A stretch of 64,000 bases of DNA from contig CALVUI010000001.1 in the NCBI GenBank assembly GCA_944363565.1, positions 273,676 through 337,675 on the forward strand, written 5' to 3'. The position numbers were made by a program, and so were the translations under genes. The stretch's first letter is position 1. Every line of letters begins with the position of its first letter. The DNA comes from an uncultured Bacilli bacterium. GTDB lineage: Bacteria; Bacillota_I; Bacilli_A; RFN20; CAG-826. The notes beneath the pieces are model-generated. The model did no database searches. It had not been told where the DNA came from and worked only from the letters and a program-made list of their open reading frames with translations. This document shows positions 1 through 64,000 of this stretch, in pieces.

Positions 1-779
1 CGTCCTTGATCCAGCCGTTGAGGGATTCGTCGATCGGGTTGTCCGTCGGGGTCCCCGCCCGCGACATGGAATGGACGACGGCATGGTTGGAGAGGAGCTC
101 GTTGAACGCCCTGGAAGAATAGACCGAACCCCGGTCCGTGTGCAAGATGGTCGGGCCGCTCTGCTCTTTTCCTTTCGTGGCCTCGATGGCCTGGGCCAGC
201 CCGTCGAAGTAGGGCCTGGCGTCGCCCCTTCTGTCCGTGAGCCCGAATCCCACGATCCCCCTGTCGAACGCGTCGAAGTACAGCGTCAGCTCGTAATAGG
301 TTCCCTTCGCGTAGAAGGCCGTCATGTCCGAGACCAGGATCTCCGCCGGCCTCGACGCGCCCCAGCGGTTGCCGATCAGGTTCTCGAAGGCGAGGGCCTC
401 GCTTCCGGGCTTGTTCCACCGGTAATGCCTCGACTCGCACAGGATCCCCGCGTATTTCCTGCATCGGTAGACGTATCCGGGGGAATAGCAGACCCCGTGT
501 TTCCGCTTCAGGTAGGCCGCCAGCCACCGGTACCCGTGGGCCTTATGCCTCGCGGACTGCTCCTTGATGTACTCCACGTCCCCCATCCTTTGGACGTGCC
601 TTCCGGAGGGGTGGGACCTCCGCCATTTCCATTTGTAGTACCCGCTGCGGTTCACGGACATCTCGCGGCAGAGCAGCGAGACGGGGTAACGCCCCGACAG
701 CCCCTCTAGGATCTCGTATTCGAGCCTTTGGTAGTAACGTATTCCTTTCCTCGACCACCCCCTTTCACTCGGTACCCTT
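1..779 (-). CDS. IS3-family transposase OrfB (DDE integrase core), partial
   Basis: This is the catalytic half of the transposase, made as an OrfAB fusion after a -1 frameshift. Reading the frame that leaves the A7 run at 778-784 gives an uninterrupted protein to the window edge. It contains an HTH_21-like segment (SVNRSGYYKW, HKAHGYRWLAAYLKRKHG) and the rve core. The DDE residues are visible: Asp in LVSDMTAFY, Asp in LHTDRGSVYSS, and Glu in NPIDESLNGW with the usual short spacing to the second Asp. There is no obvious independent start codon, which supports expression by frameshifting. The C-terminus is off the window. Confidence 0.88.
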
Positions 780-1089
780 TTTTTAGCCGCTCGACCTCGA
801 TCTTCAGCCTGAGGACCTCCAGCTCGAGCTCCTCCTCCCTGGTCTTGTTCTTTTTGCTCCGCAGCCCGGCGAGGGGGTTGCCGCCACCGTGTTTGCCTTT
901 GCCGGTTCGGCTCTTGAGCCCGTCGACGCCGGCGGCGCGGTATTTGGCGATCCACCTCTGGAGGAGCCTTCGATCGACGCCGTGCGCTTCCGCGGTGCGC
1001 CTGGCCCCGCGCTCGATGGCCTCCAGGACGATGCGCTCCTTCTCCTCGGGGGTCCGCATCACGAATTTGCCCGCTATTGGTCTTGCCAT
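706..1089 (-). CDS. IS3-family transposase OrfA (HTH and leucine-zipper protein)
   Basis: This 127-residue protein binds the IS ends and regulates transposition. Residues about 12-60 form a helix-turn-helix (PEEKERIVLEAIERGARRTA, then VDRRLLQRWIAKYRAAG). Residues about 85-105 are a charged coiled coil (EEELELEVLRLKIEVERLKK) for multimerisation with OrfAB. The coiled coil ends exactly at the slippery A7 tract, after which orfA continues about 22 codons to its own TAG. The start has a purine-rich GGAGG-like site about 9 nt upstream. The overlap with orfB by one frame back is the standard IS3 arrangement. Confidence 0.9.
   Translation of the reverse strand: MARPIAGKFVMRTPEEKERIVLEAIERGARRTAEAHGVDRRLLQRWIAKYRAAGVDGLKSRTGKGKHGGGNPLAGLRSKKNKTREEELELEVLRLKIEVERLKKGYRVKGGGRGKEYVTTKGSNTRS
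777..785 (-). promoter_or_regulatory. Programmed -1 frameshift slippery site (A AAA AAG)
   Basis: On the minus strand the sequence reads CTA AAA AAA GGG in the orfA frame, giving seven consecutive A residues followed by GGG. Slipping back one base leads into the open orfB frame (RVPSERGWSRKGIRYYQRL). A7G is the canonical slip site of IS150/IS3-group elements. Confidence 0.8.
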
Positions 1090-1122
1090 TGGTTTGCCTC
1101 CTTTTCCCTAATAGGGTAGCAA

Positions 1123-1159
1123 AAAAGTGGAGAGGGCTTTTTTGACCCTGTCCACTTTT
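1123..1159. repeat. Inverted repeat at the 5' end of the IS element
   Basis: AAAAGTGGA at 1123-1131 pairs with TCCACTTTT at 1151-1159, with GAGGG and CCCTG extending the stem imperfectly around a T-rich loop. It lies between the IS end and orfA. It could act as a terminator blocking read-in transcription, or be part of the transposase-binding terminal repeat. The true IS tip is probably within a few bases of 1160. Confidence 0.55.
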
Positions 1160-1165
1160 AGGCTA

Positions 1166-1935
1166 GCACTTCAATCAGCCCTCTTTTCTATTCTCCTATT
1201 GGCTCCCGCCCTCTTGGGCACCGCCTTTGCCTCCTGAGTCCACGTCGAAACCGTGAACGGGACCATCGGGACCGACCTAAACGTCGGAGGGGTCTTAAAG
1301 AGTAGGATCCGCATAACCGACTCCGCCTTCGAGGCCTACGGCCCCGACGGCTTCATCCGCAATGACGAGATCGTCTACGACCCGGTCTACCGCGTCAACT
1401 TCGCCTGCGACTACCAAAGCCTCATCGCCGAATACGGCGAGCTCCTGAAGGTGGTGGCCGAGATCGACTACGTTTCTGAATCGCCTTCCATCCCTATTTT
1501 GGAATACTTAAGTAGCGGCACCCTTTCGGGTCAGGGGAGGACCGTGGCCGGAAGGCTCGACCCTACCCATCCTTTGAGATCAAAGAAGAGGTAATCGACT
1601 CTTATTCTCTCATCACGAACGACTGTATCAACGCGGTCGCGGAAGGGATATTGGGCACGACCACCCCCTTCCAGTACGATGGCTTTGCCAACGTCTTCGA
1701 ACTGGATGAGAACATGGCCTACGTCAAGGACAAGATGGAAGAGGACATCAAACGCTACGGCCTCTGCAAGCCCGAGGACCTCGCGACCTTCTGCTCGGAA
1801 GAGCTCTTCCACGCCCTCCACTGCGAGTACCTCGGGGTGGCCTTCGGCAAGGGCCTCATCACCTTCGAGGAAGTGGCCTATTGGGGCTATGAGATGATCA
1901 GACAGATGAAGGCCGGGGAGGCCAGTGGGGACTAA
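1166..1935 (+). pseudogene. Decayed secreted-protein gene, relative of the gene at 2176
   Basis: The IS element abuts the region coding a signal-peptide core (LFSILLLAPALLGTAFAS), so the 5' end of the gene is gone. The next codon is TGA (1235-1237), exactly where the intact neighbour at 2176 has the Trp of its AFSSW motif, so a TGG to TGA change is likely. The frame then resumes with a segment resembling the neighbour (GPDGFIRNDEIVYDPVY against CPEGFVNDDTLVYTFSV). Around 1500-1565 the coding frame shifts by one base and continues (YPSFEIKEEVIDSYSLITND...) to a stop at 1935. The C-terminal part has no counterpart in the neighbour. Insertion, nonsense mutation and frameshift together argue for an inactive gene. 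Confidence 0.65.
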
Positions 1936-2076
1936 ACCCCAATAACAACCGATCGTCAAAGGCGAAATGTAAAGATACGCCATGGGGCATATCCTCGCCT
2001 TCCCTTGGTCGATATGGAAGAACGATAGTCAGTTTCTGCGGCGTTTTCGTTCTATATTGCGGGGATTTTCGCTCCA

Positions 2077-2120
2077 ATAAGGGGAGAAGACGGGGATGAA
2101 TCCGCGTCTTTCCCCCTTAT
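2077..2120. other. Long hairpin upstream of the secreted-protein operon
   Basis: ATAAGGGG plus AAGACG on the left arm pair with CGTCTT plus CCCCTTAT on the right arm, giving 14 paired bases with a two-base internal mismatch and a short loop. It has no clear U tract on the plus strand, so it may be a weak terminator of the decayed gene or a structured DNA element. It directly abuts the palindrome at 2118-2136. Confidence 0.45.
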
Positions 2121-2136
2121 CTTGTAATACAAGATA
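2118..2136. promoter_or_regulatory. Perfect 19-bp palindrome, probable operator
   Basis: TATCTTGTAATACAAGATA is a perfect inverted repeat of 8 bp arms around AAT. It sits 25 bp upstream of the TATATT -10-like hexamer of the gene at 2176, overlapping the expected -35 zone, so a dimeric repressor or activator binding here would control the 2176-5188 pair. No regulator gene is adjacent. Confidence 0.5.
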
Positions 2137-2160
2137 TTTCCCTCGCCCTTCCTTTTAGCG

Positions 2161-2166
2161 TATATT
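2161..2166 (+). promoter_or_regulatory. -10-like hexamer of the 2176 gene, leaderless arrangement
   Basis: TATATT ends nine bases before the ATG at 2176 and no Shine-Dalgarno sequence lies between them. Transcription would start at or within a few bases of the initiation codon. Confidence 0.5.
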
Positions 2167-2175
2167 CTCGCCGTA

Positions 2176-2820
2176 ATGGCGAGGAAAGCAGTCCATCTCA
2201 AAAGGAAAAGGGCCCCCTTTGGCGGGTTCTTGCTTTGCCTTGCCCTCCTTAGTTCGACGGGAGTGGCCTTTTCCTCTTGGCAGATCGGCGGGACCGTCGG
2301 CCCCAAGCCCGAACAGGTCATCGAGGTCGGCGACGTCTTTGATGTCACGAAGTTCGTGGAGATCCATGGAGTTTCCTCGACCCCCATTTGCCCCGAGGGC
2401 TTCGTCAATGACGATACTTTGGTCTATACCTTCTCGGTCTTCATCGACGTGATGATCGACCTGGCTGCCCTATATGAGTACTACGGCTCGACCGACTACA
2501 CCGCGAACTTCGCGGTTACCCTCAACTACCAAACCTCGATCGATTACGATTACCAAACTACGATGGATTGGCGGATGGGGACCCAAAGTGGAAAGATGGA
2601 CACCAACTATTCGGAAGGTAGCAAAAGCCCGGCCAGCTGCCGTTGTGTCTTTTCCTATGAGACGGACTCGACAAACGGCTACCAAAACGTCGAATTCGAA
2701 TATCTCTTTCCGACCGGGGTCACCGATGCGGCCGGCTTTGCCGCCGCCGGTTACGACAAGGCGACCTTTGATTACAGCGTCGACATCGATTTGAGCTTGG
2801 AGGCGAAGGTCAATGCCTAG
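2176..2820 (+). CDS. Secreted hypothetical protein, AFSSW-type signal region
   Basis: No function is recognised. The 214-residue protein has a basic N-terminus (residues 1-13), a hydrophobic core (GFLLCLALLSSTGVAF) and then SSWQIGG at about residues 31-37, so it is exported. The mature part is acidic and rich in Tyr, Thr and Asp with alternating polar/apolar stretches, suggesting beta structure. Two Cys-containing segments (TPICPEG, SCRCVF) could form disulfides. It resembles the N-terminal half of the decayed gene upstream. It overlaps the following gene by 8 nt and the two probably form an operon controlled from the palindrome at 2118. It is likely a lineage-specific cell-surface protein. 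Confidence 0.7.
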   Translation: MARKAVHLKRKRAPFGGFLLCLALLSSTGVAFSSWQIGGTVGPKPEQVIEVGDVFDVTKFVEIHGVSSTPICPEGFVNDDTLVYTFSVFIDVMIDLAALYEYYGSTDYTANFAVTLNYQTSIDYDYQTTMDWRMGTQSGKMDTNYSEGSKSPASCRCVFSYETDSTNGYQNVEFEYLFPTGVTDAAGFAAAGYDKATFDYSVDIDLSLEAKVNA

Positions 2821-5188
2821 AAACGGGACTTTGCGCCTGGGTTTTCTACTGACCCTTTTGCTTTGCGCCAGCATCCTCCCCGCCCGGTCGGGCTGGAAAG
2901 TGGTGGAAAGTCAGGCCACGGTGGGCGTGACCACGAGCGAAGCACGGGGCGTGGCTTACCTCGCAAGCGAAACGACTATCCTTTACACCACGATCGAAAA
3001 GGCGGTGGAAGTCGCCAATCAAAAGGCCAGCGGGGGCACAAGCGAAACCGTCTATATCGTTTCCGGCATCAGCGGCATCCAATCAGACAACCTGCCAAAC
3101 CCCATCGTCATCGATGAGGACCTGACGATATCCAGTGGCGTTACCCTTTGCCTTCCTTACGACACCGCGACTAGGTCATCGCCCGCCGTCTACAGCCGGG
3201 AACACCTGGCCGGAACCTTTTCCGATGCGACGGCCTCAAGCGAAAAAACCAATCTAAAAACCGAGGTTTTACTGGAAGAAGGCGTCGAAATGACCATTGA
3301 AGCGGGTGGCAAGCTCATAGTCGGCGGGGAAGTCGGTGGAAACGGCGGAGAACTCGAAGGCCAGACGTCCGGTGACTACGCCCAAGTGACCCTTTCCGCA
3401 GGGGCCAGTATCGTGAGTTTCGGCTCCATCGAATGCTATGGGTACATCAAACCCGCCAGCGAATCCGTCAACGATTCGACTTCCGTTTTGTTGGAACCGG
3501 CTTCCTCATTGACCGTTCCCCTGGTTTTCTATGACTTCCGCGGGGGAAACGCCATGGCGGCGATGTATTACGGGAACCTTATTAACGCCATTTCCGGAGA
3601 CGTCAAGGGCATTTTCCCGATCGAGGTGTTCGATTTCCCCAACGTTTCCGTTCCTTCGATGGTTGAATTCGGGGCCAATCTCTATGTCCTTGGATCACTT
3701 TACATCGCAACCTCGAAGACTTACCTCAATACCGATCCGATTTTGCTGGTGGGTCCGGAATCCGGAGCCGTCAAGCCGATCTTCGGCATGAGAAGTGGAG
3801 GGAACTTCGACTTCGATTACGTTCCCGTCGTGGCCGCCGGAAAGGAAGGAGGGCGGACCTATACCGTCAACGACTTCACTACCTCGAGTAAGGCCAAGAT
3901 GGACATCGCCATTTCCGGTGGTGCGAAGATGAGCGACATCGTCATTCCCGATTTGATTAACTTCGAAGCCATTCTCGGCGGCTCGTTAGGCTCGACTCTC
4001 GGCTCTCGGGACGTCTCGACTGCCGGGTTGAAATTGCCTTTCTCCTACAAATGGGACGTGACCATCGACAAAGGTTCCTATGATTTCGACATCCAAGCCA
4101 AGTTCTTGCCCGGTTCCTCGGTGACCGTCGGCGAAAACGCCACCGCCCGGATGATGTGGTCCACCATTTTCTACGAAGGAGGGGCTTCCCACGCCTCGAC
4201 CCTTCTTAGACCTTACCCTAATAATCTCGAAGGAGCCAAACTCATAAACAACGGCACCCTCATTTTCAACAGCCAATTCGGAGCCTACATCGAGACGGAA
4301 GTGGAAGGTTCCATCGTTTGCTTTGGCGGTAGCCGCGAGGCGGCGAGCGAAAGGGAAATCACGGGGACTCCGGCTTTGGACGGCTCGGTGTCTTGGACCA
4401 ACGATGCCACCCGTCTCTCCAGCGGCGACATCATAAGCGGGACGTCCGTTTCCAAAGATACTGACTTCCCCAACGACCATACCGTCTTCGCTTCCGCCCA
4501 GGTTGGTGGCGATTTTGGGTATGAAGCTTCAAATTACATTCCCGTCATCATCAACAAAGACCATTACATCGACGGAACCGAAGACGCCGAAGACTGGGAA
4601 GCCTCCAACGAGAAATGGATTACCTACAATGGTTCCTTCAGCAATGAGGAAACGTATGATTCCACCGGGCCATCAGATTCCTACGTGGCCCTCATTAGCA
4701 TCGGCGGGAGCTACAACCTTAGCAACCTGAGAAACGTCGCCTACGCCGAGGTCAACGGAACCATAGTGGAACTTAGCGACAACACCCTTGCCGGTAGCAA
4801 CGTTACCCAACCGACGACCATCAACCTCGTGCCCAGAAGCGAGATCGACAACTTCGGCGTTACATTCACGAACAACCGCCGCGATAAAAATATGGTATTC
4901 GTAAATTACACATTCAACTCCAAGCCTTCCGTAACCTTCCCCGACGGATCGAAGTCCTACACGCCCTCCGAACTTTCCTATGGCCAAAGCGGCACGGTTT
5001 CTAAAGCTGGTCTTCACGTCGGCGACCACATTACCCTCGCCGATTTGGACAACGGCTACCACGTACTTGCAGCGACCACCAGAAAGACCGTCGTCAACGG
5101 CACCGAATATCAAAGCGAGACCATCGGCGTCATGATTACTTCTTCGATGGCGACGGCCGGTTTGGGGGTCGAGTTGACTCGGACTTGA
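2813..5188 (+). CDS. Large secreted surface protein, probable beta-helix/adhesin-like
   Basis: The 791-residue protein has a signal peptide (RLGFLLTLLLCASILPARS, residues 8-26) followed at once by GW, echoing the SW of its neighbour. The mature chain is Gly-, Ser- and Thr-rich with many short hydrophobic strands and repeated patterns such as LEEGVEMTIEAGGKLIVGG and TLSAGASIVSFGSIECYGYI, typical of right-handed beta-helix or beta-solenoid surface proteins. No LPxTG, transmembrane anchor or catalytic motif is visible at the C-terminus. A GGAGG site lies about 9 nt before the ATG inside the end of the previous gene, indicating translational coupling. Role inferred only: surface structure or adhesion. 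Confidence 0.7.
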   Translation: MPRNGTLRLGFLLTLLLCASILPARSGWKVVESQATVGVTTSEARGVAYLASETTILYTTIEKAVEVANQKASGGTSETVYIVSGISGIQSDNLPNPIVIDEDLTISSGVTLCLPYDTATRSSPAVYSREHLAGTFSDATASSEKTNLKTEVLLEEGVEMTIEAGGKLIVGGEVGGNGGELEGQTSGDYAQVTLSAGASIVSFGSIECYGYIKPASESVNDSTSVLLEPASSLTVPLVFYDFRGGNAMAAMYYGNLINAISGDVKGIFPIEVFDFPNVSVPSMVEFGANLYVLGSLYIATSKTYLNTDPILLVGPESGAVKPIFGMRSGGNFDFDYVPVVAAGKEGGRTYTVNDFTTSSKAKMDIAISGGAKMSDIVIPDLINFEAILGGSLGSTLGSRDVSTAGLKLPFSYKWDVTIDKGSYDFDIQAKFLPGSSVTVGENATARMMWSTIFYEGGASHASTLLRPYPNNLEGAKLINNGTLIFNSQFGAYIETEVEGSIVCFGGSREAASEREITGTPALDGSVSWTNDATRLSSGDIISGTSVSKDTDFPNDHTVFASAQVGGDFGYEASNYIPVIINKDHYIDGTEDAEDWEASNEKWITYNGSFSNEETYDSTGPSDSYVALISIGGSYNLSNLRNVAYAEVNGTIVELSDNTLAGSNVTQPTTINLVPRSEIDNFGVTFTNNRRDKNMVFVNYTFNSKPSVTFPDGSKSYTPSELSYGQSGTVSKAGLHVGDHITLADLDNGYHVLAATTRKTVVNGTEYQSETIGVMITSSMATAGLGVELTRT

Positions 5189-5239
5189 CGCCTTGCCCCC
5201 TTCGTGCGATTTACCCTAATTATTCCGTTTTTCTTTTGC

Positions 5240-5245
5240 TAAAAT
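5240..5245 (+). promoter_or_regulatory. -10-like hexamer of the 5252 gene, leaderless arrangement
   Basis: TAAAAT ends six bases before the ATG at 5252, with no ribosome binding site between. Confidence 0.5.
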
Positions 5246-5251
5246 GGCCCC

Positions 5252-7216
5252 ATGCCGAGGGGTAAACTAAAGGGGAAGCATTTTGGGACTTCTTTCTCCC
5301 GGGGATTTTGGCGAAGGCATCCTACGGTTATCTTTGACGTCATTCTTGCCGTCATCGTGATGGCAATTGCCGTTTGGGAATCTTTCTCTTCGTGGGAAGT
5401 ATCAAAGCCGTGGGACGATGCCGAGAGCGTTTTGATAGCGGTAATCTATCCAACGGTCGTGACGATTTGCTCGGTGGCCATTTCCTTGAGCGAAGAGAAA
5501 ATCCACGGAATATCCCGTCTTTCCTTCAACCGTTTGAGGGTTGGCTTCCATCTACATTTCCTCGAGGCCGTCATCGTCATGGTGGCCCTCGGCCTAGGCT
5601 ATTTCATCTCGGGCATTTTCGACTTGAGCATCACCTTTTATGTCCTTTGCGCGGTCTCGGTCGGCTATTCTCTCTTCTTCGCCATCCCCGAAATCTTGCT
5701 TCTCGTCAAAAGCCCCGGCTTCGTCCACCGGGTTTTGCGCCGTTACTGGCTTTTCGAAATCAAACGCGGCTGTAACAGGGGACCGGATCAGGAAACGGAG
5801 GATTTCCATACTGTCATGACAGAAGTGGTCCTGACCGAAGGGCTCGTCACGGCCTATCGGTTCGTTACCCGTCCTTCATTGCTCCAAAAAATCGGCAAGA
5901 AGATGTTGCCAAACGAATGGGTTGGCAAAATCGGCCTATCGGAAAACCAGAAGCTCCTGATTGCCCAAACGCTCATCGAATGGCAGAACGACTTCTTGGA
6001 AAATGTCCTTTCATCCGGCAAAAGGGGTCTGAATAAGAAAGGGATGGTCCTAGGACAAATCCGTTACGAGGATTTGGTTGGGCAGGTTTACGGAAATGCG
6101 ATTGACGTCATTGCCGGTCGAGACGGATTGGAACCATGGTTCCGTGAATTGCTCGATGATTTGGCTCGTTCGATTGCACTTATCGCGGAATTGGCGCCTT
6201 ACTACGAAGAGGCAGACTCCAAAAGTGCATATGCATCGGCTTTTTACAAGAAACTCCTTGCCCTTGTTGTGAAAGTATCGGAAAAGGGAAACGGGCAAGA
6301 GTCTGACAAAGCCGGTGACCACAAGTGGCCTCTGCCCATCCTGTTTTTGGCTTATGGGATGTTGGACGATTTGCTGAGTGGCAGATCCGGTTTTCCCTAC
6401 ATTCGGGCTATTTTGAAATACGAGCCGGCTTTGCTTGACTATACGGCCGCGAATCCCCTCTGGGAATTCGCTTCGGCCGTGAAGCGACTTAGCAAGCCTT
6501 CTAGGCGAAAAGGCTCGATCGTCAAATTACCCGCGATTGAGAAAACCAACGGAGACGGCGTCAAACAATCGGCACAGAAGTTGATGAATTGGGTATTGGA
6601 AGAATTTTCCAGAAAAAACAAAATTACTCCAAACGAAGATTACTTATCTGCCCTTAAATCGAAAAAAACCAAAAGTTATTCGGAAAAATTGAAGGACCGT
6701 TTGCTCGACTTTATTTATGAGCATTTGAACAAAAGTACTATCGCAAAAGACACTCGCATCGTTTTTAAGGTTCCTGGCAAAGACCTAATAATTTTAGGCT
6801 TTGGGGAAAAAGAGTCTTACGATCTCGAAAAAATCTATCCTTACATCGAGACTTTCTATTCCGGTGTGCGTTACGTGGATGGGGCGGAAGCCCTTAATAA
6901 CGCGAAGGATTTGGCCATCGACTTGCTCTATTCCATTTTTATGAGTCTCGATCCCCTCATCAAGGACAAGAAAAATCATGGCAAGATTTTCTTGATTATC
7001 CTTCTGGATCCCGCCGTTGCAAAAGTTTCTCCGAGCGACGTCGTAGCGGAATTGAGGGGGAATGGCTCGTGCGTCCAAGGACGTTACTCCTATTTCGCCG
7101 CGAACGTCTATGAAAAAGAAGGTTGGTATGACCGGGTTTACCTTGCTAATGATTTCATGGGCCACGTTGACAAAATGGTTTTCGGTTGGAAAATATACAT
7201 TGCGGATGCCCCGTAA
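5252..7216 (+). CDS. Polytopic membrane protein with large cytosolic domain, unknown function
   Basis: The 654-residue protein is not recognised. The first 150 residues hold about four membrane segments (TVIFDVILAVIVMAIAVW; VLIAVIYPTVVTICSVAI; LEAVIVMVALGLGYFISG; YVLCAVSVGYSLFFAIP). The remaining roughly 500 residues are soluble, helical and charged, without a nucleotide-binding or nuclease motif I can name. Base composition in the second half is more A+T-rich than the housekeeping genes (runs such as aaaaaaaccaaaagttattcgg), which hints at acquisition. A small gene follows after 29 nt. Accessory, possibly defence or stress related, but this is speculation. Confidence 0.6.
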   Translation: MPRGKLKGKHFGTSFSRGFWRRHPTVIFDVILAVIVMAIAVWESFSSWEVSKPWDDAESVLIAVIYPTVVTICSVAISLSEEKIHGISRLSFNRLRVGFHLHFLEAVIVMVALGLGYFISGIFDLSITFYVLCAVSVGYSLFFAIPEILLLVKSPGFVHRVLRRYWLFEIKRGCNRGPDQETEDFHTVMTEVVLTEGLVTAYRFVTRPSLLQKIGKKMLPNEWVGKIGLSENQKLLIAQTLIEWQNDFLENVLSSGKRGLNKKGMVLGQIRYEDLVGQVYGNAIDVIAGRDGLEPWFRELLDDLARSIALIAELAPYYEEADSKSAYASAFYKKLLALVVKVSEKGNGQESDKAGDHKWPLPILFLAYGMLDDLLSGRSGFPYIRAILKYEPALLDYTAANPLWEFASAVKRLSKPSRRKGSIVKLPAIEKTNGDGVKQSAQKLMNWVLEEFSRKNKITPNEDYLSALKSKKTKSYSEKLKDRLLDFIYEHLNKSTIAKDTRIVFKVPGKDLIILGFGEKESYDLEKIYPYIETFYSGVRYVDGAEALNNAKDLAIDLLYSIFMSLDPLIKDKKNHGKIFLIILLDPAVAKVSPSDVVAELRGNGSCVQGRYSYFAANVYEKEGWYDRVYLANDFMGHVDKMVFGWKIYIADAP

Positions 7217-7245
7217 AGACATGCCCGCAGGAAGGAGAAAACCAA

Positions 7246-7455
7246 TTGATACTGTTTAAGTACAATGGCGATATCAAAAACGATGGTCAATTGGACTATC
7301 CTTTTTCCGATTCGGTGGGACCGGTCCGGACCTATAGAGTCAAACCCCTTATGGCAAAAGGCTTTTCCGAGGGCAACGAGGAGTCCAAAAAGGACGTAAA
7401 ATCCATAAGCGACCTCCTAAAAGAGGCCGCTGCTGTGGGTTCGAAAACTGACTAA
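7246..7455 (+). CDS. Small hypothetical protein, partner of the 5252 membrane protein
   Basis: 69 residues, soluble and hydrophilic (LFKYNGDIKNDGQLDYPFSD...), unrecognised. The TTG at 7246 is chosen because AAGGAG lies about 10 nt upstream. The in-frame TTG at 7186 would overlap the previous gene and has no such site. It follows the membrane-protein gene by 29 nt and is closed by the terminator at 7469, so the two form one transcription unit. Confidence 0.5.
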   Translation: MILFKYNGDIKNDGQLDYPFSDSVGPVRTYRVKPLMAKGFSEGNEESKKDVKSISDLLKEAAAVGSKTD

Positions 7456-7468
7456 GGGCGTGCCGAAT

Positions 7469-7507
7469 AGGGTTTTGCCGTTTATACAAGGCGGCGACCC
7501 TTTTTTC
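7469..7507 (+). terminator. Rho-independent terminator of the 5252-7455 unit
   Basis: AGGG and TGCCG on the left pair with GGCGGC and CCCT on the right, followed by six T residues. It lies in the 72-bp gap between convergent genes and follows the plus-strand gene. Confidence 0.65.
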
Positions 7508-7527
7508 TTACTTTGAGAAAGTGGAAT

Positions 7528-8793
7528 TCAATTTCCCTTGGTCAACCTCGCCACCCTTCCCCAAGGCGGTTCCGCTTCCTCGTTGTTGATGACCCATAGG
7601 ACCGGGATGCCATGCGCTTCCTCTTCACTAGGGAAGGAGGCTTTTCCATCGGTCAAGATGACGATGAGCCTAGGCTTTTCCGTCGCCTTCTCGACGTAGG
7701 AGAAGACGGGCCCGAAGGATGTCCCGCCCCCTCCGATGGGCTTGATCTTCAGTAAATCCCTTACCGATTCGAAAGGGTAGGGGCCGTAAAGGCCACTATC
7801 GAAGAAGCAAAGTTTGCCCTTGAGGCGTCCGCCGAGTTCTTCGATGGCTCCCTTGATTTCGGCGTAGGCTTCCGCTAGTTCATGGTCCTGCATCGAACCG
7901 GAACAGTCGACGCAGAAGAGGAGGTCTTCGGCCTTGCTTTCCCTTTCGCCATAGGAAGGGAGGAAGAAGGGGGAATCGGGAAAGCGCCGATCGGGCGGCA
8001 AAAAGCCGTAGTCGGTGGTTTCCTCTTCCAAAAAATCGCGTAGGAGGAAGCGCCAGGAAAGGACGTTGGACTTAAGGAAGGGGAGGTGCCTTTCTAGTCC
8101 TAGGGGCATGTCCCCGCATCCCTTGCGGCGGATGGTCAAGACATCGAGTTCCCCTTCCATTTCTTCTTTTTCCTCCTCTTCGAGGCTTTCCCATCGTCCG
8201 TGGTCATCGATGATCCCGCAGCTAGGCCCGTCGATGGGGGATTGGCCCTTGCTAGAGACGGCTCCGCTCTTGGTTTCCCTCGGCCCCTTTCCGTCCCCTT
8301 CGGTTTCGCTTGGGGTCTTGGGCTTGGACATCTTGCCTCCCGCCTTTTTGAGGAGGGCATAAACGGCCTCGGCCGAGGATTCGTGGCCTTCATGGCCTTT
8401 GGGATCGAGGTGGTATGCCGGCCTTCCCCCGATGCTGATGGCGGAAAGGTTTCCACCGGCCTCCAGGAGGATGAGGCTATTGACGACGATGTCGCAGGCC
8501 AGGTTCCAGGCCAAGGGGTCGTAATTGACCGAGGAAGGGCGTCTGAAGGGGTGGCGCAAGACGACGTGGAGGGTTTCGTGAAGCAAGAGGAACTCCGTTT
8601 CCTCCTTGCTCAGCTTCGAAAGGAAGGCAGGAGAGAAATAAAGCTTCTTGCCGTCGGTCGCAGCCGTATCGAGGCCTTCGTCCAACATTAGGGGCATGTT
8701 CAGCAAAACGAGGCCATAGAAGGGGAATTTGCGGAGGATTTCGCGCCGGGCCGAAAGAACCCTTCGGGCCAGTTCCCGGTAATCGCTACTCAT
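7528..8793 (-). CDS. VWA-like / putative metallopeptidase-domain protein (DUF2201-type)
   Basis: 421 residues from the ATG that overlaps the stop of the MoxR gene; an in-frame ATG five codons earlier is also possible. The N-terminal domain carries LLLHETLHVVLRHPFRR (HExxH zinc site) followed by LACDIVVNS, as in VWA-like proteins of the DUF2201 group. The middle is a low-complexity linker. The C-terminal domain begins with LLFCVDCSGSMQD, a MIDAS DxSxS motif, and ends with LIVILTDGKAS, as in von Willebrand A domains. Such proteins pair with MoxR AAA+ ATPases and are thought to act in assembly or remodelling of target complexes. It is the last gene of a helicase-MoxR-VWA operon. Confidence 0.82.
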   Translation of the reverse strand: MSSDYRELARRVLSARREILRKFPFYGLVLLNMPLMLDEGLDTAATDGKKLYFSPAFLSKLSKEETEFLLLHETLHVVLRHPFRRPSSVNYDPLAWNLACDIVVNSLILLEAGGNLSAISIGGRPAYHLDPKGHEGHESSAEAVYALLKKAGGKMSKPKTPSETEGDGKGPRETKSGAVSSKGQSPIDGPSCGIIDDHGRWESLEEEEKEEMEGELDVLTIRRKGCGDMPLGLERHLPFLKSNVLSWRFLLRDFLEEETTDYGFLPPDRRFPDSPFFLPSYGERESKAEDLLFCVDCSGSMQDHELAEAYAEIKGAIEELGGRLKGKLCFFDSGLYGPYPFESVRDLLKIKPIGGGGTSFGPVFSYVEKATEKPRLIVILTDGKASFPSEEEAHGIPVLWVINNEEAEPPWGRVARLTKGN

Positions 8794-9865
8794 CGAGGAG
8801 GTAGGCATTCGCGCTCAGCCAGTCCCGGAAGCGGGCGATCCTTAGGAGGGTCGGACGGTCGATGGAAAGGTAGGTCCTAAAGAGGACGACCTGGAAGTCG
8901 AGGGGGAGGGAGAAGGCATAGACGATGGAATTCTCTAGTCCCTTGAGGTCGTCGAAATGTTCCTTCGCGTATTCCCCCATGGCCGAAACGAAGGCGTAGA
9001 GGGAATCGTTTTCCTTAGGGATGGGCGGCCTTTCGCCCCGGTATACCCTCGCGGGGTCGGGAATGTTACGACCCCCCAGATATGCCTTGAAGGCTCTCGC
9101 GACCGCGGGACCGACGATCCCCGGTATGAGGGGCGCGGCTTCCTCCCCGAATTGCTTGAGGACCTTGGAAACCATTTCGTAGCTCCTCGGCGTCGGAAAG
9201 GCCAGCTCGCTGCTATTTTCCTTGAAGTCCAGCAGGAGGTCCGGATGTTCGTCGAGGAAGGAGACGACGCGCGGGTCGATGTCGTGGGACACGGCCCATT
9301 TGCGCCACGAGGGGTAGCTGACCTTGACCTCGACGTGGAGGAGGCGGTTGGAAAGGGCCTTGGGCATCTTGTGGGCCAGGCTTTGGTCGGTGGTGCGGTT
9401 CCCGGCCGCGAAGACCAGGCAATTTTCCGGCAGTTCGTGTTCCCCGATCTTCCGGTCGAGGACCAGTTGGTAGGCGGCGGCCTGGACGCTCGGGGGAGCG
9501 GCCGTGATTTCGTCGAGGAAGAGGACGTTGACTGTGTTTTGGGAAGGATCCATGGCGAAGATCTTCGGACGGAGCCAGACGGCCGTGGTCCTTTCTTGGT
9601 CGCTGACCGGTAGGCCCCTGAGGTCGATGGGACTAAATAGCAAGAGGCGGACGTCGGTGAGGACGACCTTCTTTCCGGTTTCTTTTTCCAAAAGGGCGCA
9701 TAGTTCCCTGATGCTTTGCGACTTCCCGATGCCGGGCGGTCCCCAAAGCATGGTCGCGGGCAGTTCCCCAAGCGACCTCCCCGCCTTTATGGCTTCGGCG
9801 ATGGCGTGCCCGTAGGTCTTTAGGAAGCGCTCGGGCGTGAGGCTGGCGACCGCTAATCTTTCCAT
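8786..9865 (-). CDS. MoxR-family AAA+ ATPase
   Basis: 359 residues. Walker A is MLWGPPGIGKSQS (about residue 40), Walker B is VNVLFLDEITAAPPSVQ, sensor 1 is CLVFAAGNRTTD, and the arginine finger region is KALSNRLLHVEV. This is the MoxR/CobS-like clade, which works with a VWA-domain partner, here encoded immediately downstream with an 8-nt overlap. The helicase gene upstream ends 3 nt before this ATG, so the three proteins are co-translated. ATP-driven remodelling is family knowledge; the substrate is unknown. Confidence 0.9.
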   Translation of the reverse strand: MERLAVASLTPERFLKTYGHAIAEAIKAGRSLGELPATMLWGPPGIGKSQSIRELCALLEKETGKKVVLTDVRLLLFSPIDLRGLPVSDQERTTAVWLRPKIFAMDPSQNTVNVLFLDEITAAPPSVQAAAYQLVLDRKIGEHELPENCLVFAAGNRTTDQSLAHKMPKALSNRLLHVEVKVSYPSWRKWAVSHDIDPRVVSFLDEHPDLLLDFKENSSELAFPTPRSYEMVSKVLKQFGEEAAPLIPGIVGPAVARAFKAYLGGRNIPDPARVYRGERPPIPKENDSLYAFVSAMGEYAKEHFDDLKGLENSIVYAFSLPLDFQVVLFRTYLSIDRPTLLRIARFRDWLSANAYLLDE

Positions 9866-9868
9866 GGA

Positions 9869-12800
9869 TCATATCCCCCTTAGTTTCATGTCGATGTCCT
9901 CTAGTTCCTTCTTGGCCCCGTCCACCTCCTCGACGTAGGGGTTGACGCTGGCGATGCGCAAAAGGCTTTCCTCCTTTTGCCTAAGGAGGTTTTCCTGATT
10001 TTTCTTTAGATCACCGAGGTAATGGCCGGCTTCCTCCAAGAAGTGGTCGGCGATGAGCAAGAGCCCCTTCAAGGACTTCCCGCGTTCCAGTTCGTATTCC
10101 CCTTCCTTTTTGAGGTAGAAGTGACTTTCGTCCCCGATCTTGAAGGAAAGGGCAAAGCCCCGGTAGTCCAAAAGGTGGAACTGCCCCCTTTCGTAGTTTT
10201 CCTTGAGCTTCGCGAAAACCTCGGCCCGGGCGTTTTCCTTCGGGGCCGCGGGGATGTCCCCGAAGTCCCTTTCGGCCATGACGATGGCTTCCTCGTTTTC
10301 CCTGATGGCGGAAAGTAGAGCCGGGAGGGAAGAGGAAAGGGCGGCCCTTTCCCTTTCGTAACGGTCCTTGTTGTTGCCGGCCCTTATTAGGGCCGCCTCG
10401 GCCTCGGCCCTTTTCTTGGCGTAGGGGTTACCGGAGGCCAAGGCCTTGACCTCGGCGTAATCCAAGACCGCGTCCTCGGCGTCCATGGCCTTGCGGACCT
10501 CGAGGGTCCCCGAAAGAAGGGAAGCGATGAGCTTTTGTTTGTTTTCCAGTAGTTGCCAGGAATAGGCATCGAAGCTTCCTTCGGCGATGTAACGGTAGAT
10601 GTAGACCCTCTTGTTCATGTTCCCGCGCCTTAGTATCCGCCCCTCCCTTTGGGTCAAGTCGCTGGGGCGCCAGGGGACGTCGAGGTGGTGGAGGGCGATG
10701 AGGCGGCGCTGGACGTTGACCCCGATCCCGAGCTTGAAGGTCGAGCCGATGAGGATGCGGATTTTTCCTTCTTGGACCTTGTCGTAGAGGTCCTTGTCCC
10801 GCTCCGCTTCCTCGGCGAAGGCGATTTCCGAGGGATCCACCCCCCGGGCCACCAGGTATTCCTTCAGTTCGTCGTAGACGCTGTAGGCGCCCTTGCGGTG
10901 GACCGAGAGGTCGCAGAAGATGAGCTGGGTCCCCCTTTGGAAGAAGGTGTCGCGGTAGATTTTGGCGGCGATGTCGGCGCAGTAGAGGGCTTTTTGGCTT
11001 CCTAGTGGCGATGAGGGTTTGACCAGCTTCAGGGACAAGGCGGCCTTGCGGCCGTCGCTTGTGACCTTCAGCATGTTGTCTTCGCTGGCCTTCACGTAGT
11101 GCTTGCGGCACCTTTCGGCCCGGTAGGCCAAGTACTTGACGTAGGTATCGAGGGCTTCGCTTTTGGGGATCTTGACGTCGATGTAGTCGCCCTTCTCGGG
11201 GATCTTGTCGTCCTCGGCTTCGAGCTTGTGGAAGGAAGATACCCCGGACAAGAGGGAAGAGAGTTCCGGGAGGTTGTTGAAGGAGAGGATGCGGCGGACG
11301 TCGCGGTAGCCTTGGCCCGTGACGTCGATTTCGAACTGGTCGCTGTAGCAGGCGAACATCTTCATCCAGGCCTCGGCCCCCTCTAGTCCTAGGACCCTCA
11401 GTTCCGGGGCCTGGAGGTAAAGCTCGGTGCCATAAAGGTCGGCGATGGAATTGCTGATGGGGGTGCCGGTGGCGAAGTAGACCCCCTTGCCCTCGTGGGT
11501 CTTTTGGAGGTAATGGACCTTGGCCATCATCGAGAGGGCCTTCTTGGAAGGGCGGGACAAAAGGTCCTTGGCGGCGTTTTTGTAGTTATGGGCCTCGTCG
11601 AGGAAGAGGCGGTCGATGCCAAGGTCGTCGAAGCACGGCATCCCCGGTTCGTCGCGCTTGATGCCCTTTAGTTCCTCTTCAAGGCTTTTTAGCATCCTCT
11701 TCCTAACGTTTTGGATGCCTCCGCTTTTTTTGAGCAAGGCCATCTTTTCGTAGATGGCCTCGGCCTGCCTTTTGGCGGAAAGGGGCAGGAGGTCGAAGGA
11801 GGAATAGGCCATGATGACGGCTTCGTGGTTGCCGTTAGCGATCTTCCGGAGGGCGGCGGCCCTCTTGCCGGGGACGAAGTCCTTGGGGTAGACCATGAGG
11901 ATGTCGGCTTCCGGGTAGCAGAGGCGGTAGATCTTCTCCCACTGGCCAAGGATGTTGTTGGGGACGGCGTAGAGGTTCTTGCGGCTTAGTCCCAGGCGCC
12001 GCATCTCGTGGCCGGCCACGGCGAAGACGTAGGTCTTGCCGCTTCCGACGTCATGGGCCAAAAGGGAGTTCTTGGAAAATAGGAGGCGGGCCACCGCGTC
12101 CTTCTGGTAGGGGTAGAGCTCGGCCTTGCAACCCGGAAGGCCAAGGAAGGAGCCGTCGTAATGGCGGGGCGAGAGGGAGCCGAATTTCTCGGCGTAGATG
12201 GTAGAAAGGCGTTCCCGCCACTTGGGGTCCGAGGCCAAGAACACTTGGAAGGCCGAGAGGAGAAGGCGTTGCTTTTCCCTGAGGACCGCGGTCAACTTGG
12301 GATCGATCTTCCTCTTTCCGCCTTCCTTGACGTAGCCGTAGACCGCCTGGCCGTTCAGGGTCTTTTCGGCGATGGAAAGGCCGCTGACTTCCTCGGTCCC
12401 GTAGGTCACGTGGTTGGGGACGTAGTTGGCGAGGCTTTTGTTGGGTATCTTCCAAACCCCGGTCAGTTCGTCGTGCTGGACCTGGCAATAGGGGAGGACC
12501 TGGCGGACGTCCTGGCGGGTGCGGAAGTCGTAGCCGTAATAAAACCTTTGCCCGAAGGTTTTTTCCAGGAACCCGTCGATGGCCTCGCTAGGGACCCAAG
12601 GGGAGCCGAGGGTGACGTATATTTCCTCGTAACGGAGGGTTCTGGGCAAGAGGCCTTCGAGGGCCTTGACGTTGTCGCCGAAAAGGGCGGGGTTTTTCAT
12701 CGCGGCCGCCTTGGCTTCCTTGAGCTTCTCGGCGATGTTCCCCGAAAGGTATTCGGAAGAAAGGACGTAGCAGCCATATGGGTCCTCTTCACGATAAGCG

Positions 12801-13003
12801 GCGGGATCGGGATAGACCGCCCCCTTGAGGGCGGCGGCCGTCTTAGGAAGGGAAAGGCCAAGGCTTTCCGCGATGGCGGCCATGTCGACCCTTCCCTTGG
12901 CTTCGAGGCAATCGAAAAGGGCCTTGAGGGGGTCGGAACACTCGCCCCCCGCCGGGCTTTTCAAGAGGTCATCGTAGCTTATCTCGTGGACATCCATGGC
13001 CAT
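9869..13003 (-). CDS. SNF2-like DEAD/DEAH helicase, plasmid/phage methylase-helicase type
   Basis: 1044 residues from the chosen ATG. Residues about 60-200 resemble the N-terminal region of giant methylase-helicase proteins of conjugative elements (SEYLSGNIAEKLKEAKAAA, YVTLGSPWVPSEAIDGF). The helicase core has Walker A LLAHDVGSGKTY, DEAH box RLFLDEAHNYKN, motif III-like YFATGTPISNS, and motif VI LTQREGRILRRGN. No N6-methylase motif is seen, so only the helicase part is retained. The C-terminus is a helical coiled segment. The start at 13003 is preferred because TATAAA lies 6 nt upstream; the frame is open to an ATG at 13186 with no ribosome binding site there. It leads the operon with MoxR and VWA genes. 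Confidence 0.8.
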   Translation of the reverse strand: MAMDVHEISYDDLLKSPAGGECSDPLKALFDCLEAKGRVDMAAIAESLGLSLPKTAAALKGAVYPDPAAYREEDPYGCYVLSSEYLSGNIAEKLKEAKAAAMKNPALFGDNVKALEGLLPRTLRYEEIYVTLGSPWVPSEAIDGFLEKTFGQRFYYGYDFRTRQDVRQVLPYCQVQHDELTGVWKIPNKSLANYVPNHVTYGTEEVSGLSIAEKTLNGQAVYGYVKEGGKRKIDPKLTAVLREKQRLLLSAFQVFLASDPKWRERLSTIYAEKFGSLSPRHYDGSFLGLPGCKAELYPYQKDAVARLLFSKNSLLAHDVGSGKTYVFAVAGHEMRRLGLSRKNLYAVPNNILGQWEKIYRLCYPEADILMVYPKDFVPGKRAAALRKIANGNHEAVIMAYSSFDLLPLSAKRQAEAIYEKMALLKKSGGIQNVRKRMLKSLEEELKGIKRDEPGMPCFDDLGIDRLFLDEAHNYKNAAKDLLSRPSKKALSMMAKVHYLQKTHEGKGVYFATGTPISNSIADLYGTELYLQAPELRVLGLEGAEAWMKMFACYSDQFEIDVTGQGYRDVRRILSFNNLPELSSLLSGVSSFHKLEAEDDKIPEKGDYIDVKIPKSEALDTYVKYLAYRAERCRKHYVKASEDNMLKVTSDGRKAALSLKLVKPSSPLGSQKALYCADIAAKIYRDTFFQRGTQLIFCDLSVHRKGAYSVYDELKEYLVARGVDPSEIAFAEEAERDKDLYDKVQEGKIRILIGSTFKLGIGVNVQRRLIALHHLDVPWRPSDLTQREGRILRRGNMNKRVYIYRYIAEGSFDAYSWQLLENKQKLIASLLSGTLEVRKAMDAEDAVLDYAEVKALASGNPYAKKRAEAEAALIRAGNNKDRYERERAALSSSLPALLSAIRENEEAIVMAERDFGDIPAAPKENARAEVFAKLKENYERGQFHLLDYRGFALSFKIGDESHFYLKKEGEYELERGKSLKGLLLIADHFLEEAGHYLGDLKKNQENLLRQKEESLLRIASVNPYVEEVDGAKKELEDIDMKLRGI

Positions 13004-13009
13004 AGGGCA

Positions 13010-13015
13010 TTTATA
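13010..13015 (-). promoter_or_regulatory. -10-like hexamer of the helicase-MoxR-VWA operon
   Basis: On the minus strand TATAAA ends 6 nt before the ATG at 13003, with no Shine-Dalgarno sequence. It is consistent with the leaderless layout of several other operon-leading genes in the window. Confidence 0.4.
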
Positions 13016-13399
13016 TAGTTTACGATGGGACGAAAGATGGACATAGGTGCAAATGTCCACTTTTTCGTAGGCGAAATTCCTTGGGGGCGCAAGGGAGGAG
13101 GCATCGCATAAAGGGAAACGGAGATTGCGGTTATCGCCACGTCGGTTGAACCCACTATAGTTGGAATCCGGTCCCTTGGTTTTCATCTTTTAACTTTAAT
13201 TTTGTGTAATTTTAGTTATTGCATTTTAATCACATTTCTTTTCTCCTGATTGAAACGATATATCATCGCATTAAAATCTTTGCATCCAGGTGGATTTACT
13301 TTGAAAAACGAAGAATGATATTTTATGTTCGATGTTTCGATGAACATTAAATAATTCAAGAAAACTATAGAACTCAATACAATTCACTAGGGTTTTCTA

Positions 13400-13427
13400 T
13401 TGAAATTTTCAAAACAGTTCCTATAAC
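13400..13427 (+). promoter_or_regulatory. Sigma-A-type promoter of the 13450 gene
   Basis: TTGAAA (13400-13405), a 16-bp spacer and TATAAC (13422-13427) are followed by GAGGAG about 12 nt before the ATG. This is one of the few conventional promoter plus ribosome-site arrangements in the window. Confidence 0.6.
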
Positions 13428-13449
13428 TGTGTGAGGAGCAATTTGAATT

Positions 13450-14349
13450 ATGAATACTATTGGAACCTCTCTCATTCTATTTCTTAGCTTGGCGGCCAAT
13501 TCCACCGTTTCGGCGGCCAGTGTCCTGACAGGGAATGTAAATATCGGTCCAACAGAAGGGCCAGATGAATCGTTTTGGACACCTGTGGGGTGGTCATCTG
13601 AAGTGATAAGGTGCATAGATAATTATGACGGCTACACTAATTATTTCTATACCCAATACAGAGCACCATTTACTTCCGTGAGCGATTTGTATTTATTTCG
13701 GGTTCAGACGCAGTTCGTTCCCGGTGATGCCCTTAATCAGCAGGACCCTTCTTACAAGGACTATGTTCGTTTAAAATATGGTTCCGTCAAATTCGAACTC
13801 AATCAATATAAAAATGATAATCTTGGCCAATATGGTTGTTCGTTTGTTTTTAAAGATTATTGGCCAAAAACCCAATCATTTGAGACGACATTGACCTCGT
13901 CGTATTCGAGTACGTATTCCGCCTCTTTTCTCGCCAATTTTTCTGCCGAAGGCGGTTATGACAGTGGGGACGGAGCATCGATTAAAGGCGGTCTTGGTGT
14001 CGATGGCGAATATGAATTTCAAATTACCCAGAGCCAGAGCGTTACCACTTCGTCATCCGATCCATTGGTCTCCGCCCAACTTGGACCCGGTAACCCTAAC
14101 AACACTGTGAGTTGGAATTTTACGGTTTTAAATCGAGAGGTTTCGGGAAGAACGTCTTTCAATTTGGATTCCTATTATCTTGTTGAGGCAAAAAAGGATG
14201 CCATCAACCTCCCTGATTACGCGTTTCACTTCGTTCTTTCGATTACTTCGCAAGGCCAATGGTACGGCACGGATTGGACGCATTGGATTGCTGATTGGCA
14301 CGATGCCGAGAAATTTTCATATGGTGTCGGAATCGTTCCGTCTCTTTAA
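13450..14349 (+). CDS. Secreted beta-rich protein, unknown (possible pore-forming-toxin-like fold)
   Basis: 299 residues with a signal peptide (SLILFLSLAANSTVSA, cleavage near residue 22-23). The mature protein is rich in Ser, Thr, Tyr and Asn and has alternating polar/apolar strands. The segment YSASFLANFSAEGGYDSG, together with the following stretch to about residue 215, could form an amphipathic beta-hairpin like the stem of leukocidin- or aerolysin-type toxins. The C-terminus is aromatic-rich (QWYGTDWTHWIADWHDAEKF). The toxin idea is inference from pattern only. The gene is more A+T-rich than its neighbours. It lies 24 nt before an ABC transporter that might export or respond to it. Confidence 0.6.
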   Translation: MNTIGTSLILFLSLAANSTVSAASVLTGNVNIGPTEGPDESFWTPVGWSSEVIRCIDNYDGYTNYFYTQYRAPFTSVSDLYLFRVQTQFVPGDALNQQDPSYKDYVRLKYGSVKFELNQYKNDNLGQYGCSFVFKDYWPKTQSFETTLTSSYSSTYSASFLANFSAEGGYDSGDGASIKGGLGVDGEYEFQITQSQSVTTSSSDPLVSAQLGPGNPNNTVSWNFTVLNREVSGRTSFNLDSYYLVEAKKDAINLPDYAFHFVLSITSQGQWYGTDWTHWIADWHDAEKFSYGVGIVPSL

Positions 14350-14373
14350 CTCCTTAATTTGTAAGACCTGATA

Positions 14374-17178
14374 ATGCTTTTAGTCAAAGATCTTGCGCTA
14401 GCATTCAAGAACTCCGGCCGCATCGGCCTCGACGGCGTTTCCTTTTCCCTTCCGAGCCATGGACTCTTTCTTCTATACGGTGAATCGGGTTCCGGGAAAT
14501 CGACCCTCTTAAGCATCATCGGGTCCTTGGAAAAACCCGATGAGGGGGAAGTGCTTTTCGAAGGAACCGACGTCCTTTCCCTCAAGGGGAAGGCCCTGAG
14601 GGATTATCGGCGCGACACCGTCGGCTTCTGCTTCGCCTCCAGCGACCTCGTTCCCTATTTGACGGTCCGGGAAAACATCATGGCCTATTGCCTTTGCGAT
14701 AACCCCCAAGGGGTCTATGAGAAATGCGGCATCGCCGATTTGCTGGACTCCAAGGCCTCCACCCTTTCCAGCGGCCAGGCCATTCGGGTTTCCTTGGCCC
14801 GGACCATCCTGAAGGGTTCCCGCCTCTTTCTCATCGACGAACCGACCGGGGCTTTGGACGAGGAAAACGCCAAAGCCGTCTTTTCCTTGCTGAGGGAAAT
14901 CGCTCGGACTGCCCTAGTCATCGTCGCCAGCCACGACGTCTCCCTCATCAAGGGGTACTGCGACGGCTACCTCTCCTTGGAAAAGGGGAAGGTCGTTTCC
15001 CTCGATGCCCCCAAGGATGAGGGCGAGACTTCTTTGGCTAGCATCTCTAACCGTACTTCCAACAAAGAGCAACGGAAATTTAAGGCCCTCTCCTTTTTCA
15101 AGCGGACCCTGGCCGGCATGTCCCATAGCCCGGTCCGCCTCCTTTCTTCCTTGGCCCTCGTGGCCATTTCCTTCCTTTTGCTCATCCCGACCCTTTCGGC
15201 CTTCATGGACGACGTCCCTACCCATTCCGGGACCATCCTCGCGGGGGAGGGGGACCGCTTGGTGGGAGTCGTTTCCCTGGAGCAACCCAATTACTACGAA
15301 GTCGACCCGGCCGACCGCCCCGAGGGCGCGGCCATCGCCTATTCGACCATGGTCGGCTTTTCCTTCTTTTCGCCTGCTTCCCAGGACTATCCTAGCGGAA
15401 CCATCTGCCCCTTTGACCAGATGTTCGGATCGTCGGAGGCCAGCCTTTCTTCCTTCGGGGAAGCCGCTTCCTTCTTGGAACTGGAGGCCGGCGAGGTCCC
15501 TTCGAGCGGGGAAGTGGCCATCAGCCTTTCCTTGTTTTCCTACTATGTCCGTAATGGCTTCGAGGACGGAAACATCACCCTTTTCCCCGGAAGCTTCGAC
15601 GCTGCTTCCTTTCTTTCTTCGACCCCCATCCTCCACCTGAACCTCGGCTATTCCGTGATCGAGGTCACCGTCAGCGCGATTTACGACGACGGCTATGGCG
15701 AGGAACTGGCGGAGCTTTCCGCCCTTGAATCCCTCGACGATTCGAAAACAGGGGCCCTTTCCCTGTTCCTAGCCAAATGCCCGGCCCTGAGCCTCTTCGC
15801 ATCCAAGGACGTCCTCGAAGAAGCCCTTTCCCCCGAGGTTCCTAGCACCGGCTTTGCCCTCCGCGGATCGTTTCTGAAGGCCTCATACGAGGGACACGAA
15901 TGGGGCTTCGGGGGTCAGGTCCTGCCTCTCGAATCATCCATCAACCAAGGATTCTTCCCTTTCGCCGGAGAAGATGGCTACGCCCTTCCTTACCAAGCCT
16001 TTGCCTCCTTCTTCGGGGAGGAACAACTGAGGCTGCCTCAGGGTTGGAACCTTTCCTTCGGCGATCTCGTCTTGGGCGACGACTTTTCGGAACTAAGGGA
16101 AACGGCAGCGACCCTAAGCGTCGAAGAACTGCTTTCCTCCTCCTATGATTTGCTACGGCGTATCCCCGCCTGCCTCTACGTCATGGAAAACGGGGTGCCG
16201 GATGAAGGAAAGGAGGAAATCAGGTCCGCCATTTCCGCCTTCTTTCCTAGCGTCGACCTCGAAGACGAGGGGGTTTTGGAGGTGGCCTATGCCTTGGCCC
16301 TGGCCGGTTTGCTACAAGAGAGGGGTTCGGGCATCGTTTCCGAAGTCGCCCCTTCCTATTTTTACGAAAACCCGTATGGCCCTAATGGCTCCTCGCTTTG
16401 CCAAAAAGGCGTCAAGGAGGTTTTCTCTTCATTCAAGGTTCCGACAGTCGATTTCGTCTTGACCAATGCTTCGGGCTCTTCCTCGGTATTTTCCGCCCCG
16501 GTCGTGGCCATCGGCTGCAATGATTTTGCTTCCGACGAAGACGGTTTCCTCGATTTGCCCCTGGCTTGCGGCGGCCATTACTACGATGACCTTTACCTAT
16601 CTTCTTCCTCGCGGCTCCTCCCTTCTTCCTTCCTGTCAAGTGGCGCCTACTTCCAAGGAAGGGACGGGGAGAGATTGCTGGGCCAAAGCCTAGATGGGCG
16701 CCCCGGCGTCTACACCGCGGTAAGCCTAGGGACCTCGGCCTACTTGGCCTTCACCCAAACCATCGTCATCTTCCGTTACGTTTTCTTGGCCGTGGCCGTC
16801 CTCATGCTCTTGCTTTCGGCCTTTACCCTCGCCAATTTCCAAAGCGCCTCACTGGCCATGAGTTGCCAAGAGGACGCCGTCTCCTTGGCCCTGGGGGGCA
16901 GTTACTCCCTCCTTGGGGTCCGTTCCCTCTTCCAACTCCTTCTGGTCTGCCTTCCTTCCTACGTCTTGGGGCTGGGACTAGCCTATGGCGCCGCTTTTGC
17001 CCTCAATTCCTACTTCGCCGGGATCTATGGGGCATTCCTGCCATATCTGGCCTTCTTCCCCTTGCCCCTCTTCATTTCCTTCTTCGTCCCCTTGCTTTTC
17101 CTTTCCGCGATATCGGTCTTCCCCTTGCTCCGCAAGAAGAAGGCCATCGCCGAACGGCTCCGTTCCAGCTTCTATTGA
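14374..17178 (+). CDS. MacB-like ABC transporter, ATPase-permease fusion
   Basis: 934 residues. The N-terminal ATPase domain has Walker A YGESGSGKSTL (about residue 36), signature STLSSGQAIRVSLAR and Walker B LFLIDEPTGALD, all of the LolD/MacB clade. A membrane segment near residues 255-275 (LLSSLALVAISFLLLIPTL) leads into a large, roughly 500-residue extracytoplasmic domain. Three C-terminal segments (about 790-925) form an FtsX-like permease. Mechanotransmission of extracytoplasmic substrates, such as peptides or lipoproteins, is the family role. No ribosome site is evident at the ATG. The extracytoplasmic domain is unusually large. The upstream secreted protein may be linked. Confidence 0.85.
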   Translation: MLLVKDLALAFKNSGRIGLDGVSFSLPSHGLFLLYGESGSGKSTLLSIIGSLEKPDEGEVLFEGTDVLSLKGKALRDYRRDTVGFCFASSDLVPYLTVRENIMAYCLCDNPQGVYEKCGIADLLDSKASTLSSGQAIRVSLARTILKGSRLFLIDEPTGALDEENAKAVFSLLREIARTALVIVASHDVSLIKGYCDGYLSLEKGKVVSLDAPKDEGETSLASISNRTSNKEQRKFKALSFFKRTLAGMSHSPVRLLSSLALVAISFLLLIPTLSAFMDDVPTHSGTILAGEGDRLVGVVSLEQPNYYEVDPADRPEGAAIAYSTMVGFSFFSPASQDYPSGTICPFDQMFGSSEASLSSFGEAASFLELEAGEVPSSGEVAISLSLFSYYVRNGFEDGNITLFPGSFDAASFLSSTPILHLNLGYSVIEVTVSAIYDDGYGEELAELSALESLDDSKTGALSLFLAKCPALSLFASKDVLEEALSPEVPSTGFALRGSFLKASYEGHEWGFGGQVLPLESSINQGFFPFAGEDGYALPYQAFASFFGEEQLRLPQGWNLSFGDLVLGDDFSELRETAATLSVEELLSSSYDLLRRIPACLYVMENGVPDEGKEEIRSAISAFFPSVDLEDEGVLEVAYALALAGLLQERGSGIVSEVAPSYFYENPYGPNGSSLCQKGVKEVFSSFKVPTVDFVLTNASGSSSVFSAPVVAIGCNDFASDEDGFLDLPLACGGHYYDDLYLSSSSRLLPSSFLSSGAYFQGRDGERLLGQSLDGRPGVYTAVSLGTSAYLAFTQTIVIFRYVFLAVAVLMLLLSAFTLANFQSASLAMSCQEDAVSLALGGSYSLLGVRSLFQLLLVCLPSYVLGLGLAYGAAFALNSYFAGIYGAFLPYLAFFPLPLFISFFVPLLFLSAISVFPLLRKKKAIAERLRSSFY

Positions 17179-17219
17179 TGTGGGATATCCCCATTCGGAA
17201 GATAGCGCGGGTTTTGGAA

Positions 17220-17318
17220 ATCCCCGCAAAAAGGACTTACGAAAGGCGAATAGACTTTGATTTACGGGGATTTTCCTTGATGAACCCTGGTTTGTAAAAT
17301 CTTCCTTTTTGCGGGGAT
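17220..17318. repeat. 16-bp perfect inverted repeat bounding a 67-bp spacer
   Basis: ATCCCCGCAAAAAGGA at 17220-17235 is exactly complementary to TCCTTTTTGCGGGGAT at 17303-17318. The 99-bp unit lies between the ABC transporter stop and the preT promoter. It could be a miniature transposable element, a large stem-loop RNA or a bidirectional regulatory structure. It has no T-run in the usual terminator position. Confidence 0.6.
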
Positions 17319-17376
17319 ATGGGAGGAAAGAGGGACAAGGGGGAGGCCGTCCCTATATTTTCGCGGGCGCGGCCGT

Positions 17377-17382
17377 TAAAAT
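17377..17382 (+). promoter_or_regulatory. -10-like hexamer of preT, leaderless arrangement
   Basis: TAAAAT ends 7 nt before the ATG at 17390. It overlaps an alternative in-frame ATG at 17381, which makes that upstream start unlikely. Confidence 0.5.
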
Positions 17383-17389
17383 GGTGCCA

Positions 17390-18625
17390 ATGAGATATTT
17401 GGAAGAAATGGCCCGTGGGCTCGATGCCCGGGCCGCCCTTAGGGAAGCCTCCCGCTGCCTCCTTTGCCTCGACGCCCCCTGTTCCAAGGGATGTCCGGCC
17501 GGCACCGACCCGGGGAAGTTCATCCGTAGCCTCCGTTTCCTCAACGAGGAAGGGGCGGCCTACGTCATCCGCATCAACAACGCCCTCGGGGCCCTATGTG
17601 CCCGTCTATGTCCCACCGAATCCCTTTGCCAAAAGGGGTGCCTGAGGGCGGGTCTAGACAAACCTGTCGACATCGGGGGCATCCAGCGTTACCTCACCGA
17701 CCTCGAAGCGGAGAATGGCTGGGAGTTTTTGTCTCCGGGAGAAGACACGGGCAAGAAGGTGGCCATCGTCGGAAGCGGCCCCGCGGGATTAGAAGCCGCG
17801 GCGGTTTTAAGGTCCTACGGCCATGGGGTCGTCATTTATGAAAAGGAAGAACAGGCCGGGGGAGTGCTCCGTTATGGCATTCCGGCTTACCGGCTTCCGG
17901 AAGAGGTATTGGAAAGGGAAATAAAGCGCATCCTCGACCTTGGGGTGGAACTAAGGACCAAGGCCGAGGTCGGTAGGGACGTCGATTCCGATGCCTTGAA
18001 GAAGGAATACGACGCCGTCTTGTATTGCATCGGCTACACCAAAGGCAAGGTCGTCGAACCCTTCAAAGGGAAGGAAAACGTCGTCTCGGCCTTGGATTTG
18101 CTAAGGAAAATCAAGAAGGATCCCGCTTCCTTCAAGGCCCCTGAAAACGTCCTGATAGTCGGGGGCGGGGACGTGGCCATGGATGTCATCGGCTCCCTCA
18201 AGCGCCTAGGCAGCCGCCGCCTCGTCTGCGTGGCCTACGAGGAACTCGGGGAGTTCAGGGCTAGTCAAAAGGAATTCGGTGACGCCCTCAAGGAAGCCGA
18301 TTCCATCATCGCCGGCTATGTCCCGGAAAGCTACGACGGAAAGGAAACGGTGTTCCGCCACCGCTTCCTCGAAAGCCGCCTTTCGATAAAAGCCGACCTC
18401 ACGGTTTTGGCGGTCGGCCAAACCTACGAGGCCGAGGGCCTGCCCCTCGTCTTCGAAAAAGGAACCGTCAAGGGGACCTTCCACACGAGCGGGGACCCCA
18501 AGGTCTTCTTTGCCGGGGACATCGCCCCCGAGAAGGGAAAACTGGTGGTCCACGCCGTCAAGTCCGGGAAGGAAGCGGCCATGATCATCGATCGGAGGAT
18601 AGGAGGACACAAAAATGGAAAATAG
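17390..18625 (+). CDS. preT: NAD-dependent dihydropyrimidine dehydrogenase subunit PreT (GltD-like)
   Basis: 411 residues. The N-terminal Fe-S domain shows [16 protein letters not shown] and [15 protein letters not shown]. The FAD-binding Rossmann motif [14 protein letters not shown] is near residue 120, and a second dinucleotide site, [15 protein letters not shown], near residue 255. This is the flavoprotein that passes electrons from NAD(P)H through Fe-S clusters to PreA for reduction of uracil or thymine. The family is close to the glutamate synthase small subunit, but the directly following preA gene fixes the assignment. The two genes overlap by 11 nt. The start was chosen by the TAAAAT box 7 nt upstream. 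Confidence 0.88.
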
Positions 18626-19853
18626 GCTGGCCATCGAAATATTGGGCGTTGCTTTCCCCAATCCCTTCTGCCTTTCCTCTTCGCCGGTTTCCAATGACTA
18701 CGAGATGTGCGCGAAGGCCTACAAAGCCGGCTTCGGCGGCATCGTCTTCAAGACCATCGGTCCCAAGGATTACCTGATCGACGAGGTCAGCCCCCGCTTC
18801 GACGCCACCTCCAAGGAAGGGACGCCGTTTCTGGGCTTCAAGAACATGGAACAGATCGCCGAGCATCCCTATGAGGAAAACCTCGACGCCCTCAGGCGCT
18901 TGAAGAAGGATTTCCCCGATAAGGTCCTCATCGCCTCCATCATGGGGAACGACGACGAGTCCTGGGCCTATATCGCTAGGGACGTCGAGGAAGCCGGGGC
19001 CGACATGGTCGAGCTCAACTTCAGCTGCCCCCAGATGACGAGCCACGCCATGGGGAGCGACGTCGGGACCTCGCCCGAACTCTGCCGCCATTACTGTGAG
19101 ATCGTCAGGGCCAACACCAAGCTCCCGATCATCGCCAAGATGACCCCCAACCTCGCCGAGATGAACACCGTGGCCCGGGCCTGCCTCGAAGGCGGGGCCG
19201 ACGCCATCAGCGCCATCAATACCGTGAAATCGATCACCCACGTCGATTTGGATAAGCTGGTACCGCTTCCGATCATCGACGGAAAGAGCAGCGTCTCCGG
19301 TTATTCCGGGGCGGCCGTGAGGCCCATCGGCCTTCGCTTCGTTTCCGATTTGGCCCGTGACGAAAGGCTCAAGGGCGCCCCAATCGGGGGCATCGGCGGG
19401 ATCGAGACCTGGCGCGACGCCGCCGAGTATATCTTGCTTGGGGCCTCTTTCCTCCAGCTTACGACCGCGGTCATGGAATACGGCTACCGTGTTGTCGAGG
19501 ACTTGATCGACGGCCTCAACCGCTACATGGTCAGACACGGCTGCGAGCATTTGGAGGAGATGGTTGGACTAGCCAATAAAAACGTCATCCCGGCCGAAGA
19601 ACTGAACCGCGATTACCGCTACCTCCCGGAGATCGACGAGGAAAAGTGCCTCAAGTGCCTCCGCTGCGTCGTCTCTTGCTACGACGGGGCCCACCAGGCC
19701 ATCAGTTACGACGAAAAGACCCGGAAACCGACCATCGACGAGAACAAGTGCGTCGGCTGCCACCTTTGCGAACTGGTCTGCCCGGCCGGGGCCATTAGAG
19801 GCGGCAAGGTCGTCTACAAAGCGGGCCGGAAGGTCGCCAAGCCCCTCCTTTAG
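18615..19853 (+). CDS. preA: NAD-dependent dihydropyrimidine dehydrogenase subunit PreA
   Basis: 412 residues, colinear with PreA. The FMN TIM barrel begins with [15 protein letters not shown] and includes [60 protein letters not shown] and [16 protein letters not shown]. The C-terminus carries two 4Fe-4S motifs ([15 protein letters not shown] and [15 protein letters not shown]). With PreT it reduces uracil and thymine to dihydropyrimidines in pyrimidine catabolism. A GGAGGA site lies about 8 nt upstream, inside preT. No hydantoinase or other downstream catabolic gene is adjacent, so only the first step is encoded here. Confidence 0.92.
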
Positions 19854-19897
19854 GAGGTGGCCAGTCCTTCCCTTTTGGCTTATCATTTGGCCCTAAG

Positions 19898-20647
19898 ATG
19901 AAGATCACCCTATTGTTTCCGACCAAAAACCAAAGCGACAAGCTCCTGAAAAACATCAGGGAGCAGGTCATTCCCTATTTCGACGCGGCCTCTATCGCCT
20001 ACGACGGCCTCATCGCCGCCTCCGGCTCGACCCAGGCCGAATACCGGAAGCTCGAAGAGGGCCTGAAAAGCCTTCCGATGAATTTTTCCCTTTTGCCCTA
20101 TGACCCGGTCCCGGGTAAGGGCCATAACCTCCGGTCGGGGCTTTTGGCTGCCGAAGGCGACTACGTTCTCTTCATGGATAGCGACCTTTCGACGTCCCTC
20201 GATACCTTCGAGCGGATGAAACCCTACCTTGGCAAGGCCGACATGGTCATCGCCAGCCGCTACGCCAAAGATAGCCTCATCCCCATCAAGCAACCCTTCA
20301 TCCGCCGCTTTGTCAGCGCCTCGAGCCGCTTCATCATCAAGGCCCTCTTCCGTTTCAAGGGCCTGACCGACACCCAATGCGGCTTCAAGCTGATCCGCGG
20401 GGAAGTCGGAAGGGAAATGGCCAAGCGCCAGATCGTCGAGGGCTTCGCCTTCGACTGCGAATACCTCTACATGTGCAAACTCAATGATCTCAAGGTCGTG
20501 GAAGTGCCCTGCACCTGGCGCAACGACGAAGACTCGACCCTCTCGGCCTTCAAGGCCTCGGTCGTCTTCTTCAAGGACCTTCTACGGATCAAGGCCCACC
20601 GCCGTCACTATTTCTTTGATAAGGGGAAAAACGATGCTGATCGATAG
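19898..20647 (+). CDS. Glycosyltransferase family 2, dolichol-phosphate-sugar-synthase type
   Basis: 249 residues. The GT-A fold begins LLFPTKNQSDKL, the nucleotide-sugar site has LLAAEGDYVLFMDSDLSTSL (DxD at MDSD), and MVIASRYAKDS and LTDTQCGFKLI are typical of DPM/DPG synthases. No C-terminal membrane segments are present, so it is a cytosolic or peripheral enzyme that probably loads a sugar on a polyprenyl phosphate for surface glycosylation. A TATCAT box lies 11 nt before the ATG, so the leader is very short. The 3' end overlaps obgE by 14 nt. Confidence 0.82.
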   Translation: MKITLLFPTKNQSDKLLKNIREQVIPYFDAASIAYDGLIAASGSTQAEYRKLEEGLKSLPMNFSLLPYDPVPGKGHNLRSGLLAAEGDYVLFMDSDLSTSLDTFERMKPYLGKADMVIASRYAKDSLIPIKQPFIRRFVSASSRFIIKALFRFKGLTDTQCGFKLIRGEVGREMAKRQIVEGFAFDCEYLYMCKLNDLKVVEVPCTWRNDEDSTLSAFKASVVFFKDLLRIKAHRRHYFFDKGKNDADR

Positions 20648-21908
20648 GGCCGTCATCGAAGTGAGGGCCGGGAAGGGCGGCAATGGCGCCATTTCATTCC
20701 GGCACGAGAAATACGTCGAATTCGGGGGCCCCGACGGGGGCAACGGCGGGGAAGGCGGTAGCGTCATCCTCGTGGCCTCGAACCAATGCTCGACCCTTTT
20801 TGGCTACCGCCACGGCAAGGCCCTGATGGCCGAAGACGGGGGCAAGGGCGACAAGAAGCTGATGCACGGGAAAAACGGAAAGGACTATATCGGCGAGGTC
20901 CCGCCCGGGACCGCCGTCTATGAGGAAAGTAGCGGTTCCCTCATCGCCGACCTCAAAAACCCCGGTGACAAGGCCGTGGTGGCTAGGGGCGGGAAGGGCG
21001 GCAAGGGCAATGCCATGTTCAAGAGTTCGCGCAACCGGGTCCCGCGGATCGCCGAAAACGGGGAACCGGGGGAATGCCGCCGCCTCATCCTCGAGATGAA
21101 GATGCTGAGCGACGTCGGGATCGTCGGCCTTCCCAGTGCCGGGAAGTCGACCCTCCTCAACCTCATTTCCAATGCCGGGGCCAAGACCGGGGACTATCCC
21201 TTCACTACCTTGGTCCCGAACCTCGGGGTCGTCGGCTACGAAGACGGGTCTAGCCTCGTCTTCGGCGACATGCCCGGCCTCGTCGAGGGAGCCTCGACCG
21301 GGAAGGGCCTCGGTCTGACCTTTTTGCGCCACATCGAACGGACCAGGGTCCTGGTCCACCTCGTTTCGATGGAAGAGGGGCACGATCCCTACGAAGACTA
21401 TCTGAATATCAGGAAGGAACTCGAATGCTACGGGGCCGATTTGGAGAAGCGGCCCGAGATCGTCGTGGCCTCGAAGATGGACGAAGACGGGGCCGAAGAG
21501 AGGAAAAAAGAATTCGAGGAAAAACTCGGGAAAAAGGTCATCGGCTTATCGAGTTACACCCGGGAAGGGGTCGACGAAATCCTCGCAAAAGCCCGGGAAC
21601 TGGCGGCGATTACTCCGAGTTTCGCCCTCAAGGGCAGCAAGGAAGAGGAAGGGGGCCTCAAGGTCTACGACGCCCACAACAAGGAAGAGGCCTTCGTCAT
21701 CACCCATCCCAAGAGCGACCTCTTCGTCATCTCCGGGGAAGAGATCCTAAGGAAATACGCCTCCATCAACATGTCGACCGAGGAAGGGGTGGCGAGATTG
21801 CTTGGCTACCTCCACCGCCTCGGCATCGAAAAGGCCCTCGTGGCCAAGGGCATCAAGGAAGGCGACACCGTCCAGATCGGGGACTTCCAGTTTACGTATA
21901 CCGAATAG
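20634..21908 (+). CDS. obgE: GTPase Obg (CgtA), ribosome assembly and stress
   Basis: 424 residues, full length. The glycine-rich Obg domain (VRAGKGGNGAISFRHEKYV, GGPDGGNGGEGGSV) is followed by the G domain with G1 GLPSAGKSTLL, G2/G3 YPFTTLVP and FGDMPGLVEGA, and G4 VVASKMD. The C-terminal OCT domain is also present (AFVITHPKSDLFVISGEEIL and the following 60 residues). Obg proteins assist 50S maturation and link to the stringent response. The start at 20634 has AAGGGG about 9 nt upstream and begins MLIDRAVIEV as in the family. The frame is open further upstream, but that part is the antisense-like shadow of the glycosyltransferase. Confidence 0.95.
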   Translation: MLIDRAVIEVRAGKGGNGAISFRHEKYVEFGGPDGGNGGEGGSVILVASNQCSTLFGYRHGKALMAEDGGKGDKKLMHGKNGKDYIGEVPPGTAVYEESSGSLIADLKNPGDKAVVARGGKGGKGNAMFKSSRNRVPRIAENGEPGECRRLILEMKMLSDVGIVGLPSAGKSTLLNLISNAGAKTGDYPFTTLVPNLGVVGYEDGSSLVFGDMPGLVEGASTGKGLGLTFLRHIERTRVLVHLVSMEEGHDPYEDYLNIRKELECYGADLEKRPEIVVASKMDEDGAEERKKEFEEKLGKKVIGLSSYTREGVDEILAKARELAAITPSFALKGSKEEEGGLKVYDAHNKEEAFVITHPKSDLFVISGEEILRKYASINMSTEEGVARLLGYLHRLGIEKALVAKGIKEGDTVQIGDFQFTYTE

Positions 21909-21917
21909 GGGAGGACA

Positions 21918-22016
21918 ATGAATAGGAAGAAGGCCGTCCAACTGCTGATCCTCATCGCTTCGCTACTAGGGATCCTCATGGTCGCCCTTCTCGTCTTTCT
22001 GATCAGCCATGCTTAG
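21918..22016 (+). CDS. Small single-span membrane protein
   Basis: 32 residues: a basic start (MNRKKAVQ) then one hydrophobic helix (LLILIASLLGILMVALLVFL). A strong GGGGAGGA site lies just upstream of the ATG. It overlaps ruvA by 8 nt and follows obgE by 9 nt, so it is translated within the same operon. Small proteins of this type (DUF4044-like in layout) are common in Bacillota, but a specific family cannot be claimed. Confidence 0.6.
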   Translation: MNRKKAVQLLILIASLLGILMVALLVFLISHA

Positions 22017-22575
22017 CTATATCGTCGGACTCATCACCGAAGTCGGGGAAGATAGGATCGTCATCGAGAGCAACGGTCTGGGCTACGAAGCCCTCGTCCC
22101 CTCGCCCGAGCCTTTTGCTCTTGGCCAAAGCGGGAAGTTCTATTGCTACGAAATCGTAAGCGAAGACGAGCATACCCTCTGCGCCTTCCCCAGCCGCGAA
22201 TTCCGCGACGCCTTCTATAGCCTCATCAAGGTCAAGGGCATCGGACCCAGGACCGCCCTCGGGGCCCTTTCCCTGACCACGCCCGAGAACCTCTATAACG
22301 CCATCAGGAGCAACAACACCAGCTACCTCAAGAAGCTCCCGGGGATCGGGGCCAAGGCCGCCAGCCAAATCATCCTCGACCTCAAGGGCAGTCTGACCTT
22401 CGGCAAGGCCAAGGCCGACCCCCACCAGTACGACGAGGTCCGGGAAGGCCTCAAGGTTTTGAAGTTCAAGGTCAAGGACATCGACGAGGCCTTAAGCAAG
22501 ATCAACCTCCCGGAGGCCTCTAACGAGGAGATCCTCCGCGAGGCCCTCAAGATATTGAGGCAGAAGAAGGTATGA
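22009..22575 (+). CDS. ruvA: Holliday junction branch migration protein RuvA
   Basis: 188 residues. The OB-fold domain (MLSYIVGLITEVGEDRIVIE), the two HhH motifs (LIKVKGIGPRTALGALS and LKKLPGIGAKAASQIILDL) and the C-terminal UBA-like domain (EVREGLKVLKFKVKDIDEAL) are in order. RuvA tetramers hold the four-way junction and load RuvB. It has no Shine-Dalgarno site and overlaps the small membrane-protein gene, so it is expressed by coupling. Its stop overlaps the start of ruvB (ATGA). Confidence 0.95.
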   Translation: MLSYIVGLITEVGEDRIVIESNGLGYEALVPSPEPFALGQSGKFYCYEIVSEDEHTLCAFPSREFRDAFYSLIKVKGIGPRTALGALSLTTPENLYNAIRSNNTSYLKKLPGIGAKAASQIILDLKGSLTFGKAKADPHQYDEVREGLKVLKFKVKDIDEALSKINLPEASNEEILREALKILRQKKV

Positions 22576-23582
22576 AGAAACACGACATCTTGGATGCCAA
22601 GAAACTGCCCGGGGAAGAGGAAAGCGAGCTTTCGCTCCGCCCCAAGAGGCTTTCGGAATACATCGGCCAAAAGGAACTCAAAGACAACCTCAAGGTCTTC
22701 ATCGGGGCCGCCAAAAGCCGTGGGGAAACCCTCGACCACGTCTTGCTTTACGGCCCCCCGGGCTTAGGCAAGACGACGCTTGCCCACGTCATCGCCAACG
22801 AAATGGGCGGGACCTTGAAGCCCACCAACGGACCCTCGATCGAAAAAACCGGGGACCTGGCCGCCCTTTTAAGCGACCTCGAACCGGGCGACGTCCTCTT
22901 CATCGATGAGATCCACCGCCTCCCGACCGCCGTCATGGAGGTCCTCTACGGGGCGATGGAGGACTTCAAGCTCTCGATCCTCATCAGCCGCGAGGGCGGG
23001 GCCAAGGCCCTCAATCTCCCCCTGCCGCCCTTTACCCTGGTCGGGGCCACCACCAGGGCCGGTTCCCTTTCCTCACCACTGCGGGCCCGCTTTGGTATCT
23101 CGGCCAAGATCGACTTCTATCCGCCCGAGGACCTTTTGAAGATCATCGAAAGGACCTCGAAGGTTTATGGCATGCCCCTTTCCAAGGAAGCGGCGGAACT
23201 CCTCTCCAAACGGAGCCGCGGGACTCCGCGGATCGCCAATCGCCTCTATAGACGGGTCCGGGACTTTGCTTCCTATGACGGGCTAAAGGAAATCGACGAG
23301 GCCACGGCCTTACGGGCCATGAAGGCCCTGAAGATCGACGAAATGGGCCTCGACGAGGTCGATTTGAAGTACCTGAGGGCCGTCATCGAACGCTTCCACG
23401 GGGGACCGGTGGGCCTAGAGGCCATCGCCGCCTCGATCGGGGAGGAAATGACCAACCTCGAGGACGTCTACGAGCCCTATTTGGTGATGTCGGGCCTCAT
23501 CAACCGGACCTCGCGGGGAAGGGAGGCCACCGACAAGGCCTACCGCCATCTCGGCCTCGTTTACCAGGGCCGCCTTTTCTAG
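22572..23582 (+). CDS. ruvB: Holliday junction branch migration DNA helicase RuvB
   Basis: 336 residues. Walker A LLYGPPGLGKTTLAHVIA, Walker B DVLFIDEIHRL, sensor 1 FTLVGATTRAGSLSSPLRAR, sensor 2 RGTPRIANRLYRRVRDFA and the C-terminal winged helix (GLEAIAASIGEEMTNLEDVYE) are all present. RuvB hexamers drive branch migration of Holliday junctions with RuvA. No ruvC is present in the window, which fits Bacillota that use RecU. It directly follows ruvA with a 4-nt overlap. Confidence 0.96.
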   Translation: MKKHDILDAKKLPGEEESELSLRPKRLSEYIGQKELKDNLKVFIGAAKSRGETLDHVLLYGPPGLGKTTLAHVIANEMGGTLKPTNGPSIEKTGDLAALLSDLEPGDVLFIDEIHRLPTAVMEVLYGAMEDFKLSILISREGGAKALNLPLPPFTLVGATTRAGSLSSPLRARFGISAKIDFYPPEDLLKIIERTSKVYGMPLSKEAAELLSKRSRGTPRIANRLYRRVRDFASYDGLKEIDEATALRAMKALKIDEMGLDEVDLKYLRAVIERFHGGPVGLEAIAASIGEEMTNLEDVYEPYLVMSGLINRTSRGREATDKAYRHLGLVYQGRLF

Positions 23583-23647
23583 CCTTTCTTTCTCTTTAGA
23601 GAAAAAACGTTTACTAGTTACGCCCGAAAGCGTAATCTATTGACCGC

Positions 23648-23672
23648 AAGCGCCGCTTGGCGCTTTGATTTT
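23648..23672 (+). terminator. Hairpin with short T run just before secDF
   Basis: AAGCGCC (23648-23654) pairs with GGCGCTT (23659-23665) around GCTT and is followed by TGATTTT. It closes the obgE-ruvAB unit, or acts as an attenuator, since the secDF ribosome site GGAGG starts only a few bases later. Confidence 0.55.
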
Positions 23673-23683
23673 GGAGGAATTCC

Positions 23684-26434
23684 ATGCGCCGTCTACTCGC
23701 TTATGTCTTACTGAGCTCCACCCTGGTTTTGGGGAGCGCCGCCGTGGCCACGCCGACCTTGGTATCGATGGATACCGACATCTCCTATGGCTATGGCCGC
23801 GACTTGGTCTTCAAGATTTCCCCCTACAGCGAGGAAAACTACAATGGGATCGACCCGGTCGAGGAAGGGGCCTACGTCGACGACGACGGCTATGTGGCCG
23901 TGACGGCCGTGGCCGAGGAAATGACCAAGCGCCTCGACGCCTGGGGCGTCAGCGACTATAGCGTGGCCAAGGAAGGCTACGACACGGTCCGGGTGCGTCT
24001 GAGGACCGAGAACAATTCCGCCACCGAATACGAATACCTCGAATACTATCTGCCCTTCTCGGGCGGACACATCTCGGTGGCCGCCTCGATGGACCAGGAA
24101 GAAGACTACGCCTACGACACGGCCTGGGCCGAGATGTTCACCGGCCAGACCGCCACCATCGAATACATCAGTGACTCGACGATCCCGGTCGTCGTCGTCC
24201 CCGTCAATAGCAAGGGCGAGGACGGGGCCCTCGGGCGGCTCCTCGACTATTGCGACTCGAAGTACGTGGCCGCCGATAGTTCGGCCTCGACCGAGGAGGT
24301 CAACTGCTACGTCGTCCTCTGGAGCCACAAGCAGGATACCGATACCTTCGACGCCGCCACCGGTTCCAACGGAGCCAGCGTCGACGCCAACGTCGCCAAG
24401 CGCTTCTTAGGGGCCGAAAACGCCGCCAACGCCTGGTTCACCGAGGCCGAGGAAGACGATAACTACACCCGTTTCCAGTACATCCCCTCTTCCGCCGCCT
24501 TCAACGGCAACACTTCCTATGATCCCTCGCAGGCCGATGCCGCCTACAAGGCCGCCTTCTTCTACATGTCGCTCTTCAACGCCTCGGACTATGCCGAGCT
24601 CGGGGCCGGCTATGACGTCAGCTTCGCCTTTTCGGCCGTCGCTTCCCCCGAAGTCGAGGGGATGATCGACCGCGGCTTCTCCCTGACCCCGGCCATGAAC
24701 GCCACCCTCATCGCCTCCTTGGTGGGGCTAGGGATCGCCATCGTGGTCCTCGCCCTCTTCTTCAGGATGGGGGTCCTGGCCGCGCTTTCCTCCCTTTGCG
24801 TTTCCCTCGTCGCCACCATGCTACTGATCGGCTACTTCCACGCCCAGTTCGGGATCGGGATGGTCCTCGGGCTCTGCCTCGTGGCCTTGCTATCGCTCTT
24901 CGGTAGCATCTATTACCTGGCCAAGCTCAAGGACGAGATCTACCGCGGGCGGACCCTCAAGAAGGCCCACGCCGAGGCCGCCAAGAAGGCCTTCTGGCCG
25001 ACCCTCGACGCCGGGATCATCAGCGTCGTGGCCGGGCTTTGCATCTATTTCTTAGTTCCGGCCGAAACCTCGATGGCCGGTCTGAGCCTCGTCATCGGCG
25101 GCTTCTTCGCCACCATCGCCTCCTTGCTTCTGACCAGGGTCCAGATGTGGCTCTTCGCCGGGGACGGCGACTCGGCCTCCAAGGTCGGGGGACTCCTTGG
25201 CATCGAAAAGGCCAAGGTTCCCGATCTCCTCAAGGAAGAAAAGCAAACCTACTTCGGTCTCTTTGCCAAGACCAAGTTCATGAAGCCCTGGAAGGGCGTC
25301 ATCATCGCCTCCGGGGTCTTGCTCGTGGCCTCGATCGTCGGGCTTTCGGTCTTTAGCGCCGTCGACGGGGGTGCCCCCTTCGCCGCCGCCAGCCTCCACG
25401 AAAATTCGCGGGCTTATATCTCTTACCGAATCGCCGATGGAGCGACCAACGACGTCTTCAACGGCCTCGATGACATCGACAATGGGACCGACGGGGTCCT
25501 TAACCTCATCTACGTCGACGGGGAGATGCTTTCGACCCATGCCTCCAAGACCGAGATGGTCACGACCTCGATCACCCTCACCAACTCGGCCGAGGTCGAG
25601 GACGGGGTCTACAATGTCCTCAACTTCATCATCGACTTCGATACCTATTATTCGCCGACCGAAGAGGGGGAATTCGTCCTCAGATTGCCTAGTGGCGAGG
25701 AAACGACCTACGAAAGCCTCGATGAGGCCCTCTCGGAAGCGGTCCTGGCCCTCAACGTCGATCCGACCAGCTACGACGTCTCCCTCAAGGAAGTGGTCTA
25801 TGAGGAAGTGACGCCTTCCTTCACCGACGTCGCCATCGGCCTCTCGGTGTCCCTAGTGGTCATCGGGGCGTATCTCAGCATCCGTTACGGTTTGAGCCGT
25901 GGCCTCTCGGCCTCCCTCTATGCCGGGGCTTCTTCCTTCATCGCCCTCGGCTTGCTGAGTCTTTGCCGGGTCCCGGCCCTTCCGATCGCCGCCATCGGGG
26001 CCTTTGCCTCCTTGGTACTTGGGGCCTTCCTGGCCATCTTCATCCTCGGCAAGGAAAAGGAAATCGCCGCCGATAGCCATGAACGCGACAAGAAGGCTTT
26101 GGAATTCCGGGCCAAGACCCTGCTCGATGCCAATGCCCAAGGGGCAGCCGAACTCTTGATCTTCGGGATCATCGCCGCCTACGCCATGGTGGCCTACTTA
26201 GCCTTCGGACCCTCGGTCTACAGCCTGACCTTCTTGGTCGGCCTCGTCGGCGTCATCCTTTCGATGCTGATGCTCCTCGTCCTCATCGTTCCTTCTTCGC
26301 TTTTCCTCGCCAAGCAGTTCAGCAAGATCAAGCTCGATACTTCCTTCCTCTCCTCGAAAAAGAAGAAGAAGGGGAACCTGCCGCGCAAGGGCAGCGAACC
26401 CGAGGAAGCCGTCTTCATCGGGATCAACGACTGA
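23684..26434 (+). CDS. secDF: Protein translocase SecDF, single-chain fusion
   Basis: 916 residues. The SecD half begins with one membrane helix (LLAYVLLSSTLVLGSAAVA), then a large extracytoplasmic domain rich in acidic residues, then the five-helix block with PAMNATLIASLVGLGIAIVV. The SecF half starts near residue 535 (GVIIASGVLLVASIVGLSV) with its own smaller extracytoplasmic domain and helices. It uses the proton-motive force to pull substrates through SecYEG. Several consensus motifs are weakly conserved, and the C-terminus is a basic KKKKKG tail. A strong GGAGG precedes the ATG. The stop overlaps recJ by one base (TGATG). Confidence 0.9.
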   Translation: MRRLLAYVLLSSTLVLGSAAVATPTLVSMDTDISYGYGRDLVFKISPYSEENYNGIDPVEEGAYVDDDGYVAVTAVAEEMTKRLDAWGVSDYSVAKEGYDTVRVRLRTENNSATEYEYLEYYLPFSGGHISVAASMDQEEDYAYDTAWAEMFTGQTATIEYISDSTIPVVVVPVNSKGEDGALGRLLDYCDSKYVAADSSASTEEVNCYVVLWSHKQDTDTFDAATGSNGASVDANVAKRFLGAENAANAWFTEAEEDDNYTRFQYIPSSAAFNGNTSYDPSQADAAYKAAFFYMSLFNASDYAELGAGYDVSFAFSAVASPEVEGMIDRGFSLTPAMNATLIASLVGLGIAIVVLALFFRMGVLAALSSLCVSLVATMLLIGYFHAQFGIGMVLGLCLVALLSLFGSIYYLAKLKDEIYRGRTLKKAHAEAAKKAFWPTLDAGIISVVAGLCIYFLVPAETSMAGLSLVIGGFFATIASLLLTRVQMWLFAGDGDSASKVGGLLGIEKAKVPDLLKEEKQTYFGLFAKTKFMKPWKGVIIASGVLLVASIVGLSVFSAVDGGAPFAAASLHENSRAYISYRIADGATNDVFNGLDDIDNGTDGVLNLIYVDGEMLSTHASKTEMVTTSITLTNSAEVEDGVYNVLNFIIDFDTYYSPTEEGEFVLRLPSGEETTYESLDEALSEAVLALNVDPTSYDVSLKEVVYEEVTPSFTDVAIGLSVSLVVIGAYLSIRYGLSRGLSASLYAGASSFIALGLLSLCRVPALPIAAIGAFASLVLGAFLAIFILGKEKEIAADSHERDKKALEFRAKTLLDANAQGAAELLIFGIIAAYAMVAYLAFGPSVYSLTFLVGLVGVILSMLMLLVLIVPSSLFLAKQFSKIKLDTSFLSSKKKKKGNLPRKGSEPEEAVFIGIND

Positions 26435-28008
26435 TGCCTAGGGATCCGTTCCTCGAAAAACTATTAAGGTACTACGGGCTAACCCCCGAAGCCTACGAAA
26501 GCGAGATTGCCGCGCCGACCGCGCGGCTTTCTTTGCCTTCCTATCCCTTTTCGGAATCGGGAAAAAGGGCCCTCGAAAGGGTTAAAACGGCCATCGAAAA
26601 CGGCGAGAAGATCCTTTGCTACGGCGACTATGACGTCGATGGGATCGCCGCGACGGCGATCGCGGTCGGGGCCTTAAAGGAACTGGGGGCCAAGGTCAAA
26701 GGCTATCTCCCGTCCCGTTATAGCGATGGCTACGGCCTAAGCGTCAAAAGGCTCTCCGCCATCAAGGAGGCGGGTTATGGCCTCATCATCACTTTGGACA
26801 ATGGGATCGCCGCCAATGAGGCGATAAGCAAGGCCAAGGAGCTGGGGATCGATACCGTCGTCATCGACCACCATGAAAGAGGGGAGGTCCTCCCTCCGGC
26901 TTATGGCATCGTCCACGCATTGCTCGATGGCTTCGGGGCGTATCCGATCTCGGCCGGGGTCACCAGTTATTACTTCTTCAAGACGCTCCTGGGACATGAT
27001 GATCCTTATTATCTAAGTCTCGCCGCCCTTTCGACTTTGAGCGACCAGATGCCCCTTCGTTCCTATAACCGTCATTTGCTGAGACTAGGCCTCGAGGCCA
27101 TCAACGAACACGGATTCAAGGAATATAGCTTTCTGGCGGGCCACGAGGTCCTCGGCTACGACGACCTCCAGTTCAAGGTCATCCCGACCCTCAACGCCCT
27201 CGGACGCCTCAAGGGGAACCGGGAACTCCTTTTGGCTTTGCGTTACTTCGATAAGGAAGGCAAGGACAAGGAAAAGATCGCTTCCTATTTGCTCAAGAAC
27301 AACGAGGAAAAGAAACGCCTCCTCCAGGGTTTTTCCTTCCCCGAGGGCTTGAAGGAAAAGAAGGCCATCGCTTTGCTTTCGAGCCTCCCGGAAGGCCTCG
27401 GGGGTCTTTTGGCCTCACGGTTACTTGGCGACTACGGGGTCCCGACCGCCGTCTTCTCGGTGGAGGAAAGGGACGAAAACGTCTACGTGGCCAGCCTTCG
27501 GGCCCCGGATGGCTATGACCTGATGGAGATCCTTGGGGATTGCCCGGTGGAACTGCTGACCCACGGGGGCCACAAGGGGGCGGCCGGGGTCTCGATCAGG
27601 AAGGTAGACTTCCCCGCTTTTCGGAACTTCTATGAGGAAGCAGCCGGCAAATATCCCCGCAAAAGGGAGGAAAAGAAGGCGATTCCCATCAATTTCGCCG
27701 AGGTTTGCGTCAATAACGTTTCCACCCTTTCGACATTCGCCCCCTTCGGCAAGGACTTCGAGGAACCGCTTTTCGAACTCCCGCCCTTGGAGCCGGACGG
27801 TTTGCTTTACGCCAAAGACGGGAAGTACCTTTCGATGGGATTACCAGGCGGAGGCCGCCTCTTCTCCTTCAAATTGGGAGAACGGGAACTTCAGGGAAAT
27901 GACCAGGTCATCCTTTCCGGTAAGCTGAAGATCGACGAGTTCCGGGGCCAGAAAAGGGCCTGCCTCTACGCCGAGGAAGTAAGGAAGTCTCTCCCTACCT
28001 ATCTTTAG
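26434..28008 (+). CDS. recJ: Single-stranded-DNA exonuclease RecJ
   Basis: 524 residues, short for RecJ (about 560-780), mainly because the C-terminal region is reduced. The DHH core shows CYGDYDVDGIAATAIAVGAL, TLDNGIAANEAI and VVIDHHERGEVLP. The DHHA1 domain has LLTHGGHKGAAGVSI. RecJ degrades ssDNA 5' to 3' in recombination and mismatch repair. It overlaps the secDF stop codon and stops just before the rel promoter. Confidence 0.9.
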   Translation: MPRDPFLEKLLRYYGLTPEAYESEIAAPTARLSLPSYPFSESGKRALERVKTAIENGEKILCYGDYDVDGIAATAIAVGALKELGAKVKGYLPSRYSDGYGLSVKRLSAIKEAGYGLIITLDNGIAANEAISKAKELGIDTVVIDHHERGEVLPPAYGIVHALLDGFGAYPISAGVTSYYFFKTLLGHDDPYYLSLAALSTLSDQMPLRSYNRHLLRLGLEAINEHGFKEYSFLAGHEVLGYDDLQFKVIPTLNALGRLKGNRELLLALRYFDKEGKDKEKIASYLLKNNEEKKRLLQGFSFPEGLKEKKAIALLSSLPEGLGGLLASRLLGDYGVPTAVFSVEERDENVYVASLRAPDGYDLMEILGDCPVELLTHGGHKGAAGVSIRKVDFPAFRNFYEEAAGKYPRKREEKKAIPINFAEVCVNNVSTLSTFAPFGKDFEEPLFELPPLEPDGLLYAKDGKYLSMGLPGGGRLFSFKLGERELQGNDQVILSGKLKIDEFRGQKRACLYAEEVRKSLPTYL

Positions 28009-28018
28009 ATAGGTGGCT

Positions 28019-28024
28019 TATAAT
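28019..28024 (+). promoter_or_regulatory. Consensus -10 box of rel, leaderless arrangement
   Basis: A perfect TATAAT ends 7 nt before the ATG at 28032. There is no room for a ribosome binding site, so the mRNA should begin at or next to the start codon. Just upstream, CTACCTATC and GATAGGTGG form a small inverted repeat that may terminate recJ. Confidence 0.65.
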
Positions 28025-28031
28025 CCTACCC

Positions 28032-30248
28032 ATGGAAAACGAGGAAACCCTGAAAGTCAACGGCGGTTACCCCGTCCACACCTTCGACGACGTGAAGTCG
28101 GTCTATTTCACCTACATCTCCGACCCCTCGGCCCAGAAGAACATCGAGGACGCCTATCTCTTCGCCAAGGAAAAGCACGAAGGACAGTTTAGAAGGTCGG
28201 GGGAACCCTACATCCAGCATCCGATCGAGGTGGCCTATATCCTGGCTACCCTCCAATCGGGTCCCGAGACCATCGCCTCCGGCCTCCTCCACGACGTCGT
28301 GGAAGACACCCAGACCCCGATCGAGGAGATCAGGGACCGCTTCGGGGAAGACGTGGCCAAGATCGTCGAAGCCCTTACCAAGATCCAACGTCTCAAGCTC
28401 AGCCACCGCAAGGCCGTCGACTTCGAGGCCGAGGACCATCGGAAGATCTTTTTGGGCATGGCCCAGGATGTCCGTGTCATCATCGTCAAGCTGGCCGACC
28501 GCCTCCATAACCTCAGGACCCTCGAGGCTTTGACGCCCGAAAGGCAGAAGGCCATCGCCCGCGAGACCCTCGACGTCTTCACCCCCATCGCCCATCGCTT
28601 GGGGATCTATACCATCCAAAGCGAGATGGAGGACCTCTCCCTCAAATACCTCGAACCCGAAAAGTACAAGGAGATCCTCGCCCTCTTGAACAAGAAGACC
28701 GCCGATAGGCAGGGGAGTTTGGAGGCGCTCAAGAAGAGGATCGCCGACATTTTGTTCGAACACGGCTTGCCCTTCAGGATGGAATCGCGGGTCAAATCGA
28801 TCTATTCGATCTATCGGAAGATGTACCTCAAGGGCCATCTCTTCGAGGATATCTATGACGTTTTGGCGGTCAGGATCATCACCAAGACCGAGCTCAATTG
28901 CTACGAGATCCTCGGGATCATCCACGCCACCTACAAGCCGATCCCGGGCCGCTTCAAGGACTACATCGCGATGCCGAAGCCCAACATGTACCAAAGCCTC
29001 CATACCTGCATCGTTTCGGGGGACGGGAACGTCTACGAGGTCCAGATCAGGACCGAGGAGATGGACCGGATCGCCGAAACCGGGGTCGCCGCCCATTGGC
29101 GGTACAAGGAAGGCGAACACTATAACGCCAAGGAAGAGCAACGCGACATCGAAAACAAGCTCCATTGGTTCCGCGACTTCGTCTCGGTCTCGGCCCAGGG
29201 GAAGCGGGGCGACGCCAAGCGTTTCATGGACGCTTTAAGCAACGACGTCTTCAACGCCAACGTCTATGTCTTCACGCCCTTAGGGAAGGTCATCAACCTC
29301 CCGACCGGCGCCACCGCCCTCGATTTTGCCTACAAGATCCACACCAAGGTCGGGGACCAGGCGGTCGGGGCCCTCATCAACGGGACCCATGCCCCCCTCA
29401 ACACGGTCCTCAAGACCGGGGACATCTGCGAGATCCGGACTTCCAGCATGTCGGGCGGGCCCAAGGAAGGGTGGCTCGAGATCGCCAAGACCGCCTCGGC
29501 CAAGACCCATATTAGAAGATGTCTGGAAAGAAAACGCCGGGAAGGGGAGAAGGACGAGAGGCTAGGCAAGGGTAAGAACGCCCTCCTCGAGGCCTTCAAG
29601 GCCGCCGGTTACGACGAAGCCGAAACCCTCAAGCTCGTCGACGATCCCAAGGTCTTTAGCGAGTTCGGGGTCAAAAACCTCGACGGATTATATGAGGCGG
29701 TCGCCGTCAAGAACCCCTCGGCCAGTACCCTGATGTCCTTCCTCCACGTCAAGCGGAGGAACACGCCCTACAAGATCATGGGCCACAATCCCGAGAAGGA
29801 CGACAAGAACCCGGTCAAGGTCGAAGGGGCTACCAACGTCGCCATCAACCTCTCGCGTTGCTGCACCCCGCTGCCCGGCGACCATATCGTCGGCTACGTG
29901 ACCAGAGGCAAGGGGATCGCCGTCCACCGCGTCAATTGCCCCAACGTCAAGGAGGCCGGCAACCGTTTGGTCCCGGTTTCCTGGAAGGAAGACCTCGGGG
30001 TCAGCGTCTATCCGGCCGACATCGAGATCTACGCCAACGACCGTCCCAACCTCTTGGCCGACATCCTCGGTGCGCTTAGTTCGAAGTCGATTGCCGTCAG
30101 GGACTTAAAGGCCCACGTTATCCAGGAAACGATGAACGACGTCATTACGCTTACGGTCTACGTGGCCTCGGCCAAGAGCCTCGAAGACGCCTTTGCGATG
30201 CTGCTCGGCCTCAAGGGCGTCTACAGTTGCCAGAGAATCATGCATTAG
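28032..30248 (+). CDS. rel: Bifunctional (p)ppGpp synthase/hydrolase Rel
   Basis: 738 residues, full length. The HD hydrolase domain contains HPIEVAYILATL and SGLLHDVVEDT. The synthetase domain has YDVLAVRII and RFKDYIAMPKPN, with the basic RxKD motif of bifunctional enzymes rather than the ExDD of RelA. The TGS domain (VYVFTPLGKVINLPTGATAL), a zinc-finger-like part (NLSRCCTPLPGD) and a C-terminal ACT domain follow. It makes and removes the stringent-response alarmone at the ribosome. It heads a unit with hisS and aspS. Confidence 0.95.
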   Translation: MENEETLKVNGGYPVHTFDDVKSVYFTYISDPSAQKNIEDAYLFAKEKHEGQFRRSGEPYIQHPIEVAYILATLQSGPETIASGLLHDVVEDTQTPIEEIRDRFGEDVAKIVEALTKIQRLKLSHRKAVDFEAEDHRKIFLGMAQDVRVIIVKLADRLHNLRTLEALTPERQKAIARETLDVFTPIAHRLGIYTIQSEMEDLSLKYLEPEKYKEILALLNKKTADRQGSLEALKKRIADILFEHGLPFRMESRVKSIYSIYRKMYLKGHLFEDIYDVLAVRIITKTELNCYEILGIIHATYKPIPGRFKDYIAMPKPNMYQSLHTCIVSGDGNVYEVQIRTEEMDRIAETGVAAHWRYKEGEHYNAKEEQRDIENKLHWFRDFVSVSAQGKRGDAKRFMDALSNDVFNANVYVFTPLGKVINLPTGATALDFAYKIHTKVGDQAVGALINGTHAPLNTVLKTGDICEIRTSSMSGGPKEGWLEIAKTASAKTHIRRCLERKRREGEKDERLGKGKNALLEAFKAAGYDEAETLKLVDDPKVFSEFGVKNLDGLYEAVAVKNPSASTLMSFLHVKRRNTPYKIMGHNPEKDDKNPVKVEGATNVAINLSRCCTPLPGDHIVGYVTRGKGIAVHRVNCPNVKEAGNRLVPVSWKEDLGVSVYPADIEIYANDRPNLLADILGALSSKSIAVRDLKAHVIQETMNDVITLTVYVASAKSLEDAFAMLLGLKGVYSCQRIMH

Positions 30249-30259
30249 GAGGAAGAAAG

Positions 30260-31540
30260 ATGATCAGCCCCGTCAAGGGAACCCATGATATATACGGCCT
30301 CGAAGAAGAGGCCATGAAGGAAGTGGAGGAGGCCTTTGAAGGCATCGCCTCCTTGTTTGGTTACCGCCGCATCATCGTCCCGACTTTGGAGTCGACCGAA
30401 CTCTTCGACCGCGGGACCGGGGAATCAAGCGACGTCGTCAGGAAAGAGATGTATACCTTCGAGGACAAGGGCGGGCGGAGCCTCACCCTGCGTCCCGAAC
30501 TGACGGCCGGGGTGGCCCGGGCCGTTTTGACCAACAAGCTCTACACCGGCGACCTGCCCCTCAAGTACTACTATGACGGCAGCGCCTTCCGTTACGAACG
30601 CCCCCAGGCCGGGCGGTATCGGGAATTCCATACCTTCGGCCTCGAATGCATCGGGGAGGATACGGCCTATCTCGATGCCGAAACGGTGATCCTGGCCACC
30701 ATGGCCCTCGGTTACCTCGGCTTCAAGGACCTCCGGGTCAAGGTCAATAGCCTCGGGGACAAGGAAAGCCGCCTGGCCTACCGCGAAGCCCTCAAGAACT
30801 ACTTCGCGCCCCACCTGGAGAACATGTGCGAGGACTGCAAGGAACGCTTCAAGCTCAATCCCCTCAGGATCCTCGACTGCAAGGTCGAGGCCGACCAGGA
30901 ACTCGCCAAAGGGGCCCCGCGCCTCTCGCAGTTCCTATCCAAAGATGCCGAAAGGCGTTTCTACGACGTCCTTTCCATCCTCAATGCCTACGAGATCGAC
31001 TACGAAATCGACGAAGGGTTGGTAAGGGGCCTCGACTACTATTCGGGTTTCGTCTACGAAATCCACGCCTCTTCGCCCAAGGGCGCGGCCCTCGGGGCCT
31101 TGCTCGGGGGCGGCCATTACGATAGCCTCCTCGAAACGATCGGCGGTCCCTCCTTGCCCGGGGTCGGCTTCGGGGCGGGTCTCGAGAGGATCGCCAAGGC
31201 CTACCTCGATAGCGGCCTCCTCCATTCCAATGCCGGACTCGACTGCTACGTCGTCCCCCTCGGAGAAGAGAGCTACGAAGACGCCTTCGGTCTGGTCAGC
31301 CAGATCAGGAGCCTCGGCTACAAGGCCGACCTTCCCCCGCGGGCCGTCAAATTGACCGCCGCCTTCAAGCGGGCCGAACGGGCGGGAGCCCGTTTCGTCC
31401 TGATCCTCGGGGAAAACGAACGGGAAGCCGGCAAGGTCCAGATCAAGGACCAAAGGACCAAGAGCCAGGAAGAGGTCCTGATCGAGGATCTGGCCGAGTA
31501 TCTCGACGAAAGGATGATGGAAGATGAAGATCACGCGTAA
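30260..31540 (+). CDS. hisS: Histidyl-tRNA synthetase
   Basis: 426 residues. Class II motif 1 region (VPTLESTELFDRGTGESSD), motif 2 (AFRYERPQAGRYREFHTFGLE), the histidine-specific LVRGLDYYSGFVYE, and motif 3 (GVGFGAGLERI) are present, followed by the anticodon-binding domain. An AGGAGGAAG site precedes this ATG, which is the start used. It lies 11 nt after rel and overlaps aspS by 17 nt. Confidence 0.96.
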   Translation: MISPVKGTHDIYGLEEEAMKEVEEAFEGIASLFGYRRIIVPTLESTELFDRGTGESSDVVRKEMYTFEDKGGRSLTLRPELTAGVARAVLTNKLYTGDLPLKYYYDGSAFRYERPQAGRYREFHTFGLECIGEDTAYLDAETVILATMALGYLGFKDLRVKVNSLGDKESRLAYREALKNYFAPHLENMCEDCKERFKLNPLRILDCKVEADQELAKGAPRLSQFLSKDAERRFYDVLSILNAYEIDYEIDEGLVRGLDYYSGFVYEIHASSPKGAALGALLGGGHYDSLLETIGGPSLPGVGFGAGLERIAKAYLDSGLLHSNAGLDCYVVPLGEESYEDAFGLVSQIRSLGYKADLPPRAVKLTAAFKRAERAGARFVLILGENEREAGKVQIKDQRTKSQEEVLIEDLAEYLDERMMEDEDHA

Positions 31541-33251
31541 TGCCTATTGCGGGAATTTGAGACTCGAAGACGTCGATAAGGAAGTCGCCCTCTGCGGCTT
31601 TGCCAGGACCATCAGGAAACTCGGATCGATTGCCTTCATCGACTTGGTCGACGCCACTGGCACCGTCCAGATCATCGAGGAAGATCCCTCGCTTTTCCCG
31701 GACGTCCGCAACGAATACGTCCTCATGGTGGAAGGGAAGGTTAGGAAGAAGAAAGATCCCAACCCGAAGCTCTTGACCGGGGCCATCGAAGTGGTGGCCA
31801 GCAAGATCACGGTCCTCAGCAAAGCCGAGAACCCGCCCTTCATCATCGCCGATAAGAGCGACGCCCTCGAAGAGACGAGGTTGGCTTACCGCTACCTCGA
31901 CCTAAGAAGGCCGGTCCTCCAGAAGAACCTAAGGACCCGGGCCAAGATTTTGACCGCCACCCGGAAGTACCTCGAAGAGCACGGCTTCCTCGAGGTCGAA
32001 ACCCCCTACATGGGGCTTTCTTCCCCGGAAGGGGCCACCGAATACCTGGTCCCGAGCCGCGTCCACCCGGGCGCCTTCTACGCCCTCGACCAAAGCCCCC
32101 AGCAGTACAAGCAGTTGCTGATGATCGCCGGGCTCGAGCGCTATTACCAGATTGCCCGTTGCTTCAGGGACGAGGACCTCAGGGCCGACCGCCAACCGGA
32201 ATTCACCCAGATCGACATGGAGATGAGCTACCTCGACCAGGAGGAGATCCTGACTCTTATGGAAGGTCTACTGGCCGCCATCTTCAAGGAAGCCGGGGGC
32301 ATCGAGATCAAGACGCCGCTTAGGCGGATGCCCTATGCCGAGGCCGTGGGCCGCTATGGAAGCGACAAACCCGATACCCGCTATGGCATGCTCCTAGAAG
32401 GCTATGACGAGTTGCTCGGCAAGGGCTTCATGAACAAGGAAGAGGGCAAAGCCGTCCGCGGTTTCGTTTTGGAAGGCGGGGCCGCTATGTTGAGCCGCAA
32501 GAAGCAGGACGAACTCAACCTCGAAGCCCAAAAGTTCGGCTTCCGTTCCTATGTCTATCTGCGCCTTGAAAACGGGACCTTGCTCGGAAGCTTCGTGAAG
32601 TTCCTGAGCGAAGAAGAACAAGCCGCCCTCATCAAGAAGGCCGGCCTCAAGGAAGGGGATGCCCTCATCCTGGCCTACGGGGACTACGAGCCGGTTTGCT
32701 TCGGGCTCGGGGCCCTCAGGACCAAGCTGGCCAGCGAACTCGGCCTCGTCAAACCCGACACCTACGACCTCCTTTGGGTCGTCGATTTCCCGATGTTCGA
32801 GAAAAGGGAAGGGGAGGATGGCTACAAGGCCCTCCACCATCCCTTCACCCGGCCTCGGGACGAGGACCTGCCTCTACTCGACACCGATCCGACCAAGGTG
32901 TTGAGCTACGCCTACGACATCATCATCAACGGCTATGAAGCCGGCGGCGGCACCCTCCGTATCTACGACCACGACATCCAGGAAAAGATCTTCGAGGTCA
33001 TGGGCCTCAGCGCCGAGGAAGCCGAGAAGAAGTTCGGGTGGTTCCTCGGGGCCTTCCGCTACGGCGTCCCGCCCCACGGCGGCATCGCCCTCGGCCTCGA
33101 ACGCCTTTCGATGATCCTTTGCGGGACTTCTAACATCCGTGACGTCTTGGCTTTCCCGAAGAACCTCCAGGCCACCGATCCGATGACCAAAGCCCCCCAG
33201 AAGGTCGACCAATCACAACTCGACTTGCTGGGACTTTCCATCAAGGAGTAG
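31524..33251 (+). CDS. aspS: Aspartyl-tRNA synthetase
   Basis: 575 residues. It has an N-terminal OB-fold anticodon domain, then class II motif 1 (YLEEHGFLEVETPYM), the flipping-loop region (LDQSPQQYKQLLMIAG), motif 2 (ARCFRDEDLRADRQPEFTQID), the bacterial GAD insertion domain, and motif 3 (PPHGGIALGLERLSMIL). Length and the GAD domain mark the bacterial type. Whether it also charges tRNA-Asn cannot be told here. Translation is coupled to hisS by a 17-nt overlap. Confidence 0.95.
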   Translation: MKITRNAYCGNLRLEDVDKEVALCGFARTIRKLGSIAFIDLVDATGTVQIIEEDPSLFPDVRNEYVLMVEGKVRKKKDPNPKLLTGAIEVVASKITVLSKAENPPFIIADKSDALEETRLAYRYLDLRRPVLQKNLRTRAKILTATRKYLEEHGFLEVETPYMGLSSPEGATEYLVPSRVHPGAFYALDQSPQQYKQLLMIAGLERYYQIARCFRDEDLRADRQPEFTQIDMEMSYLDQEEILTLMEGLLAAIFKEAGGIEIKTPLRRMPYAEAVGRYGSDKPDTRYGMLLEGYDELLGKGFMNKEEGKAVRGFVLEGGAAMLSRKKQDELNLEAQKFGFRSYVYLRLENGTLLGSFVKFLSEEEQAALIKKAGLKEGDALILAYGDYEPVCFGLGALRTKLASELGLVKPDTYDLLWVVDFPMFEKREGEDGYKALHHPFTRPRDEDLPLLDTDPTKVLSYAYDIIINGYEAGGGTLRIYDHDIQEKIFEVMGLSAEEAEKKFGWFLGAFRYGVPPHGGIALGLERLSMILCGTSNIRDVLAFPKNLQATDPMTKAPQKVDQSQLDLLGLSIKE

Positions 33252-33269
33252 TGGAACCAATACAGAGTA

Positions 33270-33299
33270 TTGAGATAACTGAATATCTACCAATAAATT
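33270..33299 (+). promoter_or_regulatory. Probable promoter of tkt
   Basis: TTGAGA at 33270-33275, a 17-18 bp spacer and ATAAAT/TAAATT at 33293-33299, in a short A+T-rich gap, followed by AAAGGA before the ATG at 33320. Confidence 0.5.
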
Positions 33300-33319
33300 A
33301 CTAGAAAGGACGAAAGCAG

Positions 33320-35296
33320 ATGAGGAAAGAAACCTTCAATGCCGACACCAAGGCCATCAACGACCTCAGAGTGTTGACCCTCGACATGATCGAAAAGGCC
33401 AACTCCGGCCACCCCGGGATGGCCATGGACGTGGCCCCGGCCCTCTATACCCTCTACGCCCATCACCTCAACGCCTTCCCGCAGGACCCCAAGAGCCCCT
33501 TCCGGGATCGCTTCGTCCTCTCTAGCGGCCATTGCTCGGCCCTTCTTTACGCCCTCCTCCATATGGCGGGCTACGAAATCGCCATCGATGACCTCAAGTC
33601 GTTCCGGCAACTAGGTTCCAAGACCCCGGGTCACCCTGAATACGGTTTGACCCCGGGGATCGACGCCACCGCCGGGCCTTTGGGCCAAGGGATCGCCCAG
33701 GCCGTCGGGATGGCGATGGCTGAAAAACACCTGGCCGCCCTTTATCCCCAGGCCAAGCACCTCTCCCACAAGACCTACGTCCTCTGCGGGGACGGCTGCC
33801 TCGAGGAAGGAATCAGCCAGGAAGCCATCTCCTATGCTGGAAATTTGGAACTCAACAACCTGATCCTCATCTATGACCGGAATGGTTCGACCTTGGATGA
33901 CGAGACCTCCGTTTCGATGAAGGACGATGCCGCCCTCCGCTTCTATAGCGCCGGCTGGAACGTCCTCCACGTCAAGGACGGCAATGACATTAGGACCATC
34001 GACCGGGCTTTGACCAAAGCCAAGAAGAGCCGCAGCGTCCCGACCGCCATCATCATCGATTCCACCATCGGGTACGGGACCCCGCTCCAGGGTTCCCACA
34101 AGTCCCATGGTTCGCCCCTCAACGCCGAGGACTACGAAAAGACGAGGAAGGGCTTCGGGGCCGATTACGAACCCTTTGCCGTTCCCGAAGTTTCGACCAA
34201 CCACCTCCGTGCCCTCATCAAGGAAAGGACCGCGGCCCTCTATGAAGAAAAGAAGGCGGCCTACGAAGAGTTTCTGAAAACCGAGGAAGGGAAGACCTAC
34301 CTCAAGGGCGTGGAAAGGGTCGACTATCTTTCCTATCTCCCGGATGCTCCGGAGCAAAGCCGCGCCGAAGCCTCCCGCAAGGTCTCGGGCCAGATCGTCG
34401 CCGCTTTGGGCCAAAAGATGCCCTCCTTCTTCGGGGGCTCGGCTGACGTCGCGGCTTCGGTCATGACCGCCATCCCGGGCGATCCGCTATTCTCGGTCGT
34501 CCATCCCGAAGGCAAGGACATCCGCTTCGGGATCCGCGAATTCGGGATGGCTTCCTTCATCAACGGGATCTTGCTCCATGAAGGCCTGACCGCCTATGGG
34601 GGCTGCTTCTTGGTCTTCAGCGACTACCTGAAGCCGGCCATCAGGATGGCGGCCCTGGAAAAACTCCCGGCCATCTATCTCTTCAGCCACGATTCGTTGG
34701 CGGTCGGGGAAGACGGTCCGACCCATCAGCCGATCGAGCAGCTGGCGATGCTCCGTAGCATCCCCGGTCTCGTCGTCCTTAGGCCGGGCGACGAGAGGGA
34801 AACCCACTTCGCCTGGGCCGAGGCCTTGAAGAGGAAGGACGGGCCGACCGCCATCGTATTGAGCCGTCAGAAGCTTCTACCGATCGAAAATTCCTCACCT
34901 GAGGGTTTTGCCCGCGGGGCCTATGTCGTCTACCAGCCCAAGGCCAAGATCGTCCCCGAAGGGGAAGTGATCGCCAGCGGGTCCGAGGTCGGCCTGGCCA
35001 TCGAAGCGGCCAAGCTCCTCGAAGAAAAGGGAATCTACGTGAACGTCGTCTCGATGCCGAGCTTCGAGCTCTTCGAGAAACAGGACGAGAATTATAAAAA
35101 GAGCGTCCTCTCCCTTCCCTATGGGAAGCGGGTCTCTTTGGAAATGGCCACCACCTACGGCTGGGGGAAATACGCCGCCCATAACATCGGGGCCGATGCC
35201 TACGGGGCCTCGGGCAAGGAAAAAGACGTCCTGAAGGCCTATGGCTTCACCAGTAAAGAAGTGGCGGAGAAGATCCAAAAGGCCCTAAGGGGTTAA
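33320..35296 (+). CDS. tkt: Transketolase
   Basis: 658 residues, full length. The ThDP-binding motif is CGDGCLEEGISQEAISYAGN, followed by LIYDRNGSTLD. The N-terminal substrate loop has ANSGHPGMAMD, the pyrimidine domain has DIRFGIREFGMASFINGI and FLVFSDYLKPAIRM, and the transketolase signature region GEDGPTHQPIEQLAMLRSIP is present. It moves two-carbon units between sugar phosphates in the pentose phosphate pathway, linking to the deoB product pool. It stands alone with its own promoter and an AAAGGA ribosome site. Confidence 0.96.
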   Translation: MRKETFNADTKAINDLRVLTLDMIEKANSGHPGMAMDVAPALYTLYAHHLNAFPQDPKSPFRDRFVLSSGHCSALLYALLHMAGYEIAIDDLKSFRQLGSKTPGHPEYGLTPGIDATAGPLGQGIAQAVGMAMAEKHLAALYPQAKHLSHKTYVLCGDGCLEEGISQEAISYAGNLELNNLILIYDRNGSTLDDETSVSMKDDAALRFYSAGWNVLHVKDGNDIRTIDRALTKAKKSRSVPTAIIIDSTIGYGTPLQGSHKSHGSPLNAEDYEKTRKGFGADYEPFAVPEVSTNHLRALIKERTAALYEEKKAAYEEFLKTEEGKTYLKGVERVDYLSYLPDAPEQSRAEASRKVSGQIVAALGQKMPSFFGGSADVAASVMTAIPGDPLFSVVHPEGKDIRFGIREFGMASFINGILLHEGLTAYGGCFLVFSDYLKPAIRMAALEKLPAIYLFSHDSLAVGEDGPTHQPIEQLAMLRSIPGLVVLRPGDERETHFAWAEALKRKDGPTAIVLSRQKLLPIENSSPEGFARGAYVVYQPKAKIVPEGEVIASGSEVGLAIEAAKLLEEKGIYVNVVSMPSFELFEKQDENYKKSVLSLPYGKRVSLEMATTYGWGKYAAHNIGADAYGASGKEKDVLKAYGFTSKEVAEKIQKALRG

Positions 35297-35315
35297 AAAT
35301 CCGCAGAGGATAGGA

Positions 35316-35321
35316 TAAAAT
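35316..35321 (+). promoter_or_regulatory. -10-like hexamer of the yqhY-nusB-xseAB unit
   Basis: TAAAAT ends 8 nt before the ATG at 35330; only a weak TAAGG lies between them. Confidence 0.45.
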
Positions 35322-35329
35322 CCTAAGGT

Positions 35330-35674
35330 ATGGCAAGCTACGTCGTCCTCAACAATTACTCGAAGTCGGGTCAGGTCCGCCTTTCCCGCCAGCTTTTCGA
35401 AACGATCGCCGAACGGGCCATCAACGAGGTCAGGTCGGCCAGGGCCGCCCGGAAAACCCGGGGCAAGGGTGGTTTGTTCACCCCCCAGGGGCCGGCCAAG
35501 GTCACCTTCCGCAAGGACGGGAAGGTTGACATCGTCCTCAAAGTGGAACTCCAGCGCGATGCCCCGGTCGAGGAAGTGTGCCTCGACATCCAAGAGCACG
35601 TCGCCAGTGCCATCCAGATGATGTGCGAAACCCTGCCTTTTTCCATCAAGGTCGTGGTCGCTTCCTTGGCATGA
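35330..35674 (+). CDS. yqhY: Asp23/Gls24 family protein (YqhY type)
   Basis: 114 residues. The Asp23 pattern is seen in GQVRLSRQLFETIAERAINE and VDIVLKVELQRDAPVEEVCL, ending with IQEHVASAIQMM. In Bacillota the YqhY paralogue sits next to nusB and influences fatty-acid synthesis and envelope homeostasis; that context is reproduced here. The gene starts without a proper ribosome site, 8 nt after a TAAAAT box. The stop overlaps the next gene (ATGA). Confidence 0.82.
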   Translation: MASYVVLNNYSKSGQVRLSRQLFETIAERAINEVRSARAARKTRGKGGLFTPQGPAKVTFRKDGKVDIVLKVELQRDAPVEEVCLDIQEHVASAIQMMCETLPFSIKVVVASLA

Positions 35675-36171
35675 AAGAGGAAATCCGCCGCGCCCAGGAC
35701 AAGGCCCTGGTCCTTTATCAGCGCCTGTGCTTCGGCTTTTTGGCCCTCGTCCTCGTCGATCTCTTGGCCGGTCTATTTTCCCTCTTCGCCGATGAGGCGC
35801 CCCTAGGCTTCGCCTTCTCCTTCGTCGCCTATCTGAGAAAGGCGATGTTCGAGACCACCTACGGCTATGGCATCGTTTGGAACTACGTGGCCTATGTCAT
35901 CAGCCTCTTGCTGGTGACAGTAGCCGGCCTCTTCCTGGGTCTTAGGGCCGTGAAGGCCAAGGTCAGGGTCGAAGGATCCTTGTTACTGGGCCTTTACCTC
36001 GCCGATTGCATCTACTGCTTCGTCATCGCCGGCGGGGCTTCCTATCCCTACCTCGAACCGACGGCGGCCTATCTCTCGCTAGGCCTCCACATCCTTGGCC
36101 TGATCCTCGTGGTCGCCATCGTCATTTCCTACCTCCGTCTCTATTCCCTATTCAGGAGGAAACCATCATGA
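35671..36171 (+). CDS. Four-span membrane protein between yqhY and nusB
   Basis: 166 residues, unrecognised. Four hydrophobic segments are visible (FGFLALVLVDLLAGLFSLF; IVWNYVAYVISLLLVTVAG; GSLLLGLYLADCIYCFVIA; YLSLGLHILGLILVVAIVI), with a basic N-terminus and a C-terminal RRK tail. It begins at the ATG overlapping the yqhY stop, and its own stop overlaps the nusB start, so it is fully embedded in the operon. No transport or enzyme motif is evident. Confidence 0.65.
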   Translation: MKEEIRRAQDKALVLYQRLCFGFLALVLVDLLAGLFSLFADEAPLGFAFSFVAYLRKAMFETTYGYGIVWNYVAYVISLLLVTVAGLFLGLRAVKAKVRVEGSLLLGLYLADCIYCFVIAGGASYPYLEPTAAYLSLGLHILGLILVVAIVISYLRLYSLFRRKPS

Positions 36172-36599
36172 GCAAAGAAACCAAGTTCGATCTATCTAGC
36201 CGCATCGGCCAGGAAAAAGCGGCCATGGCCTCGATCTACGGGGCCTTGACCTACGCCGACATGAAGGAAAGCATCGACGTCGAGAAAATCGTTTCCTCCA
36301 TCTGCCTGCTTCCCTACGAGGACTGTCCCTATTTCGTGAAGTCGATGCTGGTCCTCGCCCTCAAGTACTACGACGAGGCGGTCGAGGCCTTCCAGAAGTA
36401 TCTGACCAAGTGGGAATTCCCGCGTTTGAATAGGGTGGCCCAGGCCATCTTCCTCCTCTCCTACGTCCATTATTACAAGTTCGAGGAGAAGCCCGAGAAG
36501 GCGGTAGTCATCGATGTGGCGGTAAGCCTCGCCAAGGACTACCTGGCCGAGAAGGACTACCGTTACATCAACGCCGTCCTCGACAAGGCCCTGGTCTAA
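36168..36599 (+). CDS. nusB: Transcription antitermination protein NusB
   Basis: 143 residues with a divergent N-terminus. The C-terminal half shows the family pattern: LNRVAQAIFLLSYVHYYKF, then EKAVVIDVAVSLAKDYL, then YINAVLDKAL. NusB joins NusE (S10) on boxA RNA to prevent premature termination in rRNA operons. An AGGAGG site lies 8 nt upstream, inside the previous gene. The stop overlaps xseA (TAATG). Context (yqhY, xseA, xseB) supports the call. Confidence 0.85.
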   Translation: MSKETKFDLSSRIGQEKAAMASIYGALTYADMKESIDVEKIVSSICLLPYEDCPYFVKSMLVLALKYYDEAVEAFQKYLTKWEFPRLNRVAQAIFLLSYVHYYKFEEKPEKAVVIDVAVSLAKDYLAEKDYRYINAVLDKALV

Positions 36600-37792
36600 T
36601 GGAAAGAAAAGACGTCTACACGGTGTCGGAAGTGACGCTTCTGCTCAAGAAGTGCCTCGACGCCGTTCCCTTTTTCTCGTCCCTCTCCGTCAAAGGCGAG
36701 ATCAGCAACCTCAAGTCCTATCCCTTCGGGAGCTACTTCGACCTCAAGGACGAGAACTCGCCCCTGCCCTGCGTCTATTTCGCTTCCGAGGCCGGTTACC
36801 ATGGCTTCAAGGGCCGTAACGGCGACGCCTACGTCCTCGAAGGCCGCCTCTCGGTCTACCCCAAGGGAGGGCGTTACCAGTTTTACGTGGCCCGGGCCTA
36901 TCCGGAAGGAAGCGGCCTCTTGGCCCTCAAGCGGGAAGAGCTGAAGAAAAAGCTCCTGGCCGAAGGCCTCTTCGACGAAAGCCGGAAAAGGCCCTTGCCG
37001 ACCTTTCCAAGGAAAATCGGGATCTTGACCGCCCATCCTTCGGCTGCCGAGGCCGATATTTTGAAGAACCTCTCGGCCCGTTATCCCTTGGCCGAACTGA
37101 CCGTCATCCCGGCCACCGTCCAGGGGAGCAAGGCCCCATCCTCCATCGTGAAGGGCATCAAGATAGCCGATACCCTCGGCCTTGATTTATTGATCATCGC
37201 CCGGGGCGGGGGTTCGAGCGAAGACCTCGCTGCCTTCGATGACGAGAAGGTGGTAAGGGCCATCGCCGCCTCTAAGACCGTGACCGTGACCGCGATCGGA
37301 CACGAAGTCGACTTCACTCTTTCTGACTTTGCCTCCGACAAGCGGGTCTCGACCCCGACCGCGGCCGCCGCCCAGGTCGTCCCCGACATCCGGGAGATCA
37401 AAGAAGCGATACTGGAAGACTATGCCCTCATTTGGTCGAGGGCCGCGAGTAAGTTGGAAGAATTGAAGAAGAAGGCCGATCTCTTGATGGGCCGGTCCTA
37501 CTTCCTCAATCCCCAAAGCGTCTACCTCATCCAACGTCAGAAGATCGAAGGCCTCGATGAGCGGTTGGATCGGGCCGCCCTCGGTCTTATCAACAAGAAG
37601 AAACAGACCCTCTATAGCTACGCCGAAAGGCTAAGGGCCCTCGATCCCGAGTCGGTCTTGGGCCGGGGTTACGCCTTGGCCTACATCGACGGGAAGCTGG
37701 TCCGCGATAGCCAGGAAGCCACGGAGGGGGCCCTGATGGAGACCAAAGTCGCCAATGGTATAATCAAATCCCGCGTCACCAAGGAGAATTGA
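36599..37792 (+). CDS. xseA: Exodeoxyribonuclease VII large subunit
   Basis: 397 residues. The N-terminal OB fold (VTLLLKKCLDAVPFFSSLSVKG is part of it) is followed by the catalytic domain with KIGILTAHPSAAEADIL, DLLIIARGGGSSEDL and TAIGHEVDFTLSDFASDKR, then a coiled-coil region. With XseB it degrades ssDNA to oligonucleotides. The glycine-rich RGGGSSEDL and GHE motifs are intact. It is coupled to nusB by TAATG and followed directly by xseB. Confidence 0.94.
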   Translation: MERKDVYTVSEVTLLLKKCLDAVPFFSSLSVKGEISNLKSYPFGSYFDLKDENSPLPCVYFASEAGYHGFKGRNGDAYVLEGRLSVYPKGGRYQFYVARAYPEGSGLLALKREELKKKLLAEGLFDESRKRPLPTFPRKIGILTAHPSAAEADILKNLSARYPLAELTVIPATVQGSKAPSSIVKGIKIADTLGLDLLIIARGGGSSEDLAAFDDEKVVRAIAASKTVTVTAIGHEVDFTLSDFASDKRVSTPTAAAAQVVPDIREIKEAILEDYALIWSRAASKLEELKKKADLLMGRSYFLNPQSVYLIQRQKIEGLDERLDRAALGLINKKKQTLYSYAERLRALDPESVLGRGYALAYIDGKLVRDSQEATEGALMETKVANGIIKSRVTKEN

Positions 37793-37794
37793 AG

Positions 37795-38010
37795 ATGGAA
37801 GAGAAAAAGGAATTGACCTTCGAAGAAAAACTGAAGCGCCTCGAAGACATCGTGGCCGCCATCGAAAAAGGCGACCTCGGCCTCGAGGAGACCCTCGCCA
37901 AGGTGGCGGAGGGGAAGAAGTTATCGGGTGAGCTGACCGCCACCATCGCCGCCGCCGAAAAGCGGTTAGGCGAATACAAGGTCCTCGAAGAAGACAAAGT
38001 CGAAGATTAG
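37795..38010 (+). CDS. xseB: Exodeoxyribonuclease VII small subunit
   Basis: 71 residues: TFEEKLKRLEDIVAAIEKGD, then LGLEETLAKVAEGKKL, the usual helical XseB signature. AGGAG lies 8 nt before this ATG, so the in-frame TTG six bases earlier is not preferred. It assembles around XseA to form the active nuclease. Confidence 0.93.
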   Translation: MEEKKELTFEEKLKRLEDIVAAIEKGDLGLEETLAKVAEGKKLSGELTATIAAAEKRLGEYKVLEEDKVED

Positions 38011-38031
38011 TAGTTTATTAGTTGTTTCACG

Positions 38032-39885
38032 ATGAAAGAAAAGCTTGTCCGTATCGATGTAAATGATATCAAGGACCCGAATGTGGTCAAAACGCTTGGC
38101 CCCAAGTCCCTGAAGCTTTTCTGCCACGACGTCAGAAGCGAGATCATCAGACAAACCTCGGCCTACGGGGGTCACCTTTCGAGCAACCTCGGGACGGTCG
38201 AAATGACGGTCTCTTTGTTTCGGACCTTCGACTTTCCGGGTGGCGACCAACTGATCTTTGACGTCGGCCACCAGAGCTATACGGAGAAGCTCTTGACCGG
38301 GAGGAGCCTCGTCGACCTCGGCGGGGACGGGGGTTCCCGTTTCCAGGATCCGAGCGAGTCACCCTATGACGTCTACGGGGCCGGCCATAGCTCGACCGCC
38401 ATCTCGGCGGCCCTGGGTTACGCCATCAAGCAATATGAAAGAGGCAAGGACCGCCACGAAGTCGTGGTGGTGATCGGCGATGCCTCGGTGGCCTCGGGTT
38501 TGGCCTTCGAGGGCCTCAACAACCTGGCGGCCAGTCCGGCCAAGGCCATCGTCATCCTCAACGACAACGACATGTCGATTTCCTCGCCGGCCGGGGCCCT
38601 GGGCCGCTTTTTCCGGAAGATCTCGTCCCAGAAGTTTTATAACAAGGCCAAGAAGGCCTATCAGAGGACCCTTTCAAGAACCCGGGCCGGACGTTACATC
38701 TACAAGATCTCCTACAAGGCCAAGGATTCCTTCAAACGCCATTTTGTCCCGACCACCCTCTTCGACAATCTCGGCCTGACCTACATCGGGCCGGTCGACG
38801 GCCACGACATCAAGGCCATGGACAGGGCCTTCGAAAGGGCCAAGAACACGACCAAGAGCGCCCTCGTCCACGTCTACACCAAGAAGGGCAAGGGTTACGC
38901 CCCGGCCGAAAACGACCGGTTTGGCCTCTACCATGGGGTTACTCCCTTCGATCCCAAGACCGGGGAATTCAAAAAGGAAACGGGGACTTCCTGGCAGAAG
39001 ACGATGGCGGATCTCCTTGAAGAAAGAATGGGGCGTGACGAGAAGATCCGTTTGGTCTGTCCGGCTATGATCGAAGGCAGTGCCCTCCGTGAGATCTATG
39101 AGAAGTATCCGCGGCGCTGCTACGACACCGGGATCGCCGAGGAACACGCCGCCACCTTCGCCGGCTCCTTGGCCCTCAACGGCTATAACCCGGTCCTCTG
39201 CATCTATTCGACCTTCCTGCAGAGGGCCTATGACGAGATCCTCCATGACTGCGCCCGCCTCAAGGCCAAGATGACGGTCTTGGTCGATCGGGCCGGCCCG
39301 GTCGGGAAGGACGGGGAAACCCACCAGGGCCTATACGACGTCGCCTATCTATCCTCGATCCCCGGGGTCATCGTCACCATGCCTAGCAACAAGATGGAAG
39401 CGGCCTACTTCCTCGATTATTCCTTGAGGGAAAGACCCGGGGTCTTGGCGATCCGTTATCCCAAGGAAGAACTCAAGGACGAGGGATGGGAGGAAGTCCT
39501 CGGGGGACGGCCCTCCTTGCTCCGTCTAAAAGAAGGGAAGGACAAGATCCTCATCGGGGTCGGACCCCGGGGTCGCGAACTCTGCACCGCCCTCAAGGAT
39601 TCCGATTGGGCTTTGGCGATCGCCCTCCGCCTCGATAACCTCGAGGAAGGGGATTTGGATTATCTAAGCAAATTCCAGGAAATCGCCGTCTACGATTCCT
39701 ATTCGACACGCGGGGGCTTCTCGAAGAACCTCGCCCTCCTTATGGCGGAACGTCATTACCAAGGAAGGATAACCTTTTACGCCTTCGACGAGGTCTTCGT
39801 CGGGCACGCCAGCATCGCCAAGCAATTAGAAAACGCCGGCCTCGATGTGGGGGCCATGGCCAAGAAACTGCTCGGGGAGGTCTAG
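38032..39885 (+). CDS. dxs: 1-deoxy-D-xylulose-5-phosphate synthase
   Basis: 617 residues. Family landmarks: GGHLSSNLGTVEMTVSLF, FDVGHQSYTEKLLTGR, GHSSTAISAALGYA, ILNDNDMSISSPAGALGRF, TYIGPVDGHDI, IAEEHAATFAGSLA and DRAGPVGKDGETHQG. It condenses pyruvate with glyceraldehyde 3-phosphate as the first step of the MEP isoprenoid route. An oddity is the ThDP motif, which reads GDAS where most Dxs proteins have GDGA. It follows xseB by 21 nt without a clear ribosome site. Its neighbours are repair and recombination genes; no other MEP gene is in the window. Confidence 0.93.
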   Translation: MKEKLVRIDVNDIKDPNVVKTLGPKSLKLFCHDVRSEIIRQTSAYGGHLSSNLGTVEMTVSLFRTFDFPGGDQLIFDVGHQSYTEKLLTGRSLVDLGGDGGSRFQDPSESPYDVYGAGHSSTAISAALGYAIKQYERGKDRHEVVVVIGDASVASGLAFEGLNNLAASPAKAIVILNDNDMSISSPAGALGRFFRKISSQKFYNKAKKAYQRTLSRTRAGRYIYKISYKAKDSFKRHFVPTTLFDNLGLTYIGPVDGHDIKAMDRAFERAKNTTKSALVHVYTKKGKGYAPAENDRFGLYHGVTPFDPKTGEFKKETGTSWQKTMADLLEERMGRDEKIRLVCPAMIEGSALREIYEKYPRRCYDTGIAEEHAATFAGSLALNGYNPVLCIYSTFLQRAYDEILHDCARLKAKMTVLVDRAGPVGKDGETHQGLYDVAYLSSIPGVIVTMPSNKMEAAYFLDYSLRERPGVLAIRYPKEELKDEGWEEVLGGRPSLLRLKEGKDKILIGVGPRGRELCTALKDSDWALAIALRLDNLEEGDLDYLSKFQEIAVYDSYSTRGGFSKNLALLMAERHYQGRITFYAFDEVFVGHASIAKQLENAGLDVGAMAKKLLGEV

Positions 39886-39886
39886 G

Positions 39887-41077
39887 ATGGCCGTCCTCAT
39901 GCACGTCGACCTCAACGCCTTCTTTGCCGAAGCCGAGCTCCTGCGCCACCCCGAATACCGGGGCAAGCCCCTAGCCGTCGGCGGCAAGGGGCGCCGGGGC
40001 GTCGTCTCGACCGCCTCCTATGAGGCGAGGAAGTACGGGGTCGGCTCCGGCATGCCTTCCTATCAGGCCAAGGCCGCCTGTCCCAACCTCATCTTTTTGC
40101 CCGTCGACTTTTCCTACTATGAGATGCTTTCCTCGTCCTTCTTCAATTACCTGAAGCGTTATTCCCCTTTGGTGGAGCCGATTTCCATCGACGAGGGCTA
40201 TGTCGATATAACCAAGGCTTTGGAAGGGGTCGAGGATCCGATGGGCTTCGTTAAGCAGGTCCAACGGGGCTTGCTACTGGAGATCGGCCTCAAGTGTTCG
40301 ATCGGGGTGGCCCCCAACCGCTTCTTGGCCAAGATGGCCAGCGACATGAAGAAGCCGATGGGGATCACGGTTCTAAGAAGACGGGACGTCCCTCGGCTTC
40401 TATGGCCCCTTCCGGTTTCTTCCTTCTATGGGATCGGACGGAAGTCGGTGCCCCTCCTTCAAAAAGCCGGTTACAAGACGATCGGCGAATTGGCGGAAGG
40501 CCTCAAACGCGGCGATCCCTATCTGGTTTCCTTCTTCGGGAAGAACTACCGCGAGGTCTTGGCCCATGCCTATGGGCAGGGCAACGACCGGGTCGAGGTG
40601 GTCCCGGCCGAACCCAAGTCGATCGGCCGTTCCTTGACCCTCGAGCAAGATAGCAACGATCCCGAGGAAATCGAATCCCGCCTCGAGGGCCTCTGCCTCG
40701 AAGTCGGGGCAACTCTAAAAAGGGAAAGGAAGGAAGGGATGGGCGTCAGCCTCACGGTCCGCGAGCCTTCCTTCAAGAACCATAGCAAGTCCTTGACCTA
40801 TGAGGTCCCGGTCAGCGACGGGAAGGGGCTTTACGAAAAGGCCTTGGCCCTTTATGAGGAATTCTTCCTTGGAATTTCGATCCGTCTGATCGGAGTCACC
40901 GTCTTTTCCTTAAGGGAAAGCAACAGCACCGACATCCAGATGTCCTTCTTCGACTACGGGGACTACGAAAAGAAGGACGCCACCAAGCTGATGGTCCAGG
41001 AATGGAATAGACGATTGGAAGGACCGGTCCTCATGGTGGCCAGCCAAGTGAGCAAGAAGAAAGATGGAACTAAGTGA
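39887..41077 (+). CDS. dinB: Y-family DNA polymerase IV
   Basis: 396 residues. Catalytic residues are seen in MHVDLNAFFAEAE and SIDEGYVDIT (SIDE motif). The palm motif KCSIGVAPNRFLAKMASDM, the thumb HhH region FYGIGRKSVPLLQKAGYKTI and the little finger domain (SIGRSLTLEQD onward) follow. It performs error-prone translesion synthesis. The AGGTCTAGG before this ATG sets the start. The stop overlaps xerD by 14 nt. Confidence 0.95.
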   Translation: MAVLMHVDLNAFFAEAELLRHPEYRGKPLAVGGKGRRGVVSTASYEARKYGVGSGMPSYQAKAACPNLIFLPVDFSYYEMLSSSFFNYLKRYSPLVEPISIDEGYVDITKALEGVEDPMGFVKQVQRGLLLEIGLKCSIGVAPNRFLAKMASDMKKPMGITVLRRRDVPRLLWPLPVSSFYGIGRKSVPLLQKAGYKTIGELAEGLKRGDPYLVSFFGKNYREVLAHAYGQGNDRVEVVPAEPKSIGRSLTLEQDSNDPEEIESRLEGLCLEVGATLKRERKEGMGVSLTVREPSFKNHSKSLTYEVPVSDGKGLYEKALALYEEFFLGISIRLIGVTVFSLRESNSTDIQMSFFDYGDYEKKDATKLMVQEWNRRLEGPVLMVASQVSKKKDGTK

Positions 41078-41933
41078 GGCTGAGAAGTCCTTCTTGACCT
41101 ACATGCGGGTCGAAAGGGGGGCCAGCGAAGACACGGTCAAGGACTACGAGGGCGACCTCAAGGCCTTTTTCGCCGAACTGGGGGAGCGGCACCTGACCGA
41201 AGAACTAACCAGCGATGACTTGGAAAGGTTCCTGACCCGCCAAAGCGCGGCCGGGTATGCAACGGCGACTCTGCTCCGCCGCTATAGCGCGGTTCGCCAT
41301 TTCCTTTCCTACTTAAAGGAAGAAGGACTCTACGAGGGGGAAGTCGAAAGGCTTCCTTTGCCCAAGAAGGAAAGGCGCCTGCCCGACGTCTTGACCTACG
41401 AGGAGGTGGAAGCCCTCCTCGAGGCCCCCGATATCAGTACCCCCAGGGGACTTCGCGACAAAACCATGCTCGAGACCATGTACGCGACGGGTCTACGCGT
41501 CAGCGAACTCCTCTCGATCAGAATCAAAGACCTCGATTTGGAAGAAGGGACCATCAAGGTCAAGGGCAAGGGAAGCAAGGAAAGGGTCGTGAACTTCGGG
41601 CCCTATGTCGGGGAATACCTAAACCTCTATCTAGGAAAAAGGAAGAACCAGAAGAACCCCTATCTATTTCCCGGCCCCAAGGGCAAGCCATTGACGAGGG
41701 TCCATTTCTATAAAACGGTCCGATCCTATGCCTCGAAGGCCGGGATCGCTAGACCGGTCTCGCCCCATACCTTAAGGCATAGCTTTGCCACCCATCTACT
41801 AGAAAACGGGGCCGACCTCCTCGCGGTCCAAAGGATGCTTGGCCATAGTAAGATCGCCACCACCCAGATCTACACCGAGGTCAGTGCCCGCCGGCTCTAC
41901 AGTGCGTATTCGTTGTTCGGTCGGAGGAAGTAG
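41064..41933 (+). CDS. xerD: Tyrosine recombinase XerD
   Basis: 289 residues, the usual XerC/D length. The N-terminal SAM-like domain (FLTYMRVERGASEDTVKDY) is followed by the catalytic domain with Arg in ATGLRVSELLSI, Lys in VKGKGSKERVV, HTLRHSFATHL (HxxR), LGHSKIATTQIYTEV (His) and the nucleophile Tyr in IYTEV. Context in Bacillota (next to deoB) supports chromosomal XerD rather than a phage integrase. It resolves chromosome dimers at dif with its partner. Confidence 0.9.
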   Translation: MELSEAEKSFLTYMRVERGASEDTVKDYEGDLKAFFAELGERHLTEELTSDDLERFLTRQSAAGYATATLLRRYSAVRHFLSYLKEEGLYEGEVERLPLPKKERRLPDVLTYEEVEALLEAPDISTPRGLRDKTMLETMYATGLRVSELLSIRIKDLDLEEGTIKVKGKGSKERVVNFGPYVGEYLNLYLGKRKNQKNPYLFPGPKGKPLTRVHFYKTVRSYASKAGIARPVSPHTLRHSFATHLLENGADLLAVQRMLGHSKIATTQIYTEVSARRLYSAYSLFGRRK

Positions 41934-41939
41934 TATAAT
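41934..41939 (+). promoter_or_regulatory. -10 box of deoB
   Basis: A perfect TATAAT directly after the xerD stop, 17 nt before the deoB ATG, with TGGAGAAAAC as a weak ribosome site between. The predicted leader is only about 10 nt. Confidence 0.55.
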
Positions 41940-41956
41940 CTCGGACTGGAGAAAAC

Positions 41957-43153
41957 ATGAAAGAGACGAAATTAAAACGCTTCTTCCTCATCGTGACCGA
42001 CTCGGCCGGAATCGGGGGCGACCCCAGGGCCAAGGAGTTCGGGGATGAGGGGGCCAATACCTACGCCGCCGCCGCCCATTCGGTCGGGGGACTCGACGTC
42101 CCGACCATGGAAAGCCTCGGACTCGGCCACCTCGATAAGATCGAAGGGGTCAAGGCCGAACCCAACCAAAAGGGCCTTTCGATGCGTCTTCTTGAAAGAA
42201 GCAACGGCAAGGACACCATGACCGGCCACTGGGAAATGATGGGCGTCTACACCAAGAAGCCCTTCAAGACCTTCACCGACACCGGCTTCCCCCCGGAGCT
42301 CATCGCCGAGCTCGAGGAAAAGACCGGCCACAAGATCATCGGCAACAAAGCCGCCTCCGGGACCGAGATCATCAAGGAACTGGGGGAGGAGCAGATGAAG
42401 GAGAATTCCCTCATCGTCTATACCTCGGCCGACTCGGTCCTCCAAATCGCCGCCCATGAAGAGGTGACCGGGCTAGGGGAACTCTACCGTTGCTGCGAAA
42501 TCGCGCGCGAGATCTGCCTCAGGGACGAATACAAGGTCGGGCGCGTCATCGCTAGGCCTTACGTCGGCACCAATGCCGAAAGCTTCAAACGGACCCCCAA
42601 CCGCCACGACTATGCCCTTTCCCCGGGCGAGAAGACCTACCTTGATTTGCTCAAGGACCAGGGCCTATCCACCATCGGGATCGGGAAGATCGGCGATATC
42701 TTCAACATGCAAGGCCTCACCTCCTCGACCCACACCGTCTCCAACGAAGACGGGATGGACAAGACCATCGCCCTCATCAAGGATGAGGACTTCGAAGGCC
42801 TTTGCTTCGTCAACCTCGTGGAATTCGATAGCGAGTACGGCCACCGCCGCAACCCCGTCGGTTACGCCCGCTGCCTCGAAGCCTTCGATAAGCGCCTCAA
42901 GGAAGCCATTGCCAATCTCAAGGAAGGGGATCTTTTGATGGTCACCGCCGACCACGGGAACGATCCGACCTTCCGCGGGACCGACCATACCAGGGAAGCG
43001 GTGCCCCTTCTCATCTATTCCCCCTCCCTCCAAGAGGGGAAGACCCTAGCCGACCGCGACAGTTTCGCCGACATCGGGGCCACCATTGCCGCCAATTTCG
43101 GAATCCCGGCGCCTAACAATCTCATCGGGACTCCGATTGACCTTAACCAATAA
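41957..43153 (+). CDS. deoB: Phosphopentomutase
   Basis: 398 residues of the alkaline-phosphatase superfamily. Metal-site motifs are visible: LIVTDSAGIGGDP at the N-terminus, SNGKDTMTGHWEMMG with the phospho-threonine region, and MVTADHGNDPTFRGTDHTRE with DH/H metal ligands near the C-terminus. It interconverts ribose or deoxyribose 1-phosphate and 5-phosphate in nucleoside salvage, feeding the pentose phosphate pathway. It is followed 12 nt later by a transporter lipoprotein gene, so nucleoside or precursor uptake may be linked. Confidence 0.95.
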   Translation: MKETKLKRFFLIVTDSAGIGGDPRAKEFGDEGANTYAAAAHSVGGLDVPTMESLGLGHLDKIEGVKAEPNQKGLSMRLLERSNGKDTMTGHWEMMGVYTKKPFKTFTDTGFPPELIAELEEKTGHKIIGNKAASGTEIIKELGEEQMKENSLIVYTSADSVLQIAAHEEVTGLGELYRCCEIAREICLRDEYKVGRVIARPYVGTNAESFKRTPNRHDYALSPGEKTYLDLLKDQGLSTIGIGKIGDIFNMQGLTSSTHTVSNEDGMDKTIALIKDEDFEGLCFVNLVEFDSEYGHRRNPVGYARCLEAFDKRLKEAIANLKEGDLLMVTADHGNDPTFRGTDHTREAVPLLIYSPSLQEGKTLADRDSFADIGATIAANFGIPAPNNLIGTPIDLNQ

Positions 43154-43165
43154 AGGAGAAACAGA

Positions 43166-44188
43166 ATGAAACACAAAGCCTTTTTGCTGTTGCCGCTTGC
43201 CGGCTTGCTCGCCGCCTGCGGTCCTGCCGCCACCTCGACCTCGGATAGCGATCCCGACGTCACCTTGCCGGCCGAAAGCGTCGTCCGCCTCTTGACCCCG
43301 ACCGGGGCCCCGGCCCTCGCCTTCTATGACCAGGGCGGGTCCGAAAACTGGACCACCGGGACGGCGGCCGAGATCAAGCCGCAGTTCGCGACCGCCAACT
43401 ACGACGCCCTCGTCATCGACTCCATCACCGGCCTCAACGTCATCGATGCCCAGGAGGAGCCGAACTATGTCTTGGCCTCCTTCTTGACCGGTGGGAACTT
43501 CCACTTAGTTTCCGCCAAGCACGAGGATGCCTCCGCCATCACCGCCGATTCCAAGATCCTTTCCTTCAACTACAACTCCCTTCCCGACCAGGTCTTCAGG
43601 AGATTAGCCAAGGAAGCCTGGGGCTGGGATTTCGACCTGGTCCAGGGCGGGAACATCTTCTACGTCACCGAGAACAACGTCTCGGCCGTGGCCAGCCAAT
43701 TGATCGCCGACCCCGAGGCCTATGACTATTACTTCATCGCCGAGCCGGCCCTCACCAACGCCGAGACCAAGCTCAAGAGCGAGAAGGACGTTACCCTCAA
43801 CCGCATCTATGACCTCAGGGCCGAATGGGAAGAGTACAGCGGACAAAGCGCCATCCCCCAGGCCGCCCTCTTCATGCGGAGCGAATTCGTCGAAAAGGAC
43901 CAAAATGCGACCCTGAACTTCCTTTCCATGGTCGAAACCAACCTCGATGACGCCGTCAACAATCCCAGCAAGGTCAAGACCATCATGGACGGCTATGGTG
44001 ACGCTAATGCCCAAGCCACCCGCTTCGGCTTCAACTCCAATCTCGTCCAGAAGCTCCAAAGCGACGGCCAGAACCGCTTCGGCATGGTCCTCGAAGAGGA
44101 CATTGCCGACAACCGTACCTTCGTCAACGACTTCTATAGCTACCTGACCGGTACGGCCGGGACTTACGGGGAAGAACTCTTCCTCTAG
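43166..44188 (+). CDS. ABC transporter substrate-binding lipoprotein (NMT1/SsuA-like)
   Basis: 340 residues. A lipobox is clear (LPLAGLLAACGP, lipidated Cys near residue 19). The mature part fits NMT1/THI5-like periplasmic proteins: VVRLLTPTGAPALAFYDQGG, NYDALVIDSITGLNVI and NVSAVASQLIADPEAYDYYF. Such proteins bind thiamine precursors, sulfonates, nitrate or similar small ligands; the ligand here is unknown. AAAGGAGAAAC precedes the start. The permease gene follows by 9 nt, but no ATPase gene is nearby. Confidence 0.78.
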   Translation: MKHKAFLLLPLAGLLAACGPAATSTSDSDPDVTLPAESVVRLLTPTGAPALAFYDQGGSENWTTGTAAEIKPQFATANYDALVIDSITGLNVIDAQEEPNYVLASFLTGGNFHLVSAKHEDASAITADSKILSFNYNSLPDQVFRRLAKEAWGWDFDLVQGGNIFYVTENNVSAVASQLIADPEAYDYYFIAEPALTNAETKLKSEKDVTLNRIYDLRAEWEEYSGQSAIPQAALFMRSEFVEKDQNATLNFLSMVETNLDDAVNNPSKVKTIMDGYGDANAQATRFGFNSNLVQKLQSDGQNRFGMVLEEDIADNRTFVNDFYSYLTGTAGTYGEELFL

Positions 44189-44197
44189 AATATAGGC

Positions 44198-45037
44198 ATG
44201 AAGAAGAAAAAGACCCCGCTTCTCAAATTGGGACTCTCCCTCTGCGGGGTCTTTTTCATGATTGCCCTTTGGTATCTGGCCTCCTACCTGATGCGCCTTG
44301 GGGGCAATACGATCCTTCCTTATCCCCACGACGTCTTCGTCGCCTTTTTTGAAATCCTCTTCCAGCCAGGGGCCGAAAGGACTTACCTCGCCGTCGGCTG
44401 GTCGATCCTCAGGGTTGTCCTCGCGGTCCAAGGATCCTTCCTTCTGGGAGCGGTCCTAGGGACCATCGCCGGCCTCTATCCGAGCTTCTCCCATTTCATG
44501 GCCCCGGGCGTCAGCCTCATGCGGAGCCTTCCGACCGCGGCGGTCCTCACGGTTTTGGTGGCCATCCTTTATGGATATCGGGGTTTGCCCGATTACATTC
44601 CGGTCATCCTTGGGATCCTCATCGGGCTCCCGATCGTCTACGAGGCCTTCCGAAGTGGGATCGCCGACATGGACAAGGACGTCGGGGAGAGCCTTGAGTT
44701 AGATGCTGGGCGCAAGAGCCTCAGGGGAGTTGTCTTCGTGTCCTGGCCGATGTCCGGCGGTTATATTAAATTAGCCCTCGTCCAATCCGTCGGCCTCTGC
44801 CTCAAGGTCACGATCATGAGCGAACTGATGATCAGCGGTGGCATGTCCTCGGGCCTCGGGGTCCTGATCGGGGAATACCAGATGTTCCTGGAGATGGACA
44901 AGGTCATCGCGGTGAGCTTGCTTTCGGTCCTCCTGATTTTGGCCTTCGACCTCTCGACCTCGGCCCTCAGGAAGGCCCAAAAGTCCAAACTCAAGCTCGA
45001 GCACGCGGTGTCAACGGAAAAATCGCCGAAAGATTGA
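44198..45037 (+). CDS. ABC transporter permease (SsuC/TauC/ThiX-like)
   Basis: 279 residues with about six membrane helices (LKLGLSLCGVFFMIALWYLA first). The coupling-helix EAA-type region reads VGESLELDAGRKSLRGVVFVSWP, and the BPD_transp_1 pattern continues with SGGYIKLALVQSVG. It pairs with the lipoprotein encoded just upstream. TAGAAT 6 nt before the ATG and no clear ribosome site are odd for an internal operon gene. The missing ATPase must be supplied from elsewhere or is shared. A double terminator follows. Confidence 0.82.
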   Translation: MKKKKTPLLKLGLSLCGVFFMIALWYLASYLMRLGGNTILPYPHDVFVAFFEILFQPGAERTYLAVGWSILRVVLAVQGSFLLGAVLGTIAGLYPSFSHFMAPGVSLMRSLPTAAVLTVLVAILYGYRGLPDYIPVILGILIGLPIVYEAFRSGIADMDKDVGESLELDAGRKSLRGVVFVSWPMSGGYIKLALVQSVGLCLKVTIMSELMISGGMSSGLGVLIGEYQMFLEMDKVIAVSLLSVLLILAFDLSTSALRKAQKSKLKLEHAVSTEKSPKD

Positions 45038-45064
45038 TTCGGGACCGAAACTAGATAGAAAACA

Positions 45065-45100
45065 AAAGCCTTTCCAAACTACCAAAAGGAAGGCTTTTTC
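45065..45100 (+). terminator. Rho-independent terminator after the ABC transporter
   Basis: AAGCCTTTCC pairs with GGAAGGCTT (one bulged T), followed by TTTTC TTT. It lies 28 bp after the permease stop. Confidence 0.7.
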
Positions 45101-45274
45101 TTTGAAGTTACTTTAAACATTGGTAGTTTTTCGGTAATTTTCGTTTTTTGTGGAAGTTTTCCACATAGGAAAGCGAATTGGAAAGTTTGGAAATAAGGAA
45201 TTGTTAACGATATCCATTATAATTTCTCCTTTAGTTAACATAATGGACATTATGCGAAGTAATATAGCAATTGA
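45101..45274. other. A+T-rich spacer with dyad symmetries between convergent operons
   Basis: No gene is seen. The segment holds GTGGAA/TTCCAC (near 45150), two GTTAAC palindromes and the dyad TCCATTAT/ATAATGGA around 45210-45255. These may be remnants or protein sites; none is next to a gene start. Confidence 0.4.
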
Positions 45275-45303
45275 AAAGTTCCGGTAATTTTCCCCGGAAC
45301 TTT
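45275..45303 (-). terminator. Rho-independent terminator of the parE-rsfS operon
   Basis: AAAGTTCCGG and CCGGAACTTT form a perfect 10-bp stem with a 9-nt loop; minus-strand T residues continue beyond the stem. It lies 26 bp after the rsfS stop and may work in both directions. Confidence 0.65.
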
Positions 45304-45328
45304 CGCTTTTCCTAATATCTAAATTCCT

Positions 45329-45658
45329 TTAGGCCGGACGATAGGCGATCAACTGCTCCAGACACATCTCGCCTCTGGTCCCCTCCAAAAAGAGATGAAC
45401 CATGACTTCCCCGCTGTCAACGATGGTCCAGCCGGTGCTAGGGGTGCCTTCCTTGGCCCTGACCTCTTCCCCGTTCTTTTCGAGCTCTTCTTCGAGGGCT
45501 TCGGCGTAGGCTCCGAGGGCCCTTTCGTTGGGCGCGGTGGCGATGACGTAATACTCGCTGAAGGGCGTCAAATCGGCGACCGGGTAGATTTCGACTTCCT
45601 CGGCCTTGTGGTCCAAAAGAACCTTTTTGATGAATTCGGCTTTTTCCTTGCTTTCCAT
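45329..45658 (-). CDS. rsfS: Ribosomal silencing factor RsfS
   Basis: 109 residues. The family pattern is seen in KVLLDHKAEEVEIYPVADLT, FSEYYVIATAPNERALGAYA, GWTIVDSGEVMVHLF and RGEMCLEQLI. RsfS binds uL14 on the 50S subunit and blocks subunit joining in starvation. AAAGGA lies 7 nt before this ATG, so the start at 45658 is chosen over upstream in-frame ATGs that fall in or next to the yqeK part. It is the last gene of a seven-gene operon. Confidence 0.93.
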   Translation of the reverse strand: MESKEKAEFIKKVLLDHKAEEVEIYPVADLTPFSEYYVIATAPNERALGAYAEALEEELEKNGEEVRAKEGTPSTGWTIVDSGEVMVHLFLEGTRGEMCLEQLIAYRPA

Positions 45659-45669
45659 AATTTTTCCTT

Positions 45670-46755
45670 TCATAGATATCTTTTGTAACAACTCTCGCTA
45701 TAGGGATCGGCGATCGTATATCCCTTGACTTCGAGGAAGGCCTTGTTTTCCCTTAGGACATAACGGAACCCATCTTCGAGGTCTTGATGGCAACTTTCAA
45801 TCATCTTGCTTGAGTCGTAACCTCTCCCCGGCTCGGTCTTGTCGGCGGCGTATATGGCTTTGGCGATTTGATCCATGTCACCGCTCCCGGTGCAATGGGA
45901 AGCAATGGCCTTGATGGAGCTTTCTGGGGCTTTCGGGAAGAGTTCCTTGGCAAGAACTGCCCCGGCGTATTGGTGGTAGGCCCATTTTGGCAAGCCCTCG
46001 AGGCTATCGTACCTCTTGGCCAGTTCCGTCTGTCTTTCGATCGGCAGGTCCTTGGCCAGATCATGGAGGATGCCGGCGATGTAGGCCTCCCCTTCCTTTT
46101 GGCTGCCCGATTGGAAGAAACTCGCGGCCAGCTCGGCGACCCTAAGGCTATGGAGGTAACGGTGTTCCCCTAAATATACCCGGATCGTCTTGCAGTAATA
46201 CATCTCGCGTTTCCCGATGTAGGCCCGGGCTTCCAAGTAAGGATGGGCGATCTCCAATTCCCTGATCGCCGTCGAGGAACTGGGACCCGGGCTTTCGCCC
46301 TTGATGGCCTTGATCCCGAAGTCATCGAGGATCTCAGGGTCGATTTCCACTCCTTCGCGCGGGAGATAAAGGAACTTGGCGAGTTTAGGCAATTCTTCGG
46401 CTTTCTTCCATCGCGGGAAGGTCAGGACCGAGTCGCCCCCGAGAAGAAAAAAGACCTCCGCTTCCGGATGCTTATCCTTGAAGTCTCTTAGGAAATCGTA
46501 GGTATAGTCCGGGAACTTCGGGTTTAGGAAGAGAAAACGATCGATTTCGTAGGGAAAGTCGGCATGTTTGCTCAGGACTTCCTCCAACAAGCCGAGGCGG
46601 TCTTTCCCCTTGCTCTCCGGATGCTTCCATCTGGCCGAACGGGACGGCAGGAAGGTGACAACTTGGCCACCCAAAAACTTCGACGCGCTTCTAGCGAGCG
46701 AAAGATGGCCGTCATGGACGGGGTCGAAGCTACCGCCGTAGAAAAGGACTTTCAT
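45670..46755 (-). CDS. nadD: Fused nicotinate-nucleotide adenylyltransferase NadD and HD hydrolase YqeK
   Basis: 361 residues in two domains. Residues 1-190 are NadD: LFYGGSFDPVHDGHLSLA (nucleotidyl-transfer GxFDPxHxGH), FLLGGDSVLTFPRW and SSSTAIRE (ISSTxIR-like). Residues about 195-361 are YqeK: EHRYLHSLRVAELAASF, AGILHDLAKDLP (HD), WAYHQYAGAVLAKE and ASHCTGSGDM, matching the HD-domain Ap4A hydrolase. In most Bacillota these are separate adjacent genes; here they form one polypeptide. NadD makes nicotinate adenine dinucleotide for NAD synthesis. The start overlaps the yhbY stop (TGATG). Confidence 0.92.
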   Translation of the reverse strand: MKVLFYGGSFDPVHDGHLSLARSASKFLGGQVVTFLPSRSARWKHPESKGKDRLGLLEEVLSKHADFPYEIDRFLFLNPKFPDYTYDFLRDFKDKHPEAEVFFLLGGDSVLTFPRWKKAEELPKLAKFLYLPREGVEIDPEILDDFGIKAIKGESPGPSSSTAIRELEIAHPYLEARAYIGKREMYYCKTIRVYLGEHRYLHSLRVAELAASFFQSGSQKEGEAYIAGILHDLAKDLPIERQTELAKRYDSLEGLPKWAYHQYAGAVLAKELFPKAPESSIKAIASHCTGSGDMDQIAKAIYAADKTEPGRGYDSSKMIESCHQDLEDGFRYVLRENKAFLEVKGYTIADPYSESCYKRYL

Positions 46756-47051
46756 CAAAGGACGTGTTTTTTGGCCTTCGGGTTTTCCTTGTAGTAGAGG
46801 GCGCTTTTGCCACGGATCTCGATGAGTTCGGAGGCGGTTTCCTTTTGGAGCTGCTCCGCCATGGTCTTGATTTCCTCGCGGTCGAGGTCGCCGACGAAGC
46901 GGATCTTGGCTAGTTCCTTGGCCGTCAGGGCCTTGCTCAAAACATCGGCGTGGTTCTTGTTGATGGCTTCCTTGCCAACCCTCAAGCAGATCGGGAAATC
47001 GGGATTTTGGCCGAGGGCCTTGAGGCGTTTGGCCTCGATGTTGCTAAGCAT
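46755..47051 (-). CDS. yhbY: YhbY-type (CRM domain) RNA-binding protein
   Basis: 98 residues: LSNIEAKRLKALGQ, LRVGKEAINKNHADVLSKAL, TAKELAKIRFVGD and ASELIEIRGKSALYYKENP match the single-CRM-domain YhbY/YqeI family that associates with pre-50S particles. It overlaps yqeH and nadD by a base each (TGATG on both sides). Confidence 0.92.
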   Translation of the reverse strand: MLSNIEAKRLKALGQNPDFPICLRVGKEAINKNHADVLSKALTAKELAKIRFVGDLDREEIKTMAEQLQKETASELIEIRGKSALYYKENPKAKKHVL

Positions 47052-48205
47052 CAGAGTACCTTGGCCCTCGAGGCGTAGACCCCGACCCCGTGGGGGACGT
47101 AGATATTGAAGGACTGGCCTTCGCCTTCGAAGGAGATCCAGCCCAGCCCCGCGATCCCGATGTCGCGGCGGCCTTCTTCCTCGACCTTGACGGCGTAGAC
47201 GTCGAAGTCCTTGAGGTCGTTGAGGATCTTCGAGGAAGGCGTGAGGGCTTTGCGGCTCAGCCCTTCGACGAATTCCTTGTCGATGATCCGGGTCCCCGGG
47301 ACCCGTTTGGGCTTCAGGGAATCGGCGAAATAGAGGGCGTATTCCTGTTTGCCCTTCTTGTTGGAATCGAGGAGGTCGATGCGGGCCAAGCCCCCGAGGA
47401 AGAGGGAATCGCCCGGGGCCAAGGCTTCTTTTCTCGCCACCAGGGCCTTTTCAGGATAGATCTTGAAGGCGGTTTCGGCTTCGACCTTCGAGGGAACGCC
47501 GTTGGAAATCGGGGTCCCCGGGGTATCGTAGATCGAGGTCGAACGGTCGAGGGGGATCTCAAGCAACCTCAAAGAGGTCCCGGGATAGATCTTGGTAACG
47601 ATGTTCCGGCCGGTGTTGTTGGTGTAGTGCCTGAGGAAGGTCTGGAGGAAGATCGTCTTCCCCGCCTTTTGGGCCCCGATGACGTAGACGTCGTGGGCGC
47701 GCCGCTTTTCCTCGATGATCCGATGCCAATCCTCGTCCAAGGAGAGGGCTCCCGAGAGAGAGGTGAGGATGACGTCCTCCTTCTTGACCCGGAGGCGGGC
47801 GGCACGGAAGCGATGGGCCACGTATTCCTTGAGATCCCCGTCCTTGACCCCTTGGGGCATGAGGTCGCGCTTGTTGGCGATGATCAGAAGCGGCGAGTTC
47901 TTGATGATCTCGTTTACTTCGTGGATGAAGGAGCATTCGAACGAGAAGAGGTCGACGACGATGACGATGAGGGCATCGGAAGCGGCGGCGTCTTCAAGCA
48001 TCGTTAAGAAACCCTTGCTGGCCACCAGGGGCTGGGGGTTTTGGTTGAATCTCTCCTCGTTGTAGCACTTGTCGCAGAACAAGATGGTCTCGAGGTTGTT
48101 GGAGGCTAAGAGACTCGGCTTGATGTAGCCTTCCTTGTCCTTGTCGTTAGCCTGCAGGATGGCGCCGCAGCTATAGCAGCGCCGGACGATGTTAAGGATA
48201 CTCAT
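47051..48205 (-). CDS. yqeH: Circularly permuted GTPase YqeH
   Basis: 384 residues. An N-terminal zinc finger (RCYSCGA ... FCDKCYNEERF) precedes a permuted G domain with G4 IIANKRDLMPQ before G1 VIGAQKAGKTIFLQ, then G3 YDTPGTP. YqeH is needed for 30S assembly and links to chromosome replication in Bacillota. The first glycine-rich loop reads GAQKAGKT rather than the common GxxNxGKS. GGAGGAACCT precedes the ATG at 48205. It overlaps yqeG by 4 nt. Confidence 0.93.
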   Translation of the reverse strand: MSILNIVRRCYSCGAILQANDKDKEGYIKPSLLASNNLETILFCDKCYNEERFNQNPQPLVASKGFLTMLEDAAASDALIVIVVDLFSFECSFIHEVNEIIKNSPLLIIANKRDLMPQGVKDGDLKEYVAHRFRAARLRVKKEDVILTSLSGALSLDEDWHRIIEEKRRAHDVYVIGAQKAGKTIFLQTFLRHYTNNTGRNIVTKIYPGTSLRLLEIPLDRSTSIYDTPGTPISNGVPSKVEAETAFKIYPEKALVARKEALAPGDSLFLGGLARIDLLDSNKKGKQEYALYFADSLKPKRVPGTRIIDKEFVEGLSRKALTPSSKILNDLKDFDVYAVKVEEEGRRDIGIAGLGWISFEGEGQSFNIYVPHGVGVYASRAKVL

Positions 48206-48729
48206 AGGTTCCTCCAATCCGGGGAAAGACCCCTTGATGATATGATTTTCCTATATTTGGCGTCCAATAGGCCATTGATTTTTGTCAGCAAAGGGCGTTT
48301 TTCACTCAGATGCTCGACCAAGATGGTAAATAGGCCGGCCTTGTTGCCGCTTTTGACATCGGTCGCGCATTGGTCGCCGATGAGGACGCAACGCTCGGGC
48401 GCCAGGCCCTTTTTCCTAAGGAAACGTTTGAGGAAAAAGGACAGGGGCTTGAAGAGGGCGTGGCAGCTTTCGACACCCAAGGCCTTGGAAAAGGCCTTGA
48501 CCCTTTTCCCGGTGTTATTGGAAGCGATGTAGAAGGCGATCCCTTCCTTCTTGAGGGCGGCCACGTAGTCGAGACACTCTTGGCTAGGAAGGCCCTCGTC
48601 ATAGGTCGCCAAAGTATTGTCGAGGTCGCTCAGGACCGCGACGATGCCGCGGCTGGCGAAGAAAGAAGGCGGGATCTCGTAGATCCTTTGGGCCCGGCAA
48701 TCGGGGACGTAGGACTTCTTCTTTTTCAT
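48202..48729 (-). CDS. yqeG: HAD-family phosphatase YqeG
   Basis: 175 residues. HAD motif I is VLSDLDNTLATYD, motif II is YIASNNTGKRV, and motif IV is VLIGDQCATDVKSGNKAG. It belongs to the IIIA phosphatase subclass (YqeG/GEP4), acting on phosphatidylglycerophosphate or unknown phosphates. Its position just before yqeH is the standard Bacillota order. It overlaps parC by 4 nt (ATGA) and may be translated by coupling. Confidence 0.9.
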   Translation of the reverse strand: MKKKKSYVPDCRAQRIYEIPPSFFASRGIVAVLSDLDNTLATYDEGLPSQECLDYVAALKKEGIAFYIASNNTGKRVKAFSKALGVESCHALFKPLSFFLKRFLRKKGLAPERCVLIGDQCATDVKSGNKAGLFTILVEHLSEKRPLLTKINGLLDAKYRKIISSRGLSPDWRNL

Positions 48730-51344
48730 TCGTCGAAGAGGCTGATCTGCTCGAAGTCCTCGTCGCTTCTTTCTTCCCCCGGCTCCTCATAGACGGTCGA
48801 GGGCCTTTCCTTTTGGGGAAGGGGGACGCTTTCCATGTTGGGGTCAAGGGCCTTGTTCAAGAGGGGATAGTAGGCCTCGACCGGGTCCTTCCGCAAGAAC
48901 CCGTCGGGCCGCTTGGCGTACTTCTCGACCGGGGTCAAATAGAAGTCCGGGACCTCGAGGAGGCTGGTCTTGCCGCTATGAAGGAGGGCGGTCAAAGAAA
49001 GCGGGGCTTCGAGGTTTTCCAGATCATAGACGGCCATCAATCTATGGGGCTCATTCTTGAAACAGGGATAAAGGGGTTTGGCCCGGGGCGAGAGGCGCTC
49101 TTGGCTCGGGATCTTCGAGAGGTCGATGACCCGGGTATAGCCAAGGTCGGTGGCCAGTAGGGCCTTGGTCCTCGTCTTTTCGGCGGGCGGGAAGGCCAAG
49201 AGGCAGGAAAGGTCGCGTCCGTTGAAGGAGCCGGCCTTGACCCCGCCGGAACGAAGGCCGGTCAGGGGGACCTGGTTTTCGTTGTAGACTTCGCCATAGC
49301 CATCGACCGAGGTGACCAGGAGGTCGCAGCCCCCGTTGGTGAGGGCGACCGCCACCACCGAGTCTTCGCGGGAGAGCCTAATGGCGTTGATGGCCCTGTT
49401 CCTCCTCGTGACTGGGAAGGCGGACATCGCCACCCGCTTGATGACGGCTTTCTTGGAAAGGATGACGAAATAGAGGTCGTCTCTGAAGACCGGGGTCAGG
49501 AAGGCCACCACCATCTTCTCGCCCGGGGCGATCGAGACCACGGTGTTGAGGTGGCTCCCTTCTTCTAACCATTTCCCTTCCCTGATCTCATTGACGGGAA
49601 TGTAGACGTAGTTCCCTAGACTCGTGAAAGCCAGTAGGTAGTCGGTGGTCTTCCCAACCCCCGTGTAGACGAGGGGGTCGCCTTCCTTGAGGCCGGGCAA
49701 AACCCCGCGCTCACCGCCCGAACCCTTGAAGGACTTGGGGGAAGAGCGCTTGAGGTAGCCGTCGCGGCTAAGGGCCACGTAGCATTCCTCTTCGACGATC
49801 AGCTCACGGGCGTCGACGCTATTGGAAGCCGCGTCCTCATCGTCACAGATCTCGGTCCGGCGATCCGACCCATAGGTCTTGGCGATCCTGCGCAGGTCTT
49901 CGATCAGGTAGTCCCGCATCTTGATGGGATCTTCCAAGAGCCCGTTTAGGATGACTAAAGAGGACTCGAGGTCGGCCTTCTCCTTGAGGAGGGTCTCGAT
50001 GTCGGTATGGGTCAATTTGTAAAGCGGCATCATGACGATTGATTCGCTTTGGGCCTCGGAGAAGCCGAGTTCACGCTGAAGGTTCTCCTTTGCGTTCCCC
50101 TTGTTGTCGCTATGGCGGATGATGCGGATGACCTCGTCGAGGACATCGATGGCCTTCATGAGGCCGAGGACGATGTGGAGGCGCTCTTCGGCTTTCTTCT
50201 TGTCGAAAAGGCAACGCCTTTCCTCGATTTCCCTTCTGAAGGCCAGGTAATGGTCGCAATAACTTACGAGGTCGAGGGTCTTGGGGCGGCCGTCGACGAT
50301 GGCCACCATGTTGGCACTGTAGCTGCCGGCGATCCCGCCCTTGCCGGCCCCTTTGCCGGAAAGGTATTTGAGGATCGTGTCTTTTTTCGCGTCCGGCCTT
50401 AGATCGATGGCGATTCTAAGTCCGCTCTTATCAGTTTCGTCCCGAACTTCTTCGATCCCAGGGACGCTACGGTCGGCCCTCAGCTTATCGATGGCGTAGA
50501 CCATGTCGCTTTTGATGACGCCATAGGGAATCTCGGTGATGACGATCCGCGAGGCGGCACCATTGGTCTCGATGTCGGCCTTGCTCAAAAGATTGAGGTG
50601 GGCATGGCCGGTCCGATAGAGTTCCTCGATGGCCTTCTTGCCGAGGATCTTGCCGCCGGTCGGGAAATCCGGGCCCTTGACGTAATTGAGGAGCGGTTCG
50701 ATGCCGCAGTCGGGATGCTTGAGGCGGTAGATCAAAGCCCCGATGACCTCCCTCAGGTTATGGGGCGGGATATGGGTCGCCATCCCGACCGCGATCCCCT
50801 CGGCCCCGTTGACCAAAAGGTTCGGGAAATGGGCCGGCAGTACAGTCGGTTCCTTGTTCAAATCGTCGAAGGTCAGGGTCATGTCGACCGTGTCCTTGTC
50901 GAGGTCGCGGACCAATTCTTGGCTGAGAGCCGAAAGCCGGGCCTCGGTATAACGGAAGGCGGCGGGCCCGTCCCCGTCCATCGAGCCGTTGTTGCCCTGG
51001 AAGTCGACGAGGCATTCCCTTAGGGCCCAGGGTTGGCTCATGCGGACCAAGGCCTCGTAGATCGAGGAATCGCCATGGGGATGGTATTGGCCCATGACCC
51101 CACCGACGATGTGGGCGCATTTCCGAGTCGGCTTGTCGATGGTATTGCCGGTCTTCTCCATGTAGTAGACGATGCGGCGTTGGACCGGCTTCAAACCGTC
51201 CCGGACATCGGGGATGGCCCGGTCCTGGATGACGTCCTTGGCGTAGACGGCGTAGCGTTCGCCCATGATCTGGTCCAGGACGATGCCCTGGATGTTTTCG
51301 ATGATTTCCTCTTCGAAAACCTTCTTTTTCTTCTTGCTGCTCAT
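48726..51344 (-). CDS. parC: DNA topoisomerase IV subunit A
   Basis: 872 residues. It starts with a basic SSKKKKKVFEEE tail, then the breakage-reunion domain: YAVYAKDVIQDRAIPDVRDGLKPVQ is the conserved opening, and catalytic Tyr lies in AFRYTEARLSALSQ. The C-terminal beta-pinwheel follows (residues about 520-800). The GyrA-box QRRGGKG is not found; KGSGGERGVLPG is in that position, supporting ParC rather than GyrA. It decatenates daughter chromosomes with ParE. Its start overlaps the parE stop (ATGA). Confidence 0.92.
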   Translation of the reverse strand: MSSKKKKKVFEEEIIENIQGIVLDQIMGERYAVYAKDVIQDRAIPDVRDGLKPVQRRIVYYMEKTGNTIDKPTRKCAHIVGGVMGQYHPHGDSSIYEALVRMSQPWALRECLVDFQGNNGSMDGDGPAAFRYTEARLSALSQELVRDLDKDTVDMTLTFDDLNKEPTVLPAHFPNLLVNGAEGIAVGMATHIPPHNLREVIGALIYRLKHPDCGIEPLLNYVKGPDFPTGGKILGKKAIEELYRTGHAHLNLLSKADIETNGAASRIVITEIPYGVIKSDMVYAIDKLRADRSVPGIEEVRDETDKSGLRIAIDLRPDAKKDTILKYLSGKGAGKGGIAGSYSANMVAIVDGRPKTLDLVSYCDHYLAFRREIEERRCLFDKKKAEERLHIVLGLMKAIDVLDEVIRIIRHSDNKGNAKENLQRELGFSEAQSESIVMMPLYKLTHTDIETLLKEKADLESSLVILNGLLEDPIKMRDYLIEDLRRIAKTYGSDRRTEICDDEDAASNSVDARELIVEEECYVALSRDGYLKRSSPKSFKGSGGERGVLPGLKEGDPLVYTGVGKTTDYLLAFTSLGNYVYIPVNEIREGKWLEEGSHLNTVVSIAPGEKMVVAFLTPVFRDDLYFVILSKKAVIKRVAMSAFPVTRRNRAINAIRLSREDSVVAVALTNGGCDLLVTSVDGYGEVYNENQVPLTGLRSGGVKAGSFNGRDLSCLLAFPPAEKTRTKALLATDLGYTRVIDLSKIPSQERLSPRAKPLYPCFKNEPHRLMAVYDLENLEAPLSLTALLHSGKTSLLEVPDFYLTPVEKYAKRPDGFLRKDPVEAYYPLLNKALDPNMESVPLPQKERPSTVYEEPGEERSDEDFEQISLFDE

Positions 51345-53296
51345 CTATCGACCTCGTCCATGAAGGCGTCGCGTTCGTTGAAGACGACGTTCTCTTCGAT
51401 CCATTCCCGGCGCTTCGAGGAATCGTTCCCCATCAAGACCCCGATGCGGCGGTCGCAGACCACCGGATCCTCGATTTTGACCTGAAGCAAGACCCGCGTC
51501 TTCTTGTCCATCGTCGTTTCCGCCAGGTCGTGGGCGTTCATTTCACCTAGACCCTTGTAGCGTTTGATCCCATATCCCTGGCCGATCTTGGCCCGGGCCT
51601 CTTCCAAATCGGCATCGCTCCAGGCGTAGACAAAGACGTTCGGGTTGCTCTTGCGGTAAACGCGATAGAGGGGCGGCTGGGCGATGTAGACCATGCCCCT
51701 GGTGATGAGGGGCTTCATGTATTTATAGAAGAAGGTTAGTAAAAGGGTCTGGATATGGGCCCCGTCGGTATCGGCGTCGGTCATGATGATGATCTTCCCA
51801 TACCTCGCCCCATTGGGATCGAATTTGTCCCCGACCCCGGCCCCGATGGTCTGGATCAAAGTGGCGAATTCGGCATTGCCGAACATCTTCTCGGCCGTGA
51901 CGTTTTCGGTGTTCAAAGGCTTGCCCCGCAGAGGCAAGATGGCCTGGTGGAGACGGTCGCGGCCCGTTTTGGCGGTCCCGCCGGCCGAATCACCCTCGAC
52001 GATGAAGAGTTCGTTGTCGTCGTAGTCCTTGCTCTGGGCCGGGGCCAGCTTGTCGGAAATGATGAGTTCGGGCCCTTTCTTCTTGCCGGCCCGGGCGTTT
52101 TCCTTGGCCCGCCTGGCGGCCGCCCTGGCTTCCCTGGCGGCCTGGCACTTCTTGATGAGGTCGACCGCGAATTCCTTGTGTTCCCTAAGGTAATAAAGGA
52201 AGTTCTGGCTCACGTAGCCACTGGTTAAAGGAAGGGCATCGGGGGTCCCGAGCTTGCCCTTGGTCTGGCCTTCGAACTGGAGCTTTTCCTCGTCCATGAT
52301 CTTAACCGACAAAACGGCGGTCAGGCCTTCCCTGATGTCTTCGCCTTCGAGCTTGTCTTTCTCCTTGATGAGGCCGGCTTCCTGGGCAAAGTCGTTGATG
52401 GCCTTGTTGAGGCCGATCTTGAAGCCGGTTTCGTGGGTGCCGCCGTCGTGGGTCCTGACCGAGTTGGCGTAGCTCAGAATGTTCTCGCCGTAGTCCCCGG
52501 AACACCAGGCCATGGCCAGTTCGATCCCGAGGTCCCCGCTCTTGCCGTCGAAATAGACGATTTCCCCGAGCACGTTCTTGCTCGAGGTCAAGGTTTCGAC
52601 GTATTCCCTTAGGCCGTTTTGGTAATAGAACTCCCGGGTCAAGGCCGGTTTCACCCTTTCGTCCTTGAGGAAGAAGCGGACGCCCTTGAGGAGGAAGGCC
52701 TGTTCTTGGAGGTGGGTCGCCACCGTCTCGAACTTGAAGTCAACCGACTGGAAGATCCTCTTGTCGGGTTTGAAACGGACCGTGGTCCCGTGCTTGCTGG
52801 TCGGCCCGAGGACCTCCAAGGGGGTCTTCAGCTTCCCGCCGTCTTCGAAGGCGATGTGGCGGATCTTGCCTTCCCGGCAGATCGTGATGTCGACCCATTC
52901 GCTGAGGGCATTGGTGACTGTCGCCCCCATGCCGTGGAGACCAGCCGCCGAGGCATAGACCTTATTGGAAAACTTGCCGCCGGCATTGAGGCGGGTATAG
53001 GCCAATTGGACGGCCGGCATTCCGGTTTTCTCGTGGATGTCACAGGGGATGCCGCGGCCCTCGTCGCGGACCTCGACCGAGCCGTCTTTTTCGAGGGTGA
53101 CGTAGATCTTGTCCCCGTAGCCGTTGACGGCCTCGTCGACGGCGTTGTCGACGATTTCCCAAATGAGGTGGTGGAGGCCGCTCAGGTTGGTGGAGCCGAT
53201 GTAGACCCCGGGCCGTTTGCGGATCCCTTCCAGTTCCCCCAAGAGTTCAATATCCTTGCCCGTGTACTGGGCCTCTGCCTTTTCGAAATCCACCAT
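51341..53296 (-). CDS. parE: DNA topoisomerase IV subunit B
   Basis: 651 residues from the ATG at 53296. ATPase motifs are LIWEIVDNAVDEAVNGYG, VRDEGRGIPCD and GLHGMGATVTNALSEW. The TOPRIM domain has LFIVEGDSAGGTAKTGRD and IMTDADTDGAHIQTLLLTFFY, then KRYKGLGEMNAHDLAETTMD. It supplies ATP hydrolysis to topoisomerase IV. The frame is open 17 codons further upstream, but a TATAAT box lies inside that stretch, fixing the start. No ribosome site is present; the leader is about 15 nt and holds a small hairpin. It heads the operon down to rsfS. Confidence 0.93.
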   Translation of the reverse strand: MVDFEKAEAQYTGKDIELLGELEGIRKRPGVYIGSTNLSGLHHLIWEIVDNAVDEAVNGYGDKIYVTLEKDGSVEVRDEGRGIPCDIHEKTGMPAVQLAYTRLNAGGKFSNKVYASAAGLHGMGATVTNALSEWVDITICREGKIRHIAFEDGGKLKTPLEVLGPTSKHGTTVRFKPDKRIFQSVDFKFETVATHLQEQAFLLKGVRFFLKDERVKPALTREFYYQNGLREYVETLTSSKNVLGEIVYFDGKSGDLGIELAMAWCSGDYGENILSYANSVRTHDGGTHETGFKIGLNKAINDFAQEAGLIKEKDKLEGEDIREGLTAVLSVKIMDEEKLQFEGQTKGKLGTPDALPLTSGYVSQNFLYYLREHKEFAVDLIKKCQAAREARAAARRAKENARAGKKKGPELIISDKLAPAQSKDYDDNELFIVEGDSAGGTAKTGRDRLHQAILPLRGKPLNTENVTAEKMFGNAEFATLIQTIGAGVGDKFDPNGARYGKIIIMTDADTDGAHIQTLLLTFFYKYMKPLITRGMVYIAQPPLYRVYRKSNPNVFVYAWSDADLEEARAKIGQGYGIKRYKGLGEMNAHDLAETTMDKKTRVLLQVKIEDPVVCDRRIGVLMGNDSSKRREWIEENVVFNERDAFMDEVDR

Positions 53297-53317
53297 AGTC
53301 GTGCGCTTTATGCGCAA

Positions 53318-53323
53318 ATTATA
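53318..53323 (-). promoter_or_regulatory. -10 box of the parE-rsfS operon
   Basis: Minus-strand TATAAT, 21 nt before the parE ATG. The short leader contains TGCGC and GCGCA (53302-53316), which can pair, and no Shine-Dalgarno site. Confidence 0.6.
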
Positions 53324-53423
53324 GACGAAAGAAGTCAAGAAAGGCACGCTATTATTCCATAATAGTGGGTTCCTTGAAGACGGCCCTTCATCCTAGGGGC
53401 TACCCAAGCCGTAAGGGCTTAAG

Positions 53424-53429
53424 GATAAT
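53424..53429 (+). promoter_or_regulatory. -10-like hexamer of plsY, leaderless arrangement
   Basis: GATAAT ends 6 nt before the ATG at 53436, with GGCCC and no ribosome site between. The parE promoter fires in the opposite direction about 100 bp away. Confidence 0.5.
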
Positions 53430-53435
53430 AGGCCC

Positions 53436-54158
53436 ATGAATGATTTGGGCATGAATTTGTTGTTGGCCTTCGGGGCCATCGTCTTGGGCTATCTATTCGG
53501 GAGCATTCCGATGGGGGTCATCATCGGGAAGGTCTTCTACCACAAGGACCCCCGCGATTACGGCAGCGGCAACTCGGGAGGCACCAATGCCGGGCGGGTT
53601 TTCGGGAAGAAGGCCGGGGCCGCCGTCATCCTCCTTGACATGCTGAAGGTCTTGATTCCCTTCTATGCCTTCTGGGCCATCCTTGCCTTCTCCGGTGTCA
53701 ATGCTGCCTACGACATCTTCGACGATGGGGTTCTCTACCTTTGGATGCTGCCCCTCTTTGGGACCCTCGGCCATTGTTTTCCCTTCTACCTCCGTTTCAA
53801 GGGCGGCAAGGCCGTGGCCTGCTACTTCGGGATCATCGGGGGCACTTCCTATGTCTCCTTGGCCTTCGCGGTCATCAGCTTCCTTTCCTTCCTCAAGGGC
53901 AAGAAGATGGTTTCTTTTGCCTCGGTCTTCGCCGGGGCCCTCAACCTCTTCTTCGTGGTGACGATGGCCATCCTCGACTATAGCCTCTTCGATACCTCGA
54001 TCCTCTTCTTCAATTTCGGGGTGGGAGGCTTGCTTCACTTCGGTTGGGAGATGACCCTTTGCCTCGCCCTCATGTACGTCTTGCTGGTGGTCAGGCACAC
54101 CGCCAACCTCAAGCGAATCAAGGCCGGCAACGAAAACAAGATCTCTTGGCTCAAGTAG
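53436..54158 (+). CDS. plsY: Acyl-phosphate:glycerol-3-phosphate acyltransferase PlsY
   Basis: 240 residues, integral membrane. PlsY motifs are GYLFGSIPMGVIIGKVF, then DPRDYGSGNSGGTNAGRVFGKKAG, and FGTLGHCFPFYLRFKGGKAVA. It adds the first acyl chain to glycerol 3-phosphate for phospholipid synthesis. It is longer than usual (about 200) because of an extended hydrophobic insert around residues 70-100. It stands alone between its own promoter and a terminator. Confidence 0.92.
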   Translation: MNDLGMNLLLAFGAIVLGYLFGSIPMGVIIGKVFYHKDPRDYGSGNSGGTNAGRVFGKKAGAAVILLDMLKVLIPFYAFWAILAFSGVNAAYDIFDDGVLYLWMLPLFGTLGHCFPFYLRFKGGKAVACYFGIIGGTSYVSLAFAVISFLSFLKGKKMVSFASVFAGALNLFFVVTMAILDYSLFDTSILFFNFGVGGLLHFGWEMTLCLALMYVLLVVRHTANLKRIKAGNENKISWLK

Positions 54159-54185
54159 TTTTCTAGTAGTTTTGAAATTCAACTT

Positions 54186-54215
54186 AAACGGCGGTGGAAA
54201 ACTCCGCCGTTTTTG
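54186..54215 (+). terminator. Rho-independent terminator of plsY
   Basis: AAACGGCGG and CCGCCGTTT form a perfect 9-bp stem with a 9-nt loop, followed by a T run. Confidence 0.8.
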
Positions 54216-54467
54216 ATTTATCGCCTAATTCTTACGGACACTCCTTTGTTTTTGATTGACACTTTTGAAAGGTTCACAACTATGTCAATTGATAGTTTTG
54301 ACAGGTAATGTGTTTGGAAATAACTACTAATTCATATTGATGTTTTTTATGAAGTTGATCTTCGCCGATTGCTTGCCTGGGCCTCCCCTGCCCTCCGATT
54401 ACGGGAAGGCAAAGAGGGTTGTCTCTCCTCTTGTCCGCACCGTTATCCTTTTAGTAATCGGGCATTG
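54216..54467. other. Intergenic region with dyads and a possible structured RNA
   Basis: No protein gene is seen. The left half has repeated TGTCAA/TTGACA elements (54256-54303) that could be a promoter or operator array, including TTGACA at 54298 with a weak TAACTA 17 bp further. The right half can fold: CCGATTAC (54395-54402) pairs with GTAATCGG (54454-54461), extended by TGC/GCA across a bulge. The enclosed AAGAGG and CCTCTT form an inner hairpin. It does not match SRP RNA, RNase P RNA, tmRNA or a tRNA by their conserved cores. No U-tract terminator is present on the plus strand. Confidence 0.3.
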
Positions 54468-54494
54468 AAAAAGGCCTCCCTTTCGGAAGGCCAG
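54468..54494 (-). terminator. Rho-independent terminator of the efp-yneF unit
   Basis: On the minus strand GGCCTTCC, GAAA loop and GGGAGGCC are followed by five T residues, 17 bp after the yneF stop. Confidence 0.8.
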
Positions 54495-54510
54495 GTTCTA
54501 TGAAGTCCGA

Positions 54511-54753
54511 TTAATGGTTGGAGTTCTTCATCGAGTTCATGACGGCCCGGATCTGGGCTTCGCTGGGCTTGCGGCCCATCTGCATGAACATGGCGCGGAT
54601 CGCCTTTTCGCTGATCGGCGGGTTCTTCTCAAGCTGGCGCTTGATGACGTAACGGGCCACGAAGAAGCCGGCGGCAAAGCCGACGATGATGGCGAGGATC
54701 GGCCAGACGATGAGGTTCCAGAGTTCGACTTCGAGGAGAAGAGGAAGGACCAT
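54511..54753 (-). CDS. yneF: YneF family (UPF0154) small membrane protein
   Basis: 80 residues. One membrane helix (WNLIVWPILAIIVGFAAGFFVA) is followed by the conserved KNPPISEKAIRAMFMQMGRK and PSEAQIRAVMNSMK of UPF0154. The family is typical of Bacilli and Mollicutes; its function is unknown. It lies 2 nt after efp in the same operon and precedes a strong terminator. Confidence 0.9.
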   Translation of the reverse strand: MVLPLLLEVELWNLIVWPILAIIVGFAAGFFVARYVIKRQLEKNPPISEKAIRAMFMQMGRKPSEAQIRAVMNSMKNSNH

Positions 54754-54755
54754 CC

Positions 54756-55316
54756 TTAGGCCCTCCCGTCGTACTTCCCGGTCGTGGTGTCGATCAAGAC
54801 CTTATCCCCTTGGTTGATGAAGAGGGGGACGCGGATCCGCATCCCGGTTTCGAGAACGGCATCCTTCATCGCGGTGTTGGTCTTGGTGTCGCCCTTGACC
54901 CCCGGTTCGCATTCGGTCACTTCCATCGCCACCTTGGAGGGGAGGCTGATGCCGAGGACTTCGTCTTCGAAGCTTTCGACGACGACGTCGAGGTTCGGGA
55001 CCAGGTATTGGAGTTGGTCCTTGAGGGTGTCCTTTCCGATCTCGATCTGGTCGTAGGTCTTCGGATCCATGAAGGTCAAGGTGCCGGTGCCTCCGTCATA
55101 GAGGTACTGCATGTTCCGCTTGTCGAGGCGGCATTCGGTGACGTCGTAGCCGGAGTTGCGGGCCAGTTCGGTGATGGCCCCGGTCCGGACGTTTTTGACC
55201 TTGAGCTTGGCCACCATCTTCCGCATCGCCGTTTTGTTGAGCAAGATGTCGATGACCTGATAAAGGGTATCTTCGTCGATGAAGTAATTACCCGGACGCA
55301 GTTCAGTAACGTTCAT
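54756..55316 (-). CDS. efp: Translation elongation factor P with atypical loop
   Basis: 186 residues with all three EF-P domains (TELRPGNYF start; domain III ends with RVPLFINQGDKVLIDTTTGK). EF-P relieves ribosomes stalled on polyproline. The domain I loop that normally reads PGKG or PGKA is here KTAMRKM. Gapless alignment with the E. coli protein from the Tyr before the loop to the following TG puts Met31 at the modified lysine position, with Arg32 and Lys33 after it. TAGGAGAAAGACA precedes the ATG, with a TATAAT box about 45 nt upstream. Confidence 0.93.
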   Translation of the reverse strand: MNVTELRPGNYFIDEDTLYQVIDILLNKTAMRKMVAKLKVKNVRTGAITELARNSGYDVTECRLDKRNMQYLYDGGTGTLTFMDPKTYDQIEIGKDTLKDQLQYLVPNLDVVVESFEDEVLGISLPSKVAMEVTECEPGVKGDTKTNTAMKDAVLETGMRIRVPLFINQGDKVLIDTTTGKYDGRA

Positions 55317-55362
55317 TGTCTTTCTCCTAAGTAAAATCGCGTTTTACGCACGCGCGCAAATG

Positions 55363-55368
55363 ATTATA
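55363..55368 (-). promoter_or_regulatory. -10 box of efp-yneF
   Basis: Minus-strand TATAAT about 46 nt before the efp ATG. The leader holds CGCGCGTGCG-type G+C-rich repeats, an AAAACGCGATTTT dyad and a proper Shine-Dalgarno site, unlike the leaderless genes. Confidence 0.6.
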
Positions 55369-55385
55369 GTCCCTCTTCCCTTTTC

Positions 55386-55407
55386 CAAAAACCCCCAATA
55401 GGGGGCT
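55386..55407 (-). terminator. Rho-independent terminator of the MBL-fold hydrolase gene
   Basis: On the minus strand AGCCCCC, TATT and GGGGG are followed by TTTTTGG, 15 bp after the stop at 55422. Confidence 0.65.
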
Positions 55408-55421
55408 CTAGGACTATAGAA

Positions 55422-56054
55422 TCAAATATATTCCCTCAGCCAAGGCCTTTCGTTCCCAAGGCTGGTCTTGGGCCCATGGCCCGGATAGACGATCGCCGCG
55501 TCATCGAGGGCCAAAAGTTTCCTTAGACTATCCGAGAGGAACCTCGGGCAGCTCCCCGGGAGGTCGTAACGGCCGACGGCACCCCGGAAGAGGGTATCGC
55601 CGCTATAGAGGATATTTTCTTCTTCGAATAGAAAGCACATCGAACCCCGGGTGTGGAAGGGGGTGGCGATGGCCTTGAAGGCGAAGCTTCCGATTTCGAC
55701 CTTCTCCCCGTCCGTGAGGGTCCTAAGGTCTTTGGGAAGCGTGAAGGTCCGCGGCTCATAGTCCAAAAAGGAGGCGTTGAGGCGGGGATCGCCAAAGCAT
55801 TCGACGTCTTCTTGGCTGATGTAGACCGGGAGGTCGCCGAAGGCTTGGATGATCTCGTTCAAACCACCGATGTGGTCGAAATGGCCGTGGGTCAACAAAA
55901 TGGCCTTGATCTTCAGACCATCGTTTTGGATCTTTCTAAGAAGGGCGCCGTCATGCGGAGCCCCGGGATCGACGATCAAACAGTTTCCCGTATTGTCGGG
56001 GATCAGGTAGGTATTGGACGAATTCCCGCCCGCCTTGCCTCGTTTAGTCGCCAC
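55422..56054 (-). CDS. MBL-fold metallo-hydrolase (glyoxalase II-like)
   Basis: 210 residues from a GTG start with GGAG 6 nt upstream. The metal-binding motif is LLTHGHFDHIGGLNEI. Other ligands are in PFHTRGSMCFLFEEENILYSGDTLF and VYPGHGPKTSLGNE. It matches YcbL/GloB-like thioester hydrolases of about 210 residues, which may clear methylglyoxal adducts; the true substrate is not shown. The first dozen residues (ATKRGKAGGNSS) are unlike the family start, and the phage module begins within about 60 bp, so the 5' end may have been altered by integration. Confidence 0.85.
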   Translation of the reverse strand: MATKRGKAGGNSSNTYLIPDNTGNCLIVDPGAPHDGALLRKIQNDGLKIKAILLTHGHFDHIGGLNEIIQAFGDLPVYISQEDVECFGDPRLNASFLDYEPRTFTLPKDLRTLTDGEKVEIGSFAFKAIATPFHTRGSMCFLFEEENILYSGDTLFRGAVGRYDLPGSCPRFLSDSLRKLLALDDAAIVYPGHGPKTSLGNERPWLREYI

Positions 56055-56113
56055 CTACTCCTATTGGGAGGATAATGGCTCCTACAAGCTGACGTTCCTG
56101 AATGTCGTCGTCT

Positions 56114-56836
56114 CTAGTTTATCGTCTCAGTGTTGCTGCCGTTGATTTCCTTGAGAAGCCCTTCCCTTTGCTTTTCCAAGCTTTCGAGTTGGGCCTTCTT
56201 GGCCGCGATTTCCTTCGCCTTGGCTTCCTGCTCGGCCTTGAGCCTGGCGGCTTCGGCTTCGGCGGCCGCCTTTTGAGCGGCTGCCTCGGCTTCCGCTTTG
56301 GCTTTGGCCACGGCGTCGGCTTTGCGTTTCTCCTCAGCTTCCTCGTTGATCAGGGTTTCCTGGGCTTTCGCGAGTTGGCTGGAGAGGCTTTCGACCTTTG
56401 CCTTGGCCTTTACGACCGATTTGGAAGTTCCGGCGACCGAGGATTTCGCTGTAGTGGCAGAGCCAGAGGAGGAAGTCGACGTTTTCCCGCTTTTCAGCGA
56501 TTTGAGAAACAAACTGCCGTTTTCGTAAAACGCGACCGCTACTCCCCAAGCTGCCGCGGCTTCCACCGCCGTGGTCTTCCAGTCGAAGCCTTCAAGGAAC
56601 GGGTTGGCCCATCCATTGCAGGCTGAGACGTTGACGACCGCGCCGACGAAAGCGAGGAATAAGGGGATAAGGGCAAGCCATCTGGTGAAGACTTCCTTGT
56701 CCACGCCCTTCTCCTCGGCCTTGGCGACAGCGACCTTCTTCAGAGGCGACTTGAGCAGTCCCGTGACGATCACAACGATGACCGCCACGATGACGCCGCC
56801 CAAGCCATACTTCAAGAGGTAGTTGGCGACATCCAT
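56114..56836 (-). CDS. Holin-like membrane protein with long C-terminal coiled coil
   Basis: 240 residues. The N-terminus has a membrane helix (GLGGVIVAVIVVIVTGLL), a second at about residues 50-70 (WLALIPLFLAFVGAVVNV) and a third weak one near 92-105. This topology resembles phage holins of the LL-H or phi-105 type. Residues about 155-235 are an Ala/Glu/Lys-rich coiled coil (KAEAEAAAQKAAAEAEAARL), unusual for a holin. It is the last gene of the phage module and stands after a 133-nt gap with a G+C-rich inverted repeat. Holin function is inferred. Confidence 0.5.
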   Translation of the reverse strand: MDVANYLLKYGLGGVIVAVIVVIVTGLLKSPLKKVAVAKAEEKGVDKEVFTRWLALIPLFLAFVGAVVNVSACNGWANPFLEGFDWKTTAVEAAAAWGVAVAFYENGSLFLKSLKSGKTSTSSSGSATTAKSSVAGTSKSVVKAKAKVESLSSQLAKAQETLINEEAEEKRKADAVAKAKAEAEAAAQKAAAEAEAARLKAEQEAKAKEIAAKKAQLESLEKQREGLLKEINGSNTETIN

Positions 56837-56969
56837 CAGTCTTAGAGTACTCCTTTCTCCTGACGCGGCACGTGCGCGCGTGGGTCAAGCCCCGTCCGAT
56901 TTGTTGGCCGCCGGACGCAGGAAGGGGCGGCATATCCCAAACCCCGCCCTCGTTACGCGGAGAGAGACA
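56837..56969 (-). other. Spacer with G+C-rich inverted repeat between NTase and holin-like genes
   Basis: On the minus strand GCCC and CGTCCG on the left can pair with CGGACG and GGGC on the right (about 56889-56928), with a bulged TTCCTG. It may terminate or attenuate the DGR transcript before the lysis-type gene, which has its own GGAGAAAGGAG site. Confidence 0.4.
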
Positions 56970-57566
56970 TCAGAGGAATTTGGCCTTGTCCGCTTCGTAT
57001 AGCGGCCTGATCTCATCGACGCCCGTTTTGCCCGACCTGGCTTTTTTCATCGCCGATACCTGCTCCGCGGTGAAGCGATCGGCGGATTCGTATCCCCCGT
57101 TGATCGCGTAATGGAAACACAGGAAGTTCCAGAGCCTCTTCTGGGCGTAATTCCTGGGATCGCTTTGGTCCTCAACCTCGAATAGGAACTTTCCGTAGGA
57201 TCTCAATTCCCTTTTGAGGAGATCTGGCTCCTTCGAAACATCGTACTTGTAGGGCTGCTCCGCCCCGTGCACGAGCTTGTAGAACGGGCCTTCGTGCAGA
57301 AAGTAGTTGACCTCGTCGTCTTTCTTAGCGGCGTAGGTCTTTTTCGTTTCGTACACGCAATCGACCTTCATTCCCTCGTGGTAGAACCCCGCGCTTGCCT
57401 TGTCTGGGCGCGGCCGGTTCAGGAAGATCTTGAGGTCGAGGTCACTTGAATCCTCCTCCCCAAGGATGGCCTGCGATCCGGTGACATAGATGCTTTCGAT
57501 GTATTCTTCGTAGATATGCTGCTTCCCGAGCCATTCGAGAAGCCTTGATTTGGCTAATTTCGACAT
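56970..57566 (-). CDS. Nucleotidyltransferase-fold protein overlapping the DGR RT
   Basis: 198 residues from the ATG with GGGAGGAC upstream. The Pol-beta-like nucleotidyltransferase signature is complete: GS at residues 30-31 (YVTGSQAILGEEDSSDLDLK), the acidic pair Asp42 and Asp44, and the third acid Asp69 in MKVDCVYE. The C-terminal half is helical and charged. The gene overlaps the RT by 13 nt and so is co-translated. It is not an Avd, which is a four-helix bundle of about 120 residues. Its role might be nucleotide or RNA-end addition to the template or cDNA, or an unrelated phage function; both are inference. Confidence 0.7.
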   Translation of the reverse strand: MSKLAKSRLLEWLGKQHIYEEYIESIYVTGSQAILGEEDSSDLDLKIFLNRPRPDKASAGFYHEGMKVDCVYETKKTYAAKKDDEVNYFLHEGPFYKLVHGAEQPYKYDVSKEPDLLKRELRSYGKFLFEVEDQSDPRNYAQKRLWNFLCFHYAINGGYESADRFTAEQVSAMKKARSGKTGVDEIRPLYEADKAKFL

Positions 57567-58594
57567 AAGTATGTCCTCCCTTTTCCGCATAGGCTGAACA
57601 GCCTCTTCAGGCAAATCGATTCTACGACGTGGTGCCTGATGTACCCAAAACCGGCTTTCGTGCTTTTTATCCAGCCGTAGAGGCTCGCGAGCCGCTTGCC
57701 CTGTCGTACCGTGGCGACTCCCGTTCTCTCGATCCTCTTCGCGAGCCGCCCGAATCTATGAAAAGTCGGCTTCCTGATGAGAGTTTTCGACTTCGTGAAC
57801 CGATAGCCGAGGAAGCTGATCTCGTCTCCTTTCTCGAGATTCAGGATCTGCCATTTCCCGTTCAGCTCAAGCCCGATCGAATTCAAATATCCCGCTATTT
57901 TGCGCAGGTAGTTGTGTATCTTCATTTTGTTGTTCGCGAGGATCACGAAATCGTCGACGTACCTCACGTAGCACGGGGCCCTGAGCGTTTGCTTGACGAA
58001 ATGGTCGAATTCCAGCAAATAGTAATTCGCGAGGTATTGGCTCGACACCCTTCCGAGTTCCAGGCCTCTGCTCTCGCATCCGATAATCGATTCGTAGAAC
58101 CGCATGAAATTATCGTCGGCTATCCTTTTCTTTAGCATGGCGAGCAGCCGGGCCTTGTCTATGCTGTCGTAGAATTTCCTGATATCCATCTTCAGGCAGT
58201 ATTTGTACTGCCCGATGTTCTTCTCGACGTACCTTTTTCCATCGGCGATCCCTCTTCCTTTGAGATTGCCCACGCTCCATCTGTAGATGGATCTCATGAC
58301 GACTTTCTCAAGGACCTCGCCGAGCATCGCATCGTAGATTTGGTTTGGGTAAAAAGGGTTGATGGTTATCAGCCTCTCCTTTCCGTACTCCAGTATCCTT
58401 CTGGTCCTCGGCCGTTCGTTCGGTATGGCTATCGACGACATGTCCGCGTATATCGTATCGACATAGCGGTCTAGGTTGCCGAGCACTTGGGCCACGTCGT
58501 TCCTTTTCGCTTTTCCCTTGGCCGTGGAAACAATAGTTCTGCGAATCGCCGGTCTGTCGACCAGCTTCGCATACAGGTTCTTGTGCGTTTTCAA
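57554..58594 (-). CDS. DGR reverse transcriptase
   Basis: 346 residues, the usual DGR RT length, with no maturase, HNH or integrase domain. RT motifs: CLKMDIRKFYDSI (catalytic Asp137), LGRVSSQYLANYYL at 180-193, RYVDDFVILANN (Asp214, Asp215) and DEISFLGYRF. The [ILV]GxxxSQ form at 180-186 is the hallmark that separates DGR RTs from group II intron and retron RTs (QGxxxSP). It copies the TR RNA into error-prone cDNA at adenines that replaces the VR. The start is TTG with AGGAGGTG 8 nt upstream. It lies 138 nt downstream of the TR and overlaps the nucleotidyltransferase gene. Confidence 0.95.
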   Translation of the reverse strand: MKTHKNLYAKLVDRPAIRRTIVSTAKGKAKRNDVAQVLGNLDRYVDTIYADMSSIAIPNERPRTRRILEYGKERLITINPFYPNQIYDAMLGEVLEKVVMRSIYRWSVGNLKGRGIADGKRYVEKNIGQYKYCLKMDIRKFYDSIDKARLLAMLKKRIADDNFMRFYESIIGCESRGLELGRVSSQYLANYYLLEFDHFVKQTLRAPCYVRYVDDFVILANNKMKIHNYLRKIAGYLNSIGLELNGKWQILNLEKGDEISFLGYRFTKSKTLIRKPTFHRFGRLAKRIERTGVATVRQGKRLASLYGWIKSTKAGFGYIRHHVVESICLKRLFSLCGKGRTYLCRN

Positions 58595-58732
58595 AACGTC
58601 CGCACCTCCTTTCTTTGCTTAACCCTCATGGGTTTTCGACGAGCTACTGGCCCATGCCTGATTCGGGTGTTTTTCGCCTAGGGGCGAGGGGCTTGCCGCT
58701 TCTTTCACTCAAACCGATTCGTTTAAGCAATC

Positions 58733-58845
58733 ACGAGCGGCCCAATTGTCATTGGCATTCTCGGACGACCTGTCCTCCAAGGACCAAAGACCGAGGGAGG
58801 GCCAATCGCCATTGTTCATGCTGTTGTTGTAGCTGCCAAAGGCCA
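58733..58845 (-). repeat. DGR template repeat (TR)
   Basis: 113 bp, offset by exactly 235 bp from the VR. The coding strand would read FGSYNNSMNNGDWPSLGLW, SLEDRSS and ENANDNWAAR, with clusters of AAC, AAT, GAC and TAC codons, the adenine-bearing codons used by DGRs for wide amino-acid choice. It lies between the VR hairpin and the RT gene and is not itself part of an expressed protein. Of 24 adenines in this strand, 11 are changed in the present VR. Confidence 0.95.
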
Positions 58846-58919
58846 AAGACACCACCCAACCGGAGCCGGCCGCGGCAAGTCCCTTATCCCTATTCTATCC
58901 GATAATATCGAATGTTTCA

Positions 58920-58938
58920 TTAAGGGGACACCCCTTAA
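58920..58938 (-). other. Hairpin/cruciform downstream of the VR
   Basis: TTAAGGGG, a 3-nt loop and CCCCTTAA form a perfect 8-bp stem, starting 8 bp beyond the target stop codon and 29 bp beyond the VR. In the Bordetella phage DGR an 8-bp-stem hairpin in the same place is needed for efficient target recognition. It could also act as a terminator for the tail gene. Confidence 0.8.
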
Positions 58939-58946
58939 CAACCCCG

Positions 58947-60293
58947 TTATTCAGGGCGTTTGCAAAGACGAGCGGCCCAATCGGCATAGGCATACTCGGA
59001 CGACCTGCCCTCCAAGGACCAAAGACCGAGGGAGGGCCAATCGCCATCGTACATGCTGTAGGCGAAGCTGCCAAAGGCCATGAAGATTGATCTCGCCTTC
59101 GGATAGGTTGTGTCTCCGTACAAGTAATATTTGGAACAATAGTAACGACGATACGCGTCGCCGGTACCGCCGTCTCCTTCGTTGTCATACTCTACTTCCG
59201 CTTCGCCGAGGGGCCCAGCTGAAGCCGTCGGAAGCGATAAAAACCAATTGTTTGAATCGGTGCTTACTTTCGTTATGACATTTGTCATACTATCAGAACC
59301 TCTTGCCTCGACGTCGATGTCCGATTGAATATAGCTTTCGTCGTTGGCGGAGTTGGCTTCGAAAAGATTCGAATAGCAAAGTTTTCCAGAGCTCCAGTCC
59401 ATGTAAATGCCCGTTTGTAGTTCTGGTATCCCACTAATCAAGTCCTCGAATCCAAAGATCTTATTTGAGCAAGTGACCTTATTGATGCCACATACGGATT
59501 GGATGCTAGACGTGCTTCCGCTTTGGCTCTTCATATCGTAGCCATTGACGTGTCCGTCGTTTTTGAGGACGTCGAATAAATCAAGACGCCCGAAATAGAC
59601 TGGTATTAGAAGCCTCATGAGGCTCGCGAACATCCAGTTGCAGATGTTGTAATCGCCGTCGACCTTCGAAGAGGCCTTGGCGAGGGAAACGTAATCCCCG
59701 AAATTTTTAGAGACTTGGTAGTACTGCGTGCCGGATTTGCTGGTGAGTTTTGTCGGGTTTGCGTTGTTGTCAAAACCCGTTTTGTACTTTGCGACCCATC
59801 TCCCAGGCACAGGGTCCCTCTTCACCTCGTTGACGTAATTGTAGAAGAAAGGGTGTCGTTCGAATCCTTCCTCTTCATCTTTGTCATCAGAATGTTTGAC
59901 GGAGTAAGCTACGATTTCGCCGTCCGGAGTCACCTGGTCTTTTCTAAACGAGAAAGAGGGGATCCAGATAAAAACGTTCCCTTCCGAGTCGGTATCCTCC
60001 GTGAATTTGAAGAATCCGTCCAGCGGACTGCTAAATTCTATGACTTGACCATTATCAATTTTAGACCAGTCCTTTCCTACTGCGTCATAGGTTCTGGTGA
60101 GGACTTTGCTTGATCCACCGAGGCCGGTAACGCCCAAAATCCTGAGTGTCTTGCTAGCTTCAACTTCTTCTTTTGTCGCATAGGTATCGGCGATTACCCT
60201 TCCCTGAGCGTCTTTGCTCGCCCTCTCGGCGAATAGTTTCTTGAATTCCGGCTCTCCTTTCTTCTTGAGCCGGTCGATCAATGTTTCTGACAT
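58947..60293 (-). CDS. DGR target: phage tail-tip protein with C-type-lectin-like variable domain
   Basis: 448 residues, GGAGG 7 nt before the ATG. The N-terminal 60 residues are helical and charged (SETLIDRLKKKGEPEFKKLF, KDAQGRVIADTYATKEEV), typical of tail-fibre attachment. The central part is beta-rich. The C-terminal 180 residues fit the formylglycine-enzyme/C-type-lectin fold of DGR variable proteins: WIPSFSFRKDQVTPDGE-like beta segments, SKYYLYGDT, and the end FGSFAYSMYDGDWPSLGLWS through YADWAARLCKRPE with the diversified residues on the presumed ligand face. It is the probable host-receptor binder, changed by the DGR to track surface variation. Confidence 0.9.
   Translation of the reverse strand: MSETLIDRLKKKGEPEFKKLFAERASKDAQGRVIADTYATKEEVEASKTLRILGVTGLGGSSKVLTRTYDAVGKDWSKIDNGQVIEFSSPLDGFFKFTEDTDSEGNVFIWIPSFSFRKDQVTPDGEIVAYSVKHSDDKDEEEGFERHPFFYNYVNEVKRDPVPGRWVAKYKTGFDNNANPTKLTSKSGTQYYQVSKNFGDYVSLAKASSKVDGDYNICNWMFASLMRLLIPVYFGRLDLFDVLKNDGHVNGYDMKSQSGSTSSIQSVCGINKVTCSNKIFGFEDLISGIPELQTGIYMDWSSGKLCYSNLFEANSANDESYIQSDIDVEARGSDSMTNVITKVSTDSNNWFLSLPTASAGPLGEAEVEYDNEGDGGTGDAYRRYYCSKYYLYGDTTYPKARSIFMAFGSFAYSMYDGDWPSLGLWSLEGRSSEYAYADWAARLCKRPE
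58968..59080 (-). repeat. DGR variable region (VR) in the tail-protein gene
   Basis: 113 bp matching the TR except at 11 positions (plus-strand 58982, 58984, 58988, 58994, 59008, 59048, 59051, 59060, 59062, 59063, 59065). Every one is T in the plus-strand TR, meaning A on the coding strand. Ten codons change, all altering the amino acid: residues 410-412, 415, 416, 429, 434 and 436-438. The 3' edge is the G+C-rich TGGGCCGCTCGT, after which TR and VR diverge by non-adenine changes, as expected for the IMH boundary. Confidence 0.96.
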
Positions 60294-60307
60294 CTGTTTT
60301 CCTCCTT

Positions 60308-60439
60308 CTATTCCACGGTCATCGTGCCGTATTCGACGTCCTCGCTCTTTTCGCCGACGTCGTCTTTGCTCTGAATCAAATAGCCTAGGAGCGTGTAGGA
60401 GCCATTGCTCTCCTTTCGGTATAAGGCTTTAGCGTCCAT
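60308..60439 (-). CDS. Small phage protein upstream of the DGR target
   Basis: 43 residues with GGAGGAAGCGAC before the ATG. It reads MDAKALYRKESNGSYTLLGY and ends EDVEYGTMTVE. The ending resembles the C-terminus of the 167-residue protein at 61934 (ELMDYGTVTID), suggesting a shared short structural motif or a duplicated gene end. It sits 14 nt before the DGR target gene, where phages often carry XkdX-like small proteins. Function unknown. Confidence 0.6.
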   Translation of the reverse strand: MDAKALYRKESNGSYTLLGYLIQSKDDVGEKSEDVEYGTMTVE

Positions 60440-60450
60440 GTCGCTTCCTC

Positions 60451-61401
60451 CTAAGCGTCGACGACAGCTATCCCGCCGATGGCGAGGTCGTTCAATGCAG
60501 AATCGTCGAGACTAGTGGCAAACACTATGAATTGCTGGCCTTTGACGACCCTCCCTTTGGAATCGACCTGGACTGCCGAATACGTTCCTGCGGCGACGCC
60601 GCTATTAGCCAACGTGAGCGCAATCGAGACGTTCCCGCTTCCGTCGAACGTCGCGCTTCCCGTGACGTCCCCGGTGAACGTAAACGTCCTACTAGCTGCA
60701 AGCTTGTCGGCGGTACCCGCCTTGCCTGCCTTCGTGGTGCCGTCGATGATTCCGGTGATTTTGGTCGAGTTGGCGGAGATCAGCGAATTCAACGCGGTCT
60801 TGGCCGTGTTTACCTGCTCGGTGACCCATGCCTGGGTAGCGTAGGAAGATAGGTCGATCGCTGGCCCGAACTCTTCCCATTCGCTTCCTTTCCAGACATA
60901 TTCGGTGTCCTTCGCGGTGACATACCAGACGTCGCCGACGGCGTTTCCGCTCGAAGGCAGTTCGGATTGCGTGGCCTTCACGCCTTTGTATTTGAACATC
61001 GCGGTGATGTCCGATTTCTTCGCGTAGTTCGCCTCGACGTTGCTCTTCAGCGAAGCCAAGCCATTCTTGTTGGCGGTGATGAGGGCGACTTGCTCCGCCG
61101 TGATGGCGACCGTTCCGAAGTCCGCGAGCGTGATGACGACGTTGCCCGTCTTCGCCTGGGCGGAATCCGAGCCGATCTTGATCGAGGCCACGCCGTCGAC
61201 GGTGGACGCCTTGGTCCAAATGGCCTTTAGAATCGCGGTGAGCGTGGCCCCCGCGCTTTGCCCGGCGATCGCTTCCTCGGACAGGACCTGGTCGGTGACC
61301 GTCTCGAGGAGCTTCTGTGCGTATTCGCCGGTTTTCGTCTTCTCAAGGAATTTGGCTTTTTCCTTTGCAGCGATGGTTGGCATTTCTTCATTTTCCTCCA
61401 T
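60451..61401 (-). CDS. Phage tail-fibre protein
   Basis: 316 residues. After a helical N-terminal part come the chaperone-free fibre repeats seen in many tail fibres: KAGKAGTADKLAASRTFTF, TGDVTGSATFDGSGNVSIAL and GTYSAVQVDSKGRVVKGQ. A segment around residue 140 (FKYKGVKATQSELPSSGNAV, GDVWYVTAKDTEYVWKG) is the carbohydrate-type linker common in Bacillota phage fibres. The start overlaps the preceding small gene by 14 nt. It is encoded just upstream of the DGR target, so both probably sit at the tail tip. Confidence 0.85.
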   Translation of the reverse strand: MEENEEMPTIAAKEKAKFLEKTKTGEYAQKLLETVTDQVLSEEAIAGQSAGATLTAILKAIWTKASTVDGVASIKIGSDSAQAKTGNVVITLADFGTVAITAEQVALITANKNGLASLKSNVEANYAKKSDITAMFKYKGVKATQSELPSSGNAVGDVWYVTAKDTEYVWKGSEWEEFGPAIDLSSYATQAWVTEQVNTAKTALNSLISANSTKITGIIDGTTKAGKAGTADKLAASRTFTFTGDVTGSATFDGSGNVSIALTLANSGVAAGTYSAVQVDSKGRVVKGQQFIVFATSLDDSALNDLAIGGIAVVDA

Positions 61402-61594
61402 AAATTAGGTAATCCCCGGCATTCTGCTTGATGTCGAGGGTGTCCGACGACATGATCTTCGTCGATAGGTTGCTTTCCGTCCTTTTGATCAGCGACAGGC
61501 ATTCCCTGATCTGCGCCGTCTGGGCGGCGTTGACCGGGCTGTTGTCGCAGCACCCGGCTTTCGGGAATATGATCACGACTTGGCTCTCGCTCAT
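61388..61594 (-). CDS. Small phage protein in the tail module
   Basis: 68 residues, chosen start ATG at 61594 with GGAGGCGAACC upstream, overlapping the previous stop (ATGA). It has a CC pair (PKAGCCDNSPVNA) and an amphipathic helix (QTAQIRECLSLIKRTESNL). Unrecognised; position suggests a minor structural or assembly protein. Confidence 0.6.
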   Translation of the reverse strand: MSESQVVIIFPKAGCCDNSPVNAAQTAQIRECLSLIKRTESNLSTKIMSSDTLDIKQNAGDYLIYGGK

Positions 61595-61920
61595 GGTTCG
61601 CCTCCTAATTCGGCCGGGTCCTGTATGCTGATCTTCCCGGTATAGGGTTTTGCCTCGACGGTTCCGTCCTCGTACTCGATCCAGATGGAATAGAAATGCT
61701 TGCCGGCTTTCAGCGCCATCGTTTCGTCCTCCGGGATCTCGATGTCGAACGTCCCCGTCGTTTCGTTCCTCGCCGCCCGCTTGGATATCCCGGCCTCTAA
61801 GCATTCGAAGGTTATCCCGGAAATCGGAGACGGATGGCTCGAGGTAAGTGAGAGCGATGCCTTGAACGGCAATCCCCTCACAAGCCCCAGAGTCGAGTTG
61901 TTGATAATTGTGTAGCCCAT
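61591..61920 (-). CDS. Phage protein with Ig-like/BppU-type pattern
   Basis: 109 residues. The pattern of short strands (PFKASLSLTSSHPSPISGITF, FDIEIPEDETMALKAGKHFY, SIWIEYEDGTVEAKPYTG) resembles the N-terminal domain of BppU-type baseplate proteins, with an LxxGxYxYxI-like core. GGAGGCAAG lies upstream of the ATG. Probably part of the baseplate or tail tip; the exact role is not shown. Confidence 0.6.
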   Translation of the reverse strand: MGYTIINNSTLGLVRGLPFKASLSLTSSHPSPISGITFECLEAGISKRAARNETTGTFDIEIPEDETMALKAGKHFYSIWIEYEDGTVEAKPYTGKISIQDPAELGGEP

Positions 61921-61933
61921 TTTCTTGCCTCCT

Positions 61934-62437
61934 TTAATCGATGGTCACGGTCCCATAGTCCATCAGCTCGCTTTCCCCGGCTTTGCCGAGTTCGATCCTT
62001 TTCATGAGCGGCTTGAACCCTACGACCGACGATCCGCTCTTCGAGAAGCTCGCGATCGGATAGTCGTAGGTCCCAGCCTGGCCTTTTTGGATCTCCGTTT
62101 TACTCAGCGTCTTCGTTGCTGCCTGCGCCGTGACGTAGAACGACGCATCGTCATTCGCGGAGTCGTATGTGACCCTGATCACCACGTATTGCTCATCCGA
62201 AGTCGGCGTGGAGAAGGCCGCCATGTCGTACAGCTCCTCCGTCTGCTTGATCTGCAGCCTGAAGCCCTGGATCGAAATGGTTCCTTTTGCGACCAGCAGC
62301 TTTCCGCTTGAATTGCTCAGGTCGGCGCCCTCGACGGCCCCGTTTTGCTCCTGCAGGGCCTTGAAGTTGAGGAGCGCGCCGTCGGCAACCCCTATCCCTA
62401 TCCCCTGCGGATCGTTTTTGAGTTCCAGTAGTCTCAT
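61934..62437 (-). CDS. Phage structural protein, baseplate/tail-tip associated
   Basis: 167 residues from the ATG overlapping the stop of the 463-residue gene (ATGA). A middle segment (LLVAKGTISIQGFRLQIKQT, EQYVVIRVTYDSANDDASF) is typical of phage baseplate proteins that present beta-rich domains, and the end is ELMDYGTVTID. Not assigned to a named family. Confidence 0.55.
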   Translation of the reverse strand: MRLLELKNDPQGIGIGVADGALLNFKALQEQNGAVEGADLSNSSGKLLVAKGTISIQGFRLQIKQTEELYDMAAFSTPTSDEQYVVIRVTYDSANDDASFYVTAQAATKTLSKTEIQKGQAGTYDYPIASFSKSGSSVVGFKPLMKRIELGKAGESELMDYGTVTID

Positions 62438-63825
62438 TTCAGTTTCACGCCTCCTTTGTAAATGAAATCGATGTACATCGCGCCTTGACCCGATGTGACG
62501 TCGAGCTCGAAGTACTGCCACCAGGCCCAGTTCAACCCCGATAGGTACTGGCTGTACTCTTTGGAATCGCCAACGTTGGTCATCGAAATGGTGTCGCCCT
62601 CGACCTTCAGCAAGCCAAATTGATGCGTTGAGCCTTGGTAGGCGGCAATCGGCGTCCCGACCGTTTGGAGATACCCGTCGTTTGATCCCGGCGTCTCGCT
62701 GCTCGTTCGCAAAAATTCGAGATCGACGGAATAGTTTCCCCAACCGTATGTGGTATACCGGCCATAGAGGCGAAACATTGCCTTTTTCTGTTCTTCGAAA
62801 TCCTCTCTTGCCAGGAAATAGTCCTCCGTCATGAAATTGGAGGCCGGTTTTGCCGAGGATTCGACGTACGCGCCGAAGCTAATAACTTCTTTTGCCCGGT
62901 ATTTTAGGTTGCACTCGATTCCGCTTCCTTTTGTGAACCAGACCCTGATTGACTGAAGCCTTGCCCAGTCGATTTTGTGGGTGATGCTGAAATTACCGGC
63001 CGGCCGGCCGAAACCGGTGCCGATTTCGCACACGCGAACCGTGTCGACGGTCAGCAGGTTCGAAAGCTCGCCCTCGTCGATTTGGACCGCGTTTGCCCCG
63101 ACCCCTATCGCTTCCGTCTCGTCCGCCACCGAGTATCCTGGGCTATTGGTGCTTTTGGCTGTTTCCTTTTCATATTCAGCCAAGGCGCTCGAGTTGTGCG
63201 CCGGCAACGTGAACTTCAGCTTCGTCTTGTTCCCGTCGGAGAACGTTTCGGTTATCGAGCTCACGGTCGATCCGTCTATCTTGTCTTCCGCCCGAAGCGT
63301 ATCGGTGGCGTATCTCGACTCTTTATCGAGCATTTCCATGTCGTAGCCGTAATCGGTGAACGGCTGGCTGGAGTTGGGATGGTATACGAAATGGTTGATC
63401 GGCGCCCTGAAGACCCCGTTTTTCCTCTTGAACAGGTCGTCCTGGGCCTGGTTGGCCTCCGGCTCGAAGCCTGCGCCGGACATCACCATCACTATCCTTG
63501 CCCTCTGATCGGTAAGATCAGCCAGGTTCACCTCCATGTAAACGTTGCAGTAGATGTCGCGCGACTGGGCCGTTGAGTGGAAATCGTAGATCTCCTGCGA
63601 TTCGTCCAGCTCGACTTGCCTTCCGTATATGTGGCACATCCCCGGGCCGATGGAGACCGTCAGGCTGCTCTCGTCGAACATGAGCCTGAAGGGCTCCTCG
63701 TTTCCGTCGCCGATGATCCCGTAGGGCCTCTTCTTGGCGTCCGGCCCTTTGCCTACGTAAAACAGCGCGGAATCGACGTATGCGGATACCTTCCCCGTCT
63801 TTTTTGTTATTATCGCCAAGCTCAT
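62434..63825 (-). CDS. Phage minor structural protein
   Basis: 463 residues. The N-terminal part has LTVSIGPGMCHIYGRQVELD and YMEVNLADLTDQRARIVMVMS, a pattern found in baseplate or upper tail proteins that precede fibres in Bacillota phages. The remainder is beta-rich, with a long aromatic C-terminus (LNWAWWQYFELDVTSGQGAM). It overlaps both neighbours by 4 nt (ATGA), so translation is coupled along the module. Exact role unknown. Confidence 0.6.
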   Translation of the reverse strand: MSLAIITKKTGKVSAYVDSALFYVGKGPDAKKRPYGIIGDGNEEPFRLMFDESSLTVSIGPGMCHIYGRQVELDESQEIYDFHSTAQSRDIYCNVYMEVNLADLTDQRARIVMVMSGAGFEPEANQAQDDLFKRKNGVFRAPINHFVYHPNSSQPFTDYGYDMEMLDKESRYATDTLRAEDKIDGSTVSSITETFSDGNKTKLKFTLPAHNSSALAEYEKETAKSTNSPGYSVADETEAIGVGANAVQIDEGELSNLLTVDTVRVCEIGTGFGRPAGNFSITHKIDWARLQSIRVWFTKGSGIECNLKYRAKEVISFGAYVESSAKPASNFMTEDYFLAREDFEEQKKAMFRLYGRYTTYGWGNYSVDLEFLRTSSETPGSNDGYLQTVGTPIAAYQGSTHQFGLLKVEGDTISMTNVGDSKEYSQYLSGLNWAWWQYFELDVTSGQGAMYIDFIYKGGVKLK

Positions 63826-64000
63826 GCCGCGCCTCCGAAGATGTAGGCCCTTACGTCAAGCGGCGGGAGGGTGATAGACTGCGTCCCGATGTTCTTGAGG
63901 ATGACCTTCTTGGGCGAGCTCACCAGGTCTACGGTCACTTCTACGGTCTTGCCGCTGAAAATCCACTTAAACGGCGTTCTAGTCCCCCATCTGTAGTCGT
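63822..64000 (-). CDS. Phage tail-module protein, 3' end only
   Basis: The last 58 codons are in the window: GTRTPFKWIFSGKTVEVTVD, LVSSPKKVILKNIGTQSITL and PPLDVRAYIFGGAA, ending in TGA that overlaps the next start (ATGA). The frame is open to the window edge. It is likely another baseplate protein of the same operon; nothing more can be said. Confidence 0.55.
   Translation of the reverse strand, partial: DYRWGTRTPFKWIFSGKTVEVTVDLVSSPKKVILKNIGTQSITLPPLDVRAYIFGGAA

Follow-up and report, generated by a model that had tools for sequence, protein, structure and literature searches.

On the minus strand of the window, that is, the whole 64,000-nt stretch of DNA analysed here, a target gene carrying a variable repeat (VR) is followed by a hairpin, a template repeat (TR), a spacer, a reverse transcriptase (RT) gene and a gene for a nucleotidyltransferase-like protein (NTase), in this order. 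The block is located at one end of a prophage of ~38 kb on G000:C1, whose limits were set by gene content and which encodes a serine integrase, terminase, portal, capsid, tape-measure and Dit proteins. The same prophage carries, outside the window, a gene for an S-adenosylmethionine synthetase with all three Pfam domains above cut-off (G000:C1:350143-351177; L020:12144-13178).

The TR (58733..58845, minus strand) and the VR (58968..59080, minus strand) are 113 nt long. Over these 113 nt they differ at 11 sites, every one of them an A in the TR; the TR coding strand contains 24 A, of which 11 are changed in the VR and 13 are not, while none of the 89 positions with C, G or T differs. The chance that 11 randomly placed differences all land on A is 4.3e-9. 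Ten codons are altered between TR and VR, all non-synonymously. The coordinates, the counts and the ten amino-acid replacing codon changes given by the initial annotation were thus exact on recounting, and its statement that the repeats differ at no other base is right within the 113 nt, but not for the full repeat. The latter extends to 58727 and 58962, giving 119 nt with 89% identity, and the added six bases consist of two mismatches (G>C and A>T) and then TTGC, common to both copies, so that 12 of the 13 mismatches are at A and one is at a G. These six bases likely belong to the IMH*/IMH end, a part in which differences between TR and VR are to be expected. In the host's own genome assembly (1.26 Mb, 95% complete) the repeat occurs at two places only, the TR and the VR.

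The RT (346 aa, 57554..58594, minus strand) starts with TTG behind AGGAGG and matches RVT_1 (E 3.5e-17) and phrog_1423 (E 1.1e-73). Its best match among solved structures is 8ub7 (E 8.4e-18), listed as a reverse transcriptase, which I take to be the RT of the BPP-1 diversity-generating retroelement (DGR). The protein carries LGRVSSQ and YVDD. These agree with the (I/V/L)GxxxSQ and YxDD motifs of DGR-type RTs as described in PMC3521204, where the SQ motif is conserved in 90% of the DGRs found by DiGReF. A database relative, P0004, is 64-84% identical to the RT over residues 1-257 and identical at 89 of 89 positions over residues 258-346, a pattern suggestive of internal recombination in the RT gene. 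Between TR and RT lies a spacer of 132 nt (58595..58726, minus strand), partly conserved with that of G103, a genome from another family of the same order; its role is proposed by analogy with the sp of BPP-1 (PMC12875486). The spacer shares islands such as AGGC-T-GGC-AGTAG and AGCAAAG with that of G103 (L025, about 342-454), which could represent a conserved RNA element of these two NTase-bearing DGRs.

The explanation that TR and VR are a plain duplication, diverged through ordinary mutation and selection, is refuted by the A bias of the differences (11/11 at A against 0/89 at other bases, p 4e-9), as the pair moreover adjoins a DGR RT and ten other TR/VR pairs of the order have 157 of 167 mismatches at A. 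The initial annotation had recognised a DGR from the repeats, and the target gene, the TR, a DGR-type RT, IMH/IMH* ends and a hairpin are indeed all present; the locus is very probably a complete prophage-borne DGR, with adenines as the only sites at which VR and TR differ within the 113-nt core.

The target gene and its natural alleles

The target gene (448 aa, 58947..60293, minus strand) is predicted to encode a tail-tip or receptor-binding protein. The VR covers codons 406-442 of 448 and thereby the 3' end of the coding sequence, close to TR and RT. Upstream of the gene are the tape-measure and Dit genes, and its homologue in G103 (29% identical) has a BppU_N domain; the protein itself gave no Pfam match. 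A C-type-lectin fold is not claimed, as the structure model is unusable (pLDDT 30.5). The likely effect of the DGR is to rewrite the end of a protein predicted to sit at the tail tip.

A protein search with the target gene returned two homologues, P0123 and P0124. P0124 is 76% identical and its VR is also much different (its own TR lies outside the data). P0123, a metagenomic sequence from a cluster of 38 members, is 93% identical and differs from the window protein at 32 residues, which are concentrated in the VR: 9 of the 37 codons there are affected, against 23 of the 411 in the rest of the gene (Fisher p 5e-4). The 17 VR codons that contain an A in the TR account for all nine (p 2e-4), and the 20 VR codons without A specify the same residue in both proteins. 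Substituting A alone in the TR codons is enough to yield each of the 37 VR residues of P0123, and two of the nine differences, residues 413 and 433, are at codons that are unmutated in the window VR. This comparison uses the window TR and assumes that the TR of the P0123 element is equal to it. The initial annotation's suggestion of repeated or recent diversification is therefore backed by an independent allele in which other A sites appear to have changed, pointing to diversification of the VR region in nature.

Alternatively, the DGR may be a fossil whose VR underwent diversification in the distant past and has since become fixed. Only a single other allele is close enough to judge this by, but the RT frame, the YVDD motif, the TR, the IMH and the hairpin are all intact, and the VR of the 93%-identical relative is changed at other A codons, with the codons without A identical, which makes a fossil quite improbable. 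The target gene has no match in 50,697 phage records, and neither the TR core nor the RT as a single sequence matches anything in IMG/VR.

Repeat ends and hairpin

The 3' end of the VR resembles an IMH (58962..58980, minus strand), of which CTTTGC and the AAA after it are common to both VRs found in G103. The corresponding IMH*-like end of the TR (58727..58745, minus strand) has two mismatches to it, followed by the shared TTGC, as would be expected of IMH/IMH* ends. Beyond the IMH-like end of the VR lies a 25-nt block, GGGGTTGTTAAGGGGTGTCCCCTTA (58921..58945, minus strand), which is the same at one VR of G103 and has one base changed at the other. It includes most of a predicted hairpin, a perfect inverted repeat TTAAGGGG-TGT-CCCCTTAA (58938-58920) with a stem of 8 bp and a TGT loop, 23 nt beyond the IMH end and past the stop codon. 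Folded as DNA, 61 nt including a second small stem give -9.2 kcal/mol (z -2.3), and 5 of 200 shuffled sequences fold as well; perfect 8-bp hairpins with loops of 3-5 nt were seen in 4 of the 1498 overlapping 80-nt stretches of a 60-kb region, the VR hairpin included.

I searched 279 genomes of the host order with GGGGTTGKTAAGGGGTGTCCCCTTA, allowing up to three mismatches. It occurs at three places, each without any mismatch to the pattern: after the window VR and after the two VRs of G103, which are 20 kb apart. Read backwards, the pattern has no match in the 279 genomes, and in IMG/VR the hairpin pattern has none either. For DGR hairpins, which are usual but not universal, GC-rich stems of 7-10 bp with 4-nt GRNA loops at 4-34 bp from the VR have been described (Guo 2011, PMC3240598). 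The predicted hairpin falls within these ranges of stem length and distance; its loop departs from the phage-DGR consensus GRNA, which is not a defining feature, and is TGT at both VRs of G103 as well. The block thus varies by no more than a single base among three VRs, which belong to two DGRs with RTs 41% identical to each other, and may serve as a marker for target genes of such DGRs, including distant second targets like that of G103.

The nucleotidyltransferase-like gene and its relatives

The last gene of the block (198 aa, 56970..57566, minus strand) starts with ATG behind GGAGG and overlaps the end of the RT gene by 13 nt. Its product carries G30, S31, D42, D44 and D69; the first four are invariant in four sequences, and the third acid is D or E. 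With this GS...DxD pattern and third acid, and with a structure model of moderate quality (pLDDT 74) that finds the fold by Foldseek with probability 1.0, the protein is predicted to belong to the polymerase-beta-type nucleotidyltransferase superfamily. No Pfam, PHROG or NCBIfam model scores above its cut-off; Polbeta reaches 15.9 of 26.9 bits and NTP_transf_2 13.8 of 21. The model for the MntA antitoxin of type VII toxin-antitoxin systems likewise stays below its cut-off (NF047752, 12.9 of 60 bits). The predicted fold is common to this protein, to HalB of the Hailong system and to aminoglycoside nucleotidyltransferases such as AAD(9), at 10-16% identity in structural alignments, and a shared fold does not show a shared substrate. 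A profile of the NTase matches none of the PDB sequences, its alignments find nothing in IMG/VR, and neither the window protein nor that of G103 has a match in the 50,697 phage records. Two homologues were found in the protein database, P0001 (99% identical) and P0002 (75%). The source contigs of P0001 and the RT P0004 are listed at equal size (146,881), as are those of P0002 and the target protein P0124 (36,746), which suggests that the members of each pair are linked on the same contig.

Among the 279 genomes of the host order, three have strong homologues (E <= 5e-80 with a four-sequence profile that itself holds the G103 and G015 proteins, hence the strong E-values): G000, which is the window's own, G103 and G015, and each gene is downstream of a DGR RT. 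The window protein sufficed as a query to find the G103 protein (E 6.8e-15); that of G015 escaped this search and was found with a profile lacking it (E 5e-12, 6927 ORFs). Five further genomes of the order gave weak profile matches (E 0.0016-0.0084). The weak matches overall span E 0.0003-0.01, and five of their frames, in G577, G009, G006, G297 and G284, were inspected: in G009 and G006 the match is confined to the C-terminal part of longer proteins, and G284, a genome outside the host order, has an NTase-type motif in a longer frame. A small NTase-like gene on G577:C3 (L167:6517-6987, E 0.0046) is a possible distant relative. In a sample of 392 genomes from the phylum, the window's own gene is the sole strong match, with G103 and G015 absent from the matches.

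A DGR-RT profile (E <= 1e-10) matches 37 of the 279 genomes, and TR/VR pairs confirm at least 13 DGRs in 11 genomes (G000, G103, G015, G087, G154, G166, G210, G168 and G556 with two each, G195 and G599). This number is a lower bound, as the scan took in only part of the weaker RT matches; those scanned gave no convincing TR/VR pair (L032 contains plain repeats), nor did the RT near a contig start in G603. In 11 measured pairs, the window's included, 169 of 180 mismatches are at A (per pair 12/13, 11/13, 19/22, 16/16, 17/20, 22/22, 15/15, 19/21, 11/11, 16/16 and 11/11). The gap between VR and TR is 79-165 nt in eight of these pairs and 522-599 nt in G015, G168 and G195, each of which holds an Avd (phrog_3206). 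As long gaps with an Avd are found in just 3 of 11, an Avd missing from its usual place is common in the order. The window gap of 116 nt is likewise too short for an Avd gene. The bAvd profile PF22296 has no match in the window's own genome, but the same profile scored the Avd of G015 at E 0.047 only, so a remote Avd may still be encoded elsewhere. Avd is one of four DGR components that a review lists as essential (PMC10053308); it is not used as a defining feature here. The NTase is not simply a replacement for it, as G015 has both.

In a tree of 30 RTs, G000 and G103 fall into one supported clade of seven (99/97), together with P0003-P0007, whereas G015 is found in another clade with the Avd-bearing G168 and G195 (100/99); the three NTase-bearing RTs are therefore spread over two clades. 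The DGR of G103 has the same gene order as that of the window, with the RT and NTase genes overlapping by 4 nt, and an RT that is 41% identical, an NTase that is 26-28% identical and a target protein at 29%; in addition to the hairpin block it has CTTTGCAAA at the IMH edge in common with the window. Unlike the window DGR, it has a second VR in a different gene (278 aa) 20 kb away (L169:1400-1525, G103:C5 about 7550-7676), apparently fed by the same TR. Mismatches to this TR are at A in 14 of 16 cases for the second VR and 11 of 13 for the first, and all 12 differences between the two VRs are at TR adenines; by these patterns, one TR serves two targets.

Compared by tblastn (E <= 0.01) with the whole 66-kb G103 contig, the window prophage has matches for 6 of 332 stop-to-stop ORFs (>=60 aa), all of them in the DGR block: the target gene, the RT, the NTase and overlapping frames. 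The DGR block, NTase included, is hence the sole recognisably shared part, in a comparison that would miss more distant kinship of other genes. In G015, the NTase is separated from the RT by an ORF of 97 aa, and the gene that comes next resembles one of the host. An ORF of 97 aa follows the RT in two Avd-bearing DGRs, those of G015 and G195 (L023:9370-9663 and L163:6474-6767, both minus strand), and by eye their C-terminal ends are similar (ITDDEF and LTDAEF).

A possible role of the nucleotidyltransferase

In many respects the locus resembles the DGR of Bordetella phage BPP-1 (mtd-avd-TR-brt), with a target gene with VR, TR, spacer and RT in the same order, A-specific TR/VR differences, an IMH and IMH* with mismatches, a hairpin shortly after the VR and a target in a phage (PMC3240598, PMC12875486). 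It differs in having neither an Avd gene between VR and TR nor a bAvd match in its genome, in its 3-nt TGT loop in place of the 4-nt GRNA, in a stem of which half the pairs are A-T, and in the NTase-like gene overlapping the end of the RT. DGRs, and a TR/VR pair as such, are known; this one is set apart by the NTase that travels with it and by its atypical hairpin loop. No title returned by a literature search deals with a DGR-linked nucleotidyltransferase, an earlier mention being possible, and 'nucleotidyl' does not occur in the main texts of PMC10053308, PMC8144416, PMC3521204, PMC6642488 and PMC12875486.

By analogy with the BPP-1 model (PMC12875486), the RT would copy the TR transcript together with the spacer, misincorporating opposite A, and the mutated cDNA would then take the place of the VR, guided by the IMH and the hairpin. 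The NTase could extend a nucleic-acid 3' end by a nucleotide or a tail. The cDNA would be the most likely substrate, with the TR RNA as the alternative, and a cDNA modified in this way would be shielded from 3'->5' exonucleases. Editing is reported to rise 10-fold by sequencing and 19-fold by reporter when exonuclease I is lost (PMC12875486), and an enzyme acting on the cDNA 3' end would fit this weak point. That the NTase acts on the DGR cDNA in this way is somewhat less likely than not. That the NTase is a working part of the DGR at all has close to even odds. The wider reading, to which I assign a probability of roughly 0.4, is that of a DGR class with its own NTase as a working part. The enzyme would tail or cap the mutated cDNA (or the TR RNA) at its 3' end, to guard it against host exonucleases or to mark it for homing, and would move between unrelated phages in company with the RT, the target gene and a hairpin-tagged landing site.

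A serious competitor, itself somewhat short of an even chance, is an ordinary DGR beside a phage gene that has nothing to do with it, perhaps one that modifies the host or parts of the virion, and that came to the junction of tail and lysis genes by chance. The weak possible relative in G577 would be in line with this: by eye, it is located at a similar-looking junction, with a phage tail gene on one side and genes for small membrane proteins on the other, and the RT profile (E <= 1e-10) does not match its contig. Viral NTases of the same fold are moreover common in BFVD, and the intervening ORF and host-like neighbour in G015 speak against a tight link. The NTase is not a general DGR part: it is absent from the genomes of the other 10 of the 13 DGRs confirmed by TR/VR in the order (in G599 the RT runs into the contig end), and none of the 80 best viral RT loci contains one (3524 ORFs, E <= 1; their TR/VR pairs are unchecked, and some end soon after the RT). 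However, all three strong homologues in the 279 genomes adjoin DGR RTs, and these RTs belong to two clades; and the NTase, the RT and the target gene are the only genes that the G103 contig recognisably shares with the window prophage.

The way in which the cDNA enters the VR is incompletely understood (PMC12875486). If the proposed DGR class with its own NTase is real, a nucleotidyltransferase that accompanies DGR RTs in different phages and in two RT clades would constitute a new class of DGR protein, and would give a handle on this step.
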